The notes below the pieces were generated by a model. It searched no databases. It saw only the letters and a list, made by a program, of their open reading frames with translations, and was not told the DNA's origin. This document shows positions 1 to 59,101 of a DNA stretch of 59,101 nucleotides, piece by piece. The position numbers and the translations under genes were made by a program. The stretch's first letter is position 1, and every line of letters starts with the position of its first letter. Origin of the DNA: Alphaproteobacteria bacterium GM202ARS2 (GTDB lineage Bacteria; Pseudomonadota; Alphaproteobacteria; GM7ARS4); assembly GCA_014323835.1 (NCBI GenBank), contig JACONH010000008.1, positions 1 through 59,101 of the forward strand, in the 5' to 3' direction.

Positions 1-92
1 AGGGCGATGTAGGCGGGCGTGATGGCGCGCTTGCCGCTTCTTTTGACGTAGCGGAAGTCTCTTTGGCTGGTGATTGTGGGATAGAAGGGCAT
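1..92 (-). CDS. rnpA: Ribonuclease P protein component, N-terminal part (cut by window edge)
   Basis: RnpA is the protein subunit of RNase P, which trims the 5' leader of precursor tRNAs. Only about 30 N-terminal residues lie in the window. They read MPFYPTIT then SQRDFRYVKRSGKRA, which resembles the usual RnpA start, where a hydrophobic and basic stretch leads into a conserved Arg-rich segment. It sits directly downstream of rpmH on the same strand, the standard bacterial rpmH-rnpA order. ATG at 92 is chosen because homology begins there; no clear Shine-Dalgarno sequence precedes it. The intergenic gap to rpmH is unusually interesting because it holds two parS-like palindromes. Confidence 0.75.
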   Translation of the reverse strand, partial: MPFYPTITSQRDFRYVKRSGKRAITPAYIA

Positions 93-184
93 GAATGTGG
101 GGCTGTGTCGGTTTTGTGTGGCTGGGTTGCGTGTTGGTTGGGGGTGTGTTGGGTTGGTGGGGTGGTTGGTGTGGGTGTGGGAAT

Positions 185-200
185 TGTTTCACGAGAAACA
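185..200. promoter_or_regulatory. parS: parS-like site, one mismatch
   Basis: The 16-mer TGTTTCACGAGAAACA is one base away from the perfect palindrome found 28 bases further on. parS sites are the ParB loading points that cluster around the replication origin in most bacteria. The mismatch (A in place of T in the centre) breaks the CACGTG core, so binding may be weaker. Confidence 0.6.
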
Positions 201-227
201 ATTGTGTTAAAGAAGTGTTATCAAAAT

Positions 228-243
228 TGTTTCACGTGAAACA
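228..243. promoter_or_regulatory. parS: parS-like site, perfect palindrome
   Basis: TGTTTCACGTGAAACA is a perfect 16-base palindrome and matches the widely conserved parS consensus in the form commonly seen in Alphaproteobacteria. It lies 27 bases after the first site, between rpmH and rnpA, which is often an origin-proximal locus. I infer that this window lies close to oriC. parAB and gidAB, which would confirm it, are not in the window. Confidence 0.8.
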
Positions 244-253
244 ATTTATTTTT

Positions 254-388
254 TTATGCGGAGAGTTTTTTTCTGCCTCTTTTTCGTCTATTGGCGAGGA
301 TTTTTCTGCCGCTGACGGTTGCCATGCGGGAGCGGAATCCGTGTCGGCGTTTACGAACGAGGTTGGAGGGCTGGAACGTGCGTTTCAT
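254..388 (-). CDS. rpmH: 50S ribosomal protein L34
   Basis: This 44-residue, very basic protein of the large ribosomal subunit begins [18 protein letters not shown] and ends in the typical [11 protein letters not shown] tail. Both length and sequence match the family closely. The reading frame is open well upstream of this ATG, but homology starts exactly here, so the longer frame is not the gene. A TTGACT hexamer and a weak -10 lie 62 to 90 bases upstream on the minus strand. rnpA follows 161 bases downstream. Confidence 0.97.
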
Positions 389-449
389 GGCTTTGTGTCG
401 GTAGTGTGTTGGTTGTTGTGGGTGGGGTGTGGTTGTGTGTATTGAGGGA

Positions 450-478
450 GTGTTAGGGCATAATGCCGTTTGAGTCAA
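450..478 (-). promoter_or_regulatory. Putative rpmH promoter
   Basis: On the minus strand a TTGACT hexamer (473-478) is followed after 17 bases by TAACAC (450-455). The -35 is near consensus and the -10 is weak. This would give an rpmH leader of roughly 55 bases. Confidence 0.4.
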
Positions 479-547
479 GATGTGGATGCACGTTAGGGTT
501 TTTGGGGGCTTTTTTGTGTTTTTTATCAAAGAATTGTGTAAAGTGTG

Positions 548-553
548 TATAAT
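548..553 (+). promoter_or_regulatory. Putative -10 box of the pentapeptide gene
   Basis: A perfect TATAAT stands about 30 bases before the first plausible start codon (585). No good -35 is visible; TTATCA at 523-528 is the nearest candidate, 19 bases upstream. Its position argues against the earlier in-frame ATG at 480 as the true start. Confidence 0.45.
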
Positions 554-584
554 ACGAGGGGGGCATAAAACGAGTGATGTTGAT

Positions 585-2276
585 ATGTGCTTGAATATAA
601 AGAAAAAATCAAAGGAAATATGGCAAAATATGAAGGTACACCCGATTCGGTGGGTTGTTGCTGGTATTATTGGTATTATTATATCGCCTGTTATTATTGC
701 GGTGGTGGCGATGGTGGCGTTTTTGTCTGTCGAACTCATCGAGTATACTTTTAGGTTTCTTTTTAATCAGGACATTTGGGAATGGTTGTCAGGGCGAGAT
801 AGCACGGCTAGTGCAGAGGGAAGTAACACAGTCGACACAGGGGTAGATAGTAAAGGTGATTCAGACCATCGTATCAATATTCTTATTGGGCTGGGTAGTG
901 TGTTGGGTATTGCTGTTCTTGCGTGGCGCAATTACTTATTGCAGATAGAGGCGAAAATTCAATTAGAACAGTTTGAGTTGTCTAAGGAACAGGCGAAAAC
1001 AGCAACACAACAAGCAAAAGCAGCTGAGAAACAATCTGATAGGGAAAACAGGGTGCGAGTCAGCAACCAATTGACTCAGTCAATGGAGAGATTGGAACGG
1101 AAGGACAACAACGGCGAGCCATTAAAAGATGCGCGTATTGGTGGTTTGTACGGTTTGGAGTCTTTAGCTGATGAAGATCCTGAGGGTCACTGTGTGCGTG
1201 TGATGCAAAGAATTATTGCTTATATCCGTGAAAACGCGCAAAAAACTGCGGATGATATGCCAACAGAAAACGGCAATGCCGACACGGATGAACAACGTGC
1301 CAGACCTTTGGGTGAGGACGTGAAGGTGGCATTTGCTATTCTTAAAAGATTGTATGACAGTTATGCTAAAATGCCCGAGCAGAGACAGAATATAAAATTG
1401 GTGCGCTTTTTTGATGATGGTGAACCAAGTGATAGAGAATATTTTCAACCAAAAAAGCCTGTGCGTGATGATTTGGATTTTTCTCGTGCAGACTTTCATG
1501 AATTGGATTTTCGCGGTGTTGATTGGATTGATAGACCCTGTTGTGACCGAACAGATTTTCGAGAGGCTAATTTACGGAATGCCAATTTAGCAGGGGCACA
1601 TTTGGAGGAAGCTCTTTTGCAAAAAGTCGATGCCCACGATGTTAATTTATACAAAGTAAATTTGAGAGATGCTCAGCTGTTTGGAGCTTGGTTAAAGAAG
1701 GCCGATTTGCGTGAAGCAAAATTAGAGAGTGCCGAATTGGATGAAGCTGACTTAGAAAAAGCTCAATTAAATGAGGCAAATTTGACGTATGCTTCTCTAA
1801 ATCAGGTAAATTTAGAAGGTGCTAAAATGAATGAAGTGATTTTGGAGGGTGCTGCATTGTGTGCGACAAGTATGTATGGAGCTGAGTTATATGGGGCAAA
1901 TCTAGAAGGGGCTTGGTTGCATGGGGTAGATTTGCAGATGTCTCGGCTCGTTGGAGCTGATTTAAGTAAAGCAATGTTGCAAGGAGCATATTTGTTTAAT
2001 ACAATGTTGCAAGGGGCTGACTTAAAGGACGCACAACTAGATTATGGACTTTGGGAACATGTTGCAACAGAAGTTCAAGATGGAAATGTGCAGAACTTAG
2101 AACGTTTATTGGAGGGAAAAGTAAAGAATCCACTTAATAGAATGAAAATTATTAGTCGGTTTAACTCCAGGGGTAATGAAGGTTTATGGAAGCCAAAATC
2201 AGCACAAATCTTTTGCCATAAGAAATTTCCCCCTCTAAATTATGAGAAAAACCCCGCCATTTTTTTTGCATCCTAA
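585..2276 (+). CDS. Membrane-anchored pentapeptide-repeat protein, frameshifted near its 3' end
   Basis: A 563-residue product from ATG 585; ATG 630 is an alternative. Visible order: two membrane segments (about residues 24-47 and 97-113), a charged coiled-coil-like stretch rich in Gln, Lys and Glu (about 120-170), a conserved segment with the [12 protein letters not shown] motif and a YIRENA motif, then many A(D/N)LXX pentapeptides (about 295-485), which in this family fold into a right-handed beta helix. The function is unknown. The gene is paralogous to the one at 2610. Its frame breaks at a run of eight T (2260-2267): the paralog's C-terminal region continues in the next frame from there, and deleting one T would fuse the two. 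The DNA is visibly more AT-rich than neighbouring genes, which suggests acquisition by transfer. Confidence 0.75.
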
Positions 2277-2613
2277 TAGTGATACCGATGAGATTTGGCA
2301 AGACAGATGGGAGAACATCTACCCTATAGATTACATCAAGCGAGTAGGCAGCTTCAAACAACCTAAGCTATCGTCGCCATACGAAAAGACCCCTATCTAT
2401 GTTATCCGTGGACTTATTAATAGACAATGTCAGAGATTCTTCGCACTCGTTCCTATGAAGGAGTTTCAAAGTGCACATGGTTTGCGCGCTATGATACAAA
2501 ACTTACCAGACTATAAAGATTATATCAGAGAAAAATTATCTAGGGGAGCCTATCTAGAATGGATAGATAAAATCAGGCGTAACCCACTCTCACCATCGAG
2601 TGACGAATCATGA
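2242..2613 (+). pseudogene. Displaced C-terminal part of the upstream pentapeptide gene
   Basis: This 123-codon frame overlaps the end of the preceding gene by 35 bases and is shifted by one base. Its sequence aligns with the C-terminal domain of the paralog at 2610-4136: DTDEIWQDRWENI matches DDDEILWYEEWDEI, and the later NLPDYKDYIREKLS matches NLDDYSKIKERLS. I therefore read it as the true C-terminus of the gene at 585, separated by a frameshift at the T8 run, and not as an independent gene. It could still be made as a separate peptide from ATG 2242, but no ribosome binding site is obvious. Its end overlaps the next start by four bases (ATGA). Confidence 0.7.
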
Positions 2614-4136
2614 CAGCTAAGCAAAAAAAGCCAATTTGGTTCTGGTGGGTTGCTGGTGTTCTTATTATCGTTGGTATTTTTGTTTGTTGGCTTGGGAGCT
2701 TGGATAAAGAGATGCTGGAAAAATTTGAAAGCATAAGTAAGATACTTTTCAATTTGGGAAGTTTTTTAGGTATTTTTGTTGCTGCGTATGGTGCCCGCGC
2801 ATTGTATGTGCGTGCCATAGCCTCACAGAGCCAAGCAGAAACCGCGCGCAAGACACAAGTCAGTGAGCAATTGACTCAAGCCATGAAGATGTTGGCACAG
2901 ATGGGCAGAAAAGACAAAGAGGCACGCATTGGCGGTTTATACAGCTTGGAATCTCTTGCTAACAACGAACCGATGGTTTACGGCGTGCCAGTGATGAAAG
3001 CTATTGTCGCGTATATCCGTGAGAACGCGCAAAAAACCGCGGGTGAAATGCCAGAAAAAAACGGTAATTCTGATGAGGGCACACAGCTCGCTAAGCCTTT
3101 GGGTGAGGATGTCAAGGTAGCATTTGCTGTTTTGAAAAGATTGTATGATAGCCATGCTAGAACGCCGAAGCAAAGAGAAAAAATAAAGCTGATGCGTTTT
3201 TTTGATGATAGTGATTATGAAGGCAGGTCAAAGCATTGGGGTGTAAGATACCCGGTGCGTGATGATTTGGATTTTTCTCGTGTCGATTTCCGTGAATTGG
3301 ATTTTCGCGGTGTTGATTGGGTTGATAGACCCTGTTGTGACCGTACGAAATTTCAAAATACGAATTTATGGAATGCCAACTTCGTAGGGGCACATTTGGA
3401 AGGAGCAATTTTGCAAGGGGCTTATGCTTATAATATCGATATGCGTGGGGCTAATTTATGGCGTGCTCGATTGCAAGGTGTGAATTTGCTTGGGGCGCGG
3501 TTGCAAGGTTCGAGTTTAAGGGAAGCGGATTTACACGGGGCAATTTTAAGCTCTGCAAAGTTGCAGGGAGCGAATTTGCAAGAAGCAAAGTTGCAAGGGG
3601 CGGACTTGGATGCAGCTAAGTTGCAAGGTATAAGCTTATTTATGGCATCCCTATGGCTGAGTATTTGGTATGACGCAAAAATCGATGACAATAGGAGCAA
3701 TTTGAAGAGAACGTTAAAAAAAGCACAACTTCCAAAAACTAAAATAACGGAAGTCCTTGATAGATTCGATAAGCAAAAGAAAAATAAGTCGCTGTGGAAT
3801 CCTGACCCTGATTCAAAACATATTCTTTGTTGTAATGATTTTTCTAAGAGTCTCGACAACCTCAATGCCGATGTAGAGCGACTGAGTGAAGATGATGATG
3901 AAATCTTGTGGTATGAAGAGTGGGATGAAATTTCTAGAAAGATTCCAGAAGGGTGTCGACACCATACTGTCGATGGTCTTACTCTTTTGTATATTAGTAG
4001 GGACTCTCTCCATGGCTCTTTATGTTTCGATGGTTTGTTTAAGGTAATTAAAAACCTAGATGACTATTCAAAAATTAAAGAACGATTGTCTGAAGAGAGC
4101 CTGCATTTTCTAGAAAATCAAGTATCAAGCGCATAG
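2610..4136 (+). CDS. Membrane-anchored pentapeptide-repeat protein, intact paralog
   Basis: A 508-residue protein with the same architecture as the gene before it: two membrane segments (about residues 8-30 and 41-65), a charged linker with SEQLTQAM, the RIGGLYSLESLA and YIRENAQKT motifs, the shared block DDLDFSR...ELDFRGVDW, then A(D/N)LXX pentapeptide repeats (about 215-350, fewer than in the first copy) and an acidic C-terminal domain with EEWDEI. The RIGGLY and YIREN segment is known from other bacterial pentapeptide proteins; its role is unknown. The start ATG overlaps the preceding stop (ATGA), suggesting co-transcription. The similarity to the upstream gene, including long identical stretches, points to tandem duplication. 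AT-rich like its neighbour. Confidence 0.85.
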   Translation: MTAKQKKPIWFWWVAGVLIIVGIFVCWLGSLDKEMLEKFESISKILFNLGSFLGIFVAAYGARALYVRAIASQSQAETARKTQVSEQLTQAMKMLAQMGRKDKEARIGGLYSLESLANNEPMVYGVPVMKAIVAYIRENAQKTAGEMPEKNGNSDEGTQLAKPLGEDVKVAFAVLKRLYDSHARTPKQREKIKLMRFFDDSDYEGRSKHWGVRYPVRDDLDFSRVDFRELDFRGVDWVDRPCCDRTKFQNTNLWNANFVGAHLEGAILQGAYAYNIDMRGANLWRARLQGVNLLGARLQGSSLREADLHGAILSSAKLQGANLQEAKLQGADLDAAKLQGISLFMASLWLSIWYDAKIDDNRSNLKRTLKKAQLPKTKITEVLDRFDKQKKNKSLWNPDPDSKHILCCNDFSKSLDNLNADVERLSEDDDEILWYEEWDEISRKIPEGCRHHTVDGLTLLYISRDSLHGSLCFDGLFKVIKNLDDYSKIKERLSEESLHFLENQVSSA

Positions 4137-4148
4137 AATGAGGATGCA

Positions 4149-4175
4149 GAATCATGACGGCTAAGCAGAAAAGCC
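4149..4175 (+). repeat. Relic of a third pentapeptide-gene start
   Basis: These 27 bases repeat the start region of the gene at 2610 (2605-2632): GAATCATGAC, then GCTAAGC, then AAAAGCC, with two substitutions and one missing A. Here the frame gives MTAKQKSRP and then a stop. It looks like the remnant of a further tandem copy whose body has been lost. Confidence 0.55.
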
Positions 4176-4242
4176 GACCTTGACGCTTTTTTTTCTGGTA
4201 TGATAAAGGCGATAACGCAAGAAGTCTAAAAAAGGTGCTTTA

Positions 4243-4854
4243 ATGATACCCCTTCTCTTAATCATAGCCGTTCTGTTGTTTTGTATCTTTGCTATTCAGT
4301 TAAGCTTCCTATTTTCTAATAAAAAAGCACTAATGATTGGCAAAGTTGTTGGTGCTGTTCTTATTATTGCTTTTTTTATTTCTTGGATGGTTACATCGCT
4401 TGATTTCTATTTCTATTTGGAAGCACCTGAAGCTAGAGTGCCTGGAGTTCTCGGCTCTTTTATTGCTTTGTATATTCTCAGTATTGTTGCCGTTGTTTCA
4501 CTATGTAACTTTATAATAAAGTTTATACTTGCAAGAGAATTAATTAAATTTGAAAGAGCACTGACGATAGGCAAAATTTCTGGTGCTGTTATTATAATTG
4601 CCTTTATTTTTGGATTTTTCTTCGATGTATGGAGTGGCTATTTGAGGGGGGCTACAGGTCTCGGTGCTACTATTATTTTGTCTATTTTTGCTATTGGTGC
4701 TCTTATTCCTCTATTTACTTTTATAGATAAAGAGTTAGGATATGGTCGTCTCGTGTCTGGAGCTCTCGGTGTTGCTATTTTTTGCTTTTTTTTGCTACTT
4801 GTTGCTATTAATCGATCTTTACCTTTGGCTACTATTGTCGAATCTCTGCGTTAA
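4243..4854 (+). CDS. Polytopic membrane protein with a threefold internal repeat, unknown function
   Basis: A 203-residue, almost wholly hydrophobic protein with about six membrane segments. I do not recognise a family. The sequence repeats itself: KALMIGKVVGAVLIIAF (about residue 29) and RALTIGKISGAVIIIAF (about 106) are clearly related, and GYGRLVSGALGVAIF (about 167) is a more diverged third unit. Each unit is preceded by another hydrophobic helix, so the protein is probably three two-helix hairpins. AAAGGTG lies a suitable distance upstream of ATG 4243. It follows the tandem pentapeptide genes on the same strand with the same AT-rich composition, so it probably belongs to the same acquired island. 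Confidence 0.7.
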   Translation: MIPLLLIIAVLLFCIFAIQLSFLFSNKKALMIGKVVGAVLIIAFFISWMVTSLDFYFYLEAPEARVPGVLGSFIALYILSIVAVVSLCNFIIKFILARELIKFERALTIGKISGAVIIIAFIFGFFFDVWSGYLRGATGLGATIILSIFAIGALIPLFTFIDKELGYGRLVSGALGVAIFCFFLLLVAINRSLPLATIVESLR

Positions 4855-4901
4855 GACCTACAAAGGTGCGATTGTATATAGTGCCTAAAGTGAGCCCACT
4901 A

Positions 4902-5858
4902 CTAAAAATTCATCACCAACACCTCATGTGACCTTTTCACATAGCCGTTCGAGCCATTCTCGCTACGGTTCTTCCCAATTCTCGTCTCTCCCTGTCCCAG
5001 CGTATACTGCCATGCCACCTCGACAATGCGGCAATCCTTATACCACGTCCTTACCGCCTCGCAGTCATTATACGACAAAATGAATCGCCCCTTATGGCGC
5101 GCCAAGCCCGCCGCCAACGCCCCATGGTCAAAGCCCCGATGATGCACCGGAAAGTTCCTCTGCGGATAAATCCCCCGAAACATACGACTATCCCCATCCA
5201 AATAATACGGCGGATCACAATACAAAAAATCCTCCCGATGCCGCGCTAACGTCTCCTTAAAATCTCCCTGTGCCACCGCTAACCCTTCACACCGAAACCC
5301 CCGCACCTTGTCCACCAATCGACAAAACCGCTCTCGCTCCTGATAAATCCCCGACATCCACCCCAAAAACCCAGGCCCATAACTCAAGTTATGATTGAAC
5401 CAATAATGCGCGGCGAGCTCCACATCATCATCCATAAGCCTGCTCCCCTCCCAATGCTCCCGCAAACGCGCCTTCACACGTTGATACGTAGCCTTGCCAG
5501 GCTCCCACAGCATCAGCCTATCCGCCAACCCCTCAGGGTCGCGCAACTGCACCCGCCAATAACACGCCAAAATATCAAACACATCATACGCCTGCACCCG
5601 CAAGCCAAGCTCCTGCGCACAAGCAATCTCCACCGCGCCACCCCCCATAAACGGCGACACCAACGACTCCACATCATCAGGGATATGCTCCACCACATGC
5701 CCCACAGCAAGGCTCTTACCACCAGCATACCGCAACGGCAAACCCTGATAACGGCGATAACGATACCGCCCGTTGCTCCGTAAGCGATGCAATAAATCGC
5801 CCCGTGCACTACGTGCGTCATGTGCGTTACGTGCTTCGTGCTGTCCTGTCATAGCCAT
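4902..5858 (-). CDS. DNA adenine methylase, D12 class (orphan)
   Basis: A 318-residue S-adenosylmethionine-dependent N6-adenine DNA methyltransferase of the D12 (Dam / M.DpnII) class. Motifs in order: the N-terminal LRYAGGKS, motif I SPFMGGGAVE (SAM binding, about residue 68), the DPPYY catalytic motif IV (about residue 196), and the later ILSYND. No restriction endonuclease or specificity gene is adjacent, so it is either a solitary regulatory methylase or a remnant of a restriction-modification or phage system. It converges on the membrane protein gene at 4854. ATG 5858 and ATG 5852 are both possible starts; neither has a clear Shine-Dalgarno. The first 20 residues come from a repetitive ACGTGC-rich stretch and may not be part of the protein. 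Confidence 0.85.
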   Translation of the reverse strand: MAMTGQHEARNAHDARSARGDLLHRLRSNGRYRYRRYQGLPLRYAGGKSLAVGHVVEHIPDDVESLVSPFMGGGAVEIACAQELGLRVQAYDVFDILACYWRVQLRDPEGLADRLMLWEPGKATYQRVKARLREHWEGSRLMDDDVELAAHYWFNHNLSYGPGFLGWMSGIYQERERFCRLVDKVRGFRCEGLAVAQGDFKETLARHREDFLYCDPPYYLDGDSRMFRGIYPQRNFPVHHRGFDHGALAAGLARHKGRFILSYNDCEAVRTWYKDCRIVEVAWQYTLGQGETRIGKNRSENGSNGYVKRSHEVLVMNF

Positions 5859-5959
5859 AAACGCAGTCTATCATGGTGTGGCAGATGTTTCTTGTTTTCT
5901 TGTCGCACCTATGCCATAGTGCGTTTTTCGTGGGGGGTATAAGTTTACGTATAGGGACG

Positions 5960-6313
5960 ATGGACAAGAAAATAGTGAAAATTCCGTTGACGGACGAGTC
6001 GCTGGTGTCTCGCCGTGTCCGCGTTGAGGGTGCGTTGCGTTTGATTATCCGTGACCCCGACTGGGTGTTGAGCAAAACCGTGCCGGTCAGTTTCAAGGGC
6101 TTGCGTCCGCAAGACAAAGTATCCGTCAAAGTCTCGGCGCAGTTATGGGAGCACGCCAAGAAAGCCCTAGAAAGCACCGCGCCCCTAGAAACGCCGCGGG
6201 TGGGTTGTCGGGTTGCTGGCATCTTGCGCCGTCTCAAGATGGACGAGCGGGAATGGAACGAGCCCTATACGCCGTCTTCTCTGCCGTTGCTCCGTGCCAT
6301 GCACAAAGACTAA
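5960..6313 (+). CDS. Small hydrophilic protein of unknown function
   Basis: A 117-residue protein beginning MDKKIVKIPLTDESL. I do not recognise it. It has no signal peptide or membrane segment and is moderately basic. The central part (residues 40-75) alternates charged and hydrophobic residues, which suggests a small folded domain. An in-frame ATG exists at 5873, but that extension is hydrophobic and low quality, whereas AGGGA stands 4 bases before ATG 5960, so the shorter form is preferred. It lies between the divergent methylase and the RluA-type gene, 33 bases before the latter, and may be co-transcribed with it. Confidence 0.6.
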   Translation: MDKKIVKIPLTDESLVSRRVRVEGALRLIIRDPDWVLSKTVPVSFKGLRPQDKVSVKVSAQLWEHAKKALESTAPLETPRVGCRVAGILRRLKMDEREWNEPYTPSSLPLLRAMHKD

Positions 6314-6346
6314 CCCCCGCACGGTTACCCATTGGGGCACGTATAT

Positions 6347-7135
6347 ATGTCTGCCTTCGCTGTCTTGCATGAAGACCGCCACATTGCTCTTATCAACAAA
6401 GCCGCGGGTATCACGACTCACGGCGCGCCGAACAAAACCGACACGGATTCCCTCGCTGCCCACCTTCGTGCGCGTTATGGCACCCTGCCCAGCGATGACG
6501 GCAGCTACCGCGGCGGATTGGTGCATCGCCTCGATAAGCACACCAGTGGTTTGCTGGTGATTGCTCGTAGCCAGCGTGCCTACACGTATCTAAGGGACAA
6601 CTTCCGCACGAAAGTGCATCGCTGGTATGTTGGGTTGGTGTATGGCGTGCCGTCAGCCATGAGCGGCAGTATCTGCGCCCCCATAGGCAAAGACCCACAC
6701 AGCTACCGCAAAAGACGCATCGATAACGACACAGGTAAACCCGCCGTCACGCACTACCACGTGTTACAGGTATTAGGGCGCGATGCCCTTGTCGCTAGTT
6801 TGGTGCGTTTTCGTCTCGACACCGGACGCACGCACCAGATACGTGTGCACATGGCACATTTGGGGTATCCTATCTGGGGCGATAGGCTGTATGCTCCGAT
6901 GCGTATCCATCGCCAAGCGGTTGCCCGCGCTCATAAACGATTCACGCTCGCAGAGGGCGCGCTCGAGTTGAACAGGCAAGCCTTGCACGCCACGGAATTG
7001 GCGTTGCATCATCCTGACCATCAGGGGTATATCCATGGCTATGCACCGTTGCCGACAGATATACGCGGGTTACTGTATACGTTACGCAACATAAGTAACA
7101 TAAGCAACGTTAGCGATGCAGGAGGCTCATCATGA
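6347..7135 (+). CDS. RluA-family pseudouridine synthase
   Basis: A 262-residue enzyme converting specific uridines of rRNA or tRNA to pseudouridine. The signature GGLVHRLDKHTSGLLV (about residue 60) contains the catalytic Asp. RTHQIRVHMAHLGYPIWGD (about 165) is the second conserved block of the RluC/RluD group. The N-terminal S4 RNA-binding domain found in RluC and RluD is missing, so it resembles the shorter RluA-like members; the target site cannot be told. The frame also opens at a TTG (6332), but ATG 6347 follows a GGGG at a usable distance. Its end overlaps rbfA by four bases, so it heads the translation operon here, where many bacteria have infB. Confidence 0.85.
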   Translation: MSAFAVLHEDRHIALINKAAGITTHGAPNKTDTDSLAAHLRARYGTLPSDDGSYRGGLVHRLDKHTSGLLVIARSQRAYTYLRDNFRTKVHRWYVGLVYGVPSAMSGSICAPIGKDPHSYRKRRIDNDTGKPAVTHYHVLQVLGRDALVASLVRFRLDTGRTHQIRVHMAHLGYPIWGDRLYAPMRIHRQAVARAHKRFTLAEGALELNRQALHATELALHHPDHQGYIHGYAPLPTDIRGLLYTLRNISNISNVSDAGGSS

Positions 7136-7476
7136 CGACAGAGACCCGACGCTTGCGGGTTGCCGAGAATGTGCGCCGCACGCTGGCACATATTATCGAA
7201 CGTGAGACTCTCCCCGCACCCGAACTGAAAGGGCAGATGTTGACGGTGACTCGCACATGGCTATCGAAGGATATGGGTAATGTTACAGTATACGTCGTGC
7301 CGTTGAATTGTCGCGACAGCACCGAGACCATAGAGGCTTTGGGTGCGTGTGCGGGCTGGTTGCGCCATCGTTTGAGTCAGAAGCTTGTGCTGAAACGTAT
7401 GCCGCGTCTGCATTTTGTTTATGATGGGCAATTCGATGCGATGGGCGGGCAAAAAGATGGAGACAAAAAGGCATGA
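7132..7476 (+). CDS. rbfA: Ribosome-binding factor A
   Basis: A 114-residue KH-fold protein that binds the 30S subunit and helps 16S rRNA 5'-end maturation, notably in the cold. The N-terminus RLRVAENVRRTLAHII and the later VTRTWLSKDMGNVTVYV are typical of RbfA, as is the C-terminal MPRLHFVYD. Start and stop both form ATGA overlaps, with the RluA-type gene upstream and truB downstream. This is the conserved rbfA-truB-rpsO-pnp order; infB, usually the gene before rbfA, is absent. Confidence 0.93.
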   Translation: MTTETRRLRVAENVRRTLAHIIERETLPAPELKGQMLTVTRTWLSKDMGNVTVYVVPLNCRDSTETIEALGACAGWLRHRLSQKLVLKRMPRLHFVYDGQFDAMGGQKDGDKKA

Positions 7477-8243
7477 ATTCTAAGGGACAGCAACAGCACC
7501 CCCAGCAGCAAAAGGGTGCGTGGGTGATTATTGACAAGCCGACGGGTATGCGGTGCATGGCTGTGACCAATGGTGTGCGTAAGGCTCTGGGTGTTAAGAA
7601 GGCGGGGCATGCGGGTACGTTGGATCCTCTGGCGGAGGGCATTCTGCCGATTGCTTTAGGCAAGGCGACCAAGAGCATTGCCGAGGTTGTCTCGCAGCGT
7701 AAGGCGTATCGCTTTGTGGTGCGGTGGGGCATTGGCACCGATACGCTGGATGCGGAAGGGGATGTGATAGAAAGCGATGATGTCCGTCCGAGCAAAGAGC
7801 AAATTATCGAAGCGATGCGGGGCTTTCATGGCGTGATACGTCAGCATCCGCCGTTGTTTTCTGCTTTGCGGGTGCAAGGGGTGCGCGCGCATGCGTTGGC
7901 TCGAGAAAAAACCGCATTGGAGCTGTTGCCGCGGGAGGTGACACTTTATGAGTTGCACTTGGAGGAGCAGGACAGCGAGAGTGCTACGTTCTTTTGTTTG
8001 TGCGGGCAGGGCTTTTACGTGCGGGCGTTGGCTCGAGACTTGGGCAAGGCGGTGGGGGGATGCGCGCATATTACGGCTCTGCGGCGGGTAGCCGTGGGGG
8101 GCATCGATGGGCAGGATGCCATTGGCTATCAAGAGCTGTGGGACTTGTGTAAGCAAGGAAGAGGGCAGGAAGCCGTCTTGTCTATGGCAGAGATGACAAA
8201 GAAATTGTATAAAAAGGTTGCAAAGGACGCACCGATTCTATAG
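7473..8243 (+). CDS. truB: tRNA pseudouridine-55 synthase
   Basis: A 256-residue enzyme making pseudouridine 55 in the T loop of elongator tRNAs. The catalytic motif AGHAGTLDPLAEG (about residue 45, Asp as nucleophile) and the WVIIDKPTGM start are characteristic, as is GQGFYVRALARDLG near residue 180. In most TruB proteins the residue after KPTGM is Ser or Thr followed by a longer loop; here it is RCMA, a slight departure. Overlaps rbfA by four bases. Confidence 0.95.
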   Translation: MNSKGQQQHPQQQKGAWVIIDKPTGMRCMAVTNGVRKALGVKKAGHAGTLDPLAEGILPIALGKATKSIAEVVSQRKAYRFVVRWGIGTDTLDAEGDVIESDDVRPSKEQIIEAMRGFHGVIRQHPPLFSALRVQGVRAHALAREKTALELLPREVTLYELHLEEQDSESATFFCLCGQGFYVRALARDLGKAVGGCAHITALRRVAVGGIDGQDAIGYQELWDLCKQGRGQEAVLSMAEMTKKLYKKVAKDAPIL

Positions 8244-8291
8244 GTAAGAGATAAGACCAAAGGACACACTAGGAAACACTGGGACACATTC

Positions 8292-8594
8292 ATGGCAACG
8301 AAGAAATCGGGGGAGCACGATAACGACAAAGCGGGGCAAGCCAGCAAGCAAGACACTATAGCGAGCTATAGACGCGACAAAGCGGATACGGGCTCGACGG
8401 AGGTGCAGGTTGCCTTGTTGACGCGGCGTATTAACGGCTTGACCGAGCATTTGAAGGAGCATGCCAAGGATCATTATTGTCGGCGAGGCTTGCTGTTGAT
8501 GGTGGGACAACGGCGGCGGTTGCTGGATTACTTGCGGAAGCGGAGCCAAGACCGCTATCGCACGTTGATTGAGTCGTTGGGTATTCGCCGCTAG
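8292..8594 (+). CDS. rpsO: 30S ribosomal protein S15
   Basis: S15 binds 16S rRNA early in 30S assembly. The core with [23 protein letters not shown] and the later [21 protein letters not shown] is diagnostic. At 100 residues it is longer than the usual 89, because of an N-terminal charged extension ([15 protein letters not shown]). The gene lies 48 bases after truB and 10 before pnp. In many bacteria S15 represses its own translation and the rpsO-pnp transcript is processed; no such structure was traced here. Confidence 0.96.
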
Positions 8595-8604
8595 GAGATG
8601 ATTG

Positions 8605-10713
8605 ATGTTTAAGGTTACCAGTAAGACATTCACATGGGGTGGGGCGGAACTTTCTTTTGAGAGCGGCAGATTGGCTCGGCAGGCTGATGGCGCGGTGCTG
8701 TCGAGAGTAGGCGATACGTGCGTGTTCGCCACGGTGGTTGCCGAGAAAACACCGAAGGTGGGCGTGGACTTTTTGCCTCTGTCGGTGAATTACATGGAGC
8801 GGAGCTACGCAGCGGGCAAAGTGCCGGGCGGATTCTTTAAGAGAGAAGGACGACCGACAGAACGCGAAACGCTGATTTCACGGCTGATTGACCGACCGCT
8901 GCGACCAACGTTCCCGAATGGCTATCGACTGGAGACGCAGATTATCTGTAAGGCGATTAGTCACGACCAAGAAAACGACTCGGATGTGTTGGCGATTAAC
9001 GCGGCGTCGTGTGCGTTGGCGGTGTCGGGACTGCCGTGTGGTGATGAGATTGTCGCTGCTGCTAAGGTGGGTTACATTGATGGGCAATTTGTTTTGAATC
9101 CGAAGATTGAGGCGATGGCTCAATCGCAGCTGGAATTGGTGGTAGCGGGCACACGAGAAGGTGTGCTGATGGTGGAATCACAAGCCGACCAGTTGTCGGA
9201 GCAAATCATGTTGGATGCCGTCATGTTTGGACACGAGCAGATGCAGCAGGTGATTGATGTCATCGAGTCTATGGCAAAAGAATGTGGCAAGCCGAAACGG
9301 CGTTTAGAACCGCCGCCGTCTCATGCTGAGGCATGGAAGACGGAATTGCATGGGATTGTTAAGGACGACCTTGTGGCAGCGTATAAGGAGCAAGACAAGC
9401 AGACGCGGGTGCAGGCGTTGGATGCGATGCGCACCAAGGGGTTGGAGGCACTGAGTGAGAAGCATCCGGAGATGAACGAGGATAGTGCTGCGTTGGGTTT
9501 GGCGAAGGGTTTGTTGAAGGATATTGAGAAGCATGAAGTGCGTTCGCGTATTCTTAAAGACAGTGCGCGCATCGATGGACGTAAGAAGAATGATGTCAGA
9601 CAGATTGATTGTCAGGTGAATGTTTTGCCGCGCACGCATGGTTCGGCAGTTTTCACTCGTGGCGAGACGCAGGCGTTGGTTGTGACGACGTTGGGCTCGA
9701 CGACGGATGAGCAAGTTGTGGATGGTATTATTGGTGACCAGCGTGAGTCGTTTATGTTGCACTATAACTTTCCGCCGTATTCTGTGGGAGAAGTGGGGCG
9801 GGTTGGTTTCACGGGACGGCGAGAGATTGGTCATGGCAAGTTGGCTTGGCGTGCTTTGAAGGCGGTGTTGCCGACAAAGGAGGCTTTTCCGTATACGTTG
9901 CGGGTTGTTTCTGAGATTACCGAGTCGAATGGCTCGAGCTCTATGGCGACGGTGTGTGGGGCGTGTTTGTCGATGTTGGATGCGGGTGTGCCTTTGAAGG
10001 AGTCGGTGGCGGGTATTGCTATGGGGCTGATTAAGGAGGGTGATCAATTTATCGTGCTGTCCGATATTCTTGGCGATGAGGATCATTTGGGCGATATGGA
10101 CTTTAAGGTGGCGGGTTCGCAGGCGGGTATTACGTCTTTGCAGATGGACTTGAAGATTACGAGTATCAACAAGGACATTATGCAGGAAGCGTTACAGCAA
10201 GCTTTGGAGGGGCGCTTGCATATTCTTAAGGAGATGGCTCAGGTGATGCCGCAGACTCGTTCGAATCTCAGTGAGCATGCTCCTAAGATTGAGACCATTC
10301 AGGTGCCGGTGGATAAAATTCGCGATGTTATTGGTGTTGGTGGCAAAGTCATACGGGAGATTTGTCAGGTGTCGGGGGCGAAAGTGGACATCGATGATAG
10401 TGGTCTTGTTAAGGTATCGGCGGTGGGCAGAGAAAGCATGGACAAGGCTTTATCGATGATTAAGGACATTACGGCAGAGCCTGAGATTGGTCATATTTAT
10501 CGGGGCAAAGTTGTTAAGTGCGTGGACTTTGGTGCTTTTGTTAATTTTATGAGTGGGCGTGATGGGCTTGTGCATATTAGCGAGTTGGTGCCTGAGCGTG
10601 TGCGGCGTGTGACGGACATTGTTAACGAAGGCGATGAAGTCAACGTTAAGGTGCTCGACATCGATGAGCGTGGACGTGTGCGGCTCAGTATGAAACAGGC
10701 TCAACAGCAATGA
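8605..10713 (+). CDS. pnp: Polyribonucleotide nucleotidyltransferase (PNPase)
   Basis: A 702-residue 3'-5' phosphorolytic exoribonuclease and degradosome component. Two RNase PH-like domains (about residues 10-230 and 310-540), with the first carrying NYMERSYAAGKVPGGFFKRE and the second EKVCG-like active-site surroundings, are followed by a KH domain (DVIGVGGKVIREI, about 565) and an S1 domain (GHIYRGKVVKCVDFGAFV, about 630). Length matches the family. ATG 8605 is chosen over the TTG one codon earlier because AGGAG ends 7 bases before it. Last gene of the rbfA-truB-rpsO-pnp run. Confidence 0.97.
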   Translation: MFKVTSKTFTWGGAELSFESGRLARQADGAVLSRVGDTCVFATVVAEKTPKVGVDFLPLSVNYMERSYAAGKVPGGFFKREGRPTERETLISRLIDRPLRPTFPNGYRLETQIICKAISHDQENDSDVLAINAASCALAVSGLPCGDEIVAAAKVGYIDGQFVLNPKIEAMAQSQLELVVAGTREGVLMVESQADQLSEQIMLDAVMFGHEQMQQVIDVIESMAKECGKPKRRLEPPPSHAEAWKTELHGIVKDDLVAAYKEQDKQTRVQALDAMRTKGLEALSEKHPEMNEDSAALGLAKGLLKDIEKHEVRSRILKDSARIDGRKKNDVRQIDCQVNVLPRTHGSAVFTRGETQALVVTTLGSTTDEQVVDGIIGDQRESFMLHYNFPPYSVGEVGRVGFTGRREIGHGKLAWRALKAVLPTKEAFPYTLRVVSEITESNGSSSMATVCGACLSMLDAGVPLKESVAGIAMGLIKEGDQFIVLSDILGDEDHLGDMDFKVAGSQAGITSLQMDLKITSINKDIMQEALQQALEGRLHILKEMAQVMPQTRSNLSEHAPKIETIQVPVDKIRDVIGVGGKVIREICQVSGAKVDIDDSGLVKVSAVGRESMDKALSMIKDITAEPEIGHIYRGKVVKCVDFGAFVNFMSGRDGLVHISELVPERVRRVTDIVNEGDEVNVKVLDIDERGRVRLSMKQAQQQ

Positions 10714-10765
10714 CGGGGACGGAACGTCTGTTGGCGGGACGCGAGAGCTACGAGAGGAAGCGATT

Positions 10766-12166
10766 ATGAAAACCCTACATCCGATTAGGCTTTCTGGTAA
10801 AGAAGTATTGCCTCTTATTGAGGGGGGTAAGGGAATTTCTGTGAGCAACGGCGAATCGTCGGGGGCGTGGGCGGCTAGCGGTGGTGTTGGTACGTTTTCG
10901 GGTGTCAATGCTGATTCTTATGATGAGCGTGGTCTGCCGATACCTTATGCGTATGAGGGTCGTACGCGCCGTGAGCGTCATCGTGAGTTGATTGAGCGTT
11001 CGGTTAAGGGGGCTATCACGCAGGCGAGGCGTGCTTACGATCTTGCGGGTGGTGAGGGGCGTTTGCATATGAATATTTTGTGGGAGATGGGTGCTGCCGA
11101 GCAGGTATTGCGTCGTGTTCTTGATGGGGCGAAAGGTTTGATTCATGGTGTTACGTGTGGGGCGGGCATGCCGTATCGTTTGGCGGAAATATGTGCGCAG
11201 TTTGGTGTTTTTTATTATCCGATAGTGTCGTCGGCTCGTGCTTTTCGTGCCTTGTGGAAGCGGGCTTATTATAAGTTCCGTAAGCTGTTGGGTGCGGTGG
11301 TCTATGAAGACCCGTGGTTGGCGGGTGGACATAATGGTTTGTCTAATAGCGAAGATTATCGTTGTCCGCAGGCGCCGCGTCCGCGGGTGGCGGAGTTGCG
11401 CAAAATGATGAATGCGTATGGCTTACAGGATACGCCTATTATTATGGCGGGCGGAGTCTGGTTTTTGCGTGATTGGGAGGACTGGATTGACGACCCTGAG
11501 CTTGCGCCTATTGGCTTTCAATTTGGCACGCGCCCTTTGTTAACACAAGAGAGCCCCATTTCCATGTCGTGGAAACGTAAGTTGCTCAATCTGTGTAAGG
11601 GCGATATTCTGTTGCATAAATTCAGCCCGACAGGTTTTTTCTCTTCGGCGGTGAAAAATCGTTTTATTGCCGAGTTGGAGGCACGTTCGCATCGACAAGT
11701 GCCTTACACGAGACGTGCCGATGAAGATTTTGATACGCCTTACGCTATGGGCAAGCGTTCTCGTATTGTGTATGTGCGTCGGCAGGATATGCCTTCGATG
11801 ATGAGCTGGGTCGAGCAAGGGTATACGGATGCTCTGCCGACTCCTGACTCGACTCTTGTGTTTGTTACGCCGGAGAAGGCGCAAGAAATTCACCAAGACC
11901 AGGTTGATTGTATGGGGTGTTTGTCGGCTTGTCATTTCAGCAACTGGTCACAGGGAGAGAGTGGTACGACTGGCCGTCGAGTCGACCCGCGTTCGTTTTG
12001 CATCCAGAAGACGTTGCAGACGATTATTCATGATGACAAGACGATTGATGACGAACTGATGTTCGCTGGGCATGGTGCCTATCGTTTTCGTGAGGATCCC
12101 TTCTATAAGAACGGCTTTATTCCGAGCGTCAAGCAGCTGGTGGAGCGTATCCTCACGGGCGACTAG
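10766..12166 (+). CDS. Nitronate monooxygenase-like FMN flavoprotein
   Basis: A 466-residue protein resembling the NAD(P)H-dependent flavin oxidoreductase / 2-nitropropane dioxygenase family, a TIM barrel with FMN. The stretches LIHGVTCGAGMPYRLAEI, FYYPIVSSARAF, WLAGGHNGL and IIMAGGVWFLRDWEDW follow the order of the family's phosphate- and flavin-binding loops. The C-terminal third, with CMGCLSACHFSNW (about residue 380), is an extra region whose four nearby Cys/His residues could bind metal. The substrate cannot be told. AGAGGAAG lies upstream of ATG 10766. It is transcribed with pnp (53 bases apart) and converges on the cytochrome c gene. Confidence 0.75.
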   Translation: MKTLHPIRLSGKEVLPLIEGGKGISVSNGESSGAWAASGGVGTFSGVNADSYDERGLPIPYAYEGRTRRERHRELIERSVKGAITQARRAYDLAGGEGRLHMNILWEMGAAEQVLRRVLDGAKGLIHGVTCGAGMPYRLAEICAQFGVFYYPIVSSARAFRALWKRAYYKFRKLLGAVVYEDPWLAGGHNGLSNSEDYRCPQAPRPRVAELRKMMNAYGLQDTPIIMAGGVWFLRDWEDWIDDPELAPIGFQFGTRPLLTQESPISMSWKRKLLNLCKGDILLHKFSPTGFFSSAVKNRFIAELEARSHRQVPYTRRADEDFDTPYAMGKRSRIVYVRRQDMPSMMSWVEQGYTDALPTPDSTLVFVTPEKAQEIHQDQVDCMGCLSACHFSNWSQGESGTTGRRVDPRSFCIQKTLQTIIHDDKTIDDELMFAGHGAYRFREDPFYKNGFIPSVKQLVERILTGD

Positions 12167-12177
12167 GAAGCGGTGGG

Positions 12178-12552
12178 TTATTGCAGGGTTTTGAGGTAAG
12201 CAATAAGGTCTGTGCGTTGTTTTGCTTTGCGTAAGCCTGGGTAGATCATTTTGGTGCCTTTGACGAGTTTTGCTGGTTTTTTTATCCATGCGTCGAGGGT
12301 TGCGTCATCCCATGTTAAGTTGGCGTCCATGAGGGCTTGCGAGTATTTGAAGTCGCTTTTTTGAGCGGCTTTTTTGCCGTATGTTCCCCACAGGTTGGGT
12401 CCTACTTTGTGTGCGCCGTCCTTGTCAGGGGTGTGGCATGCGGCACATTTTTTGAAGTGTTTTTTGCCTTTTTTGACGTCGCCTTCGGCATAGGCAAAGG
12501 AGGGGGCAATAAAGATAGCAGCTAACAAAAGGAAACAAAAACGGCTGGACAT
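12178..12552 (-). CDS. Class I cytochrome c (c2/c550 type)
   Basis: A 124-residue exported monohaem cytochrome. A signal peptide (residues 1-22, ending AYA) precedes the haem site KKCAACHTPDKDG and a C-terminal axial Met in GTKMIYPGL. The GPNLWGTYGKKA block is typical of alphaproteobacterial cytochrome c2 / mitochondrial-type c. It could carry electrons from the bc1 complex or from XoxG to the terminal oxidase; this is inference, since no oxidase gene is in the window. It converges with the flavoprotein gene (11 bases) and diverges from the UbiH-type gene. Confidence 0.92.
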   Translation of the reverse strand: MSSRFCFLLLAAIFIAPSFAYAEGDVKKGKKHFKKCAACHTPDKDGAHKVGPNLWGTYGKKAAQKSDFKYSQALMDANLTWDDATLDAWIKKPAKLVKGTKMIYPGLRKAKQRTDLIAYLKTLQ

Positions 12553-12663
12553 GATAGGGACTCCTACAAGCGTTTTGGTTTTGTATCAGGTGACTTTTCT
12601 ACTGTATGGCGGGTATAATGTATAAGCCTTTGTGCAGAACACCTGAAGAAAACCGTTAAGTGG

Positions 12664-13887
12664 ATGCAGTTTAGTATGATGGATGATAGGACGCAAGTAA
12701 TAATTGTTGGTGGTGGTTTGGCGGGTCTTGGCGTTGCCCATGCTTTGGGCGGTCGCGGCGTTTCGTGTGTTGTTTTGGAGCGTGGCCTTATGCACGGTTC
12801 GAGTGGTGCGATGCCGCGGGGTAGGGACAGCGACTTACGGCAGACGGCGGTGTCTTATGGGTCGCAGCAGTTGATGACGTCGTGGGGCGTGTGGGACGAG
12901 CATCTGGCATCGGCGGCGTGTAAGATGACGTCTATCTGTGTGCAGGATGGTGGCGATTCGGCAAAGACGGTGTTTTCTGCTGTCGAGCACGGCTATGAGC
13001 GTTTGGGTTCGATTATTGCGCAGAGTCTGTTGCGGGAGGGATTGGCACGGGGTTTGTCTCGTCATTCTTCTGTCCGTGTTATCGAGGAGGCGGCGATTAA
13101 GACAATGACTCGGGGTGCCGATGGTGTTGAGGTCGTCTTAGAGCAAGGCACTGTGCGGGGCGCGGTTGTGGTGGCAGCGGATGGGCGGTGCTCGCCTATC
13201 GCTCAGGGCGCAAGTCTTGGCTATTACACGTATGATTATGGGCAACAGGCGGTTGTCGCGGTGATGGCTCACGAGAAACCCCACGAGGGTCTGGCGTGTG
13301 AATTGTTTTTGCCGCAAGGGACTCTGGCGTTGTTGCCGATGGCAGATGACGAGGCGGGACGCCACCGTTCGTCTTTGGTGTGGAGCTTGGGGCATGAGGC
13401 GGCACAAGCAATGCTTGCGTGTTCTGACGACATTTTTGCCGAGCAGGTCGCCTATTATAGCGAGAGCCTCTTCGGGCCCATGAGTCTTGTTTCGAAGCGT
13501 CAGACGTTTCCACTTACGTTGACTCGAGCGGGGGCTTATGTTGGCGACCGCTTGGCTCTTGTGGGCGATGCTTGTCGCAGTCTTCATCCTTTGGCAGGAC
13601 AGGGAATCAATTTGGGCTGGCGAGATGGCGAAGCGTTGGCGAAAGTCATCCATGAGGCACACACATTGGGACTCGATTGTGGCACGCAAGCCATTCTGCG
13701 ACGCTATGAGAAGGCGCGTTATGCTGACTCGTTGGCTTTGATGGCGGCGACCCATGGCTTGAATCGTTTGTTTGCTCACCGTAATCCGTTGTCTGTTGCC
13801 TTCAGGCGTTGTGCGGTGCGTATGTTTGCTCAGGTTATGCCGTTGCAACAAAAAATGATGCGCTACGGCATGGGGATGTCCGCATGA
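12664..13887 (+). CDS. UbiH/UbiF-type FAD hydroxylase
   Basis: A 407-residue flavoprotein monooxygenase of the ubiquinone hydroxylase family. The N-terminal Rossmann motif VIIVGGGLAGLGVAHAL (about residue 12) binds the ADP of FAD, the LVGDACRSLHPLAGQGINLGWRD block (about 298) is the second FAD motif and the ubiquinone-hydroxylase signature, and the lone DGR motif near residue 173 completes the set. Which ring position it hydroxylates cannot be told. ATG 12664 is used; ATGs at 12676 and 12679 are also possible. Its stop overlaps the ftsK start (ATGA). Confidence 0.88.
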   Translation: MQFSMMDDRTQVIIVGGGLAGLGVAHALGGRGVSCVVLERGLMHGSSGAMPRGRDSDLRQTAVSYGSQQLMTSWGVWDEHLASAACKMTSICVQDGGDSAKTVFSAVEHGYERLGSIIAQSLLREGLARGLSRHSSVRVIEEAAIKTMTRGADGVEVVLEQGTVRGAVVVAADGRCSPIAQGASLGYYTYDYGQQAVVAVMAHEKPHEGLACELFLPQGTLALLPMADDEAGRHRSSLVWSLGHEAAQAMLACSDDIFAEQVAYYSESLFGPMSLVSKRQTFPLTLTRAGAYVGDRLALVGDACRSLHPLAGQGINLGWRDGEALAKVIHEAHTLGLDCGTQAILRRYEKARYADSLALMAATHGLNRLFAHRNPLSVAFRRCAVRMFAQVMPLQQKMMRYGMGMSA

Positions 13888-16244
13888 GGGCACTAAGAGA
13901 AAAAATGACGTCCTTACTTTGGGATGCCCACTATCAGGAGAGACGGTGGATGGCCATGGGCGTTGCCTTGTGTGCGGCGTCATGCTTGCTGGTAGCTCTT
14001 TTTGTGTTATCGGCAGACGAGCAGTTGTCGTTGAATACGGCATCGGATACGCCAACTCGACATCCGTTGGGTCTGTGGGCATCTTTTGTTGCGGATGGTT
14101 TGTGGCAAATGCTCGGGCATAGCGTCTGGTTTGTTGCTGGAGTGTGGCTACTATGGGGAATCAAGTATCTTCATCTGTCGCCACCGTCATGGATGGCTTG
14201 GCGCGTGGCTTCCCTTGCTTGTGCGGTGCTGTTTTTGGCTGTGGTTTTGCATGGCGGACAGCGTTTGTATGGGAGCGAGTATATCTTGTGGGGGGGAATT
14301 GTCGGCAAGGCTCTCTATCATGCAGGCGGTATCGCGCTGGTCTGGTTGGGATGGAGCATCCCTCGAGGATTAGCCCTTCTGGTCGCCTTGACTATCGGGG
14401 TCGGCACGTTGGTTTATGCGTTTGGATTAACACGGCAAGAAGCCCTGTGGCTTTGGCATAAAACGCAAAACATCATCCGTCAGGCAGGGCAGCTGGCTCT
14501 GAGGCTCCTTAAGGGTCTGGCAAGGGGTATCGCACGTTCGACTGTCCATGTCTGGCGACTGGTTAGGGGCGACTTTGAGCCGTCTATGCCGGTGTTCGGA
14601 GGACGACAAAAGCAATGGCGCGCCATTCATATGGATGCCGACAATCGGGAAACAAAAGAGACAGAAGAAGCAGAAGAGAGAGATACCCATGACGATGTAA
14701 TAGAGGAGCATCCTGTGGTTCAGCCTGACGAGCCGCGTGTGCGTCCGTTGCCGAGTCGCCGTCAAGAGGATGAGCCTGTGTTTATGCCGCCCCTTGATTT
14801 GTTGAAACATCGGGTTGTTGCCTCGAAAGACAGTATCGATGAGACTTTTTTGCAGGAGCAGCAAGAGCAGTTGGTCTCGACGTTGGGTGATTTTGGTATT
14901 AAAGGGCGTATTCTTAGTCGGCAGAGTGGGCCTGTGATAACGTTGTATGCGTTTGAGCCGGCGGCGGGGACAAAAATATCTCGAGTGATAGCTCTTGCGG
15001 ATGATTTGGCTCGGGCGTTGAGTGCGTTGTCGGTGCGTATTGCTCTTGTGCCGGGGCAGAATGTTATTGGCATCGAGGTGCCGTTGAAGAAGCGGCAGAT
15101 TGTTTATCTTCATGATGTATTGGCACACAGCCGCAACAGTCTGGAGCAGCCGCAGTCTCTGCCGTTGGCACTGGGGTGTGGCATCGATGGCACGCCGATG
15201 ATGAGGGACTTGCGGGATATGCCGCACTTGTTGGTTGCGGGCACCACTGGCTCGGGCAAGTCGGTTGCGTTGAATGCGATGATTATGTCGTTGCTGTATC
15301 ATTGTCCGCCGTCGGTGTGTCGTTTATTGTTGATTGACCCGAAGCGTCTTGAGCTATCGTCTTATGAGGGTTTGTCGCATTTGCTGGCGCCGGTGGTGCA
15401 TGACGCGGCACAGGCTGTTAGTGCTTTTCAGTGGCTGGTTAAGGAGATGGAGAGAAGGTATGCGTTGATGGCATCCTTTGGCGTGCGTCATATCGATGGC
15501 TATCATCGGGAATGTGCGCGCCTCGAGAAGCAAAACCGCACGCAAACGCAGGAGGGAGAAGAGACGTCCACGGCGTTGCCGTTCATCGTTGTTATTGTGG
15601 ACGAGGTGGCGGATGTTATGTTGGTTTCTGGGCGTGCCATAGAGGGCGCGATACAAAGGCTCGCCCAGATGGCACGCGCAGCGGGTATTCATATCATTTT
15701 GGCAACGCAACGCCCTTCTGTCGATGTTATCACCGGCACAATCAAGGCAAACTTTCCGACCCGCCTCAGTTTTCAGGTGACGACAAAAATTGATTCCCGC
15801 ACGATTCTTGGCGAGCAAGGCTCAGAGAAACTTTTAGGGCAGGGCGATGGTCTTTTGATGACACCGGGCAAGCCCTTGACTCGTTTGCATGCCCCGTTTG
15901 TGAGTGACCCAGAGGTGGAGGACGTGGTATCGTGGCTGAAAGAAGCCTATGGCAACAGCGAGGATGTTTTGGCGACAAACACAATGGGCACGCAGGAGGT
16001 AGACCCTTCGCCTTTGGTGCCAGACTTTAGCGGACAGGAGCAAGAGGATGAGGAAGAAGATATTTTGTATCAACAGGCGGTCTCTATCGTGTTGGAAGGC
16101 TCTCGGGCATCCATTAGTTTGCTACAGCGTCATTTGCAGATTGGCTATAATCGGGCAGCGAGGATTATGGAGCGGATGGAACAGCAAGGACTCGTATCGA
16201 TGGCAGACCCCATGGGACGCCGCACCGTTCTACAAAAAAAATAG
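13884..16244 (+). CDS. ftsK: DNA translocase FtsK
   Basis: A 786-residue septal DNA pump that clears and resolves chromosome termini at division. Four hydrophobic N-terminal segments (within residues 20-185) anchor it in the septum, followed by a charged, Glu-rich linker, an alpha/beta RecA-like motor with Walker A GTTGSGKSV (about residue 452) and Walker B FIVVIVDEVADVM, and a C-terminal winged-helix gamma domain (SISLLQRHLQIGYNRAARIM) that reads the orienting KOPS sequences. The linker is short, as in SpoIIIE/alphaproteobacterial FtsK. ATG 13884 overlaps the previous stop (ATGA); the frame is open to 13809, inside that gene. Confidence 0.95.
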   Translation: MRALREKMTSLLWDAHYQERRWMAMGVALCAASCLLVALFVLSADEQLSLNTASDTPTRHPLGLWASFVADGLWQMLGHSVWFVAGVWLLWGIKYLHLSPPSWMAWRVASLACAVLFLAVVLHGGQRLYGSEYILWGGIVGKALYHAGGIALVWLGWSIPRGLALLVALTIGVGTLVYAFGLTRQEALWLWHKTQNIIRQAGQLALRLLKGLARGIARSTVHVWRLVRGDFEPSMPVFGGRQKQWRAIHMDADNRETKETEEAEERDTHDDVIEEHPVVQPDEPRVRPLPSRRQEDEPVFMPPLDLLKHRVVASKDSIDETFLQEQQEQLVSTLGDFGIKGRILSRQSGPVITLYAFEPAAGTKISRVIALADDLARALSALSVRIALVPGQNVIGIEVPLKKRQIVYLHDVLAHSRNSLEQPQSLPLALGCGIDGTPMMRDLRDMPHLLVAGTTGSGKSVALNAMIMSLLYHCPPSVCRLLLIDPKRLELSSYEGLSHLLAPVVHDAAQAVSAFQWLVKEMERRYALMASFGVRHIDGYHRECARLEKQNRTQTQEGEETSTALPFIVVIVDEVADVMLVSGRAIEGAIQRLAQMARAAGIHIILATQRPSVDVITGTIKANFPTRLSFQVTTKIDSRTILGEQGSEKLLGQGDGLLMTPGKPLTRLHAPFVSDPEVEDVVSWLKEAYGNSEDVLATNTMGTQEVDPSPLVPDFSGQEQEDEEEDILYQQAVSIVLEGSRASISLLQRHLQIGYNRAARIMERMEQQGLVSMADPMGRRTVLQKK

Positions 16245-16253
16245 GGTGTCGAT

Positions 16254-16937
16254 ATGAATCGTCTCTTATATGGATGCAGAGCTCTCGTGGTGTTGGCTGT
16301 GGTAGGGATGCCCTTGTTCGCTGATGCTGGCGGTGCCCGCGACAGTAACCGTGACAGTAACCGGGACCGGCATACGCCTTTGGCGGTTGTGCGTATTTCC
16401 GATTACTTGAATAACTTGCGTCAATTTACGGCGCGCTTTGTGCAAGTGACGGATAAGGGGGGTTATGCCAGTGGCAGATTGTATATTCAGCGTCCGGGGC
16501 GTATGCGGGTGGACTATGACTTGCCGAATCAGCTGCAGATTATTGCGGACGGGAGCAATGTGATTTTTTATGACCCGTCCTTTAACTCGATCAATTCGAT
16601 GCCGTTGGAGGAGTTTCCAGCCGGTGTCTTGTTGGGGCATGCCATCGATTTGGGCGGCGAGCGTTTCCGTGTCGCTTCTTTCGAGAAGAAGGATAACATG
16701 TTCGAGGTGGTGGTGCATGACAGGCAGGCATCGGGTTCGGCATCAGGGGGCTCTAAGGTGCGTTTGTTTTTTTCCGACAACCCGTTGCGTCTCGAGCAAT
16801 GGAGCTTGAAGGATGCTCGCGGCGAGAATGTCCGTGTCTTGTTGCGCGATGTGCGGGCGGTCAGTCGCCTTGACCCTGAGTTATTTGTGTTCCGTCCGCC
16901 TCGCCGTCAGGACTTACCGCCTTTTCGTTCACGATGA
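16254..16937 (+). CDS. lolA: Outer-membrane lipoprotein carrier protein LolA-like
   Basis: A 227-residue periplasmic protein. A signal peptide (about residues 1-25, ending ADA) is followed by a LolA-like half-barrel: LNNLRQFTARFVQVTDKGGYASGRL then the characteristic RPGRMRVDYDLPNQLQIIADGSNVIFYD. LolA shuttles lipoproteins from the LolCDE transporter across the periplasm. The insertion NRDSNRDR just after the cleavage site is a short imperfect repeat. ftsK-lolA is a common gene order. GGGTG stands shortly before the ATG, and the stop overlaps the next start (ATGA). Confidence 0.88.
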   Translation: MNRLLYGCRALVVLAVVGMPLFADAGGARDSNRDSNRDRHTPLAVVRISDYLNNLRQFTARFVQVTDKGGYASGRLYIQRPGRMRVDYDLPNQLQIIADGSNVIFYDPSFNSINSMPLEEFPAGVLLGHAIDLGGERFRVASFEKKDNMFEVVVHDRQASGSASGGSKVRLFFSDNPLRLEQWSLKDARGENVRVLLRDVRAVSRLDPELFVFRPPRRQDLPPFRSR

Positions 16938-17623
16938 GGCACCCGTCTTTGCCGATAGGTTCTCAAGGGGCACGATTTGCCGTTAACACAATTTATTGTG
17001 TGGGGCAGAACTACCGCCGTCATGCGAGGGAGTTGGGCTTTGCCGAGTCAGCACCGCCGGTCTTTTTTATGAAAGACGTCCACGGCTTGGTGACCGATGG
17101 TGCGTCTATTGCCTATCCGCCGTCAACGGCGCGGTTGCACTACGAGGTCGAGTGGGTTGTTGCCTTAGGTGCGGGGGGCATGCACATGTCGGTGCAACAG
17201 GCAGCTTCCTGTATCGCTGGTTTTGCTGTTGGCATCGATTTGACTCGTAGAGATTTACAAGATGAGGCACGCAAAAAAGGGATGCCGTGGGATATGGCAA
17301 AAAATTTTGCCGGCTGTTGTCCATGCTCGGCATTGATTGACAAAGAGGCTCTGCGCGGGAGCGAAAACGAGCAAGACATTGCTTTGACAGTGGATGGACA
17401 GCTGCGACAACGTGCTTCGGTGGGACAACGGGTCTGGGATTCCTGTCAGATTATTTCGGCGTTGTCGGCTTTGGTGCCGTTGCAGGCGGGGACGCTGATT
17501 TATACGGGCACGCCCGAAGGTGTCGGTGCAGTGGAGGTGGGCTCGACTCTACGAGCATTTTGTCCGTCACATGAATCGGCGGATAAGGCTTTGGATGTAA
17601 CTGTGCGGGTGGTTGCCCCTTAA
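16934..17623 (+). CDS. Fumarylacetoacetate hydrolase-family protein
   Basis: A 229-residue enzyme of the FAH fold, which hydrolyses or decarboxylates diketo acids with a divalent metal. IYCVGQNYRRHARELG (about residue 20) is the usual start; the metal-binding EVEWVVALG (about 73) and GFAVGIDLTRRDLQ (about 95) follow, and YTGTPEGVGAVEVG (about 190) closes the active site. Its length fits the small YcgM / acylpyruvase subgroup; substrate uncertain. Overlaps lolA by four bases. Its 3' end overlaps tgt on the other strand by four bases. Confidence 0.85.
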   Translation: MRHPSLPIGSQGARFAVNTIYCVGQNYRRHARELGFAESAPPVFFMKDVHGLVTDGASIAYPPSTARLHYEVEWVVALGAGGMHMSVQQAASCIAGFAVGIDLTRRDLQDEARKKGMPWDMAKNFAGCCPCSALIDKEALRGSENEQDIALTVDGQLRQRASVGQRVWDSCQIISALSALVPLQAGTLIYTGTPEGVGAVEVGSTLRAFCPSHESADKALDVTVRVVAP

Positions 17624-18735
17624 GATAAGGTTTTCATCTGGTTTTCGATGGCGTGGGCAGTCTCGGTTACGTTGCCGTCACAAATAGCTTGGCGTAAGCG
17701 AGCCATGAGTTGTTGATAGAAGACAACGTTATGGAGTGTGAGCAACGTAGCGGCGAGCATTTCTTTGCTTTTGAAGAGGTGGTGCAGGTAGCTGCGGTGG
17801 TGGTCTCGACATGTTGGACAGGGGCAGGTAGCATCGAGGGGCTGGAAGTCTTGGGCGTATTGCTTATTCATCAGGTTCATTTCGCCTGTCCACGTAAAGG
17901 CTTTTGCGGTGCGTCCGCAACGGGTGGGTAGGACGCAATCCATCATGTCGATTCCTTGTGCAACCGCAGAGACAATATCGAGGGGTCTGCCGACTCCCAT
18001 GAGGTAGCGCGGCTTGTTGCTTGGTAACAAAGGCACAGTGGCTGTGAGCACGTGTTCTCGTGTGGCTTTGTCTTCGCCAACGGACAAGCCGCCGATGGCG
18101 TAGCCATCGAGGTCGAGCTGGACGAGGTTGCGGGCACACAGAGCCCTTTGCTCGAGGTCGAGGGCACCTTGCACGATAGCGAACAACCCGTAGCCGTCCC
18201 GTTTTTTGAAGGCTTTTTGGCTTTGTTCTGCCCATCGGCATGTGCGGTTGACGCTTTCTTGCACGGTCTCGACGGGGGCGTCCCAGTTGACGCATTGATC
18301 TAAGGGCATGGTTATGGTGCTGTTTAAGTCATACTGTGCGTCGATGACGTTGCGTGGCGATAGCGTGTGGGCAGAGCCGTCTAGGTGCGAGCGGAACGTG
18401 ACGCCGTCATCGTTGATTTTGGCGAGCTGTGCGAGAGACCAGACTTGAAATCCGCCTGAGTCGGTTAGGATGGGTTTCTGCCAGTTCATAAAATTGTGTA
18501 AGCCGCCGCTTTGTCGTATGGTGTCGATACCGGGGCGGAGCATCAAATGATAGGTGTTGGCAAGAATCATCTGTGTGCCGCTCTCGAGGATGTCTCGGTG
18601 GCGCAAACCTTTGACGGAGCCGAGTGTGGCGACAGGCATGAAGCAGGGCGTGTCGATGGTGCCGTGTGCCGTGTGGAGGCGACCGCAGCGGGCGAGACCA
18701 TCTTGTGCTTGGAGCGTATAAAAGGAGGCCGTCAT
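17620..18735 (-). CDS. tgt: tRNA-guanine transglycosylase
   Basis: A 371-residue enzyme that swaps G34 of GUN-anticodon tRNAs for preQ1, the first tRNA step of queuosine synthesis. Motifs: DSGGFQVWSLA (substrate Asp, about residue 96), GGLSVGE, MGVGRPLDIVSAVAQGIDMMDCV and the zinc site CPCPTC with a downstream His. Usual bacterial proteins have MFSLA or VFSLG at the first site; here it is VWSLA. ATG 18735 is chosen because it overlaps the queA stop as ATGA; a TTG lies six codons upstream. The substrate tRNAs include the tRNA-Asn gene found at 55108. Confidence 0.95.
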   Translation of the reverse strand: MTASFYTLQAQDGLARCGRLHTAHGTIDTPCFMPVATLGSVKGLRHRDILESGTQMILANTYHLMLRPGIDTIRQSGGLHNFMNWQKPILTDSGGFQVWSLAQLAKINDDGVTFRSHLDGSAHTLSPRNVIDAQYDLNSTITMPLDQCVNWDAPVETVQESVNRTCRWAEQSQKAFKKRDGYGLFAIVQGALDLEQRALCARNLVQLDLDGYAIGGLSVGEDKATREHVLTATVPLLPSNKPRYLMGVGRPLDIVSAVAQGIDMMDCVLPTRCGRTAKAFTWTGEMNLMNKQYAQDFQPLDATCPCPTCRDHHRSYLHHLFKSKEMLAATLLTLHNVVFYQQLMARLRQAICDGNVTETAHAIENQMKTLS

Positions 18736-19832
18736 TGCCGAGACAGCAGACAAGCGTCGCCGTAAGAGTAAAAGCGATGTCCGCTCACCCGTGCCTTATC
18801 GTAAAGGGTGCGGATTGTGGGGGTGCCGCTGAAGGCACGCACAAGCATGATAAGCGATGAGCCGGGCAGATGAAAGTTGGTGAGCAGCTTATTGGCACAG
18901 CGAAAGCGGTAGCCGGGCTTGATAAAGAGCGTGGTTTGTCCTTGTTGCGGAGACACCCATCCCTGAGATGAGCAGCATGTTTCCAGAGTCCGTAGAGTCG
19001 TGGTGCCGACAGCAATGATGTTGCCGCCGAGAGAGCGGGTGCGGTTAATCATACGGCAACTTGATGCGCTGAGGGCAAACGATTCGGACGGCAGATGCTG
19101 TTGTCCCGCCCGTAACGGCAGAAAAGTCGCGTGTCCCGTATGCAGAGTCAGAGATGTGACCCGCACGTGCTTGCGGTAAAGGGCGGACATCAGCTTCGGC
19201 GTAAAGTGCAAGCCAGCCGTGGGGGCAGCAACAGCCCCTTCTTGGGTGGCAAATAGGGTTTGGTAGTCATGCTCGTCTTTGTCATCGAGGGCACGCTGTT
19301 TGTGAATGTAGGGGGGTAGGGGGAGCGCGCCTGCGCGTTGACAATAACGCAAAAGCTGCTCGTTGGTGCAGGAAAAAACAAGCACAGATGTCCCGTCATG
19401 CTGGTGGCTTTCTACGTAAGCAGCGGTGGGGGAATCGGTGAGGGTAGCGGTGGTAGAAAAGTCGAGACGCTGTCGGACGGCGATGCGTTTGCGTCCTTTC
19501 AGCAGGACGCTCCAACGGCACTGTTGGTCGTGGGAGGGGTTGATTATCGGTAGGGGCTGACAGAGCAGACACTCTATGGCTTTTGTTGTGCCGTGGGGTG
19601 TGGCTGAGAGGCGGGCTTTGATGACTCGTGTGTTGTTGACAACGAGCAAGTCGCCGGGGCTGAGCAGAGAGGGCAAGTCTCGGATACGATGATGCAGTAG
19701 GCGGATAGGTGCGCGCGGTGGTGGGGGGCTGGCAACGAGCAGACGGGCGCCGTCTCTTGGCAGACGCGGACGCAGAGCAATCTGGCTCTCTTTGAGGGCA
19801 TAGCGGAATCCAGACGTGTGTTGACTTGACAT
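18732..19832 (-). CDS. queA: S-adenosylmethionine:tRNA ribosyltransferase-isomerase
   Basis: A 366-residue enzyme that transfers and rearranges the ribosyl group of SAM onto preQ1-tRNA to give epoxyqueuosine. LLVVNNTRVIKARL (about residue 60), VAAPTAGLHFT (about 205) and KLLTNFHLPGSSLIMLVRAFSG near the C-terminus are the conserved blocks. ATG 19832 is preceded by an in-frame GTG; the ATG is preferred. Forms a two-gene queuosine operon with tgt through an ATGA overlap. The gene diverges from the AsmA-like gene, 56 bases away. Confidence 0.95.
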   Translation of the reverse strand: MSSQHTSGFRYALKESQIALRPRLPRDGARLLVASPPPPRAPIRLLHHRIRDLPSLLSPGDLLVVNNTRVIKARLSATPHGTTKAIECLLCQPLPIINPSHDQQCRWSVLLKGRKRIAVRQRLDFSTTATLTDSPTAAYVESHQHDGTSVLVFSCTNEQLLRYCQRAGALPLPPYIHKQRALDDKDEHDYQTLFATQEGAVAAPTAGLHFTPKLMSALYRKHVRVTSLTLHTGHATFLPLRAGQQHLPSESFALSASSCRMINRTRSLGGNIIAVGTTTLRTLETCCSSQGWVSPQQGQTTLFIKPGYRFRCANKLLTNFHLPGSSLIMLVRAFSGTPTIRTLYDKARVSGHRFYSYGDACLLSRQ

Positions 19833-19888
19833 CACAACAAAGAATCGTCAAGGTGACGGCTCGGGTGGACCCTATCAAGAGTTTCTTC

Positions 19889-21496
19889 ATGGAAAAGCAA
19901 AAGTCGTTCGGAGGCATGCTGTGGCATGCTCTCGAATCTGTTTTGAATGTCCTTGTGCGTTTGTGTGCCTGGCTGGTGTCGACGTTGGTGCAGGTGGTCG
20001 GAGGTTATCCGCGTCTTGTGTTGGTGCCGCCAGCTCTTGTTGTGGGGTTGGCGTTTTTGGCGCCGATGGTCGTGCAAGCCAACTGGTGGAAAGATGATAT
20101 TATCCGAATTGGACAGCAAGAACTTGGACGTGCTCTTGCGGTGCGGCGCATCGATTGGCGGTTGTTGCCTCGCCCGAAAATCATCTTGCGAGATGTCGAA
20201 CTCGGCAATAGAAAAGGCGGCAGCTTCAACAAAATGGCTTATATCAAAAAACTCGATATCAGCCTGAAATGGAACGCTCTGTGGCAGGGCGAACTGGCTG
20301 TGCAGGAGGTTCACGTCAATAGGGGAATCTTTTATCTGGAGACGCTGAAACATGGCATCTATAACTGGGAATTTTCGGCTTTACGTGCGGACGACAAAAA
20401 AGTCGCCCAAGATTTTGCTCCCCCCGCCCCCAATAATGACGCGCCCCGTGCAACATCTGTGCCGTTTCATTATTTGCACGTGACGGACTCGGTGGTGGCG
20501 TGGCTGCGACAGGGAGAGCCATGCTATCAAGGCATGGCAACACACCTGCGTAAGGCTGCCTCGAGGATTCGTCAACGTGAAAGGCTGAAGGAGGACGTGT
20601 GCGCGCATCTGCTGTCAAAAGTGGACGATATGAATGTGTTCATTGATATTGTTCCTGTCGAGAACATGCCGTTGGAGCGGGATGGTATCGATGTGTCGTG
20701 GTTGTATCATAATGTATTGCAGGTACAAGGGCGTGTGTCGAGTCTGTTGTGGCAGGGGTGGCGTTTCGAGGATGGCGATATCGATTTGGCTCTCGAAGAT
20801 GGCACGATGCACCTCGAGCATTTTGAAGGTCGCCTCAATGGTGGCTCTGTTGTGTCATCGGCTTTCTTGCAGCATGGTTATGACGATGATGGTCTTGCGT
20901 ACTGGTGGGATATGGATTGGCAGAATGTTGCGTTTCCTTCGGGTGCGTGGCTTGGTGATTCCAGTCATTATATTATCAAGGGGCGTTCTGATATGGCGTT
21001 TCGCATCGAGGGCGAGGCAGCGCGCCGTCTCTGGCGTCTCGTGTTGGCGTCATTGAATGGCTCGATTGACGTTACTGTGCGTGATGCTTATGTCAGCGGC
21101 GTTTATGCAACAGCCATCCGCAAGTTGCTGTTGGCAAAAAACAGCACAGGTTTCATTGGCGCCTTAGCAGAGACTCTTTTTGGCGAGTCGTTGGTGCAGC
21201 TGTCGCTGGCGCAAGCAAACATCACGTTGAAGGATGGGCGTGTGCATAGTGAGAACATTATCTTGCATGTGGATGATGGCGATGTGGCATCGCAGAGTGC
21301 TGGTGGCGATGACCGCACGCATTTGAGTGGTTGGCTCGATGCGCACCTCCCTGAAGACAGCATCGAGGCGCGCTTGACTGTCCGCACGCCCGAGGGTGGT
21401 CTCTTCGAAGACGTTGGATTGGAAATGAGCGGTGCTCTGCGGGATCCAGATTTCGTGCTACGTGGTATCGGCGAAGGCGACTTATTGGGCTTTTAG
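19889..21496 (+). CDS. AsmA-like membrane-anchored protein
   Basis: A 535-residue protein with one N-terminal membrane segment (about residues 40-65), a periplasmic region beginning IRIGQQELGRALAVRRIDW and IILRDVELGN, then beta-rich sequence with the C-terminal pattern seen in AsmA / DUF748 proteins (VQLSLAQANITLKDGRV, then LTVRTPEG and ALRDPDFVL). AsmA-family members are linked to lipid transport and outer-membrane assembly. An earlier TTG-initiated frame (19826) overlaps the divergent queA start and is less likely. The 3' end overlaps gatB on the opposite strand by 15 bases. Confidence 0.7.
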   Translation: MEKQKSFGGMLWHALESVLNVLVRLCAWLVSTLVQVVGGYPRLVLVPPALVVGLAFLAPMVVQANWWKDDIIRIGQQELGRALAVRRIDWRLLPRPKIILRDVELGNRKGGSFNKMAYIKKLDISLKWNALWQGELAVQEVHVNRGIFYLETLKHGIYNWEFSALRADDKKVAQDFAPPAPNNDAPRATSVPFHYLHVTDSVVAWLRQGEPCYQGMATHLRKAASRIRQRERLKEDVCAHLLSKVDDMNVFIDIVPVENMPLERDGIDVSWLYHNVLQVQGRVSSLLWQGWRFEDGDIDLALEDGTMHLEHFEGRLNGGSVVSSAFLQHGYDDDGLAYWWDMDWQNVAFPSGAWLGDSSHYIIKGRSDMAFRIEGEAARRLWRLVLASLNGSIDVTVRDAYVSGVYATAIRKLLLAKNSTGFIGALAETLFGESLVQLSLAQANITLKDGRVHSENIILHVDDGDVASQSAGGDDRTHLSGWLDAHLPEDSIEARLTVRTPEGGLFEDVGLEMSGALRDPDFVLRGIGEGDLLGF

Positions 21497-22954
21497 CTTG
21501 TCTTTCAGGAGGGCATTCGCGGTTTGTGGGTTGGCTTTCCCTTGTGTTGCCCGCATAGTTTCGCCAACAAAAAAGCCAAACAGCTGCTCTTTGCCGTTGT
21601 GATAGGCGGCAACTTTGTCTTGATGCTGAGCGAGAATAGTATCGATGATTTTGCCTAGGGTGTCGCTGTCGCTGATTTGTGCGAGGTTCTTGCGTTGGAC
21701 GATGGTTGGGGCGTCCTCGCCGCTTTCTGCCATGTCGTTGAGGACATCTTTGGCGATGCGTTCTGAGAGCGTGCCGTTATCGACTAAATCGATGAGTTTG
21801 CCCAGTGCCGACGGTTGAATGGGCGAAGAGTCTATATCAGTGTTGTCTTTGTTGAGAAGTCCTTTGAGGGCACCGAGAATCCAGCGGGCAACGGTGGGGG
21901 CATCGCGGTTGTCTAGGGCGTTTTCGAAGTAGTCGGCGGTGCTTTTGTCGCTGGTTAGAAGAGCCGCGTCTGCGGGTTTTAATTTGTAGGAGTCGATGAA
22001 ACGCTGATAGCGTTGTTGGGGTAGTTCAGGCATCTGTTCTTTCAGGGCATCGATGTGGGTTTGTTCGAGCACCAGCGGCGGCAGGTCGGGGTCGGGAAAG
22101 TAGCGATAGTCGTGGGCTTCTTCTTTGCTCCGCATGGCGTGGGTGCGCCCTTGTTGCGTGTCAAAGAGGCGGGTTTGCTGAATGATGGTCTCGCCGTTTT
22201 CGATGCAGTCAATCTGGCGTTGCGCTTCGTAGTCGATGGCTTGTTGGATAAAACGCATGGAGTTAAGGTTTTTCAGCTCACAGCGTGTACCGAGGGGCGC
22301 GCCGCTACGGCGCACCGATACGTTAACATCGGCACGGAGGTTGCCGGCTTCCATGTTGCCGTCACAGCTGCCGAGATAACGCAAAAGATTACGTAGGGTG
22401 CGCATAAGATTGACCGCTTGCTGTGAGGATGTAAGGTCGGGCTCGAAGACAATCTCCATGAGGGCAACGCCGCTACGGTTGAGGTCAATGGCGGTCGCGT
22501 CAGGCATGAGGTCGTGGACGCTCTTGCCGGCATCTTGTTCCATGTGCAGGCGAGTGACACGGACGTTTTTGTCGTTGCCGTTCTCGTCTTGGATGGCAAC
22601 AAAGCCACCAAGGGAAATGGGGTGGTGGTATTGCGAGATTTGATAGCCTTGCGGTAGGTCGGGATAAAAGTAGTGCTTTCGGTCGAAACGAGAATAGAGC
22701 TGGATGTTGCCATTGAGCCCTAAGGCAGTGATAATGGCTTGATTGATGCAGGCTTGGTTGGGGCGGGGGAGCACGCCGGGTAGGGCAGCATCGATGAAAC
22801 TGACTTGGGTGTTGGCTTCGGCGTAGGGCGTGGTGGCAGCACGAGAAAATAACTTGCTGTTACTGGCAATCTGGGCATGAACTTCGAGACCAATGATGAC
22901 GTCCCAGCCTGGAGGAATGGCAGAAGAGGAGGGGGTAGGGTTAGGTGTGGGCAT
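21482..22954 (-). CDS. gatB: Aspartyl/glutamyl-tRNA amidotransferase subunit B
   Basis: A 490-residue subunit of GatCAB, which converts misacylated Glu-tRNA(Gln) and Asp-tRNA(Asn) to the correct amides. WDVIIGLEVHAQI at the N-terminus, DKKHY-like FDRKHYFYPDLPQGYQISQY (about residue 85), EAGNLRADVNVSVR and the tail region with the YqeY-like helical domain identify it. gatA and gatC are not adjacent, which is unusual in the sense that the three often cluster. The N-terminal 14 residues are Pro- and Ser-rich, in line with the AC-rich coding strand. Confidence 0.96.
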   Translation of the reverse strand: MPTPNPTPSSSAIPPGWDVIIGLEVHAQIASNSKLFSRAATTPYAEANTQVSFIDAALPGVLPRPNQACINQAIITALGLNGNIQLYSRFDRKHYFYPDLPQGYQISQYHHPISLGGFVAIQDENGNDKNVRVTRLHMEQDAGKSVHDLMPDATAIDLNRSGVALMEIVFEPDLTSSQQAVNLMRTLRNLLRYLGSCDGNMEAGNLRADVNVSVRRSGAPLGTRCELKNLNSMRFIQQAIDYEAQRQIDCIENGETIIQQTRLFDTQQGRTHAMRSKEEAHDYRYFPDPDLPPLVLEQTHIDALKEQMPELPQQRYQRFIDSYKLKPADAALLTSDKSTADYFENALDNRDAPTVARWILGALKGLLNKDNTDIDSSPIQPSALGKLIDLVDNGTLSERIAKDVLNDMAESGEDAPTIVQRKNLAQISDSDTLGKIIDTILAQHQDKVAAYHNGKEQLFGFFVGETMRATQGKANPQTANALLKDKLKAQ

Positions 22955-23008
22955 GGCAATTGTCTTGTGGTGTGGGTGAGAGATGTTCGTTCCTACGGGT
23001 AGGTCATG

Positions 23009-23082
23009 TCGGAGTGAGAGGATTCGAACCTCCGGCCCCTACGTCCCGAACGTAGTGCTCTACCAGGCTGAGCTACACTCCG
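23009..23082 (-). tRNA. tRNA-Pro (anticodon CGG)
   Basis: A full cloverleaf on the minus strand. The acceptor stem CGGAGTG pairs perfectly with CACTCCG, the anticodon loop is TTCGGGA and the T arm contains GGTTCGAATCC. The discriminator base is A. CCA is not encoded in the DNA. Confidence 0.93.
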
Positions 23083-23116
23083 TATGTGTGTGTTATAGGT
23101 GAGAGGCTCATCAGAC

Positions 23117-23872
23117 TCAAGCATCGTGGGTTAACGCATACAAGGCGATACCGCAGGCAACCGACACATTCAGTGACGCGCCGACGGCATGGGGAATAGC
23201 CAGGAGCGTATCGCATTGTTTGGCGGTCAAGTGGCGCAAGCCCCGTCCTTCCTGTCCCAGCACCAGCACGCATTTGTCTTGGGGCTTTCGTTGCCACTGG
23301 CTCAGTGGTGTCTTGCCATCAGCGGACAAGCCCAAACAAAAAAAGCCATTCTTCTTCAGTGTGCGCAGAGTCTGATTGACGTTGATGATGGTATAGAGCG
23401 GGACGTTATCGATACCGCCGCTGGCGGTTTTTGCCATCGCGGCGCTTTCTTTGGGGCTATGGCGGCGGGTCATAAAAACGCCTTCGACACCGAATAACCA
23501 ACAGGAGCGGATAATGGCACCGACATTGTGCGGGTCTTGCAGTTGGTCGAGCATAACCAGCAAATGGCTGGTGCGACAAGCCTGTTGCCACGACGGTTGC
23601 GTGAGCGGGGCAACCTCCAGCGCAACGTTCTGGTGACTCACATCAGAGCCAAGTAACGACTCGAAGGTATCAGGGGCTACACGAGAAATCTTCGGTGGGT
23701 TGTTGCGCTCTTCCGCAAGAGACACAACGCCCCGCATACTCTCGCCGCTATAAAAAAGGCGATAGCACCGACGGCGCGGGTTGGTTAAAGCTGCCCGCAC
23801 CGGGTGGACACCATACAGCCACAAAGTGGGCGTACGCATACGCTGGTCTCGTGTGTCAGGTTGGCGCGCCAT
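23117..23872 (-). CDS. TrmH/RlmB-type rRNA 2'-O-methyltransferase
   Basis: A 251-residue SPOUT methyltransferase of the RlmB group (23S rRNA Gm2251). A short N-terminal substrate-binding domain starts LWLYGVHPVRAAL, followed by the knot motifs LVMLDQLQDPHNVGAIIRSC (motif 1, about residue 130), LVLGQEGRGL (motif 2) and SLNVSVACGIALY (motif 3). A longer frame opens at 24001 but overlaps the divergent hpf start; ATG 23872 matches where homology begins. RlmB is the best match; other TrmH-like enzymes cannot be excluded. Confidence 0.88.
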   Translation of the reverse strand: MARQPDTRDQRMRTPTLWLYGVHPVRAALTNPRRRCYRLFYSGESMRGVVSLAEERNNPPKISRVAPDTFESLLGSDVSHQNVALEVAPLTQPSWQQACRTSHLLVMLDQLQDPHNVGAIIRSCWLFGVEGVFMTRRHSPKESAAMAKTASGGIDNVPLYTIINVNQTLRTLKKNGFFCLGLSADGKTPLSQWQRKPQDKCVLVLGQEGRGLRHLTAKQCDTLLAIPHAVGASLNVSVACGIALYALTHDA

Positions 23873-23974
23873 GATTTTTTCTTGCCACCATTGTTTCTTG
23901 TATGTGGGGAGGCTCTTGTTTATAACAGGGAGTCTGGGTATTCTACATGAAACGCGGGCACGGAGCGTAAAAAA

Positions 23975-24337
23975 GTGAAAATCACCATCACAGGCAAGCA
24001 AATGGATGTCGGTCAGGCTTTAAGTGATTATATGCACCAGCATATTGTGCACGTCACGACAAAGTATTTTGATTCGCCTCTAGAAGGCACGGCACATTTT
24101 TATCGTGAGGGACATCGTTTTGGCTGCGAGTTATCGGTGCATGTGGGGCATCATATTCATTGCGAGAGTCACGCTGAGTCGCACGAGCCGTATGATTGTG
24201 CCAACAAGGCTCTTCATCGTCTCGAGAAGCAGCTGCGCCGTGATAAGCGCAAAAGGCGTGACCACCACCGTAAGGAGCAAACCCGTTTTCGTTGGAGTCA
24301 GTTGCTGTCGCCTTGGCGGCGCACTGAAAGGAGATAA
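23975..24337 (+). CDS. hpf: Ribosome hibernation promoting factor, short form
   Basis: A 120-residue protein of the HPF/RaiA family, which binds the 30S decoding centre and silences ribosomes in slow growth. The N-terminus MKITITGKQMDVGQALSDYM matches, followed by beta strands and a basic, Arg/His-rich helix (residues 85-120). It starts with GTG. Long alphaproteobacterial HPFs carry a C-terminal dimerisation domain; this one ends early, so it is a short form. The hpf-ptsN pair is conserved, but the usual upstream rpoN is absent. Confidence 0.88.
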   Translation: MKITITGKQMDVGQALSDYMHQHIVHVTTKYFDSPLEGTAHFYREGHRFGCELSVHVGHHIHCESHAESHEPYDCANKALHRLEKQLRRDKRKRRDHHRKEQTRFRWSQLLSPWRRTERR

Positions 24338-24340
24338 ACC

Positions 24341-24784
24341 ATGGATATGCAAGAGCTGATGCAGCCGAAGAACGTATGCGCTCGCGTATCCGTTGCTAGT
24401 AAGAAACAGCTGCTGCAAGAAATTGCCAAGCACATGACGGCGGTGGTGGGGTGCCCCGAGCAACGTATTTTCGATATTCTTCTGGAAAGAGAACGCTTAG
24501 GGAGCACAGGCATGGGCAACGGCATCGCCATACCGCACGGCAAGTTGTCGGACATTAAGCGTATTCATGGCATGCTTCTTACAGTGCAAGGAGGCGTAGA
24601 CTTTGACGCGCCCGATGATAAGCCAGTGGATTTGATTTGTGCCTTGATAGCACCAGAAGATGCTGGTGGTGATCACTTACGTGCTTTGGCGATGGTGTCT
24701 CGTTTTTTGCGCGACCCTGAGAAGTGCGCGGCCATGAGGCGCGCCGAAGGCAACGAAGACTTGTGGCGTATCATCTGCGGTTGA
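24341..24784 (+). CDS. ptsN: PTS IIA-like nitrogen regulatory protein
   Basis: A 147-residue EIIA-Ntr protein, the last phosphate acceptor of the nitrogen-PTS regulatory chain. The active His lies in MGNGIAIPHGKL (about residue 65); the later VDLICALIAPEDAGGDHLRALA fits the family. It follows hpf by three bases. No sugar permease accompanies it, as expected for a regulatory PTS. It is one of the few recognised alphaproteobacterial regulators in this window. Confidence 0.92.
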   Translation: MDMQELMQPKNVCARVSVASKKQLLQEIAKHMTAVVGCPEQRIFDILLERERLGSTGMGNGIAIPHGKLSDIKRIHGMLLTVQGGVDFDAPDDKPVDLICALIAPEDAGGDHLRALAMVSRFLRDPEKCAAMRRAEGNEDLWRIICG

Positions 24785-24979
24785 GTCATCGGCACCGAGG
24801 GCATAGAAACGCTTAAAACGATGACGGCGTAAGAGGCGTAGAGCCATATCGAGACGCCACTCTATGCAGATGAGCTGAAGCCTGCAGCTGAGGATGGCGT
24901 ACCCTTCCTTACAAGAAAGGATGAAAGCAACGGGATAAGGCGGCGGGGTCGAAAAAGAAGGGTAAGCCATCTGTCGCAT
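24677..24979 (-). CDS. Possible DUF1150-like small protein
   Basis: A 100-residue minus-strand frame that lies directly downstream of hsp20, a position often held by DUF1150 genes in Alphaproteobacteria. A loose pattern is seen: VAFILSCKEGYAILSC, then a spaced R, A, L and H (MALRLLRRHRF), which can be laid over the DUF1150 pattern of AxAIHAADG, R, A and H. The agreement is weak, and the frame overlaps ptsN by 108 bases, so the C-terminal third is doubtful. The segment from 24785 to 25010 holds nothing else I can support. Confidence 0.25.
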   Translation of the reverse strand: MRQMAYPSFSTPPPYPVAFILSCKEGYAILSCRLQLICIEWRLDMALRLLRRHRFKRFYALGADDSTADDTPQVFVAFGAPHGRALLRVAQKTRHHRQST

Positions 24980-25014
24980 TATGGGTCGGTTGAAAGAAAG
25001 GCTGTTACGTGCGA

Positions 25015-25045
25015 TGCCCCCGTTGCCTTTGGAGCAACGGGGGCA
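25015..25045. terminator. Strong GC-rich hairpin after hsp20
   Basis: TGCCCCCGTTGC and GCAACGGGGGCA form a perfect 12-base stem around a 7-base loop. Neither strand has a T run after it, so it is not a classical intrinsic terminator. It lies 45 bases past the hsp20 stop and may protect or end that transcript. Confidence 0.5.
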
Positions 25046-25089
25046 CGTTGTTCAGCACACCTTAAGTGGCATGTTTGCTTGAAAAGGTT

Positions 25090-25578
25090 TCAAGCTTTCG
25101 CCTCTATGGTGCGCTGTTTTTTTGCCTTGAGCGCGGCGGGCGGCGCGCCTTCTTGGATGGCGACTGCCTGCGCCCGCTTTTCAAGGGGCGGGCGTTCCAC
25201 ATCGATGGACAACAAGCCATTTTCGATGTGCGCACCGTGCACAACCATGCCGTCCGCCAGCACAAAGACACGCTCGAACTGCCGCGTCGCTATGCCACGA
25301 TGGACAACGTTGTTGGTCCCTCCGTTGCCACTCACGTCATTGCCGCCGGTTTCGTGTTTGCCTTGGACGTGCAGCTTCTGGTCTTCATGCCAGATCTTCA
25401 AGTCCTTAGCGGCAAAGCCAGCCACCGCAAGCGTGATGCGGAAGCGCCCCGCTTCCGTTTGCTCGATGTTAAAGGGCGGATAGCCACTATCACGTTGCGG
25501 CAAATGCGCAAGTTCACCGAGAATACGCTCCATATGGTCAAAGCCAAGAAGCAACGGGCTGTCAAAAAAACGAGTCAT
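25090..25578 (-). CDS. Small heat-shock protein, Hsp20 family
   Basis: A 162-residue alpha-crystallin-type chaperone that holds unfolding proteins. Residues 35-125 form the crystallin domain (PPFNIEQTEAGRFRITLAVAGF, then ENGLLSIDVERP with the conserved G-L-L). The C-terminal tail is Lys- and Ala-rich. The typical I-X-I anchor in the tail is VAIQ here. A very strong ribosome site, GGAGGAGGTG, ends 6 bases before ATG 25578 and fixes the start; the frame is open 12 codons further. No ROSE or fourU thermometer was identified. Confidence 0.92.
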   Translation of the reverse strand: MTRFFDSPLLLGFDHMERILGELAHLPQRDSGYPPFNIEQTEAGRFRITLAVAGFAAKDLKIWHEDQKLHVQGKHETGGNDVSGNGGTNNVVHRGIATRQFERVFVLADGMVVHGAHIENGLLSIDVERPPLEKRAQAVAIQEGAPPAALKAKKQRTIEAKA

Positions 25579-25715
25579 GATACACCTCCTCCGTTGAGCG
25601 AGATAAAGCCCCACATTGGTGCTCGTTCAGCCACCAAAAGGGCAGGAAAAAGCGTAGCCCAAAAAGGCACCACGCCTAAACAACAGATAGGTCGCCCCAC
25701 CACCCACGTCAAGAG

Positions 25716-25901
25716 CTATTTTATCAGCTCGTCAGATAACTCATGAACATCTTCATCGATATCCGTGATAATCGCCTGCATCAGCGTTATTTTTTCATCG
25801 AGGTCTTCATAGATACTCTGCCGCTCAATCAAATTCCAGATGGTTAACGTCAACAGAATGGCAAGCAAGCCGAGGATAAGTTGTGCATAAATATCGTTCA
25901 T
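25716..25901 (-). CDS. Small single-pass membrane protein, unknown function
   Basis: A 61-residue protein: one membrane helix (LILGLLAILLTLTIWNLI, about residues 8-25) followed by an acidic helical tail (ERQSIYEDLDEKITLMQ, then DEDVHELSDEL), probably a coiled coil. I recognise no family. Its ATG overlaps the stop of the phosphatidyltransferase gene (ATGA), so it is co-translated with it and may be an accessory subunit. Confidence 0.65.
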   Translation of the reverse strand: MNDIYAQLILGLLAILLTLTIWNLIERQSIYEDLDEKITLMQAIITDIDEDVHELSDELIK

Positions 25902-26542
25902 TGTTTTCTCCTGAGTGTTGTTTGTATGAAAAGATAAAGCCAGCGTCCAGCAGCCCACACCGCAAACAGAGGAGCACCAAGGCATGCCGCCAACAGCAAC
26001 GTATCCAGTGCGTCCACGAAGGCGATTATACCAAAGAAATACGGGATGTCATCTAAATCCATCCACCCGTCGCCCTGCCACGCTTTCTGGTTGTCAGGTA
26101 GCAAAGGGTTAATGGCTTGCGAGAAGACAAAAGCAGCCGTAACAGACACGCCAGCAATAATGCCCATGCTCAACGGGTCGGTGAAAGGATAAATAGGCAG
26201 ATAGTTCAACGCGAACACGGGCGCGTGCGGGCTCCCATAGCCAATGGCAACAAAAAACAGAATTGTCGATAGAGCATCGCTGGCAACGTCATAGATATGG
26301 CCCTTTGTCGATGTTTTATGCCACAGGCGAGCGAGTTCGCCATCGACGCGATCAAGAAAACAGCCGATAGTCCAGATAATACCGCCAAGAATATCGTAAA
26401 GGCGCGTGCCATCTGCCAGCAACAAGCACGCCAAAAGACCAGTAAGTAAACGCGCCGTCGTTACTTGGTTGGGCGTTACCACCCCTTTGAGAGGAGTCGC
26501 CAGATACGCTCGAACAAACTTGCGGGTAAGACGTGTCGTCAT
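25898..26542 (-). CDS. CDP-alcohol phosphatidyltransferase
   Basis: A 214-residue integral membrane enzyme that joins a CDP-activated lipid or alcohol to an acceptor alcohol. The full signature D-x2-D-G-x2-A-R-x8-G-x3-D-x3-D is present (LDRVDGELARL, then KGHIYDVASD, about residues 62-90). Several membrane segments follow. The substrate is not clear: the second gene in the operon is an HpnL-like protein, so a phospholipid or hopanoid/lipid headgroup role is plausible. ATGA overlaps join it to both neighbours. Confidence 0.88.
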   Translation of the reverse strand: MTTRLTRKFVRAYLATPLKGVVTPNQVTTARLLTGLLACLLLADGTRLYDILGGIIWTIGCFLDRVDGELARLWHKTSTKGHIYDVASDALSTILFFVAIGYGSPHAPVFALNYLPIYPFTDPLSMGIIAGVSVTAAFVFSQAINPLLPDNQKAWQGDGWMDLDDIPYFFGIIAFVDALDTLLLAACLGAPLFAVWAAGRWLYLFIQTTLRRKQ

Positions 26543-27561
26543 GGTTGTGTCTCCTTAGGTTGAGAGCGTTCAAGAGTCCCCCGACGGTTCAAAGCACGTA
26601 ACTCGTAGACATGCCACCAAAGCAGAGCCGGCAGACCCATAAGAAGATGACGTCCTCTCCGCACCAAAGACGCAAGCAGAGCTAATGCGGGCGTAGTGCT
26701 GGCAAGCAACGTTGACGCCACCAGAATAAAAGCACCCTCCTGCACCCCAAGGGCAGCAGGAATAATGAAGGCAACACTCTTGATAGCTTGCACCAGAGCC
26801 TCGATGAGCATCGCTTCCAGCAACGTTATCGGATGACCGATAAGCCAGAAAATTGCCCACACCTCAACAGCACCGGCAAGCCAAGCAGCAAAGTGTAACA
26901 TAAAACTACGTATGACCGCACCCTTGTTGCGGTAGTAACCCAAAAGAGAGTCATGTAAGCCTAGAAGGTTTTTCTCCGACCCCAATAACGGCTTGGCAAT
27001 GAAGCCGATGGCTTTGTCAATAAGATGGAGCAAGCCCCAACGCTGAGCCGCGACAAAGGCTACGATAACAAGCCCCGCACCGATTAAACCGAGCACAAAT
27101 ACGTAAGCCTGTTCAGCGGAGACCAACAGTGACAACAGAGCAACACCGACAGCAGTGAAAGCCAGCTGTGCCAGAACCTCTAAGGTTATGTCCGCTGTTG
27201 TCATGGCAATGGCTTCTTTTGTTTTCATGCCGTGCAGAGTCATGACTCGCATGCCGATGACATCGCCGCCGATTTGTGCGAGGGGCAACAGCAGTTTGGC
27301 ACTTTCTCGTATCCAGCGTGCCAAGAGGAACACGCTGAAGGGATAAGGTGTCTCCCCTGCTTTATTCCACGTCTGCCCCCAGGATTGCCATGCGAGGGCG
27401 GACAGGGCGATAGGCAACGTATGAATCAGCACCAACAGCCCGTAGCCCGTAGCACCAATGGCGAGCCACTGCTCCCAGAGAGTCGCCATATCGTGGTGGA
27501 GCACCAGGTAGAGAAGCAGAAAAAAGCCTAAGGAGGCGGCTATCAGGGCAATCCATTTCAT
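26539..27561 (-). CDS. HpnL-like membrane protein (lysylphosphatidylglycerol-synthase TM family)
   Basis: A 340-residue polytopic protein with about eight membrane segments. RWIRESAKLLLPLAQIGGDVIGMRV (about residue 80) resembles the conserved region of the LPG synthase transmembrane family and of HpnL, a hopanoid-associated protein. No aminoacyl-transferase domain is attached, so it is probably a lipid flippase or transporter-like unit. No hopanoid synthesis gene lies nearby. First gene of a three-gene operon with the phosphatidyltransferase and the small membrane protein. Confidence 0.72.
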   Translation of the reverse strand: MKWIALIAASLGFFLLLYLVLHHDMATLWEQWLAIGATGYGLLVLIHTLPIALSALAWQSWGQTWNKAGETPYPFSVFLLARWIRESAKLLLPLAQIGGDVIGMRVMTLHGMKTKEAIAMTTADITLEVLAQLAFTAVGVALLSLLVSAEQAYVFVLGLIGAGLVIVAFVAAQRWGLLHLIDKAIGFIAKPLLGSEKNLLGLHDSLLGYYRNKGAVIRSFMLHFAAWLAGAVEVWAIFWLIGHPITLLEAMLIEALVQAIKSVAFIIPAALGVQEGAFILVASTLLASTTPALALLASLVRRGRHLLMGLPALLWWHVYELRALNRRGTLERSQPKETQP

Positions 27562-27625
27562 GGTGAGCGATGAGGCAAGGTCGAGAGGGCTTGGTTTTAC
27601 ACCACAAAAGCGGTATGATGAGAGA

Positions 27626-28867
27626 ATGACGCACCCCCTTTCTTCTCTTTTTACACAGCATATAGATGGCAGAACGTCAAAGAGTCAACACGCACACCTC
27701 GAACAGCGTGTTGCCGAGCAGATAGACCGCCTCCACCACATTGTGGACGAGGGGGAAGCGGAAGGCACTTTTCTGCGCGGTATCGATGAAGCAACATGGG
27801 ACAGCTTGGTGCGTTATGCCAACACGTTACGCAAGCGTCACAAACGCATCGTTGTTTTTGGGGCAGGGGCAGCCTTGTCCTGTGGGCGTATCTATAGCAG
27901 TATCACCTACCCGCACAGTCGTGGCAACGTGGGACAAAAAGATGGTGTTACGTTTTGTCTGTGTGACAGTCTTGACCCGCAGGTGCTTGACGTTGCTTGC
28001 GGACAAGAGGAAACGCCGCCGTGTTGTGTCTTTCTATCGAGGAGTGGCGATACGTTAGAGACACGAGAACAGCTGCATTTTTGTCTGCAACGTTATGGGG
28101 GCAATAAAGATAACGTGTCTTGTCCTATTGTCATGATTTTGGGCAAAAGTGGGCAACAGGGCGGTGGGCTTTTGCGGGCGTGGGCACAAGACCATAACGT
28201 TGACATCATCGACTTCGATGAGTCGTTGTCGGGGCGTTTTTCGCCTTTGGGCGTTGTGGGTATCATGGTGGGCTTGTTGGCGGGGGCGGATATGGCACAG
28301 GTGCGGGCGTATCAGCAAAAAAAAGGCGCACTGAAGGTAGGGGAAAAAGATGCCATAAGTGATAGCGTCCTATGGCACGAGCATTGGGCAGAGCGTGGAC
28401 GCACAACCAGCGTCCTGATGGTCTATCAGGAGTCACTATGGGGATTAGCCTGTTGGTATCGACAACTTTGGGCAGAGAGTCTCGGCAAAGACGGCAAAGG
28501 ATTGACACCTTTTATTGCTCTTGGCCCGCAGGACCAGCATAGCCAGCTGCAGCTGTGGCTCGATGGCCCTGAGGATAAGACGTATACGCTTATGGGTAGA
28601 GTAGCGGGGGCAAAGCATGCCCGCGGTTTACACGTCCAGCATGCTTGTCGCGTGGGTACGCAAAACAGTTTGCGAGCAAAACAGTTGCCGTTGCGGGTGG
28701 TGGATTGCTATGATAGCAGCGAGGCTCTCGCCGCCGCTCTTGCCAGACAATGGATGGCGGAAGTCTACGTTCTGTGTCGCTTGTGGTCGATTGATCCGTT
28801 TAATCAGCCTGCTGTCGCACAGGGTAAGGACACGACAGAATCGATGATTGATGGTTTTTTATCATGA
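27626..28867 (+). CDS. pgi: Glucose-6-phosphate isomerase, divergent
   Basis: A 413-residue SIS-domain enzyme interconverting glucose-6-phosphate and fructose-6-phosphate. The conserved C-terminal part gives the identity: QLWAESLGKDGKGLTPFIALGPQDQHSQLQLWLDGPEDK (from about residue 290, quoted here in pieces as WAESLGKDGKG and GPQDQHSQLQLW), then DPFNQPAVAQGK. It is shorter than the 550-residue E. coli enzyme and matches the short bacterial type. GAGAG precedes ATG 27626. Its stop overlaps mutL (ATGA). In a methylotroph it would connect fructose-6-phosphate made from C1 units to glucose-6-phosphate. Confidence 0.85.
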   Translation: MTHPLSSLFTQHIDGRTSKSQHAHLEQRVAEQIDRLHHIVDEGEAEGTFLRGIDEATWDSLVRYANTLRKRHKRIVVFGAGAALSCGRIYSSITYPHSRGNVGQKDGVTFCLCDSLDPQVLDVACGQEETPPCCVFLSRSGDTLETREQLHFCLQRYGGNKDNVSCPIVMILGKSGQQGGGLLRAWAQDHNVDIIDFDESLSGRFSPLGVVGIMVGLLAGADMAQVRAYQQKKGALKVGEKDAISDSVLWHEHWAERGRTTSVLMVYQESLWGLACWYRQLWAESLGKDGKGLTPFIALGPQDQHSQLQLWLDGPEDKTYTLMGRVAGAKHARGLHVQHACRVGTQNSLRAKQLPLRVVDCYDSSEALAAALARQWMAEVYVLCRLWSIDPFNQPAVAQGKDTTESMIDGFLS

Positions 28868-30834
28868 ACAGAGTGCGTCTTCTGCCCGACCATCTTGTCA
28901 ATCAAATCGCGGCGGGCGAGGTTGTCGAACGTCCGGCATCGGCAATTAAGGAACTGGTCGAGAACAGTCTTGATGCGGAGGCACGTCTGATAAAAATCAT
29001 GATGCGTGGCGGTGGGGCAACCGAACTCGTGGTCTCGGATGATGGCATCGGCATGAGCGGCGAGGATGTGGATATGGCAATTAAACGCCATGCGACGTCC
29101 AAGATGACGAGCGATGATGTCTTTTCGATGACGACTCTCGGCTTTCGAGGGGAAGCTTTGGCGGCTCTTGGGGCTGTTGCGACGATGACCATAGAAACAC
29201 GCGAAGTTGGTGCCCAAAAGGCTTATGGCGTGTGTATCGATAACGGACGGGTCAAACCACGTTATCAAGTTGCCCGCGCAAAAGGCACGCTGGTGCGGGT
29301 GCGAGACCTCTTCGCCGCAACGCCTGCTCGCCTTAAATTTCTCAAATCTATGGCAACAGAAAATGCTGCTATGAGTGATGTGTTGCAACGCTTGTGCTTA
29401 GGCTACCCGCAGGTGGCTTTCCGTTGGCAGTTTGACGATAGAAAACCCTTCTTGTTTCCCGTACACAAAGGTACGTTCCTCGATGGAGTCTCTGCCCGCG
29501 CGCATGCGTTTCTTGGCAGTGCCTTTCTGGATAATGCCATACGTCTAGAAGACAATGACAACAACCCGTCGGACAATCATACTATCAGGGTGTCAGGCTA
29601 TGTGGGGCTTCCCACCTATCATACCTCGTCCTACCGCCGCGTTTACCTGTATGTGAATGGCAGACCAGTCAATGACCGACTGCTTTTGTCTTGTGTGCGC
29701 GGGGCTTACCAAGACTTTATGCCAAAAGGACGTTATCCGTCCGTCGTCCTTTTCATACGTGTTGCTCCCACAGACGTGGACATGAATGTCCACCCCACAA
29801 AAGCCGAGGTGCGTTTTCGCGATCCTCGTTTGTTGCGTTCGGTCATGTATGGCACACTCAAAGCAACGCTTGGCTCTGTGAAACATCAGGCATCAGGCCA
29901 CTTGCAACAACGATTCGTCAGCTATGCCCATGCCGGTGAAACAAGTGGCGCAAGTGGAGCAGGGAGTGGGTTTGCTGGTCATAGGGGCACGCAGGGGGGG
30001 AGCCCACAGGGGGGGAGCCCACAGGGTGACACGCCGAGTCATAAAGTTCTGCGCGATAGATCTCGGCATTTGTGGACAGCCATCAAACAAGAAAACGCTC
30101 AGGTAGCGTTGCCTTATGACGTGAGTCATGAGAGCACGAATGTGCCCCTTAGCATGCCCGTCAATTCTGAAGGGGTGGACAATAAGAGGGATGAGGCTGA
30201 TACAAAAGGTGACATAGAACGAGCGGGGTCGGGCGATGCGAGGGGTGTGGAAGAAGTCGGGGCTTTGGGTTGGGCGCGTTGTCAGATTCATGATAGTTAT
30301 ATTGTTGCCCAGAGTGATGCGGGTATGGTGCTGGTAGACCAGCACGCTACCCACGAGCGCTTGGTTTATGAGCACTTGAAGGCACAAGTAGCCGAGGGAA
30401 AAGTGGTGCGTCAGCGTCTCTTGGTGCCTGAGGTGGTCGAGATGACGGAGCAAGAGTCGGCTCTGTTGTTGGAAAATCGGCAGATGCTCGATGATTGTGG
30501 ACTGGGCATCGAGGGCTTTGGTGATGGGGTCTTGGTTCGAGATGTACCTGCCGTGTTGGGGACACAAGGTTATGAGTCGTTGGTGCGGGATATCGTTGCG
30601 GAAATCAAAACGTGGGGCACGAGTAGCGCCTTGCAGGAACGTTTGTCTGCCTTGTGGGCGCGCATGGCTTGTTATGGCTCCGTGCGAGCAGGGCGACGTT
30701 TGTCGTTGGAAGAAATGAATGCCTTGTTGCGGATGATGGAGAAAACCGACTTTTCGGGACAGTGTAATCATGGTCGTCCGACTCACGTGGTGCTGAGTCA
30801 TCAGGCTATCGAGTCTTTATTCGAGCGACGATGA
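28864..30834 (+). CDS. mutL: DNA mismatch repair protein MutL, endonuclease type
   Basis: A 656-residue GHKL ATPase of mismatch repair. N-terminal motifs: IAAGEVVERPASAIKELVENSLDA, DDGIGM, and GFRGEALAAL. After a poorly conserved linker (about residues 345-470), the C-terminal domain carries the metal endonuclease motif DQHATHERLVYE (about 492) and the later CNHGRPTHV, so the protein should nick DNA like alphaproteobacterial and eukaryotic homologs and unlike E. coli MutL. ACHAAIRAG is replaced by ACYGSVRAG, a small departure. The linker contains a tandem repeat. Overlaps pgi by four bases. Confidence 0.95.
   Translation: MNRVRLLPDHLVNQIAAGEVVERPASAIKELVENSLDAEARLIKIMMRGGGATELVVSDDGIGMSGEDVDMAIKRHATSKMTSDDVFSMTTLGFRGEALAALGAVATMTIETREVGAQKAYGVCIDNGRVKPRYQVARAKGTLVRVRDLFAATPARLKFLKSMATENAAMSDVLQRLCLGYPQVAFRWQFDDRKPFLFPVHKGTFLDGVSARAHAFLGSAFLDNAIRLEDNDNNPSDNHTIRVSGYVGLPTYHTSSYRRVYLYVNGRPVNDRLLLSCVRGAYQDFMPKGRYPSVVLFIRVAPTDVDMNVHPTKAEVRFRDPRLLRSVMYGTLKATLGSVKHQASGHLQQRFVSYAHAGETSGASGAGSGFAGHRGTQGGSPQGGSPQGDTPSHKVLRDRSRHLWTAIKQENAQVALPYDVSHESTNVPLSMPVNSEGVDNKRDEADTKGDIERAGSGDARGVEEVGALGWARCQIHDSYIVAQSDAGMVLVDQHATHERLVYEHLKAQVAEGKVVRQRLLVPEVVEMTEQESALLLENRQMLDDCGLGIEGFGDGVLVRDVPAVLGTQGYESLVRDIVAEIKTWGTSSALQERLSALWARMACYGSVRAGRRLSLEEMNALLRMMEKTDFSGQCNHGRPTHVVLSHQAIESLFERR
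29992..30021 (+). repeat. 15-base tandem repeat in the MutL linker
   Basis: Two exact copies of CAGGGGGGGAGCCCA, the second followed by the first five bases of a third, encode the GGSPQ repeat of the linker. Each unit keeps the reading frame; the G7 runs could change it by slippage. Confidence 0.85.
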
Positions 30835-30858
30835 AGGTATATTCTTCAAGGGGTTGCT

Positions 30859-30892
30859 CTTTTAATTTTGTAAAAGCATTTTTATTTTTTTA
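30859..30892 (+). terminator. Putative intrinsic terminator after mutL
   Basis: CTTTTA (30859-30864) and TAAAAG (30871-30876) form a short stem with a 6-base loop, followed by a T-rich tail with runs of five and seven T. It lies 25 bases past the mutL stop. The stem is weak in GC pairs. Confidence 0.5.
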
Positions 30893-30904
30893 CATAAAAA
30901 AGGG

Positions 30905-30958
30905 TTGACCTTTTATTTTTTGTTCTTCATGCTGGTCTGTGGACGTTGCGTTTATGCT
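30905..30958 (+). promoter_or_regulatory. Candidate xoxF promoter region
   Basis: TTGACC (30905-30910) is a fair -35; the base pair set 17 bases on, CATGCT (30928-30933), is a weak -10, and TATGCT at 30953-30958 is another candidate. The TTGACC sits inside the short inverted repeat AAAAGG-GTTGA-CCTTTT, which might be an operator or a second small hairpin. This leaves a leader of 160 to 190 bases before xoxF, with no other gene in it. Confidence 0.3.
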
Positions 30959-31121
30959 ACGTTCAGCAACGGTGTTCGTGTTCTTGCGTTTCATGGCGTG
31001 TTTTTGCATGGTGTGTTTTGTGGGTCGTGAGCATCAAACGGAGAGGGTACCTTGCGGGGTGACGTTGTTATGACATCAGGGGTGGAGGTGTTTTTTCCTT
31101 AACTTCAGGGGAGATAATGCT

Positions 31122-32969
31122 ATGAAGAGTATTGTCAAACTTGTTCTGGTTTGTGTGGCATGTGTTGCTTTGCCTGGCGTTGTTCAGGCGAACGACTGGT
31201 TGCTGAAGAATCAGAATGATCCCAAGCAATGGGTGATGCCGACGGGTAACTACTCGGCACATCGTTATTCTCGGTTGAATCAAATCAACCGCGGTAACGT
31301 AGGTCGCCTGAAGATGGCTTGGAACTTTTCCACTGGTGTCCTGCGTGGTCATGAGGGTGGGCCTTTGGTGATTGGAAGTACGTTGTACATCCACACGCCT
31401 ATTCCGAATAAAGTGTTTGCGCTTGATTTGGATAATGATGCCCGCATCATCTGGGAGTACAACCCCGTCAAGGGTGGTGTATATCCCAGCGGCGACACCA
31501 TGGATCGTGTTATCAGTGTGATGTGCTGTGACAACGTCAATCGTGGCGTTGCCTATGCCGAAGGACAAGGTGCTGGCGACGGTACCATTTTCTTGCATGC
31601 TGCCGACACGACGTTGATTGCCTTGGATGCGAAAACAGGTCGTGAAAAGTGGAAAGTCACCAACATGGATCCCGGCACAGGGAATCGTGGCGTTTCGGCT
31701 TCTACTGGCACGGGTGTTCCCTTTGTCGTCAAAGATAAGGTGGGCATCGGCTGCTCGGGTGCTGAATTCGGTGTGCGTTGCAACTGGACAATGTACAACA
31801 TGAAGGACGGCTCTCGCGCGTGGCGCGCCTATTCCATGGGACCCGACGACGATATGCTGGTCGACCCCAGACGTACAACGCACATGTTGAAGCCTATCGG
31901 CAGAGACTCGAGCTTGGACTCTTGGAAAGGTGATCAGTGGGAAACCGGTGGCGGCTCCATCTGGGGCTGGTACGCATGGGATCCGAAAGCCGACCTTATC
32001 TACTACGGCACAGGAAACCCCAGCACGTGGAACCCCGTCGTTCGCCCAGGCGATAACAGATGGTCGATGACCATCATGGCTCGCAACCCTGACACTGGTG
32101 TCGCAAAATGGTTCTATCAAATGACCCCCTTCGATGAGTGGGACTATGATGGAGTCAACGAGATGATTCTCGCAGACATCAAAGTCAAAGGTAAAAAGCG
32201 TAGAGCGTTGGTCCACTTCGACCGAAACGGCTTTGCTTATACCATGGACCGAATCACAGGTGAACTGTTGGTCGCTGAAAAGTACGACCCCGTTGTCAAC
32301 TGGGCTACCCACGTTGACATGAAAACAGGACGCCCACAGGTCGTGGATCGTTACTCCACCGCCCATCAGGGTGAGGATGTCAACACCACAGGTATCTGCC
32401 CTGCCGCTCTTGGTACGAAAGACCAGCAGCCCGCGGCGTACTCGCCGAAGAGCAACATCTTCTATGTGCCTACCAATCATGTGTGCATGGACTATGAGCC
32501 CTTCCGAGTCGACTACGTAGCAGGTAACGCCTACGTCGGCGCAACCTTGAGCATGTATCCGGCTCCTGGCGGAACAAATCTCGGCAACTTCATTGCTTGG
32601 GATGCAGGGGAAGGAAAGATCCTATGGTCTATTCCTGAACCCTTCTCCGTCTGGTCTGGAGCTCTCGCTACAGCAGGAGACGTGGTCTTCTATGGCACCC
32701 TCGAAGGGTATGCAAAAGCCATCGATGCTAAATCCGGTAAGAACCTCTACACGTTCAAAACCGCATCAGGCATCATCGGCAACTTCCATACCTGGATGCA
32801 TGAAGGCAAACAATACGTCAGCGTCCTCTCAGGAGTCGGCGGTTGGGCTGGTATCGGCCTCGCTGCAGGACTGACTGAAGACACTGCCGGGTTGGGTGCT
32901 GTCGGTGCCTACAAAGCGCTCCACAACTACACCAAACTTGGTGGTGTGCTCAACGTCTGGTCTCTCTAA
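31122..32969 (+). CDS. xoxF: Lanthanide-dependent PQQ methanol dehydrogenase XoxF
   Basis: A 615-residue periplasmic quinoprotein that oxidises methanol (to formaldehyde or formate) and passes electrons to cytochrome XoxG. A signal peptide (about residues 1-23, ending VQA) precedes an eight-bladed propeller with repeated W and G motifs. The vicinal Cys pair at residues 135-136 (MCCDN) stacks on PQQ. The active-site segment DEWDYDG (about 338-344) has Asp341 as catalytic base and the second Asp (343), two residues on, which marks the lanthanide-dependent XoxF group; calcium-type MxaF has Ala there. AGGGGAG lies 10 bases upstream of the ATG. Codon choice is strongly C-ending (AAC, TAC, ATC, GTC), unlike its neighbours, indicating selection for high expression. 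Confidence 0.97.
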
Positions 32970-33004
32970 GATCACACGTAAAAGCACATCTCTAAAAGGT
33001 GTTG

Positions 33005-33065
33005 TTGCCTAAGAGACAGGGGGTCTGGCGATACCATTGTCAGACCCCTTGCTCTTAGAAGGCAA
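33005..33065 (+). promoter_or_regulatory. Long imperfect hairpin between xoxF and xoxG
   Basis: TTGCC-TAAGAG-GGGGTCTG on the left faces CAGACCCC-CTCTTA-GGCAA on the right, with small bulges and a 13-base loop, about 19 base pairs. No T tract follows, so it is not a standard terminator. It lies 35 bases past the xoxF stop and 99 before xoxG. I infer a role as 3' stabiliser or processing barrier that would keep xoxF mRNA far above xoxG mRNA. The region after it is purine-rich with GGGCAGA repeats up to the AGGAGAAG ribosome site of xoxG. Confidence 0.6.
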
Positions 33066-33164
33066 AGGGAATAAAACAGGGGACAGGAGGGCAGAGGGGC
33101 AGAGGGGGGCAGAAAGAGAAAAGAGGGCATCAAGGGGCAAGAAAGAAACAAACAGGAGAAGACG

Positions 33165-33698
33165 ATGCTCAAAAAATGGATGTATACTCTAGTTTTAACT
33201 GTGCTGGGTGCGAGCCTTGCTTATGCTGCGGATAATCGTCCGCCCGGCGTCCCAGCGCAATATGATGATGACGATAATCCCACGTATTATTACGCGCTTG
33301 GTGATAGCGGCAACGTCCTTTACTATGAAGGCGAAGGTGAAAACCGCAAGCCCGTCTACGGCTGGATGGATTTTGCTACCTATCGCGGTTGGCGTACCTA
33401 TCATGCCGAATGTCACGTATGTCACGGCCCTGATGCGGCAGGAAGCACCTTTGCCCCGGCTCTTAAGGATTCTCTGGATTACCTTGATTGGGAGAAGTTC
33501 TCAGACCTTATCGTTAATGGTAAAACGGAAGCACAGGGCGCACAAGTGGGCAACGCGATGCCGGCTTTCGGCAACAACCCTAATGTCATGCGTGATTTGG
33601 AAAATCTCTATCGTTATGTGCGTATGCGCCATGAAGGCAAATTGCGTAGAGGGCCAAGACCGCCAAAACTGGCTAAGGTAGAAGAGGTGGACGAATAG
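33165..33698 (+). CDS. xoxG: Cytochrome c XoxG, electron acceptor of XoxF
   Basis: A 177-residue periplasmic cytochrome. A signal peptide (about residues 1-21, ending AYA) is followed by YHAECHVCHGPDAAGSTFAPAL, the CxxCH haem-binding site with the typical cytochrome cL surroundings, and a C-terminal axial Met probably in NAMPAFG. Large cytochrome cL-like proteins of this kind accept electrons from methanol dehydrogenases. The gene lies between xoxF and xoxJ, the canonical order. The start ATG follows AGGAGAAGACG. Confidence 0.93.
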   Translation: MLKKWMYTLVLTVLGASLAYAADNRPPGVPAQYDDDDNPTYYYALGDSGNVLYYEGEGENRKPVYGWMDFATYRGWRTYHAECHVCHGPDAAGSTFAPALKDSLDYLDWEKFSDLIVNGKTEAQGAQVGNAMPAFGNNPNVMRDLENLYRYVRMRHEGKLRRGPRPPKLAKVEEVDE

Positions 33699-33792
33699 CA
33701 TGCTCATGACGGAGGGGCAGAGACTCCAAAGAGCCCACCAAGGAGTCATGCGCGCCCAAGCCACGGCTAGGCATAGAACGGGGGAAAGGGTG

Positions 33793-34620
33793 ATGCGACT
33801 TCTGTTCGTGGTTGCGGTGTCTTATTGCCTTGTGTTTGCTTCCTCGTCGGCTTGGGCGCGAGGGATTACTATCGATGCCGTAGACCTTGAGACCCTAAGG
33901 GTTTGTGCTGATCCGTCTAACTTGCCTTTTTCCAATGATAAGGGTGAGGGATTCGAAAATGAGATTGCTCAATTATTGGCAGATTGGTTAGAGCGCGATC
34001 TCGTCTACGAGTGGTTCCCGCAAGCGATTGGTTTTGTCCGCAATACGCTATCGAAGAAAAAATGCGATGTGATTATTGGTATCACCAGTGGCGACGCTGA
34101 GGTTTTGAACACCAATCCGTATTATCGTTGGGGGCATGTTATGGCTTACCTAGATGATTCGGGCATTGTCGTAGACCGACCCGACCATCCGCAACTGGCA
34201 GAGCTGCGTATCGGTGCTGTGGCGGGCACGCCGACAAACCACGTGCTTCATCGTTATAATCTTATGTCGAGGGTGCGTCCCTATAACTTGATCTTCGATA
34301 CGCGCAAGCAATCTATTGGACGTGATATGATAAAGGACTTAGAAAATGGTCTCACCGATATTGTTTATATGGCGGCTCCTATTGCTGCGTATCATGCCAA
34401 GCAAGAAGGGCTGAAACTGGTGACAATTCCTCTTGAGACGACAGACCAAGGGCATGGTAAGCTTGATTTTTTGATGACGATGGGCGTGCGTGCTGGCGAG
34501 AATGATTGGAAGCGCACCTTGAATCGTTTTCTGCGGGCAAAAAAAGATGACATTCAAGCCATCTTAAAGAAGCATGGTGTGCCGACCCTTCCGTTGCGTC
34601 CTAAGCGTAGGGGCAGGTGA
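33793..34620 (+). CDS. xoxJ: XoxJ/MxaJ-like periplasmic binding protein
   Basis: A 275-residue exported protein with a signal peptide (about residues 1-21, ending AWA) and the two-lobed fold of solute-binding proteins (LRVCADPSNLPFSNDKGEGFENEIAQLLA at the start). XoxJ/MxaJ proteins are encoded beside methanol dehydrogenases and are thought to help their assembly or activation, possibly by binding XoxF; no small molecule is assured. The frame opens at 33700, but ATG 33793 begins a clean signal peptide and follows GGGGGAAAGG. It ends one base before the convergent ABC ATPase. Confidence 0.88.
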   Translation: MRLLFVVAVSYCLVFASSSAWARGITIDAVDLETLRVCADPSNLPFSNDKGEGFENEIAQLLADWLERDLVYEWFPQAIGFVRNTLSKKKCDVIIGITSGDAEVLNTNPYYRWGHVMAYLDDSGIVVDRPDHPQLAELRIGAVAGTPTNHVLHRYNLMSRVRPYNLIFDTRKQSIGRDMIKDLENGLTDIVYMAAPIAAYHAKQEGLKLVTIPLETTDQGHGKLDFLMTMGVRAGENDWKRTLNRFLRAKKDDIQAILKKHGVPTLPLRPKRRGR

Positions 34621-34621
34621 T

Positions 34622-35575
34622 TTAGACGTTGGCATCGTCATTCATGTGGGTGAGTTTCAGGAACACGTCTTCCAAGTCGCTTTGGTGTGTGGTGATGTCG
34701 TGGATGTCGAGGTCGGTTTTTTGTAGGGCTTCTAGGATGTGCCCGATAGGCGTGCGTTGGGGCGTGTAGCGGATTTGTATTCTGTGTGAGTCGAGAATCT
34801 GTGCCTCGAAATGTTTGAGGGCTGGCGGTATGTCGGTGATGCTCTTGGTGCAGGTAATGTGGAGTTCTTTGTGGTCGATATCTTGTAGCAGCTCGTGCTT
34901 GTTTTTATCGGCAATGAGTTTTCCTTGATTGATGATAGCGATGCGGTCGCAGAGTTCTTCTGCTTCCTTCAAGTAGTGTGTTGTGAGAATAATGGTTGTC
35001 CCTTTTTTCTTGAGGTTATGGATTTGCTGCCAGAGGTTTTGTCGTAGTTCGATGTCGACCCCTGCGGTTGGCTCGTCGAGGACGAGGATAGGTGGTGCGT
35101 GCACCATGGCTTTTGCGATCATGAGTCGGCGGCGCATACCGCCGGAGAGGCTTCTCGAATAGGCTTCGCTTTTGTGGGTGAGACCAACCATGTGTAGGAG
35201 GGCTTCTGTCTGGCGTTTTTGTGGCGGCACACCGTACAAGCCTGCTTGCAAATCAAGCATCGCACGAGGCGTAAAGAAAGGATCGAAGTTCAGTTCTTGT
35301 GGCACAATGCCGATGCGCATTTTTGCTTCTCGATGGTCGCTATCGATATTGATGTCCCAGATGTGAATGTTGCCGGCGGTCTTTTTGACGAGACCTGCTA
35401 GAATATTGATGAACGTGGACTTGCCTGCGCCATTGGGGCCGAGCAGGCCGAACAGGCTTCCACGAGGAATGGTCAAACTGAAATCATCAAGAGCATAACG
35501 CTTTGTTTTGCTTTCATAGAGCTTGTAGACGTTATGGGCGGTGATGGCGTTATCGGGTAATGAGGCTGTTGTCAT
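34622..35575 (-). CDS. ABC transporter ATP-binding protein (ABC-2 type), no partner seen
   Basis: A 317-residue ATPase with Walker A GPNGAGKST (about residue 47), the SLSGGMRRRL signature, Walker B ILVLDEPTAGVD and the switch His in ILTTHYLKEAEELCD. The C-terminal extension is typical of ABC-2 exporters such as drug, polysaccharide or Nod-factor transporters. The membrane permease usually encoded next to it is not present on either side, so the partner must be elsewhere. The function is not known; it converges with xoxJ by chance of packing. Ten bases from the MerR gene on the same strand. Confidence 0.88.
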   Translation of the reverse strand: MTTASLPDNAITAHNVYKLYESKTKRYALDDFSLTIPRGSLFGLLGPNGAGKSTFINILAGLVKKTAGNIHIWDINIDSDHREAKMRIGIVPQELNFDPFFTPRAMLDLQAGLYGVPPQKRQTEALLHMVGLTHKSEAYSRSLSGGMRRRLMIAKAMVHAPPILVLDEPTAGVDIELRQNLWQQIHNLKKKGTTIILTTHYLKEAEELCDRIAIINQGKLIADKNKHELLQDIDHKELHITCTKSITDIPPALKHFEAQILDSHRIQIRYTPQRTPIGHILEALQKTDLDIHDITTHQSDLEDVFLKLTHMNDDANV

Positions 35576-35584
35576 GGTGGGGCG

Positions 35585-35974
35585 TCATGAAGAGGACTGT
35601 GAGTCGGGTGGCGCTGTTAGCCATTGCTCGGCGCGTTGCAGTTCGTGCAGGACGCGCTCGAGGGTCTCGCGCAGATGCGTGTTGGCAGGGGGCACAGTAA
35701 GGGCATGTAAGGAGTCACTATCAGGCAGAGTCTTGCTGTTCAGCAGTCTTTGCGCGCCTTTAATTGTGTAACCTTCTTGATGGAGAAGTCGTTTGATAAT
35801 TTTTAGCAGAGCAACGTGAGTCTCGTTATAGGCGCGTTGCCCGTTGGCTTTCTTGCGGGGATTGAGATGGATGAAGTGCTGTTCCCAGAAACGCAAAACG
35901 TGGGCAGGAAGATTCAGCAGACGTGTGACTTCGCCAATAGTATAGGTTTGGTGCGGTGATGACGGCGATGTCAT
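35585..35974 (-). CDS. MerR-family transcriptional regulator
   Basis: A 129-residue regulator with an N-terminal winged helix (YTIGEVTRLLNLPAHVLRFWEQHFIHLNP, about residues 11-40, with the Arg-rich wing) followed by a helical dimerisation region. The C-terminal effector domain of metal-sensing MerR members is absent, so it is a short, MlrA-like form. Lying 25 bases after ihfA on the same strand is a conserved alphaproteobacterial arrangement; the ihfA-merR pair may be co-regulated. Confidence 0.85.
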   Translation of the reverse strand: MTSPSSPHQTYTIGEVTRLLNLPAHVLRFWEQHFIHLNPRKKANGQRAYNETHVALLKIIKRLLHQEGYTIKGAQRLLNSKTLPDSDSLHALTVPPANTHLRETLERVLHELQRAEQWLTAPPDSQSSS

Positions 35975-35998
35975 GAACAGGGGGCAACAACAGCGAGG

Positions 35999-36298
35999 CT
36001 ATTTACGAAGAGCCTTGTTCACTTTGGACTTGAGAAAAATCGATGTGCGGAAACTGATAACTTTGCGCGCGGAGATAATGGCTTCCTTTTTTGTTTTGGG
36101 GTTGCGTCCGACTCGTTTCTTTTTGTCGTGTTGTTTGAATGTGCCGAACGATGAGATTTTAACTTCCTGTCCATCGATGAAGGCGAGATTGATTCCTTCG
36201 AACAGGTCGTGGACGAAGTTCATTGCGTCTTTTTTGGAGACGTTGAATTCTTGATATAAGCAGCGCGCGAGGTCGGCGCGGGTCAATGTCTTGTTCAT
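35999..36298 (-). CDS. ihfA: Integration host factor alpha subunit
   Basis: A 99-residue DNA-bending protein of the HU/IHF family. TLTRADLARCLYQEF and the DNA-contacting arm region EVKISSFGTF then RVGRNPKTKKEAIIS are the alpha-subunit type (Gly-Arg-Asn-Pro). The C-terminal helix FRTSIFLKSKVNKAL follows. IHF works with IhfB, which is not in the window. The gene is followed by the MerR gene on the same strand. Starts at ATG 36298. Confidence 0.92.
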   Translation of the reverse strand: MNKTLTRADLARCLYQEFNVSKKDAMNFVHDLFEGINLAFIDGQEVKISSFGTFKQHDKKKRVGRNPKTKKEAIISARKVISFRTSIFLKSKVNKALRK

Positions 36299-36464
36299 GG
36301 TCTTTGCCGTATTGGTTGTATTGGGTTGGTGATACCCTCCTGTAAGTGAGCACCCGTGAATGAGTGCCCGTTACTGCGTAAACGTCTTTTATCATACGTT
36401 TCTTTTTTCGCAACCTACCCGTTGCAGTATATAGCGTGTTGCTTGTTTTTTGGCGAGTCTTTTT

Positions 36465-37223
36465 TCATTCTTGTGGTGTTTTTTTGTGCATCCAGCCGAG
36501 GTTTTGTCCGCCATCGATAGCGATGGTTTCTCCCGTGATGGAGGGCGAATCGATGAACATCTGGATAGCGCGATTGATGTCTTCAATTGTCCCACCGCGT
36601 TGGAGGGGCATACGTCCACATTGTTGTTCGAAGTCCTCGGGGCTTTGTTCGCCGCCGGGCAAAATGGGGCCGGGTGCGATAGCGTTGACACGAGTGTTCG
36701 GGGCAAGAGCAAGGGCTGCCGTTCGTGTCAGAGTCCACAGAGCCGACTTACTCAAAGTGTAACTGGTGAAGAACGGAGTCAGATTATGCACACGTTGGTC
36801 GGTCATGTTGATGATACAGGCTTGCTGATTTTTAGGACGTTTGTGGTGCAGAGCCTGTATGATACGCAACGGTGCATGCAAATTCACGCACATGTGTTCG
36901 TGCCAATAAGACGGCTCAAGAGCATCGAATCTGTCTGGCAGGAACAGTGAGGCATTGTTAACCGTGCATTGGGGAAAGCCCATCGTGGCGATCACGCTGT
37001 CGATGAGCTGAGCGGGATTATCGTGCAGAAAGTCACAGAAAAAGGTTTGGACGTGCGGGCAGGTACCTTCGATATTGGTAACAAGGTTGCGGAGGTCATC
37101 GTTGTCTTTTGAGCTGTGCAGGGCGAGACGAAAGCGAGGGGCAAAATGACGCGCCATCGCTGCACCAATACGCCGAGAGGCACCGGTAATCAGCATCAAG
37201 GGTAGGGGGGGTGCTTTAGGCAT
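36465..37223 (-). CDS. Short-chain dehydrogenase, pteridine-reductase-like
   Basis: A 252-residue NAD(P)H oxidoreductase. TGASRRIGAAMARHF (about residue 14) binds cofactor and YTLSKSALW carries the catalytic Tyr-x3-Lys (about 155). The RVNAIAPGPILP block matches the FolM / PTR1-like group found across Alphaproteobacteria near folate genes. Such enzymes reduce dihydropterins such as dihydromonapterin; substrate here is inferred. Overlaps the uvrB end by eight bases. It could feed pterin for folate and for the H4MPT genes located downstream in the window. Confidence 0.75.
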   Translation of the reverse strand: MPKAPPLPLMLITGASRRIGAAMARHFAPRFRLALHSSKDNDDLRNLVTNIEGTCPHVQTFFCDFLHDNPAQLIDSVIATMGFPQCTVNNASLFLPDRFDALEPSYWHEHMCVNLHAPLRIIQALHHKRPKNQQACIINMTDQRVHNLTPFFTSYTLSKSALWTLTRTAALALAPNTRVNAIAPGPILPGGEQSPEDFEQQCGRMPLQRGGTIEDINRAIQMFIDSPSITGETIAIDGGQNLGWMHKKTPQE

Positions 37224-39294
37224 CTTTGAAAGGCATGAGGTGGCGTTGTTGCAGGTCTTTAATTTGGTCGCGCAAAGCGGCGGCTTGTTCGAATTCGAGG
37301 TTGGCGGCTGCCTCTTTCATTTCTTTTTCTAGTTTGGCGATAAGACGAGGCATATCTTGCGGGCGACTCTGAGGCGGTGTTTTGCTTTGTTGCTGAGTTT
37401 TGTCGGCGGTGGGATGCTTGACGGCAAGGTAGTCACGTTCCTGTGCTTCGAAGAGCCCTTGCCGAATCGCTTTAGCGATGGTTTGGGGGGTGATGTTATA
37501 TTTTTTGTTATAAGCCAGCTGCTTTTTGCGCCGCCGTGTGCTTTCTTGCAGAGCATATTTAATTGCGGGTGTTTCTTCATCGGCGTAGAGAATGACACGT
37601 CCGTTGATGTTGCGGGCGGCTCTGCCCATGGTCTGAATCAGGGATGTCTCTGAACGCAAAAAGCCGCTCTTATCGGCATCGAAAATCGCAACCAGAGCAC
37701 ACTCAGGAATATCGAGACCCTCCCGCAACAGGTTGATGCCCACGAGCACATCGAAAACGCCTTGGCGCAGCTCACGCAAGATATCGATGCGCTCTAAGGT
37801 ATCGATATCCGAGTGCATATAGCGCGTCTTGATTTTGGCTTCGAAGAGATAATCGCTGAGGTCTTCTGCTTGGCGTTTTGTTAGGGTTGTGATGAGGACT
37901 CGGTTGCCTTGTTTGACGACTTCGTTACATTCGGCAATGATGTCATCCACTTGCCCTTCGACGGGTCGCACGTCACAGACCGGGTCGGGAAGGCCGGTGG
38001 GGCGCACCACTTGTTCGACGAATTGACCTTGCGTGCGTTGTAGTTCCCAATCGCCGGGTGTAGCGGAAACAAAAATCGTCTGTGGACGCATGTCGTTCCA
38101 CTCTTCGAATTTAAGCGGGCGGTTATCAACGCAGGAAGGCAGACGAAAACCATAGTTTGCCAGTGTGCTTTTGCGTTGGAAGTCGCCGCGATACATGCCT
38201 TTCAGCTGTGGCACCGCCACGTGGGATTCGTCTACAATCAGTAGCGCGTCTGAGGGTAGGTATTCAAACAACGTAGGGGGCGGCTCGCCCGGTGATCGCC
38301 CGGTTAAGTGCCGAGAGTAGTTCTCGATACCGTTGCAGAATCCGATTGTCGCAAGCATTTCCAAATCAAAGATTGTTCTTTGCTCGATGCGTTGGGCTTC
38401 GATGAGTCGCTCTTCTTTTTTGAAGGCTTTAATTTGTTTACGTAGCTCGTGGCGTATGGTCTTCATGGCACGGCTGAGGGCGGGCACGGGCGTGACGTAG
38501 TGACTGTTGCCGTAGATACGTACAAAGCCGAGCTGCGCGCTTACGTGTCCGGTAAGGGGGTCGAATTCGCTAATGGATTCGATGTGATTATCGAAGAGAG
38601 ACAGACGCCAGGCTTTGTCTTCATAGTGTGAGGGAAAAATTTCGATACCATCGCCGCGCACTCGGAAAGTGCCGCGCCGTAAGTCGTGGTCGTTCCTGCG
38701 ATACTGTAGGGTAACGAGGTGACGCAGCAGTTCTCGTTGGTCGCAGCTTTGTCCTTTGCTGAGTGGGATAACCATAGAGCCGTAGGTTTCTTTATCGCCG
38801 ATGCCGTAAATGCACGAGACGCTGGCGACAATAATCACGTCCCGTCTTTCGAGCAGGTCTTTGGTGGCTGCGTGGCGCATACGGTCGATGCGTTCATTGA
38901 CGCTCGATTCTTTTTCGATATACAGGTCTTTGCCGGGCACGTAGGCTTCGGGTTGGTAGTAGTCGTAATAGGAGACAAAGTAGTTGACGGCATTGTTGGG
39001 GAAAAAAGCACACATTTCCTCGTAGGTTTGAGCCGCCAGCGTTTTGTTGGGGGCGAGCACCAACGTGGGACGTTGCATACGCTCGATGACATGAGCCATT
39101 GTAAACGTCTTGCCTGAGCCGGTTACGCCCATGAGAACATTGTTGCGGGTGTCCTCTTTCAGTTGCTTGACCAGTTGGGCACAGGCTGTTGGCTGGTCAC
39201 CAGCAAGGTTGAAGTCGCTGACCAGACGGAAAGGCTGAGACGGCGATGGCTCGTGTGTGGGCGTTGTTTCGGGATTCAAAAAACTGGTTAACAT
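37216..39294 (-). CDS. uvrB: Excinuclease ABC subunit B
   Basis: A 692-residue helicase-like component of nucleotide excision repair. Walker A GVTGSGKT (about residue 57), the beta-hairpin block YFVSYYDYYQPEAYVPGKDLYIEKE, helicase motifs (DESHV, FVSATPGDWE, LITTLTKRQAEDL, GLDIPE) and a C-terminal UVR domain (KLEKEMKEAAANLEFEQAA) are all seen. Length matches the family. The N-terminal ATG region has an AC-rich leader. Confidence 0.97.
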   Translation of the reverse strand: MLTSFLNPETTPTHEPSPSQPFRLVSDFNLAGDQPTACAQLVKQLKEDTRNNVLMGVTGSGKTFTMAHVIERMQRPTLVLAPNKTLAAQTYEEMCAFFPNNAVNYFVSYYDYYQPEAYVPGKDLYIEKESSVNERIDRMRHAATKDLLERRDVIIVASVSCIYGIGDKETYGSMVIPLSKGQSCDQRELLRHLVTLQYRRNDHDLRRGTFRVRGDGIEIFPSHYEDKAWRLSLFDNHIESISEFDPLTGHVSAQLGFVRIYGNSHYVTPVPALSRAMKTIRHELRKQIKAFKKEERLIEAQRIEQRTIFDLEMLATIGFCNGIENYSRHLTGRSPGEPPPTLFEYLPSDALLIVDESHVAVPQLKGMYRGDFQRKSTLANYGFRLPSCVDNRPLKFEEWNDMRPQTIFVSATPGDWELQRTQGQFVEQVVRPTGLPDPVCDVRPVEGQVDDIIAECNEVVKQGNRVLITTLTKRQAEDLSDYLFEAKIKTRYMHSDIDTLERIDILRELRQGVFDVLVGINLLREGLDIPECALVAIFDADKSGFLRSETSLIQTMGRAARNINGRVILYADEETPAIKYALQESTRRRKKQLAYNKKYNITPQTIAKAIRQGLFEAQERDYLAVKHPTADKTQQQSKTPPQSRPQDMPRLIAKLEKEMKEAAANLEFEQAAALRDQIKDLQQRHLMPFKDA

Positions 39295-39401
39295 GGTTAG
39301 GGTGTTTGCTTGCGCGTATTTCTTATTGTAGGTTACATAAGGGATATAGGAAGGATATAAGCGTTATCCTACAAAGACAAGACCTCAAGAGTGGAGAGAC
39401 A

Positions 39402-40604
39402 ATGACGATTATAGCACAACGTATGGGGCGTATTCAGCCTTCGCCGACATTGGCGGTGACCAAGAAAGCTGCGGACATGCGTGCGCGTGGCGAGAATGTT
39501 ATTTCTTTGGGTGCCGGCGAGCCTGACTTTGACACGCCAGACTTTGTCAAGGCATCGGGCATTTCTGCCATCGAGCAGGGATTAACGAAATATACGGCTG
39601 TGGGCGGCACGCCAACAATCAAGGAGGCGGTGCGCCACAAATTCCAGCGTGATAATGGCTTACGTTTTAAGGATGAGGAAGTCATTGTTGGCACGGGGGG
39701 CAAACAGGTTCTCTTCAATGTGCTTCTGGCGACTGTGGATGCTGGCGATGAAGTGATTATTCCCGCACCCTATTGGGTTTCTTACCCTGACATGGTGCGT
39801 CTGGCGGAGGGAACGCCGATTATTGTTTCTTGTGGGCAGGAACACGGCTTCAAGTTGACGCCAGAGTCTTTGGCTTCTGCCATTACCCCCAAGACCAAGT
39901 GGTTGATTATCAATTCGCCGGGCAATCCGAGTGGTGCGGTTTATAGTGCCGATGAGCTGCGAGCGTTAGCGGGCGTCCTCGATAAACATCCGCATGTCCA
40001 TGTGCTCAGCGATGATATGTATGAGCATATTCTCTATGATGGCGTGCAGTTTGCGACTTTGGCGAGCGTTGCCCCCGACCTTGCAACTCGTGTGGTGACA
40101 GTCAATGGCGTATCGAAAGCCTATGCTATGACGGGCTGGCGCATCGGCTTTGCAGGTGGCGATGCGGTGATTATTGCTGCGATGGCAAAAATACAATCGC
40201 AGAGCACATCGAATCCCTGTTCGATTAGCCAAGCGGCGGCGGCGACGGCTTTGCGTGGCGACCAGTCTTTTTTGCAGGAACGCAATCAGACGTTCAAGGA
40301 ACGGCGTGATCTTGTTGTTGCCCGCCTCAATGGCGTAGAAGGCTTGTCTTGTCCTGTGCCGCAAGGGGCTTTTTACGTGTTTGTCAATTGTCAAGGAGTA
40401 CTGGGGCGTGCGTCACCTTCAGGGGGAACGCTGAACGATGATGTTGCTTTAGCCGATTATTTGCTTTCGCAAGAGAAGGTGGCACTGGTAGCGGGCACGG
40501 CTTTTGGCAGTCGTGGTTACTTTCGTATTTCCTATGCGACCTCTACGGAAGCCTTGACGGAGGCTTGCCAGCGTATCGAGCGCGGCTGTGCTGCTTTGCG
40601 TTAA
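39402..40604 (+). CDS. Aspartate/aromatic-type aminotransferase (class I, PLP)
   Basis: A 400-residue PLP enzyme of the alphaproteobacterial aspartate aminotransferase (AspC, subgroup 1b) type. ISLGAGEPDFDTPD at the N-terminus, NSPGNPSGAVYS (about residue 170), the PLP Lys in VNGVSKAYAMTGWRIGF (about 235) and the Arg of SYATS (C-terminal) fit. It uses aspartate/oxaloacetate or prephenate in related proteins. The frame opens at 39246, but GGAGAG sits 4 bases before ATG 39402. Its 3' end overlaps the convergent permease gene by 62 bases. Confidence 0.9.
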   Translation: MTIIAQRMGRIQPSPTLAVTKKAADMRARGENVISLGAGEPDFDTPDFVKASGISAIEQGLTKYTAVGGTPTIKEAVRHKFQRDNGLRFKDEEVIVGTGGKQVLFNVLLATVDAGDEVIIPAPYWVSYPDMVRLAEGTPIIVSCGQEHGFKLTPESLASAITPKTKWLIINSPGNPSGAVYSADELRALAGVLDKHPHVHVLSDDMYEHILYDGVQFATLASVAPDLATRVVTVNGVSKAYAMTGWRIGFAGGDAVIIAAMAKIQSQSTSNPCSISQAAAATALRGDQSFLQERNQTFKERRDLVVARLNGVEGLSCPVPQGAFYVFVNCQGVLGRASPSGGTLNDDVALADYLLSQEKVALVAGTAFGSRGYFRISYATSTEALTEACQRIERGCAALR

Positions 40605-41445
40605 ACATGGCATAAATCTGGATAAGACCAGCACTGATGGCGATGAGGGCTGCGGAATTGATGCCGCTGATAAGAGACGCGCCATAGCCGACAAAGACCG
40701 CCGCAAGAGCAAAAACAAGGGACAGACCAATCTGTTGGGGTAAACGTCTTGCATACAGATGCGCCGCCGCCACAGGCGATATAACAAGAGAAAGAATAAG
40801 AATAGCCCCGACAGCCTGAAAGCCAGCAACCAGAACAAGAGACAAAACAGCTGTCCAGCCAACAGACAATAAGGGCACATCATAGCGGATGGTGCGGGCA
40901 TAGACATCATCGAAGGTTATCAGCACCAGCTCTTTGTAGACGATGACGATGAACAGTGCCGCACAGAGGAGGCTCGCCCCTAAGAAAAGAATGGTGGGGG
41001 GAACGCGCCCGTCAGGGGCAATGATGGCAGAAAGATTGCCAAAAAGAGCATGCTGAATATCAAGGTGCACATTGTCAAGATGGGTACGCTCCAGTAACAC
41101 AACGCCGGTTGCAAACATTGTTGTCAGCACAATGCCGATAAGCGTGTGCGTATCCATAGGCGTGAGACGTTTGAGCAGATTGATGGTGGTAATGGTCAAC
41201 CAAGCTGCCAACCATGCCCCGACTGTCATGCCTATGGGGTGTATGGTGCCTATGATAAGAAAAGCCAGAACAATACCGGGCAACACGCTGTGCGAGACGG
41301 CATCCGTCAGCAAGGCACGTTTCTGTAGCAGAAGAAAATTGCCGACAAGAGCACAACTCAAGGCACACAGACTCGCAGCAACCAGCGGCGGGGCATCGAT
41401 AATCAGGAACGTATGCAACGCATCTATCGTCTGGTGGGGAATCAT
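40543..41445 (-). CDS. Metal ABC transporter permease 2 (Mn/Fe/Zn type)
   Basis: A 300-residue membrane protein of the ABC-3 family (SitD/TroD/ZnuB-like) with about eight to nine membrane helices. LLQKRALLTDAVSHSVLPGIVLAF is the conserved cytoplasmic contact region for the ATPase. It overlaps the first permease gene by four bases. Together with the neighbours it forms an importer with two permeases, like Tro and Sit systems. The last gene of the operon; its end overlaps an aminotransferase gene on the other strand. Confidence 0.9.
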   Translation of the reverse strand: MIPHQTIDALHTFLIIDAPPLVAASLCALSCALVGNFLLLQKRALLTDAVSHSVLPGIVLAFLIIGTIHPIGMTVGAWLAAWLTITTINLLKRLTPMDTHTLIGIVLTTMFATGVVLLERTHLDNVHLDIQHALFGNLSAIIAPDGRVPPTILFLGASLLCAALFIVIVYKELVLITFDDVYARTIRYDVPLLSVGWTAVLSLVLVAGFQAVGAILILSLVISPVAAAHLYARRLPQQIGLSLVFALAAVFVGYGASLISGINSAALIAISAGLIQIYAMFNAKQHSRARYAGKPPSRLP

Positions 41446-42332
41446 GATGGCTCTATGGGCGGCGGCGTGTGCGTGCGTGTCACGAGACGCCAGACAACAA
41501 GGCTAGCGAATTGGGCGCTGAGGATTAAGACAATCAGTGCACCGCTAGGCAGACCCTCATACAGATAAGAGATAAGCCCACCGAGTGCCGATGCGCTTGC
41601 TCCTTGTAGACTGGCAAAGACAAGAAGGCGATAAAAAGACAGCTGAAGCACCATGCCGCAGGCAGCAGGCAGAGTCAAAAGGGCAACCAGCAAAATCAAG
41701 CCGATGGTCTGTATGCCACTAACAGTTGCCAGCAATAAAAAAATGGGCATCAGCGGTGCGCCTTTTTCTATGCGTTGTGTGGCACAGAACAACGGGTCAA
41801 AGCATAGAGCAAACATTTCTTTTTTCAGCACGAGAAACGTGGTGAAGACAAAGCAAGCAAGCCCCGTGACGACAACGGCTTCATCGAAGGTTGTTGTGGC
41901 AAGGTTGCCCAACAGGAATCGTTCGATGCCGGCTTGTCCGACAGCGTCGAGCTCTTGGATGATACCCAGCAAAGCGACACCGACAGCAAAAAAGAAGGCT
42001 AAGACCGAAGCAATGGCACTGTCGCTACTGAGGGGTGTGTTGCGGGTTATCCACTGGATGCTGAGTAAGGCGAGGCTGGCGGTCAGCCCCGCCCCGAGCA
42101 GTAACCAGAAAAAGGGCGGCGTTAGAGTGCTTTCTGGCATGATAGCGACAACAAGCAGAAACCCTAGAGCCAAGCCGGGCAGGGTCGCATGGGCGAGGGC
42201 ATCGCTAACAAGGCTATAGCCGCGCATGACACCAAGCACGCCAATAAGCCCGCAGAGTCCGCCGCTCAAGCTTGCGGTTACAAGCACAACAATAACATTA
42301 TAGTGCACAGCCAAAAAGACGCTATCCGTCAT
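41442..42332 (-). CDS. Metal ABC transporter permease 1 (Mn/Fe/Zn type)
   Basis: A 296-residue ABC-3 permease with about eight membrane helices. MRGYSLVSDALAHATLPGLALGF is the conserved ATPase-coupling motif. It is related to but clearly distinct from the second permease, so the membrane domain is probably a heterodimer, as in SitCD/TroCD. Start and stop overlap the genes on both sides by four bases. Confidence 0.9.
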   Translation of the reverse strand: MTDSVFLAVHYNVIVVLVTASLSGGLCGLIGVLGVMRGYSLVSDALAHATLPGLALGFLLVVAIMPESTLTPPFFWLLLGAGLTASLALLSIQWITRNTPLSSDSAIASVLAFFFAVGVALLGIIQELDAVGQAGIERFLLGNLATTTFDEAVVVTGLACFVFTTFLVLKKEMFALCFDPLFCATQRIEKGAPLMPIFLLLATVSGIQTIGLILLVALLTLPAACGMVLQLSFYRLLVFASLQGASASALGGLISYLYEGLPSGALIVLILSAQFASLVVWRLVTRTHTPPPIEPS

Positions 42333-43069
42333 GATATGTAGGCTTGTTTAAGGGTCTCATCTTGGCACACATCGATGCTGGTGCCGTCTTTGATAAGGGT
42401 CTTGTTGAGTAACAAGGCATGAGAAAAATGCTCTTTGACAGTGGCGAGGGCATGGTGGACGCACAGGAGCAAGCCCCCTTGTTGGGTAATTCTATGGAAA
42501 CTGTCTAGGATGATGGCGTGTCCTTCTTTGTCGATGCCGTTGAGGGGCTCGTCCATAAGATAGAGTTGGGCGCGGCTGACGAGGGCTCGAGCAATGAAGA
42601 CTCGCTGTTTTTGTCCGCCGGAAAGCGTGCCGTAAGGCGCGTGTGCATGCTGGTGCATCCGCACCTGCTCAAGAGCCAGCATGGCTTCCTGTTTGTGGTG
42701 GTCTTTGATGCGTCTGGCAAAGCCGATACGGCGATACAGGCCCATAAGAACAATATCAAGAGGAGTCGTTGGAAAACGAGCATCGATGGTATGGTGCTGC
42801 GGAACATAGGCGACCTTGTCGGCAACGCGCTCTGCTGTTAAGGGCATGCCAAAAAGGGTGATAGCCCCTGCGGACACGGGCAACAACGCCGCCAAAACCT
42901 TAAGAAGAGTCGTCTTGCCTGCGCCATTGGGCCCGATGATGGCTATGGCGTGTCCTTTGCCGTCTCGAGGCAGTGGACTCTGGTAGCAAATGTTCTCGAG
43001 AACAGGGGGGGCGTGCGGATAGCCCGCCCAAACGTGCTCAAGGGTGAGAATCGGACGGACTTCGGACAC
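42329..43069 (-). CDS. Metal ABC transporter ATP-binding protein
   Basis: A 246-residue ATPase. Walker A IGPNGAGKTT (about residue 45), YGTLSGGQKQR signature, Walker B LYLMDEPLNGID, and the H-loop CVHHALATV are present. It matches the SitB/TroB/ZnuC family. Its start overlaps the binding-protein gene by 32 bases, unusual for this operon, where other joints are four bases. It powers the two permeases. Confidence 0.92.
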   Translation of the reverse strand: MSEVRPILTLEHVWAGYPHAPPVLENICYQSPLPRDGKGHAIAIIGPNGAGKTTLLKVLAALLPVSAGAITLFGMPLTAERVADKVAYVPQHHTIDARFPTTPLDIVLMGLYRRIGFARRIKDHHKQEAMLALEQVRMHQHAHAPYGTLSGGQKQRVFIARALVSRAQLYLMDEPLNGIDKEGHAIILDSFHRITQQGGLLLCVHHALATVKEHFSHALLLNKTLIKDGTSIDVCQDETLKQAYIS

Positions 43070-44054
43070 GTGAATCAGAATGGGCGGCGACGTCTTGGGC
43101 TGGCTTGCTTAGCGCGCGCACGATGGTGGCGGCATTATGACGCATCATGCCCTCGTATGTGCCTTCGATGCTGTGGGGATGCCCCATAGAATCGCCATAG
43201 AGGACACCGCCTAACTGCAAGGCAATGCCGCGGGCCTGCACACCCTCAAGAAGAGACAGAACATGGCGTGGGCTCACCGATGCTTCGCTGAAAATAGCAG
43301 GAATACGCTTGGCAATAATCATGTCAATCAGAGAACGCATCCGCCTTAAGCCCGCCTCCGATTCGGTGCTGATACCTTGTATGCCCTCGACGCCGATGTT
43401 ATAGCGTCTGCCAAAATAAGAGAAGGCATCATGTGCCGTAATCAATACACGTTGACTGGCTGGAAGAGAGCTTGTCATGGTTTCAATAGCGGTGTGTAAG
43501 TTCTGCCAGTCATCGGCAATATCTTGCCAACGTTGTCGGTAGTTGGCTGCTTGCTTGGGAAAACGCTCCTCGAGGACAGAGACCGCTTGTGCAAAAACCG
43601 AACGCCACAACAGAGGATCCATCCAGATATGCGGGTCAGCACTGCTTCCTCGCACCGAGAGACGTTGGGCTGGCGGCACAAAATCCATCAACGTCAGCAC
43701 CAGTTGGCGTTCTGCAACAAGAGAGTCAATAGGACGGCGTAAGTTGGCTTCTAGGTCAGCACCCGTCCATAAAACAACATCGGCACGAGCAAGAGCAACC
43801 ATGTCCGCTCGAGTCGGACGATACAGATGCGGGTCTGTGCCCTCCTTCATCAACGTGACCACGTGTGCCGTGTCACCAAACAAACGGCTCGCAGGCTGGC
43901 TAATCATCGCTGTGCTTGCTACCACAAGCAAAGGAGTCGCACGAGATTCAGCCCGCACAGACCACGGCACAGCGAAAAACGCACTGAAAAACGCACTGGC
44001 AACAATTAATACGTAAAGCCCCGCACGCATAGACTTATAGAGAGGTATCGTCAT
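43038..44054 (-). CDS. Metal-binding periplasmic protein, Mn/Fe type (SitA/TroA family)
   Basis: A 338-residue cluster A-I solute-binding protein with a signal peptide (about residues 1-34). Four putative metal ligands appear in order: His in EGTDPHLYRP (about 77), His in DPHIWMDP (about 145), Glu in FSEASV and Asp in YGDSMG. The His-His-Glu-Asp set is that of Mn/Fe binders, whereas ZnuA proteins use three His and a His-rich loop that is absent here. I therefore call it a manganese or iron importer. The promoter region contains a 12-base inverted repeat. Confidence 0.87.
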   Translation of the reverse strand: MTIPLYKSMRAGLYVLIVASAFFSAFFAVPWSVRAESRATPLLVVASTAMISQPASRLFGDTAHVVTLMKEGTDPHLYRPTRADMVALARADVVLWTGADLEANLRRPIDSLVAERQLVLTLMDFVPPAQRLSVRGSSADPHIWMDPLLWRSVFAQAVSVLEERFPKQAANYRQRWQDIADDWQNLHTAIETMTSSLPASQRVLITAHDAFSYFGRRYNIGVEGIQGISTESEAGLRRMRSLIDMIIAKRIPAIFSEASVSPRHVLSLLEGVQARGIALQLGGVLYGDSMGHPHSIEGTYEGMMRHNAATIVRALSKPAQDVAAHSDSRVRSPSDSHP

Positions 44055-44107
44055 GGTGATGTACGCAAGTAAAACCGATGTTCGTTGGCAACAGATGTGA
44101 TGCTGAT

Positions 44108-44162
44108 ATTATAAGTGTTTTTTTTCTTATTGCAAATATAAATGATTTTCATTTGCAATAAG
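44108..44162 (-). promoter_or_regulatory. Promoter with 12-base inverted-repeat operator for the metal importer
   Basis: CTTATTGCAAAT (44126-44137) and ATTTGCAATAAG (44151-44162) are a perfect 12-base inverted repeat with a 13-base spacer that contains AAATGA-TTT-TCATTT overlapping both arms. On the minus strand a perfect TATAAT lies at 44108-44113 and a TTGCAA-like -35 falls inside the palindrome, so a bound protein would block transcription. AT-rich palindromes of this kind are typical of Fur-family (Fur, Mur, Zur) operators; I infer Mn- or Fe-dependent repression. An A8 tract (minus strand) separates the two elements. Confidence 0.65.
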
Positions 44163-44205
44163 GGGGTGAAGGGTGGGGATAAAGGGCTATAAAAAACGTG
44201 TGAGG

Positions 44206-45072
44206 TTAGGAGAGGTTTCTTCTTGCTTTGGCGGCGGCGAGGGTATTGAGCAGAAGGCAGGCGATGGTCATAGGTCCGACTCCGCCGGGCACGGGTGTGA
44301 TGAATTGGGCGGCTTCTTTTGCGGTATCGAAGTCGACGTCGCCGACGAGTTTTGTTTTGTCGTTTTCGGTGATGCGGTTGATGCCGACGTCGATGACGGT
44401 GGCACCTTTTTTGACCCAGTCGCCTTGCACGAAGCGGGGCTTTCCGACGGCAGCGATGAGAATATCGGCTTTCTGGCACTGTTCTTTTAGATTTTGGGTG
44501 CGTGAGTGGGCGATGGTTATGGTGCAGTGTTCTTTCAGGAGCAAGCCGGCGCATGGTTTGCCGACAATGTTGGAGCGTCCGACAATCAGGGCATTTTTTC
44601 CGCTGAGGTCGCCGAGATAATCTTTGAGGAGCAGGCTACAAGCGAGGGGCGTACACGGCACGAGACTGGGTGTGCCGTTCCAGAGGGCGCCGACATTGAC
44701 GGCATGGAAGCCGTCCACGTCTTTTTGGGGGTCGATGGCTGCCAGCACTGTGCTTTCATCGATGTGCGCGGGTAGGGGCAGTTGCACGAGGATGCCGTCC
44801 ACTTGAGGGTCGTTATTGAGGGCAGCGATTTTGTCGAGGAGCTGCTGTTGCGGCGTGTCGGCAGGCAGAACGTCTTGGTAGGAGGTCATGCCGACTTCTT
44901 TTGTTTGGCGGCTTTTACTGCGGACGTAGACGCCGCTTGCGGGGTCATCGCCGACAAGGATGACCGCAAGGCCAAGAGTTTGATTGTGCTTGTCTTTGAT
45001 GGTTGTAACCTCTTGTTTGATTTTTTCTCGCAGTTTTTGGGCGAAAGCGACTCCATCGATAATTTGTGTCAT
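44206..45072 (-). CDS. folD: Methylenetetrahydrofolate dehydrogenase/cyclohydrolase
   Basis: A 288-residue bifunctional enzyme interconverting methylene- and formyl-tetrahydrofolate with [19 protein letters not shown] (catalytic Lys region, about residue 50), [13 protein letters not shown], and the Rossmann segment [11 protein letters not shown] with [10 protein letters not shown] near the end are diagnostic. It supplies the folate branch of C1 metabolism, in parallel with the H4MPT branch for which genes lie just downstream in the window. SD-like AGGAGA precedes the ATG on the minus strand. Confidence 0.97.
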
Positions 45073-45093
45073 GATGATTCTCCTGTTGCAGGG

Positions 45094-45375
45094 TTAGGCG
45101 TGGATAAGTTGATTCATAAGATCTTGTAGGAAGTATATCAAAAGGATAAGCACGAGGGGCGAAATATCGACTCCATTGAGGCGCGGAATGACGCGCTGCA
45201 AGGGATGCAAAAAGAAAGCCGAAATACGGTCGCAGACATCCGCCAGACCATACACAAGCCGATTGGAGCCAGAAACAAAGCCAAAAACAATAAGCCAATT
45301 AAGAATGACGGACAGGATAACAATCCATACCAGCACATCTAAGGCGTTGTGAATTAGGTTGGCGAAAGCAAGCAT
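45094..45375 (-). CDS. YggT-family membrane protein
   Basis: A 93-residue protein with two membrane segments (about residues 10-32 and 70-90) separated by a conserved polar loop with VYGLADVCDRISAFFLHPLQRVIPRLNGVDISP, quoted in part: PLQRVIPRLNG. This is the YggT pattern. YggT proteins have poorly known roles in envelope or osmotic stress. 21 bases upstream of folD on the same strand, and probably in its transcript. Confidence 0.85.
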   Translation of the reverse strand: MLAFANLIHNALDVLVWIVILSVILNWLIVFGFVSGSNRLVYGLADVCDRISAFFLHPLQRVIPRLNGVDISPLVLILLIYFLQDLMNQLIHA

Positions 45376-45539
45376 CGTGTTTGTATGTGTCTTTATAGGG
45401 TGGTGCGTAAACGTAAATTACCTGTAAACATTTTTTGTCACAGATATACGTTTCTATGGTAAAGTTATAGTCTTGTTATGGCTAGAGAGCAAGCAACGAA
45501 CCGAATCTGGCACGTATGAGGGGCGAAGAGGAACGAGAG

Positions 45540-46052
45540 ATGGCTTTGAAGGCAGCGAAAACAGAGAAGGTGGCATCGCCGATGAAGGCACAGGAGCAAT
45601 CTGGGGCACGGGATGTTGCGCGGGTTTTTTCATTGATGTCGCAGGGGTATGGCTTGCGGGAGGGCTTCAGCGTGGGTGCGGGGTTGTTGCCTGATGGTTA
45701 CTATCGTGTGTTTATTCGTGATTTGACGTGTCAGACGTGTATCGGGATTCATGATTATGAGCGTGACGTACCGCAGCGTTTGGTGATTAATTTGTGGTTA
45801 TTGGCTCGTGATGCGCGGGATGATTTTGGCGATACGCAGGACGATGTTGTCTGTTATGAGGGCATCAAGGAGTCTTTTTTGCGTCATATTGCTTCCAAGG
45901 CGCATTGGTCTTTGGTGGAGGGGCTAGCGAACCAGTTGCTTGATTTGGTTATGGCGGACGAGCGTGTGTTCTGTGCAACCCTTTCTTTAGAGAAACCCGA
46001 CATTTTTGATGATTGTGGGTCGGTGGGCATCGAGCTGTCTCGGCGACGGTGA
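45540..46052 (+). CDS. folB: Dihydroneopterin aldolase-like protein (FolB family)
   Basis: A 170-residue T-fold protein. The C-terminal 115 residues carry the FolB pattern: VFIRDLTCQTCIGIHDYERDVPQRLVIN (from about residue 57), the central CYEGIKESFL, and VEGLANQLLDLVMAD with the substrate Glu. FolB splits dihydroneopterin to hydroxymethyl-dihydropterin for folate and, in this context, possibly for H4MPT. The N-terminal 50 residues are extra compared with the usual 120 and look disordered. GAGGAACGAGAG precedes ATG 45540; ATG 45516 is also in frame. First gene of the methanofuran/H4MPT run; it ends two bases before mfnE. Confidence 0.85.
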   Translation: MALKAAKTEKVASPMKAQEQSGARDVARVFSLMSQGYGLREGFSVGAGLLPDGYYRVFIRDLTCQTCIGIHDYERDVPQRLVINLWLLARDARDDFGDTQDDVVCYEGIKESFLRHIASKAHWSLVEGLANQLLDLVMADERVFCATLSLEKPDIFDDCGSVGIELSRRR

Positions 46053-46053
46053 G

Positions 46054-46758
46054 ATGGGCGGCAGCGATAGGGGGAGTCAGAACGTAAAGCCCCATAACGC
46101 GTCACGTAACAAGCCTTTATGGGTGATTAAGATGGGGGGAAGCTTGGGCGTGAGCGGTGACTGTCGTGCGTGGCTGACGGCGTTAGAGGCGGTTGCTCAT
46201 TCTTGTCGTGTTGTGGTTGTGCCGGGCGGCGGTGTCTTTGCCGATGGCGTGCGTCTTTTGGCTGAACCGTGTGCCATAGACGAAGAACAGGGACATGACT
46301 TGGCCGTGCGTGCCATGCAGCTGTATGGGCATGTTCTCGTCAGCCTCTCAGCCAGTATGCGCGCTACAGAGACGCAACAAGACATGCAGGAGGCATGGCA
46401 ACAGGGCAAGGTTGCTTTATGGATGCCCTTTACCCTGATGAAACAAGCATGGCAGCTGCCAAAAAAGTGGCATTATACCTCAGATACGATAGCGTTGTGG
46501 CTGGCGTTGCACGTGCGCGCCGATGCTTTGTTTTGGATTAAGGCGCGCCATGCTCAAACACAGACACACACCTTAACGGCTTTGCAGGAGGAGAATTTAT
46601 TGGATAAGGGGCTTTCTTTTTTCGAGGACAGCGGGCTTTTGTCGTATTGTTTAGGCCCGGGGCAACAGCAAGCATGGACGGCGTTTGCGCAGGGACAGGG
46701 AAAAAATCCCGCAAGAGTCGTGCAATGGGAGAAAAAAATACGTCATGGCACAGCGTAA
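46054..46758 (+). CDS. mfnE: Amino-acid-kinase-family protein, MfnE-like
   Basis: A 234-residue kinase of the amino acid kinase superfamily. The nucleotide and substrate loops WVIKMGGSLGVSG (about residue 25) and VVVVPGGGVFADGVR (about 54) are visible. In archaea MfnE phosphorylates aminomethylfuran-methyl phosphate to the diphosphate needed for methanofuran. The assignment rests on this family plus the neighbours mfnB, mfnD and mfnF. ATG 46054 follows the folB stop; the longer frame begins inside folB. The end overlaps the next gene by 14 bases. Confidence 0.78.
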   Translation: MGGSDRGSQNVKPHNASRNKPLWVIKMGGSLGVSGDCRAWLTALEAVAHSCRVVVVPGGGVFADGVRLLAEPCAIDEEQGHDLAVRAMQLYGHVLVSLSASMRATETQQDMQEAWQQGKVALWMPFTLMKQAWQLPKKWHYTSDTIALWLALHVRADALFWIKARHAQTQTHTLTALQEENLLDKGLSFFEDSGLLSYCLGPGQQQAWTAFAQGQGKNPARVVQWEKKIRHGTA

Positions 46759-47302
46759 CAAACAAAAAAAGTGGGCGTGGGCATTATCGGGTTCAGGGCA
46801 TTTTTTTCAAGAATCCCTCGATGTGATACGGACTCTTGGTGACGTGGATCTCTTTTTGAGTCGGGCGGCGGAAGAGCTGTTGCCGATGTATCGTCAGAGC
46901 TTAAGGGGCTTATCGGTGCGTCTCGTTAAAGAGCGTAGTGCCAGTTCGGTATCGGTGGCTCGTTTTTATCAGGGGGCGTATCACACGTTGATTATGGCGC
47001 CGATGTCCAGCAACACGGTGGCAAAGTGTGTTGTGGGCATTTCTGATACGTTGATTACCAATGTGTTTGCTCAAGCGGGTAAATGTCGGGTTGCCAGCAT
47101 TTGTTTTCCCTGTGATACCGCCCCGGCGTTGCAGTCGATGGCGCCGAAGGGGATGGTCGATGTTTATCCTCGAGCTATCGATTTAGCGAATTCTAACAAA
47201 ATGGCTTCTTTCGAGCGCGTGCACGTCGTATGGTCTATGGACGAGCTGATAGAAGCTGTGCGTAGCAGAACGACAGCCTTAGGCGAAAAAAAAGAGGGCT
47301 GA
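46745..47302 (+). CDS. DmrB-like flavoprotein (possible dihydromethanopterin reductase)
   Basis: A 185-residue protein resembling the archaeal-type flavoprotein family (Dfp/UbiX-like Rossmann fold, FMN). WALSGSGHFFQESLDVI at the N-terminus and YHTLIMAPMSSNTVAKCVVGISDTLITNV, quoted as MAPMSSNTVAKCVVG (about residue 80), carry the flavin-phosphate and substrate loops. The set of residues resembles DmrB, an FMN enzyme that reduces dihydromethanopterin to H4MPT. CRVASICFPCD holds three Cys, which in some relatives coordinate a cluster; the role here is not certain. It overlaps mfnE by 14 bases and DUF6513 by one. Confidence 0.7.
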   Translation: MAQRNKQKKWAWALSGSGHFFQESLDVIRTLGDVDLFLSRAAEELLPMYRQSLRGLSVRLVKERSASSVSVARFYQGAYHTLIMAPMSSNTVAKCVVGISDTLITNVFAQAGKCRVASICFPCDTAPALQSMAPKGMVDVYPRAIDLANSNKMASFERVHVVWSMDELIEAVRSRTTALGEKKEG

Positions 47303-48693
47303 TGATGGCAGAAAAAATTGTTTTTTTGACTGGGCATATTGCTGAGGCGCCGTTGCGTAAGGTCTTGCAAGAAATGGATGCGCGCTGTGATTTTGTTTGG
47401 CAGGTGCATAACATAGGTGTGCATGTTGCTGCTTTGATGACGCCCAGCATTATCCGCCGCCGTTTGTCGTTGCAGCAGTTGGACGATGATGTGGTGCGTA
47501 TCATTGTGCCGGGGCGGGTGCATGGCGACATCGAGGCTCTGTCATCGTATTTTTCCGTGCCGGTGGAGCGGGGCCCCGATGATTTACGGGAGTTGCCTCG
47601 TCACTTTGGTTTGGGGAGTGAGCCTGCGGACTTGTCTGCCCATGATTGTTTGATTTTTGCTGAAATAACCGATGCGCCGTATCTTGCTGTTGCTGATGTG
47701 GTGCAGCGGGCACAAGCCTTAAGCGAACAGGGGGCGGATATCATCGATATTGGCTGTTTGCCGGATGTGCCGTTTGCCCATTTAGAAAAAATCATCGAGA
47801 GTCTGAAAAAACGTGGGCTTAAGGTGAGCGTCGATTCCTCCGATGAGGACGAACTGAGGCGCGCCGCCAAGGTTGGAGTCGATTACATGTTGAGCTTGCA
47901 TGAGGGGACGATTGACCTTCTCGATGATTATCCGCACACGGTGCCAATTTTGGTGCCGAAGATGCGTGGCGATATGGAGTCTTTGTATCGGGCTATCGAG
48001 GCGTATCAAAAGAAAAAACGCCCCTTTTATGCGGACCCGATTCTCGACCCGATTCATGCGGGCTTTTCCGAGTCGTTGTCTCGTTATTTACGCTTGCGGC
48101 AGCGTTATCCCGATATCAAGGTGCTGATGGGTACCGCCAATGTGACGGAACTCTGTGATAGCGATAGTAGCGGTGTTGTGATGGTGTTGATGGGGCTGGT
48201 TTCCGAGTTGCACATCGAAGCGGTGTTGACGGTGCAGGTCAGTGCCCACTGTCGCCGTGTCGTTGCCGAAAGCGATAGAGCGCGGCGTTTGTTTTATTAT
48301 GCTCGAAAAGAGCGGACATTGCCTTCGGGAATCGATGATGGGTTGACGGTGGTGCATGAGCGCAAACCGCTATGGGACGAGCCACAGGCTCTTGTGGACG
48401 CACAAAAGAAAATACGAGACAAAGCATGGCGCATCGCCGTCAGCGACAAACAAGGGCTGCACGTCTACAACGGCGAGAAACACGTGCATGGCTGGGATCC
48501 TTTTGCGTTATTTAGGCAGATGGGGTTGCAAAGCGATGGCTCGCATGCCTTTTATATAGGCTATGAGCTGGCAAAGGCTGAGCTGGCACGTCATCTGGGT
48601 AAGCGTTACGTGCAAGACCGACCGTTACACTGGGGGGTGAGCCTGCTCCCGACACCGGCCTCCGCCCGAGATAAGAACGATGAAAATCATTGA
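47302..48693 (+). CDS. DUF6513 / dihydropteroate-synthase-like protein
   Basis: A 463-residue protein with a central TIM-barrel-like region: GADIIDIGCLPDVPF (about residue 152), LKVSVDSSDEDELRRAAK, MLSLHEGT, and FYADPILDPIHAGF (about 235). This looks like the dihydropteroate synthase relatives found beside H4MPT genes in archaea and methylotrophs, annotated as DUF6513. The reaction is unproven: it may act in pterin or furan condensation. The C-terminal region after residue 340 is a separate, unknown domain. ATG 47302 overlaps the previous stop by one base; ATG 47305 also fits. Confidence 0.75.
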   Translation: MMAEKIVFLTGHIAEAPLRKVLQEMDARCDFVWQVHNIGVHVAALMTPSIIRRRLSLQQLDDDVVRIIVPGRVHGDIEALSSYFSVPVERGPDDLRELPRHFGLGSEPADLSAHDCLIFAEITDAPYLAVADVVQRAQALSEQGADIIDIGCLPDVPFAHLEKIIESLKKRGLKVSVDSSDEDELRRAAKVGVDYMLSLHEGTIDLLDDYPHTVPILVPKMRGDMESLYRAIEAYQKKKRPFYADPILDPIHAGFSESLSRYLRLRQRYPDIKVLMGTANVTELCDSDSSGVVMVLMGLVSELHIEAVLTVQVSAHCRRVVAESDRARRLFYYARKERTLPSGIDDGLTVVHERKPLWDEPQALVDAQKKIRDKAWRIAVSDKQGLHVYNGEKHVHGWDPFALFRQMGLQSDGSHAFYIGYELAKAELARHLGKRYVQDRPLHWGVSLLPTPASARDKNDENH

Positions 48694-49282
48694 AACTCTG
48701 GTGACAACATGTAACGCGGACGATACCGCCCATGTTGCCCCTTTTGGGGTCAAAGGGTTGGACGAGAGCACCGCCCGCATCGGCGGCACTGTTACGCTCG
48801 CCCCGTTTCGTCCGTCCCGTAGCCTCGATAATTTGTTGCGTGCCAACGCGCAAGCGGTCATTCATCTCAGCGATAACCCGTTGTTGTTTGCAGGCTGTCT
48901 CGTTGGCAAGCGAGATTTCCCGCTGCGAAAAGCAGAAAAAGTCACGGGTTGGGTTCTGCCGCAAGCGGTCAGAGCCTTCGAAATAGAGGTGGTGGACATC
49001 CAAGACGATGAGCAACGTCCGCGGGTTACCTGTTCTATTGTCTGGACGCAAAACCTGTCTGATTGGCAGGGCTTCAATCGAGCGGGCATGGCTATCATCG
49101 AAGGCTGTATCCTTATGAGTCGACTGCGTCTCTGGGACGCTACAATCATTGCCGAGCGTATGGCGATGCTGGAGGATATTGTTGGACGCACCAGCGGCAA
49201 CAACGAAGAGCAAGCATGGCAGTGGCTACAAGACTACTACCGCGACCACAAAAAGAAGGCGGGGCATGGAGGCGGGCAATGA
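48680..49282 (+). CDS. DUF447-family protein, H4MPT-linked
   Basis: A 200-residue protein with the DUF447 pattern: IIETLVTTCNADDTAHVAPFGVK at the start (similar to flavin-binding split barrels), then the AQAVIHLSDNPLLFAG region. DUF447 genes keep company with H4MPT synthesis genes in methanogens and methylotrophs; the reaction is unknown. It overlaps DUF6513 by 14 bases and mfnB by four (ATGA), so all are one transcript. The last 15 residues are charged and Gly-rich, unlike the folded part. Confidence 0.75.
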   Translation: MKIIETLVTTCNADDTAHVAPFGVKGLDESTARIGGTVTLAPFRPSRSLDNLLRANAQAVIHLSDNPLLFAGCLVGKRDFPLRKAEKVTGWVLPQAVRAFEIEVVDIQDDEQRPRVTCSIVWTQNLSDWQGFNRAGMAIIEGCILMSRLRLWDATIIAERMAMLEDIVGRTSGNNEEQAWQWLQDYYRDHKKKAGHGGGQ

Positions 49283-50076
49283 CAACGGCTAAGGTGTGTG
49301 GCTGGCTTGCGAGCGTGCGCGATGCCGATGAGGCACAACGGGTTTTGTCCACGCAAGCATCGATTATCGATATCAAAGAACCGACACGTGGGGCTTTGGG
49401 TATGGCGTCTCTCGACCAACTGCGGGCTATTCTCGCTGCTGTTGATGCCTATCCGGTCACGCCCCGTAAATTTATCAGTGTTGCTTTGGGTGACTATGGC
49501 TATGACGAGATGACCCACGCATATGAGAATTTACGTGCTTGTGGCACATTAGCGGGAGTCGATGTTGTCAAAGTCGGCTTACGCCTAGTTTCTGGCGAGC
49601 GATTGCCGTCTACGATAGACGACTCTTTTCGGCAGTGGGCGCGTCATGCCTACCCTAAGAAATGGGCGTTGGTGTTGTTTGCTGATGATGTTGGTTTTGC
49701 GACTCACTGGCACACAGTCGTTGCCCGTGCGAGCAGGCAGGGGTGCTATGCCTGTGTCATCGATACAGCCAACAAAAAGAGCGGTGACAATTTAACCACG
49801 TTGCTTTCTATGGAATCTCTGCGTGCGCTTGTAACACGGGTGCATGGTTTAGGCATGGGTGTGATTTTTGCTGGTAGCTTACGTGAGCAAGATATCGGTA
49901 TTTTGTCTTCTTTTGGGGTCGATTATCTTGGCTTTCGAGGCTTGTTGTGTGCGGGTGGACGCAATGGGCGTATCGATGAGCAGAGCTTACAGCGGGTGCA
50001 GGCGTGCTTTCATAAAAGAGTCAGAGCCACTGCCGGCGCACAGCTATCGACTCGGGCATGGTCGGCAAGGGTGTAA
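49279..50076 (+). CDS. mfnB: (5-Formylfuran-3-yl)methyl phosphate synthase
   Basis: A 265-residue TIM-barrel enzyme that makes the furan of methanofuran from glyceraldehyde-3-phosphate. LASVRDADEAQRVLSTQASIIDIKEPTRGALGM, quoted as IIDIKEPTRGALG (about residue 30), contains the catalytic Lys; KFISVALGDYG and VDVVKVGL (the second Lys, about 96), and DTANKKSGDNL (about 160) are the MfnB/DUF556 motifs. The frame is open to 49063, inside DUF447, but the ATGA overlap at 49279 and the homology fix the start. The 3' end overlaps mfnF on the other strand by 67 bases. Confidence 0.92.
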   Translation: MTTAKVCGWLASVRDADEAQRVLSTQASIIDIKEPTRGALGMASLDQLRAILAAVDAYPVTPRKFISVALGDYGYDEMTHAYENLRACGTLAGVDVVKVGLRLVSGERLPSTIDDSFRQWARHAYPKKWALVLFADDVGFATHWHTVVARASRQGCYACVIDTANKKSGDNLTTLLSMESLRALVTRVHGLGMGVIFAGSLREQDIGILSSFGVDYLGFRGLLCAGGRNGRIDEQSLQRVQACFHKRVRATAGAQLSTRAWSARV

Positions 50077-51083
50077 GACTCAGCAAGATGAGCCGATAAA
50101 CGATAGCGCGGCAGGGAGGGATGTAAGGCATCGGCGAGGGCATCCATAAGAAACGCCCCACAGCCAGTGACGCACAGATGCGTATCACGGGGGTCACATT
50201 GATGTTGGGCGAGAACGCGACGGCAGGCATGCACCAGCTGATTTTTTTGTTTGTTGGTAAAGGCGCGTATAAGGGAGTCGAGAAAAGGCGAAGGGGTGCT
50301 TTGGTCGAGTGCAACCATACGAGCAATGCGTCGGCGGCTGGCACTGGCATCTTTACTTTTTCCGTCAGCGGTGGGCATCTGGTCGTCTTCTGCTTTGAGG
50401 CTGTCACTTAATCGATAGAGGTCGGCGGTGGTGGCGAAGACTTCGGCACACAGGGGTAGTGTCTTGCCGTCAACGTCGATGGTGGGCCCGAACGCCATTA
50501 AGGGTGTGCGCACCACACCGCTATAGACGAGTTGCCCTGTGCGTAGGCGGTCATGGTCGTTATCGCTCTGAGACAGAATCGTTTGTTTGTGTAGGAGCGT
50601 TATGTCGGTGGTGGTGCTACCAATATCTACGAGGAGGAGGGGGGCAGACACCGTGTGCAGACGTGACATAAGGCGGGCGGTGATATGCCAGTTGGCAGAA
50701 GCGACTGCAAGGGGGTGTTGCTGGGCGCGCTCTATGGGGCATAAGCCATCGGGTAGGGTATAGACAAGAATGTTTGCCTGAGGGGGGAGCAGGGCGCGCA
50801 AACGATGAAGCACATCCAAGACACCTTGTTTGCGGCTGATAAAAATGTCGGCAAGTTCCGCACTCATGGTAACGTGGTGCGTGTCGGGCTGTTGGCGATA
50901 GAGGCTTTCTGCCCAGAGGAGGGCTTGTTTGCTGGCTCGATCGAATTGGTCGATGCCCTGCCACAGCGGACAAGGCAGCTGGCGGGCATGCAACGTGCTG
51001 TCGCTGATAAGGGCGGTTTTCAGGTGCGCACCGCCAATATCCCAACTTAAGCAGGGGGGGCAGGGGGGGGTGGGTGTCGTCAT
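50010..51083 (-). CDS. mfnF: Hydantoinase/oxoprolinase-like, MfnF-type condensing protein
   Basis: A 357-residue ASKHA-fold protein. CLSWDIGGAHLKTALI (about residue 11, phosphate 1 loop), LLLVDIGSTTTDITLL (about 145, phosphate 2) and VTGCGAFLMDAL (adenosine motif, near the end) are seen. The family is annotated as H4MPT-linked C1 transfer protein and includes MfnF, which joins the furan diphosphate to the tyramine or tyrosine part of methanofuran. ATG 51083 overlaps the mfnD stop (ATGA); an upstream in-frame start lies inside mfnD. It converges with mfnB by 67 bases. Confidence 0.82.
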   Translation of the reverse strand: MTTPTPPCPPCLSWDIGGAHLKTALISDSTLHARQLPCPLWQGIDQFDRASKQALLWAESLYRQQPDTHHVTMSAELADIFISRKQGVLDVLHRLRALLPPQANILVYTLPDGLCPIERAQQHPLAVASANWHITARLMSRLHTVSAPLLLVDIGSTTTDITLLHKQTILSQSDNDHDRLRTGQLVYSGVVRTPLMAFGPTIDVDGKTLPLCAEVFATTADLYRLSDSLKAEDDQMPTADGKSKDASASRRRIARMVALDQSTPSPFLDSLIRAFTNKQKNQLVHACRRVLAQHQCDPRDTHLCVTGCGAFLMDALADALHPSLPRYRLSAHLAESYTLADHARVDSCAPAVALTLL

Positions 51084-52075
51084 AGCGTTACAGTCGTGGG
51101 TGTAGAAGGGGACGGATAGGCGGCGCGCAATTGCCCCGTGTGGTGCAGGTCGAGCAACCACGTGGCAGGATTATCATTCAGGGCGGTGCTTAAGCCCACG
51201 TAGGATGTGGTGACTCGAGGATTGATATCGATGACGCTGACGGTATCGTTGGTGTCGATGATGTCGATGCCGACAAAGCCATAAAGGCTAGGAAAAATTT
51301 TAGCGATACGCTGCGCGAGCTGTTGGTCTTGGGCTTGTTGCCCGCTAGAGCGGCGGATACCCACGTCTATGGCTCGTAAATGGACGGCGTTGTCTTCCGC
51401 AAGGGTGATGTGGTGTTGATTGCAACTGAGCACGTGCGCACTGCCGTTGCCATCGCATAGAAGGGTGAGACTTAAGTGACGTCCCTCCAGCCATGGGGTG
51501 ATGATGTGGTGGGGATAACGCTTGTGGGTGTGCTTGAGGGCTGAACCCGATAGACAAAACGTATCGATGCTACCGACACCATCATCGGGCTTGAGGACGT
51601 AGCGGTTGCTATCGTGGGCATCGATGGAGTCAAGGGTGATAAGGGGCGGGGCTTCGATGCCGTTGTGCTGGAGGGTCTGTGTTGTTTGCCGTTTCGATGT
51701 TGTGGCTTGCACGGCAGGGGCGCCACTGCTTAAAAGGGGGATAGCACAGGACTCGGCATGATGTGTTAGGTGAAATAAGGTGTTGTTGCTTTCTGGCGCG
51801 AGCAGTAAGCAACAATCTGACGGGGCGGATGGGGCAAAATAGGTTGTCCATAGCGTCTTCAGAGCGGTGGGTGTGAAGGGCTCTTCGAGGATGATAAGGC
51901 AGGCTTTATCGGGTATAAGGGACGTATCCCTCGTGGCGTGGCGGGTTGCCACAACGAGGGCATTGGCGTTGCTTAGGTCTCGGGCGAGGGCAGAGACCAT
52001 CAAGGCAGCTTCATGCTGGCTGGCATGCTGGTTGGCGGGCTGGCTGATAAGAAACTCGGTTAACAAGACGGGCAT
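51080..52075 (-). CDS. mfnD: ATP-grasp ligase, MfnD-like
   Basis: A 331-residue ATP-grasp protein. YVLKPDDGVGSIDTFCL (about residue 155, ATP-binding loop), LEGRHLSLTLLCDGNG and GFVGIDIIDTNDTVSVIDINPRVTTSY, quoted as VSVIDINPRVTTS (metal-binding Asp and Asn, about 285), are the family motifs. MfnD adds glutamate to tyramine in archaeal methanofuran; methylotrophs have a related ligase for methylofuran. It overlaps mfnF by four bases. The start ATG stands three bases from the divergent start of the HisA-like gene. The protein is very rich in Thr, His and Leu, from the AC-rich strand. Confidence 0.78.
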   Translation of the reverse strand: MPVLLTEFLISQPANQHASQHEAALMVSALARDLSNANALVVATRHATRDTSLIPDKACLIILEEPFTPTALKTLWTTYFAPSAPSDCCLLLAPESNNTLFHLTHHAESCAIPLLSSGAPAVQATTSKRQTTQTLQHNGIEAPPLITLDSIDAHDSNRYVLKPDDGVGSIDTFCLSGSALKHTHKRYPHHIITPWLEGRHLSLTLLCDGNGSAHVLSCNQHHITLAEDNAVHLRAIDVGIRRSSGQQAQDQQLAQRIAKIFPSLYGFVGIDIIDTNDTVSVIDINPRVTTSYVGLSTALNDNPATWLLDLHHTGQLRAAYPSPSTPTTVTL

Positions 52076-52078
52076 CAC

Positions 52079-52828
52079 ATGGAACTGATAGCGGTTATCG
52101 ACCGACGTGCAGGCTATGCGGTAGAGGCTCAACGTGGGAGCAGTCGTGGTCTGTATCCTTTTTTACGCCCTCCTTTTATGCCACAGCTGTGTTCTGTTGT
52201 GAAACGGCTTTATGGTGTGTATGGCTTTCGTTCGGTTTATGTGGCGGACCTTGATGCGTTGCGGGGTCGGCGGTGGCAGCACAACAGCCTTGTGCATGTG
52301 GCTCGTTGTTTTCCTTGTGTGACGTTTTATGTTGATGGTGCTTTTTGTGATGGTCGGGGGTTGCGAGTCGCACAAAGGCGATGGTGTCGTAACATGGTGC
52401 CTGTGGTGGCAACGGAGTGTTTGCCTTGTGTGTCAGCGTGGTGTCGTTTGCGCCGTCTGTGTCGTGCGCCTTTGGTTTTGTCTTTGGATTATCGCAACAA
52501 ACGTCTGTTGGGTGGCACACATATGGATAAGGCGGTGGGCTTATGGTCGGAGTCTGTTTTGGTGATGGATTTATGTGGGATTGGTCGAGGGGGTGGAGCG
52601 GTGTCGGCTCAGGTTATGTCGCTGTGCCAGCGGGCAATGCGGTTGGGCTACTCGGCGGGACAGATAATTTTAGGCGGCGGCGTTGCCAACGAGGAGCACT
52701 TACGGCAGGCTCAAAGGCTTGGTTTTGGCGGTGTGCTTATCAGTTCGGCGCTCTATCGTGGCTATCTGTCGGCACAGCAGCTAAAAATGTGGAATCAGGG
52801 GCTTGAATTAGGGGGCTCATCGGTTTAG
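52079..52828 (+). CDS. HisA-like TIM-barrel protein of the H4MPT cluster
   Basis: A 249-residue protein related to HisA, the phosphoribosylformimino isomerase. MELIAVIDRRAGYAVEAQRG has the HisA start pattern (Asp in VIDR in place of the usual VIDLKGG), VYVADLDALRG is a conserved beta-4 segment and ILGGGVANEEHLRQAQRLGFGGVLISSALY (about residue 195) is the phosphate-binding end, quoted as ILGGGVANEEHL. HisA-like genes accompany methanofuran/H4MPT genes in many methylotrophs with unknown function; histidine synthesis is not implied since no other his gene is near. The start lies three bases from the divergent mfnD start. Confidence 0.75.
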   Translation: MELIAVIDRRAGYAVEAQRGSSRGLYPFLRPPFMPQLCSVVKRLYGVYGFRSVYVADLDALRGRRWQHNSLVHVARCFPCVTFYVDGAFCDGRGLRVAQRRWCRNMVPVVATECLPCVSAWCRLRRLCRAPLVLSLDYRNKRLLGGTHMDKAVGLWSESVLVMDLCGIGRGGGAVSAQVMSLCQRAMRLGYSAGQIILGGGVANEEHLRQAQRLGFGGVLISSALYRGYLSAQQLKMWNQGLELGGSSV

Positions 52829-52854
52829 GGTAAAAGAGAGTGAGAGACAGATAG

Positions 52855-54156
52855 ATGATTGCGAAGCACACCCTGCAGGCAGCCGAGCTGCTGGCGGCCC
52901 CTCGAGGGGCTAGCGGGCACCAGCGCGCCTATGACTATGTGCGGGGGCAGACGCAGCGTCTGATAGAGCCCCTCAATCCTGAAGATATGGTTGCGCAGTC
53001 GATGGTGGATGCCAGCCCGGCCAAGTGGCATATCGCCCATACCACGTGGTTTTTTGAGACGTTGGTGCTGAAGGCTTTTGTCGAGGGGTATCGCATTTAT
53101 CACAAGGATTTTTCTTATCTGTATAACTCGTATTACAACAGTTTGGGCGAGCGTATGGTGCGGGGCAAACGAGGGCTTGAGACTCGTCCGACTCTCGATG
53201 AGGTTTTGGCTTATCGTGCCTATGTGGACGAGCATATCGCTGCCCTGTTGCTACGGGCGAGCAACGATGAAGCACTTTTGTTGCGTGTGTCGCCTTTTTT
53301 GACTCTTGGTTTGCACCACGAGCAGCAGCACCAAGAGCTGTTGTTGATGGATATTTTGCACTTATTTTCGCACAATCCGCTTTTTCCGGCCTATCAGTCG
53401 TCGCCGCCGACTTTGATGCGGGATGTGCCGCCCCATCGTTGGCTCGACCATGAGGGCGGTCTTGTGGAGGGAGGCTACGCTGGCGATGGCTTTCATTATG
53501 ACCACGAGGGCCCTCGTCATCGTTGTTTTCTTGTGCCGTATCGCTTGGGGTCTCGTCTTGTGACCAATGGCGAGTGGCTCGAGTTCATGGACGATGACGG
53601 CTATAACCGCCACGAGTTGTGGCTCGATGATGGCTGGGGTTGGCTGCACAAAAATCACGTGTCTTGTCCGTTGTATTGGCAGCGGGTGGACGAGCAGTGG
53701 CATGTGATGTCGTTGTATGGGCTGATGCCGTTGAATCGTCATGCGCCGGTTGTTCATGTCAGCTTTTACGAAGCGGATGCCTATTGCCGTTGGCGAGGCT
53801 ACCGACTGCCAACCGAAATGGAGTGGGAACACGCAGCCAGTCACTACCCGATGCAGGGCAAGTTCCTCGATAGTGGCTATTATCATCCGCAAGTGGCGGA
53901 CAACGAGGACTATCACCAACTCTTCGGTGATGTCTGGGAGTACACGTCCAGTGCTTTTCAGGCTTATCCGGGCTACCGCCGCCTAGAAGGTGCGGTGGGC
54001 GAATACAACGGCAAATTCATGTCTGGGCAGAACGTTATGCGTGGCGGATGTTGTATAACACCGCAGGGGCATATGCGACTGAGCTATCGCAACTTCTTTT
54101 ATCCCTCGATGCGTTGGCAGTTTGGTGGCGTGCGGATGGCAGCCGATGTCGACTAA
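52855..54156 (+). CDS. egtB: Ergothioneine biosynthesis protein EgtB (iron-dependent sulfoxide synthase)
   Basis: A 433-residue enzyme joining hercynine to a sulfur donor through an Fe(II) centre. N-terminal DinB-like domain: PAKWHIAHTTWFFE (about residue 57), and the iron ligands in GLHHEQQHQELL (H-x3-H-x-E, about 155). The C-terminal FGE-sulfatase domain has GGCCITPQGHMRLSYRNFFYP. Ergothioneine is an antioxidant histidine thiol. The gene pairs with egtD through an 11-base overlap. egtA/egtC-type genes for the gamma-glutamyl-cysteine route are absent, so this is the two-gene type that may use cysteine or another thiol. Confidence 0.93.
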   Translation: MIAKHTLQAAELLAAPRGASGHQRAYDYVRGQTQRLIEPLNPEDMVAQSMVDASPAKWHIAHTTWFFETLVLKAFVEGYRIYHKDFSYLYNSYYNSLGERMVRGKRGLETRPTLDEVLAYRAYVDEHIAALLLRASNDEALLLRVSPFLTLGLHHEQQHQELLLMDILHLFSHNPLFPAYQSSPPTLMRDVPPHRWLDHEGGLVEGGYAGDGFHYDHEGPRHRCFLVPYRLGSRLVTNGEWLEFMDDDGYNRHELWLDDGWGWLHKNHVSCPLYWQRVDEQWHVMSLYGLMPLNRHAPVVHVSFYEADAYCRWRGYRLPTEMEWEHAASHYPMQGKFLDSGYYHPQVADNEDYHQLFGDVWEYTSSAFQAYPGYRRLEGAVGEYNGKFMSGQNVMRGGCCITPQGHMRLSYRNFFYPSMRWQFGGVRMAADVD

Positions 54157-55093
54157 AGCCATCATCGACAGACAATTCTATGCGGATGTGGTGGGCGGTT
54201 TATCGTCCCCCAACAAGACGATACCCTCCAAGTATCTTTACGATGAGGCGGGCAGTGCCCTGTTCGAGCGTATCTGCGAGCTGGACGAGTATTACATTAC
54301 GCGTTCAGAGTTATCCTTGCTGGAAACATGTGCGCCGCATATTGCCGATGATATGGCGGATAAAGTGCAAATCATCGAGTTTGGCAGTGGCTCGGATCTG
54401 AAAATACGCACCCTTCTGCGTGCCTTTACGGGCAACGTCACCTACGTGCCTATCGACATTTGTGCCGAGGCGGTGCAGCAGTCGGCTGATGCCCTCAGCA
54501 AAGACTTTCCGCACGTGCATATTATCCCGGTGACCAATGACTTTACCCAGCCGTTTACGTTGCCGCCCAGCTCGGATGATGCGGAACAGCTGGGCTTTTT
54601 TCCGGGCTCTACCATTGGCAATCTCAACGAAAAAGAAGGACAGCGTTTTTTGCACCAAGCGGCTGAAAATCTCGATGATGATGCGTCATTTTTGCTTGGC
54701 ATGGACTTGCAGAAAGACGATACCCATCGTCTCGAAAAAGCCTACGATGATTCGGAAGGTGTGACGGCACAATTCAGCCTGAATTTGTTGACCCGTATCA
54801 ATCGTGAGTTGGCGGCGGACTTTGATGTGTCTCGTTTCCGCCACCGAGCGCGCTGGAACGAAAAAAGAGGGGCGGTGGAAATTTATCTCGTCAGCCTGCA
54901 AGCCCAGAAAGTGCGAGTCGGCGACCACGTCTTCGACTTCGCAGAAGGGGAAGGCATCCACACCGAGACCTCCCGCAAGTATACGCTGGAGCAAATCGAG
55001 GAGCTGACCACATCGGCGGGATGGATAGTCAAGAAACGCTGGATTGATGATAAAACGCTGTTCAGCGTCAACTATTTAGAGCGGGTTACGTAA
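54146..55093 (+). CDS. egtD: L-histidine N-alpha-methyltransferase
   Basis: A 315-residue SAM-dependent enzyme that trimethylates histidine to hercynine, the first step of ergothioneine synthesis. KTIPSKYLYDEAGSALFERICELDEYY (about residues 24-50, quoted as SKYLYDEAGSALFE) and IIEFGSGSDLKIRTLL (SAM loop, about 79) plus FPGSTIGNLN (about 150) are the family motifs. ATG 54146 is chosen over a start at 54122 because the latter is inside egtB and lacks homology. Followed by tRNA-Asn and tRNA-Cys on the opposite strand. Confidence 0.94.
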   Translation: MSTKAIIDRQFYADVVGGLSSPNKTIPSKYLYDEAGSALFERICELDEYYITRSELSLLETCAPHIADDMADKVQIIEFGSGSDLKIRTLLRAFTGNVTYVPIDICAEAVQQSADALSKDFPHVHIIPVTNDFTQPFTLPPSSDDAEQLGFFPGSTIGNLNEKEGQRFLHQAAENLDDDASFLLGMDLQKDDTHRLEKAYDDSEGVTAQFSLNLLTRINRELAADFDVSRFRHRARWNEKRGAVEIYLVSLQAQKVRVGDHVFDFAEGEGIHTETSRKYTLEQIEELTTSAGWIVKKRWIDDKTLFSVNYLERVT

Positions 55094-55107
55094 ATTGACG
55101 AATGGGG

Positions 55108-55180
55108 CTCCGGCGGCAGGACTCGAACCTGCGACCCGGCGGTTAACAGCCGCCTGCTCTACCAACTGAGCTACACCGGA
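55108..55180 (-). tRNA. tRNA-Asn (anticodon GTT)
   Basis: Full cloverleaf on the minus strand: acceptor TCCGGTG pairs with CGCCGGA (one G-T pair), anticodon loop CTGTTAA, T arm with GGTTCGAGTCC. Discriminator G; CCA is not encoded. It is a queuosine substrate, matching tgt-queA. Confidence 0.94.
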
Positions 55181-55229
55181 AGCATGGGGCAGTATACCAT
55201 TTCTTGTTTTGTTGGAGAACAAGAAAAAG

Positions 55230-55300
55230 AGGCGCGAGTCGGAATCGAACCGGCGTACACGGATTTGCAGTCCGCTGCATAACCACTCTGCCATCGCGCC
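55230..55300 (-). tRNA. tRNA-Cys (anticodon GCA)
   Basis: Cloverleaf on the minus strand: GGCGCGA pairs with TCGCGCC, the anticodon loop is CTGCAAA, the T arm has GGTTCGATTCC and the discriminator is T as usual for Cys. CCA is not encoded. Between this and tRNA-Asn lies an inverted repeat TTCTTGTT/AACAAGAA, without a T tract. Confidence 0.94.
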
Positions 55301-55324
55301 ACAATTGCATTTTTTTCATCGTCT

Positions 55325-55960
55325 TTAGAACATTTGCACGAAACCCGCCCGTATAAGGTGTGTTTCGCCTCTATCGCCGATGATGTCGATACCCCTGAAT
55401 CGCTCAATGTTGTTATATTTGATGAAGGTATAATCGAGTCGGGCTTTGATGTTGCGTGTGCCGATATCGAATTCGACTCCGCCGCCGACTCGAGAATTAC
55501 TGGTGAATTTTGTATCGTTAATCGTCTCTTCTTCTCTCTGTATGCTTGTGCCGCCGCCACCGCCTTTGACATACGAGGTCACGGGGCCGGTATGCCAGTT
55601 GAGGCGTAAGATGGCTGCCACATCGAGGCCGGTGCTGACTTCTGCTCGAGTGCTTCGGTCGGGTGCAGTATTGTACGTAATTTCCCTTTTGCCGAACAGG
55701 TAGCCGACTTCGCCTTCGATGGCGATAGAAAAGTTTGCCCCCGGCTTATGAGCCGGGCGCGCCAGCAAAGCAATGCCACTGCCAATATGTAAGCTGCCGT
55801 CATTGATGTTGTGCTCGATGGCTCTGCCACCGGATAGCCGAAAATCAATGGGAGAGATATGTAAGCCGGCAAGGAGAAAACCATAAGAACGAGAATCCGC
55901 GTGCACTGTTACAGGCATCGCAAAAAACAAAGCAAACAGCAAAGCACGGATAAGAAACAT
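55325..55960 (-). CDS. Outer-membrane beta-barrel protein, family member 1
   Basis: A 211-residue exported protein. A signal peptide (about residues 1-21, ending VHA) precedes alternating beta strands of an eight-stranded OmpA/OmpX-like barrel: EGEVGYLFGKREITY, LRLNWHTGPVTSYVKGGGGG, FDIGTRNIKARLDYTFIKYN, and a C-terminal Phe, which is the barrel export signal. No OmpA peptidoglycan domain follows. Function unknown. It is one of three related genes in a row on this strand; the family has similar order GY(L/V)F, YxKGG and RxDYxxxxY. Confidence 0.75.
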   Translation of the reverse strand: MFLIRALLFALFFAMPVTVHADSRSYGFLLAGLHISPIDFRLSGGRAIEHNINDGSLHIGSGIALLARPAHKPGANFSIAIEGEVGYLFGKREITYNTAPDRSTRAEVSTGLDVAAILRLNWHTGPVTSYVKGGGGGTSIQREEETINDTKFTSNSRVGGGVEFDIGTRNIKARLDYTFIKYNNIERFRGIDIIGDRGETHLIRAGFVQMF

Positions 55961-56057
55961 TGTCGAAGGCGGGTCGAGAGTCGTTGAAACTGAAAAAAGT
56001 CAATCTATCTGCACTATAGCTAGGAAGAGGTAACGTTGCAAGTGCGATTGTCTGGTA

Positions 56058-56693
56058 TCAAAAGTAGCGGGTCAGACCAAAGCGTAGAAAATGGGCGTGT
56101 CCGCCAATAGGGATGGTTCGACTGACGGCTCGTGCGGCTTTTTTGCCGTAGCTGACATAAAGATAATCGAATCGCAACGCATAAGTTTCGAAGACGACAT
56201 AATCGATACCGGCCCCGAACCGAGGGCCGTTAATGGATGTGCTGTTGGTTATGGTGTCTGGCAACGAAAGCGTGGTGCGTCCTTCATCCGAGCGGACTTT
56301 GAGAATAGACCAGCCGTAACCGAATTGGCTATAGATGGCGGTGTTGCCGCCCTGATAGCCGAATCGTCCGAGCAACGAAAAGTCGGTGGTGTATTGTATG
56401 CCGTCTCGTTGCTCTTCGATGTCTTCTTCGCTGAAGATGTAGCCGACAGAGGTATCGAAGCCGAAGAAGAAAGGATTGACACTTCTATGGGGAAAGAACA
56501 AGTCATAGCCGTAGCTGAAATGCGCGGCCGAGCCATTGACATTGATGTCGCCAATGTTGGAGAAGACGCCGCCGCCAAGCAGAGCCGTATAGCTACGCCC
56601 CAAGCTTTGTGCGTGGCTAGGGCGCGTGTCTGTCGCCACAGTAGCCACAAAGGCTAAAGACATGAAGAGGACGCAACAAATATGTTTGTTCAT
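56058..56693 (-). CDS. Outer-membrane beta-barrel protein, family member 2
   Basis: A 211-residue protein with a signal peptide (about residues 1-27, ending SHA), then GYDLFFPHRSVNPFFFGFDTSVGYIFSEED, AIYSQFGYGWSILKV, RFGAGIDYVVFETYALRFDYLYVSYG (quoted as ALRFDYLYVSYG) and a C-terminal Phe. The pattern matches members 1 and 3, so it is a paralog. The frame is open upstream to 56777, but ATG 56693 begins the signal peptide and follows AGAAG. Function unknown. A terminator between it and member 3 suggests that it has its own promoter. Confidence 0.75.
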   Translation of the reverse strand: MNKHICCVLFMSLAFVATVATDTRPSHAQSLGRSYTALLGGGVFSNIGDINVNGSAAHFSYGYDLFFPHRSVNPFFFGFDTSVGYIFSEEDIEEQRDGIQYTTDFSLLGRFGYQGGNTAIYSQFGYGWSILKVRSDEGRTTLSLPDTITNSTSINGPRFGAGIDYVVFETYALRFDYLYVSYGKKAARAVSRTIPIGGHAHFLRFGLTRYF

Positions 56694-56725
56694 GTTTCTT
56701 CTGTTCGATACAAATGCGATACAAA

Positions 56726-56752
56726 AAAGCACCCCCGTTGAGGGGGTGCTTT
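56726..56752 (-). terminator. Intrinsic terminator after barrel gene 3
   Basis: On the minus strand AAAGCACCCCC-TCAAC-GGGGGTGCTTTT forms a strong stem with nine G/C-rich pairs plus A/T pairs and ends in a T6 run. It lies 34 bases past the stop of the gene at 56786 and 33 before ATG 56693. Confidence 0.9.
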
Positions 56753-56785
56753 CTATCGTTTCGATGTGTCGGAGCACGCTCCTCT

Positions 56786-57430
56786 TTAGTACACTCGTGA
56801 GAGTCGGAAGTTAAAGAGATGCCCATCCAGTTCGACGGGCCCGAATTCTGATTTGTATTCGGCATAGGTGTAGTCGAATCCGACATTGACGTTGCGTGTC
56901 ATGCGTAGGCTGATTCCGCCGCCGTAGCGTGCGCCGAGGCTGAAGTTTCTTCCTGTCACATCTGTTACCTCAAAATAGTCAGCGGAGGCATATTCTTTGA
57001 TTTGGGTGTAGCCGACTCCGCCTTTGACATAGAGGGTCGAGCCTTTGACTTCGTAGCCCAATCTGAGGGCGACGGACACGTCAGCATCGATGCTGAGGTC
57101 GTAATGGGCGTCTGTGCCTTGGACTGTGATGTTATTGTCACCTTTTGCGAAGACGTAGCCGCCATTGACATCGAAACCAGCGAAGAATCCATCTACGGGA
57201 AGGGGCAGATAGAAATCTCTGAGGTAGCCTGCGTAGAGCATGGCACCTTCGGGCTTGAATTGGTTATCGACTTGTGCGCCGATCTTGGCTTTGGTCGTGA
57301 TGGGGCCTGATTGTAGGTAAAGTTCGGCACGACTCTTGAGTTGTAACGCTTGTGTCTGGTCAGGAATAAGCGCGACAGCAGCAAATGCAAGAGCCATGAG
57401 GAGAGGTGTTTTGGTAAAACGATAGTGCAT
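56786..57430 (-). CDS. Outer-membrane beta-barrel protein, family member 3
   Basis: A 214-residue exported protein. Signal peptide about residues 1-28 (ending TQA), then GFFAGFDVNGGYVFAKGDN, ALRLGYEVKGSTLYVKGGVGYTQIKEY, GARYGGGISLRMTRNVNVGFDYTYAEYK (quoted as NVNVGFDYTYAEYK) and a C-terminal Tyr. The strands match those of members 1 and 2. Function unknown. A T-rich terminator follows. Such small barrels often act as porins, adhesins or stabilising envelope proteins. Confidence 0.75.
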   Translation of the reverse strand: MHYRFTKTPLLMALAFAAVALIPDQTQALQLKSRAELYLQSGPITTKAKIGAQVDNQFKPEGAMLYAGYLRDFYLPLPVDGFFAGFDVNGGYVFAKGDNNITVQGTDAHYDLSIDADVSVALRLGYEVKGSTLYVKGGVGYTQIKEYASADYFEVTDVTGRNFSLGARYGGGISLRMTRNVNVGFDYTYAEYKSEFGPVELDGHLFNFRLSRVY

Positions 57431-57541
57431 AGCAAACCTTTTGACTTGACGTTGACTTGAAGGCGGTTGCGGGCTTCAACGCCCGCACGCCTGTGTGTCA
57501 AGTATATAATCTGTTATTCTGTTGTCAACCCTCTTTTTGTT

Positions 57542-58504
57542 TTATGACCTTTTTTGTTCGAGGCTTTTTTTGATGCGCTGTTGGCTTTTTTTGTGCATGG
57601 GGGGCAGGTTTTCCATGATGGCGCGCATATCGTCCATATCGCCGCTACAATGGAGAGCCAAATCACATCCTGCCCGCAAGGCGTTACAGGCCCGCTCTGC
57701 CAAAGACCCCGACAGAGCCTTCATGGTCAGATCATCGCTGATAAGAACACCATCGAAGCCCATATACGTGCGGATAATGTCGCCAATCACCACAGGTGAC
57801 AGCGTCGCTGCGCGGGTGTCATCGATGGCGCGGTAGGTTATGTGGGCGGTCATGCTCCAAGCGGGTTGGTCGCTGGCAAGGGCTTTGAAGGGGTGAAAAT
57901 CATGGGCTTTCAGGTCAGCCAGCGGTGCATCCACAACGGGCAAGGCGTTGTGGCTGTCAACCCGCGCCCGTCCATGCCCGGGGATATGCTTGATGATGGG
58001 GATGATACCGTGGGCGCGCAGACCCCGCATATAAGCACGAGCCAAGGCAATGGTGCGACTCGGCTCATCGCTGAAGGCACGGGTGCCAATAATCGGGTCA
58101 GCATCGCTGGTGGGTAAATCCACGACCGGCGCACAATTGATGTCAATATTGAGCTCACGCAACGTCTGAGCGATGTTACAGGCGTTGTCATAGCACGCCT
58201 GCGCCGCGGTATCGAGGTCGCGCTTGGCTTGCTCGCCAAACGTAGCACAGGCGGGAAAAAAAGGCCAAGGCGGAGTCGGCAGACGTTGCACCTTACCGCC
58301 TTCTTCATCGATGAGAACAAGCGGGCGAGCATGGCTGACGCAGTCTTTCAGCTGGCGCACCAACGCCTTGAGTTGCGCCACTTCAACGCAGTTGCGCCGA
58401 AAAAGAATGAACCCTTGCGGATTCGCTGCACGGAAAAAAGTTTGCTCGTCATCGCTGAGGTGTAGCCCCCGACAGCCAAAAATAATCGGTGCGATGGCGG
58501 TCAT
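57542..58504 (-). CDS. nagZ: Beta-N-acetylhexosaminidase (glycoside hydrolase family 3)
   Basis: A 320-residue cytosolic enzyme that removes N-acetylglucosamine from muropeptides in cell-wall recycling. The family signature IKHIPGHGRARVDSHNALP (about residue 168, His acting in catalysis) and VLISDDLTMKAL (about 255, nucleophile Asp) are clear, as is VLIDEEGGKVQRL (about 60). Length is normal. Its ATG overlaps the stop of the SPOR gene (ATGA), pairing two cell-wall genes. Confidence 0.95.
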   Translation of the reverse strand: MTAIAPIIFGCRGLHLSDDEQTFFRAANPQGFILFRRNCVEVAQLKALVRQLKDCVSHARPLVLIDEEGGKVQRLPTPPWPFFPACATFGEQAKRDLDTAAQACYDNACNIAQTLRELNIDINCAPVVDLPTSDADPIIGTRAFSDEPSRTIALARAYMRGLRAHGIIPIIKHIPGHGRARVDSHNALPVVDAPLADLKAHDFHPFKALASDQPAWSMTAHITYRAIDDTRAATLSPVVIGDIIRTYMGFDGVLISDDLTMKALSGSLAERACNALRAGCDLALHCSGDMDDMRAIMENLPPMHKKSQQRIKKSLEQKRS

Positions 58505-59101
58505 CGTCTTTGTTGGCGGGCGTCACGAGTGTCGGGATAGACGACCCAACAGGGTTCGCCTAGGCGTTTTAATTGATTGCACAGGGCGAGGGCTTTCTGG
58601 CGACTGGCAAAGGGAACAATCTGCAGACGATAATACGTGGTTTGAGCGCGGGTGAAAGCCTCGACACGAGCCTGATAGGGTGCCAGCAGACGCCCATGCT
58701 TATAGAGCATCCGTAACCACTGATTGTTGGTATCGATACGCTGTCGGTGTGCGCCCAACTGCACGCGGTATCGGCTACGTTCCTGTGTGGCGAGGGGACG
58801 CACGTTCCTCTCGCTATCGGCAGGGGGCTCACGCAGAGTCCGTGGTCGCGCGGGTTGCGCGGACGTGTCTACTCGCCTTGCCCGGGGTGGCTGTTGTGTC
58901 GCTGTAACAGCAGGCTTGCTGGCAGGCTTCTTTGTCTTGCTCGCAGGGGGAGGCGGGGGGGCAGAGGGGGGGGGACGTATCGCTTGGGGTTGTTTACGTT
59001 CTTGTTTAAGGGCTTCAATCTCTTTTTTGAGGCGGTCAAAGTCGGCTTGGGAAGGCAGGGAAGGTGTGGAGGGGGGAGCGGGCGGTGCTTTTTTTGTGTT
59101 G
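58501..59101 (-). CDS. SPOR-domain cell-wall protein, C-terminal part (runs off window)
   Basis: 200 codons are open to the right edge with no stop, so the gene continues beyond it. The end (about 75 residues) is a SPOR domain with the YRVQLGAHRQRIDTNNQW and YYRLQIVPFASRQKALALCNQL pattern that binds denuded peptidoglycan at division sites. Upstream is a Pro/Lys/Ala-rich linker (many PPP and KPASK repeats) after a short charged helix with FDRLKKEIEALKQ. A shorter start at the GTG 58803 would lie inside the linker and is not preferred. Followed by nagZ with a four-base overlap. Confidence 0.85.
   Translation of the reverse strand, partial: NTKKAPPAPPSTPSLPSQADFDRLKKEIEALKQERKQPQAIRPPPSAPPPPPASKTKKPASKPAVTATQQPPRARRVDTSAQPARPRTLREPPADSERNVRPLATQERSRYRVQLGAHRQRIDTNNQWLRMLYKHGRLLAPYQARVEAFTRAQTTYYRLQIVPFASRQKALALCNQLKRLGEPCWVVYPDTRDARQQRR

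Follow-up and report, generated by a model that had tools for sequence, protein, structure and literature searches.

Tandem pentapeptide-repeat genes beside rpmH belong to a predicted membrane-anchored family expanded in one alphaproteobacterial genome

Two tandem pentapeptide-repeat genes (A and B) and a small membrane-protein gene (M) lie on the plus strand in Alphaproteobacteria bacterium GM202ARS2, flanked by rpmH (about 254-390) on one side and by an adenine methylase gene (4902-5858) on the other, both of which run on the minus strand. The locus raises the question of whether these genes make up one system and what they might do. The original prediction had read them as a mobile, membrane-located system with a possible link to defence. 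We analysed the window, that is, the whole 59,101-nt stretch of contig JACONH010000008.1 (contig C8 below), together with the rest of the genome (1.83 Mb in 49 contigs, 90.5% complete) and with other genomes. The features are collected in Table 1.

Table 1. Features of the pentapeptide locus and of the further copies in the genome. Coordinates are those of the window unless a contig is named.
Feature	Coordinates	Strand	Evidence
Gene A, first frame: two TM helices, coiled coil, RIGGLY..YIREN module, pentapeptide beta-helix; frame ends early	585 or 630..2276	+	ORF, Pfam, paralog alignment, hydropathy
A: two predicted membrane helices (about 666-722, 870-926)	666..926	+	hydropathy
A: conserved helical module	1128..1250	+	five-copy and family alignments
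A: pentapeptide-repeat beta-helix	1470..2060	+	Pfam PF00805, E 9e-39
A: T8 tract, site of frame change	2260..2267	+	frame comparison
A: C-terminal domain, out of frame with the rest of A and no gene of its own	2242..2613	+	resemblance to the C-terminal domains of B, C, D and E
24-nt repeat, head of B	2605..2628	+	DNA repeat comparison
Gene B, 508 aa, intact	2610..4136	+	ORF, Pfam, alignment
B: two predicted membrane helices (residues 13-31, 41-59)	2646..2786	+	hydropathy; helices also in AF2 model
B: conserved helical module	2922..3032	+	five-copy and family alignments
B: pentapeptide-repeat beta-helix (residues 247-359)	3348..3686	+	Pfam, AF2 model, Foldseek
B: C-terminal domain (LWxPxSxxIxCxxxF...), seen only in this genome's five copies	3687..4133	+	sequence similarity
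Second copy of 24-nt repeat, 92% identical, downstream of B; stop codon soon after	4149..4172	+	DNA repeat comparison
Gene M: six predicted membrane helices, hairpins 1 and 2 repeated, orphan; tied to A/B by position alone	4243..4854	+	hydropathy, shuffle test, homolog searches
Copy C, downstream of dapD	C23:3893-5323		genome search
Copy D, amid metabolic genes	C12:165962-167225		genome search
Copy E, amid metabolic genes, 12 kb from D	C12 about 178,150-179,473	minus	genome search

As originally described, A and B proved to be tandem paralogs: their N-terminal parts are 52% identical, and each encodes two predicted membrane helices, a coiled coil, a RIGGLY/YIREN segment and a pentapeptide beta-helix. 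Both score far above the PF00805 cut-off of 20.2 bits (A, 131.1 bits; B, 93.9 bits, E 3.8e-27) and share with that superfamily the right-handed quadrilateral beta-helix and A(D/N)LXX-like repeats. Most characterised members are soluble, whereas A and B add a membrane anchor, a helical module and a C-terminal domain. The module reads ARIGGLY.LESLA...v in A and B, followed later by LGEDVK.AF..LKRLYDS. The number of pentapeptides varies from copy to copy, as had been claimed, the longest runs being about 28 units in A, about 17 in B and about 23 in a further copy, C, described below. One stretch of A (1451-1622) is 84% identical to its counterpart in B (3245-3416), other stretches of the pair being mostly less alike; it may reflect gene conversion.

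The proposed membrane location was supported by the sequence, with two hydrophobic helices and a positive-inside pattern of charges around them. These helix-flanking charges favour an N-in/C-in topology, in which A and B would be anchored by their two N-terminal helices with both ends in the cytoplasm. An AF2 model of B, built from three sequences and of low confidence (mean pLDDT 47.6), reproduced the succession of helices, long coil and beta-helix: it opened with a pair of long helices, formed a second helical pair at RIGGLY..YIREN and a beta-helix at residues 247-359, and closed with a mixed C-terminal domain. Repeated short strands in residues 247-359 of this low-confidence model, together with Foldseek, assigned the region to the quadrilateral right-handed beta-helices. 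Searching with the B model, Foldseek returned solely pentapeptide proteins, including the HetL, MfpA and Np275 crystal structures; among solved structures the pentapeptides alone found a match, and no relative appeared for the module, the C-terminal domain or M. By fold and architecture, A and B belong to a known kind of pentapeptide protein.

Two groups of pentapeptide proteins with known roles were weighed. Both Foldseek and HMM searches matched the beta-helix to MfpA, Qnr and AlbG, and A and B might accordingly act as membrane-held, Qnr/MfpA-like DNA mimics that protect topoisomerase. An acidic beta-helix is present in A (net charge -17) and in copy C (-11), but those of B (-3) and copy D (-2) are almost neutral. 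The scores are far under the curated NCBIfam cut-offs (44.4 against 240 bits for Qnr, 44.6 against 360 bits for MfpA), the likeness is one of fold only, A and B carry extra domains and a charge that is not consistently acidic, and anchoring at the membrane would keep such a protein off the nucleoid; we regard a topoisomerase protector as highly improbable. A parallel in gross architecture is HglK of Nostoc/Anabaena, a 727-aa protein needed for heterocyst glycolipid localisation, which has four membrane helices at its N-terminus followed by 36 pentapeptide repeats (PMC8145042). By analogy, A and B could be envelope or lipid-localisation factors. This seems unlikely: in place of the four helices and roughly 36 pentapeptides of HglK they have two helices and shorter runs, the resemblance lies in the succession of N-terminal helices and a long pentapeptide region, and expansion and decay within one genome look accessory, not structural.

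Possible signs of decay were found in A itself. The island had been thought to begin at 480, where the longest ORF of A opens; this start is unlikely, as in-frame ATGs at 585 and 630 yield N-termini like those of the paralogs. In the assembly the A frame stops at 2276, and the C-terminal domain resumes in ORF 2242-2613, past the T8 tract. This frame break had been overlooked, as had the C-terminal domain, which is common to the copies. The relic of a third paralog that had been reported after B is real, being a copy of the head of B, and slight in extent, with a length of 24 nt. The two copies of this repeat bracket B, and the downstream one is possibly the remnant of a lost third tandem copy.

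The genome carries five diverged copies in all, A and B in tandem and C, D and E elsewhere, the last three having escaped the original prediction. B, C and D are intact and the other two of the five are frame-broken, with the break of E located at an A7 tract in the pentapeptide region. The T8 tract is the sole A/T run of at least 7 in A, the A7 tract likewise in E, and both frame breaks fall there; either could be an assembly error of the metagenome-assembled genome (MAG). In a phylogenetic tree the five copies form a single clade (92/93), within which D and E are sisters (99/95), and a gammaproteobacterial sequence, L044, comes next (95/89). All five copies appear to descend by duplication from one founder. 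On contig C23, copy C follows an apparent rnpA end, yidD, yidC, argB and dapD, and the window opens with an apparent rnpA start and rpmH. Judging from this split rnpA, and without overlap between the contigs, A/B/M and copy C probably flank opposite sides of a single rpmH-to-dapD block.

Given two frame-broken copies out of five and the 24-nt head relic downstream of B, the set might be functionless debris, left by the duplication of a mobile gene, in decay and now devoid of any role. Three copies are intact, however, and the five-copy N-terminal alignment retains 37 invariant columns in the module region at an inter-copy DNA identity of mostly 50-70%, which suggests selection, past or present. 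We hold the debris reading to be unlikely.

We then asked how far the family extends, using a profile built from the five N-terminal parts of this genome's copies. Relatives of the module turned up in 20 genomes out of 385 from the class and in 8 out of 398 from the phylum, and none in the sole same-family genome compared, G001 (97% complete). Others are encoded on the Streptomyces plasmids NZ_CP108386 and NZ_CP107787 and on Acaryochloris pREC4, annotated merely as 'pentapeptide repeat-containing protein'. The closest, L044, lies at the end of a 7-kb contig (JABABF010000169) of a gammaproteobacterial MAG, with 31% identity and LGEDVK in common. Upstream of it (L044 5900-6470) are broken frames resembling a P-loop ATPase fragment (GLRGIGKTALLELL). 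Jointly aligned, some 40 relatives drawn from Pseudomonadota, Acaryochloris and Streptomyces gave the consensus eRf.KAve.LG...l.vR.GGIYaLerLA.d.P....v.vm.lLcAf.Re. By alignment and HMM, A and B show the full family pattern of hydrophobic helices, coiled coil and RxGG[IL]YxLExLA...vM..lxAfiRE ahead of the pentapeptides, and the relatives, the gammaproteobacterial one included, have the same module and order of parts. They differ in having no M neighbour and in the C-terminal domain, which was not found outside this genome's five copies, L044 ending before that region. The module family seems to be nameless in Pfam and NCBIfam, and we found no paper naming this membrane-anchored subfamily. As traced by its sequences, the A/B family is widespread yet patchy, and unnamed. 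No module relative occurred in 50,697 phage records or in IMG/VR, and a phage origin of the family was rejected.

Expansion is not peculiar to this genome: G035 has five entries that cluster in the tree (91/90), two of them in tandem, and a tandem pair sits on the Streptomyces plasmid of L119. In three relatives, L078 (G029), L049 (G012) and L051 (G228), module and pentapeptides are two adjacent genes, encoding a module of 112-146 aa and a pentapeptide protein of 133-205 aa with 16-18 units; these two-gene forms make up one well-supported tree group (97/91). On at least one occasion, then, module and rod were joined or separated, and their occurrence as separate adjacent genes suggests that they act jointly as a unit. 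A bolder interpretation, which we consider improbable, would make the RxGGIYALErLA module an undescribed cross-phylum family of membrane platforms, carrying interchangeable pentapeptide rods in one- or two-gene form and growing time and again, within individual genomes, into tandem, homopolymer-switched sets, as a diversifying recognition or conflict system.

The lower GC content claimed for the island was borne out by third codon positions. GC3 is 0.36 in A, 0.39 in B and 0.24 in M, against 0.581 +/- 0.042 (minimum 0.48) in the 45 other window ORFs of at least 150 aa, and the three genes are strong outliers in composition among their neighbours. Relatives of the module family are often GC-poorer than their own surroundings, which makes composition a weaker sign of recent transfer than it appears; the low GC is partly a family habit. 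Mobility, as originally proposed, gains indirect support from the outlying composition, the patchy distribution, the absence from G001, the gammaproteobacterial closest relative and the relatives on plasmids; no integrase, transposon or attachment site was found beside A, B and M. In the 36 kb read from G001, none of the window's flanking genes was in common, and the search yielded no syntenic relative of the rpmH site. Compared with window positions 8602-10713, G001 gave no full-length polynucleotide phosphorylase (PNPase), just a match to its C-terminal RNA-binding (S1-like) end. Counts of promoters and terminators equalled those in shuffled sequence.

The place of M in such a system was examined separately. 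Of its three hairpins, said to be repeats of one another, hairpins 1 and 2 clearly are (none of 1000 shuffles as good; DNA 80% identical over 59 nt), whereas hairpin 3 is marginal, with about 5% of shuffles as good. A single-sequence AF2 model contained helices only (pLDDT 58). Searches for homologs of M came up empty in Pfam, NCBIfam, PADLOC, PHROGs and the PDB, and likewise in the 385 class genomes, in plasmids and in viral contigs. Its own genome contains the gene just once, which means that M accompanies none of C, D and E. The claim that the pentapeptide genes and M form one system, which called for their co-occurrence elsewhere, was thus not supported: no such co-occurrence was found. 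With M an orphan in all searches, a conserved A/B/M operon was rejected.

The suggested link to defence had relied on the solitary methylase. This Dam-like enzyme is the sole real PADLOC match in the set of A, B, M and methylase (MTase_II, 1.8e-108); A, M and the A fragment 2242-2613 had no match and B a negligible one (0.034). The methylase gene is native in composition and runs on the strand opposite to A/B/M, and its product shares about 43% identity with the Dam-like methylases that Synechococcus phages encode. G001 lacks it, and it is almost absent from 40 relatives. On these grounds the link found no support, and a known defence system was rejected. A 146-aa gene divergent from the methylase (5873-6313, plus strand) had no above-chance match in Pfam, NCBIfam, PADLOC or PHROGs.

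An anti-phage or other conflict system was considered as well, in which anchored pentapeptide proteins would be effectors or immunity factors, M a membrane pore or partner and the methylase a self-marking gene. The genes are patchy, multicopy, tandem and rich in AT, their repeat number varies and two of their frames are broken, traits that are frequent in conflict genes. A zeta-toxin family gene lies near the tandem pair on the Streptomyces plasmid, and pentapeptide repeats are known as scaffolding domains of predicted conflict systems (PMC7159879). Set against this are the lack of any worthwhile PADLOC match to A, B or M, the failure of M to attend any other copy, a methylase of native composition on the opposite strand and nearest to cyanophage Dam, and the neighbourhoods of the listed relatives, which by eye are metabolic or unremarkable. 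Such a conflict system appears improbable.

Taken together, the best explanation, to which we assign a probability of about 0.5, is that A and B belong to a five-copy, lineage-specific expansion of a membrane-anchored pentapeptide family with an accessory scaffold role. The identification as an expanded, anchored pentapeptide family is very probable; for the scaffold role, which is argued from the kind of fold and is the reading of a beta-helix that commits to least, we see roughly even chances. In the proposed model, the two N-terminal helices would hold the protein in the inner membrane with N and C ends in the cytoplasm, and the coiled coil and helical module (RxGGIYaLErLA..vM..L.AFiRE) would probably mediate oligomerisation or the binding of a constant partner. 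The beta-helix of pentapeptides, of copy-specific length and capped by the genome-specific C-terminal domain, would jut into the cytoplasm and act there as a scaffold or a binding rod. The whole would serve as a membrane-tethered scaffold, accessory and dispensable, by which a cytoplasmic partner is held or blocked at the membrane. Patchiness and decay suggest that A-E are dispensable. The founder was presumably acquired from outside and then duplicated, and some copies may now be decaying through homopolymer frame breaks.

A second feature of the locus concerns parS-like (ParB-site) palindromes. Two of them (185-200 and 228-243) adjoin rpmH. Across the 1.83 Mb of the genome, TGTTTCACGTGAAACA occurs 78 times as a perfect site and 136 times if up to one mismatch is allowed, against 0 for the reversed control. 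By comparison, 58 other class genomes had 0-9 perfect sites each, and the same-family genome G001 had 3, located at gidA-parA-parB. The sites of the present genome occur in clusters of 2-8, often with a spacing of about 35 bp, spread over numerous contigs and frequently near their ends (for example G000:C5:85888-86088, with six copies 37 bp apart, C1:383-742 and C7:10967-11250), and the centre variants CACGAG, CGCGCG and CTCGTG recur inside the arrays. No parS site was present in the stretches read around C, D and E, which leaves no visible link between parS and the pentapeptide genes. This amplification may represent a centromere dispersed over the genome, a global regulator built on ParB or a repeat element resembling parS, and it looks more surprising than the pentapeptide family.

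For the window alone, the find is a modest one, an expanded and partly decaying accessory family. To our knowledge, very few pentapeptide-repeat proteins have a known biochemical function. Their sequences number nearly 39,000 (PMC8145042). The constant membrane module, the two-gene forms and the lineage expansions are handles on what the anchored ones do, namely through which partner the module binds and whether module and rod form a complex.
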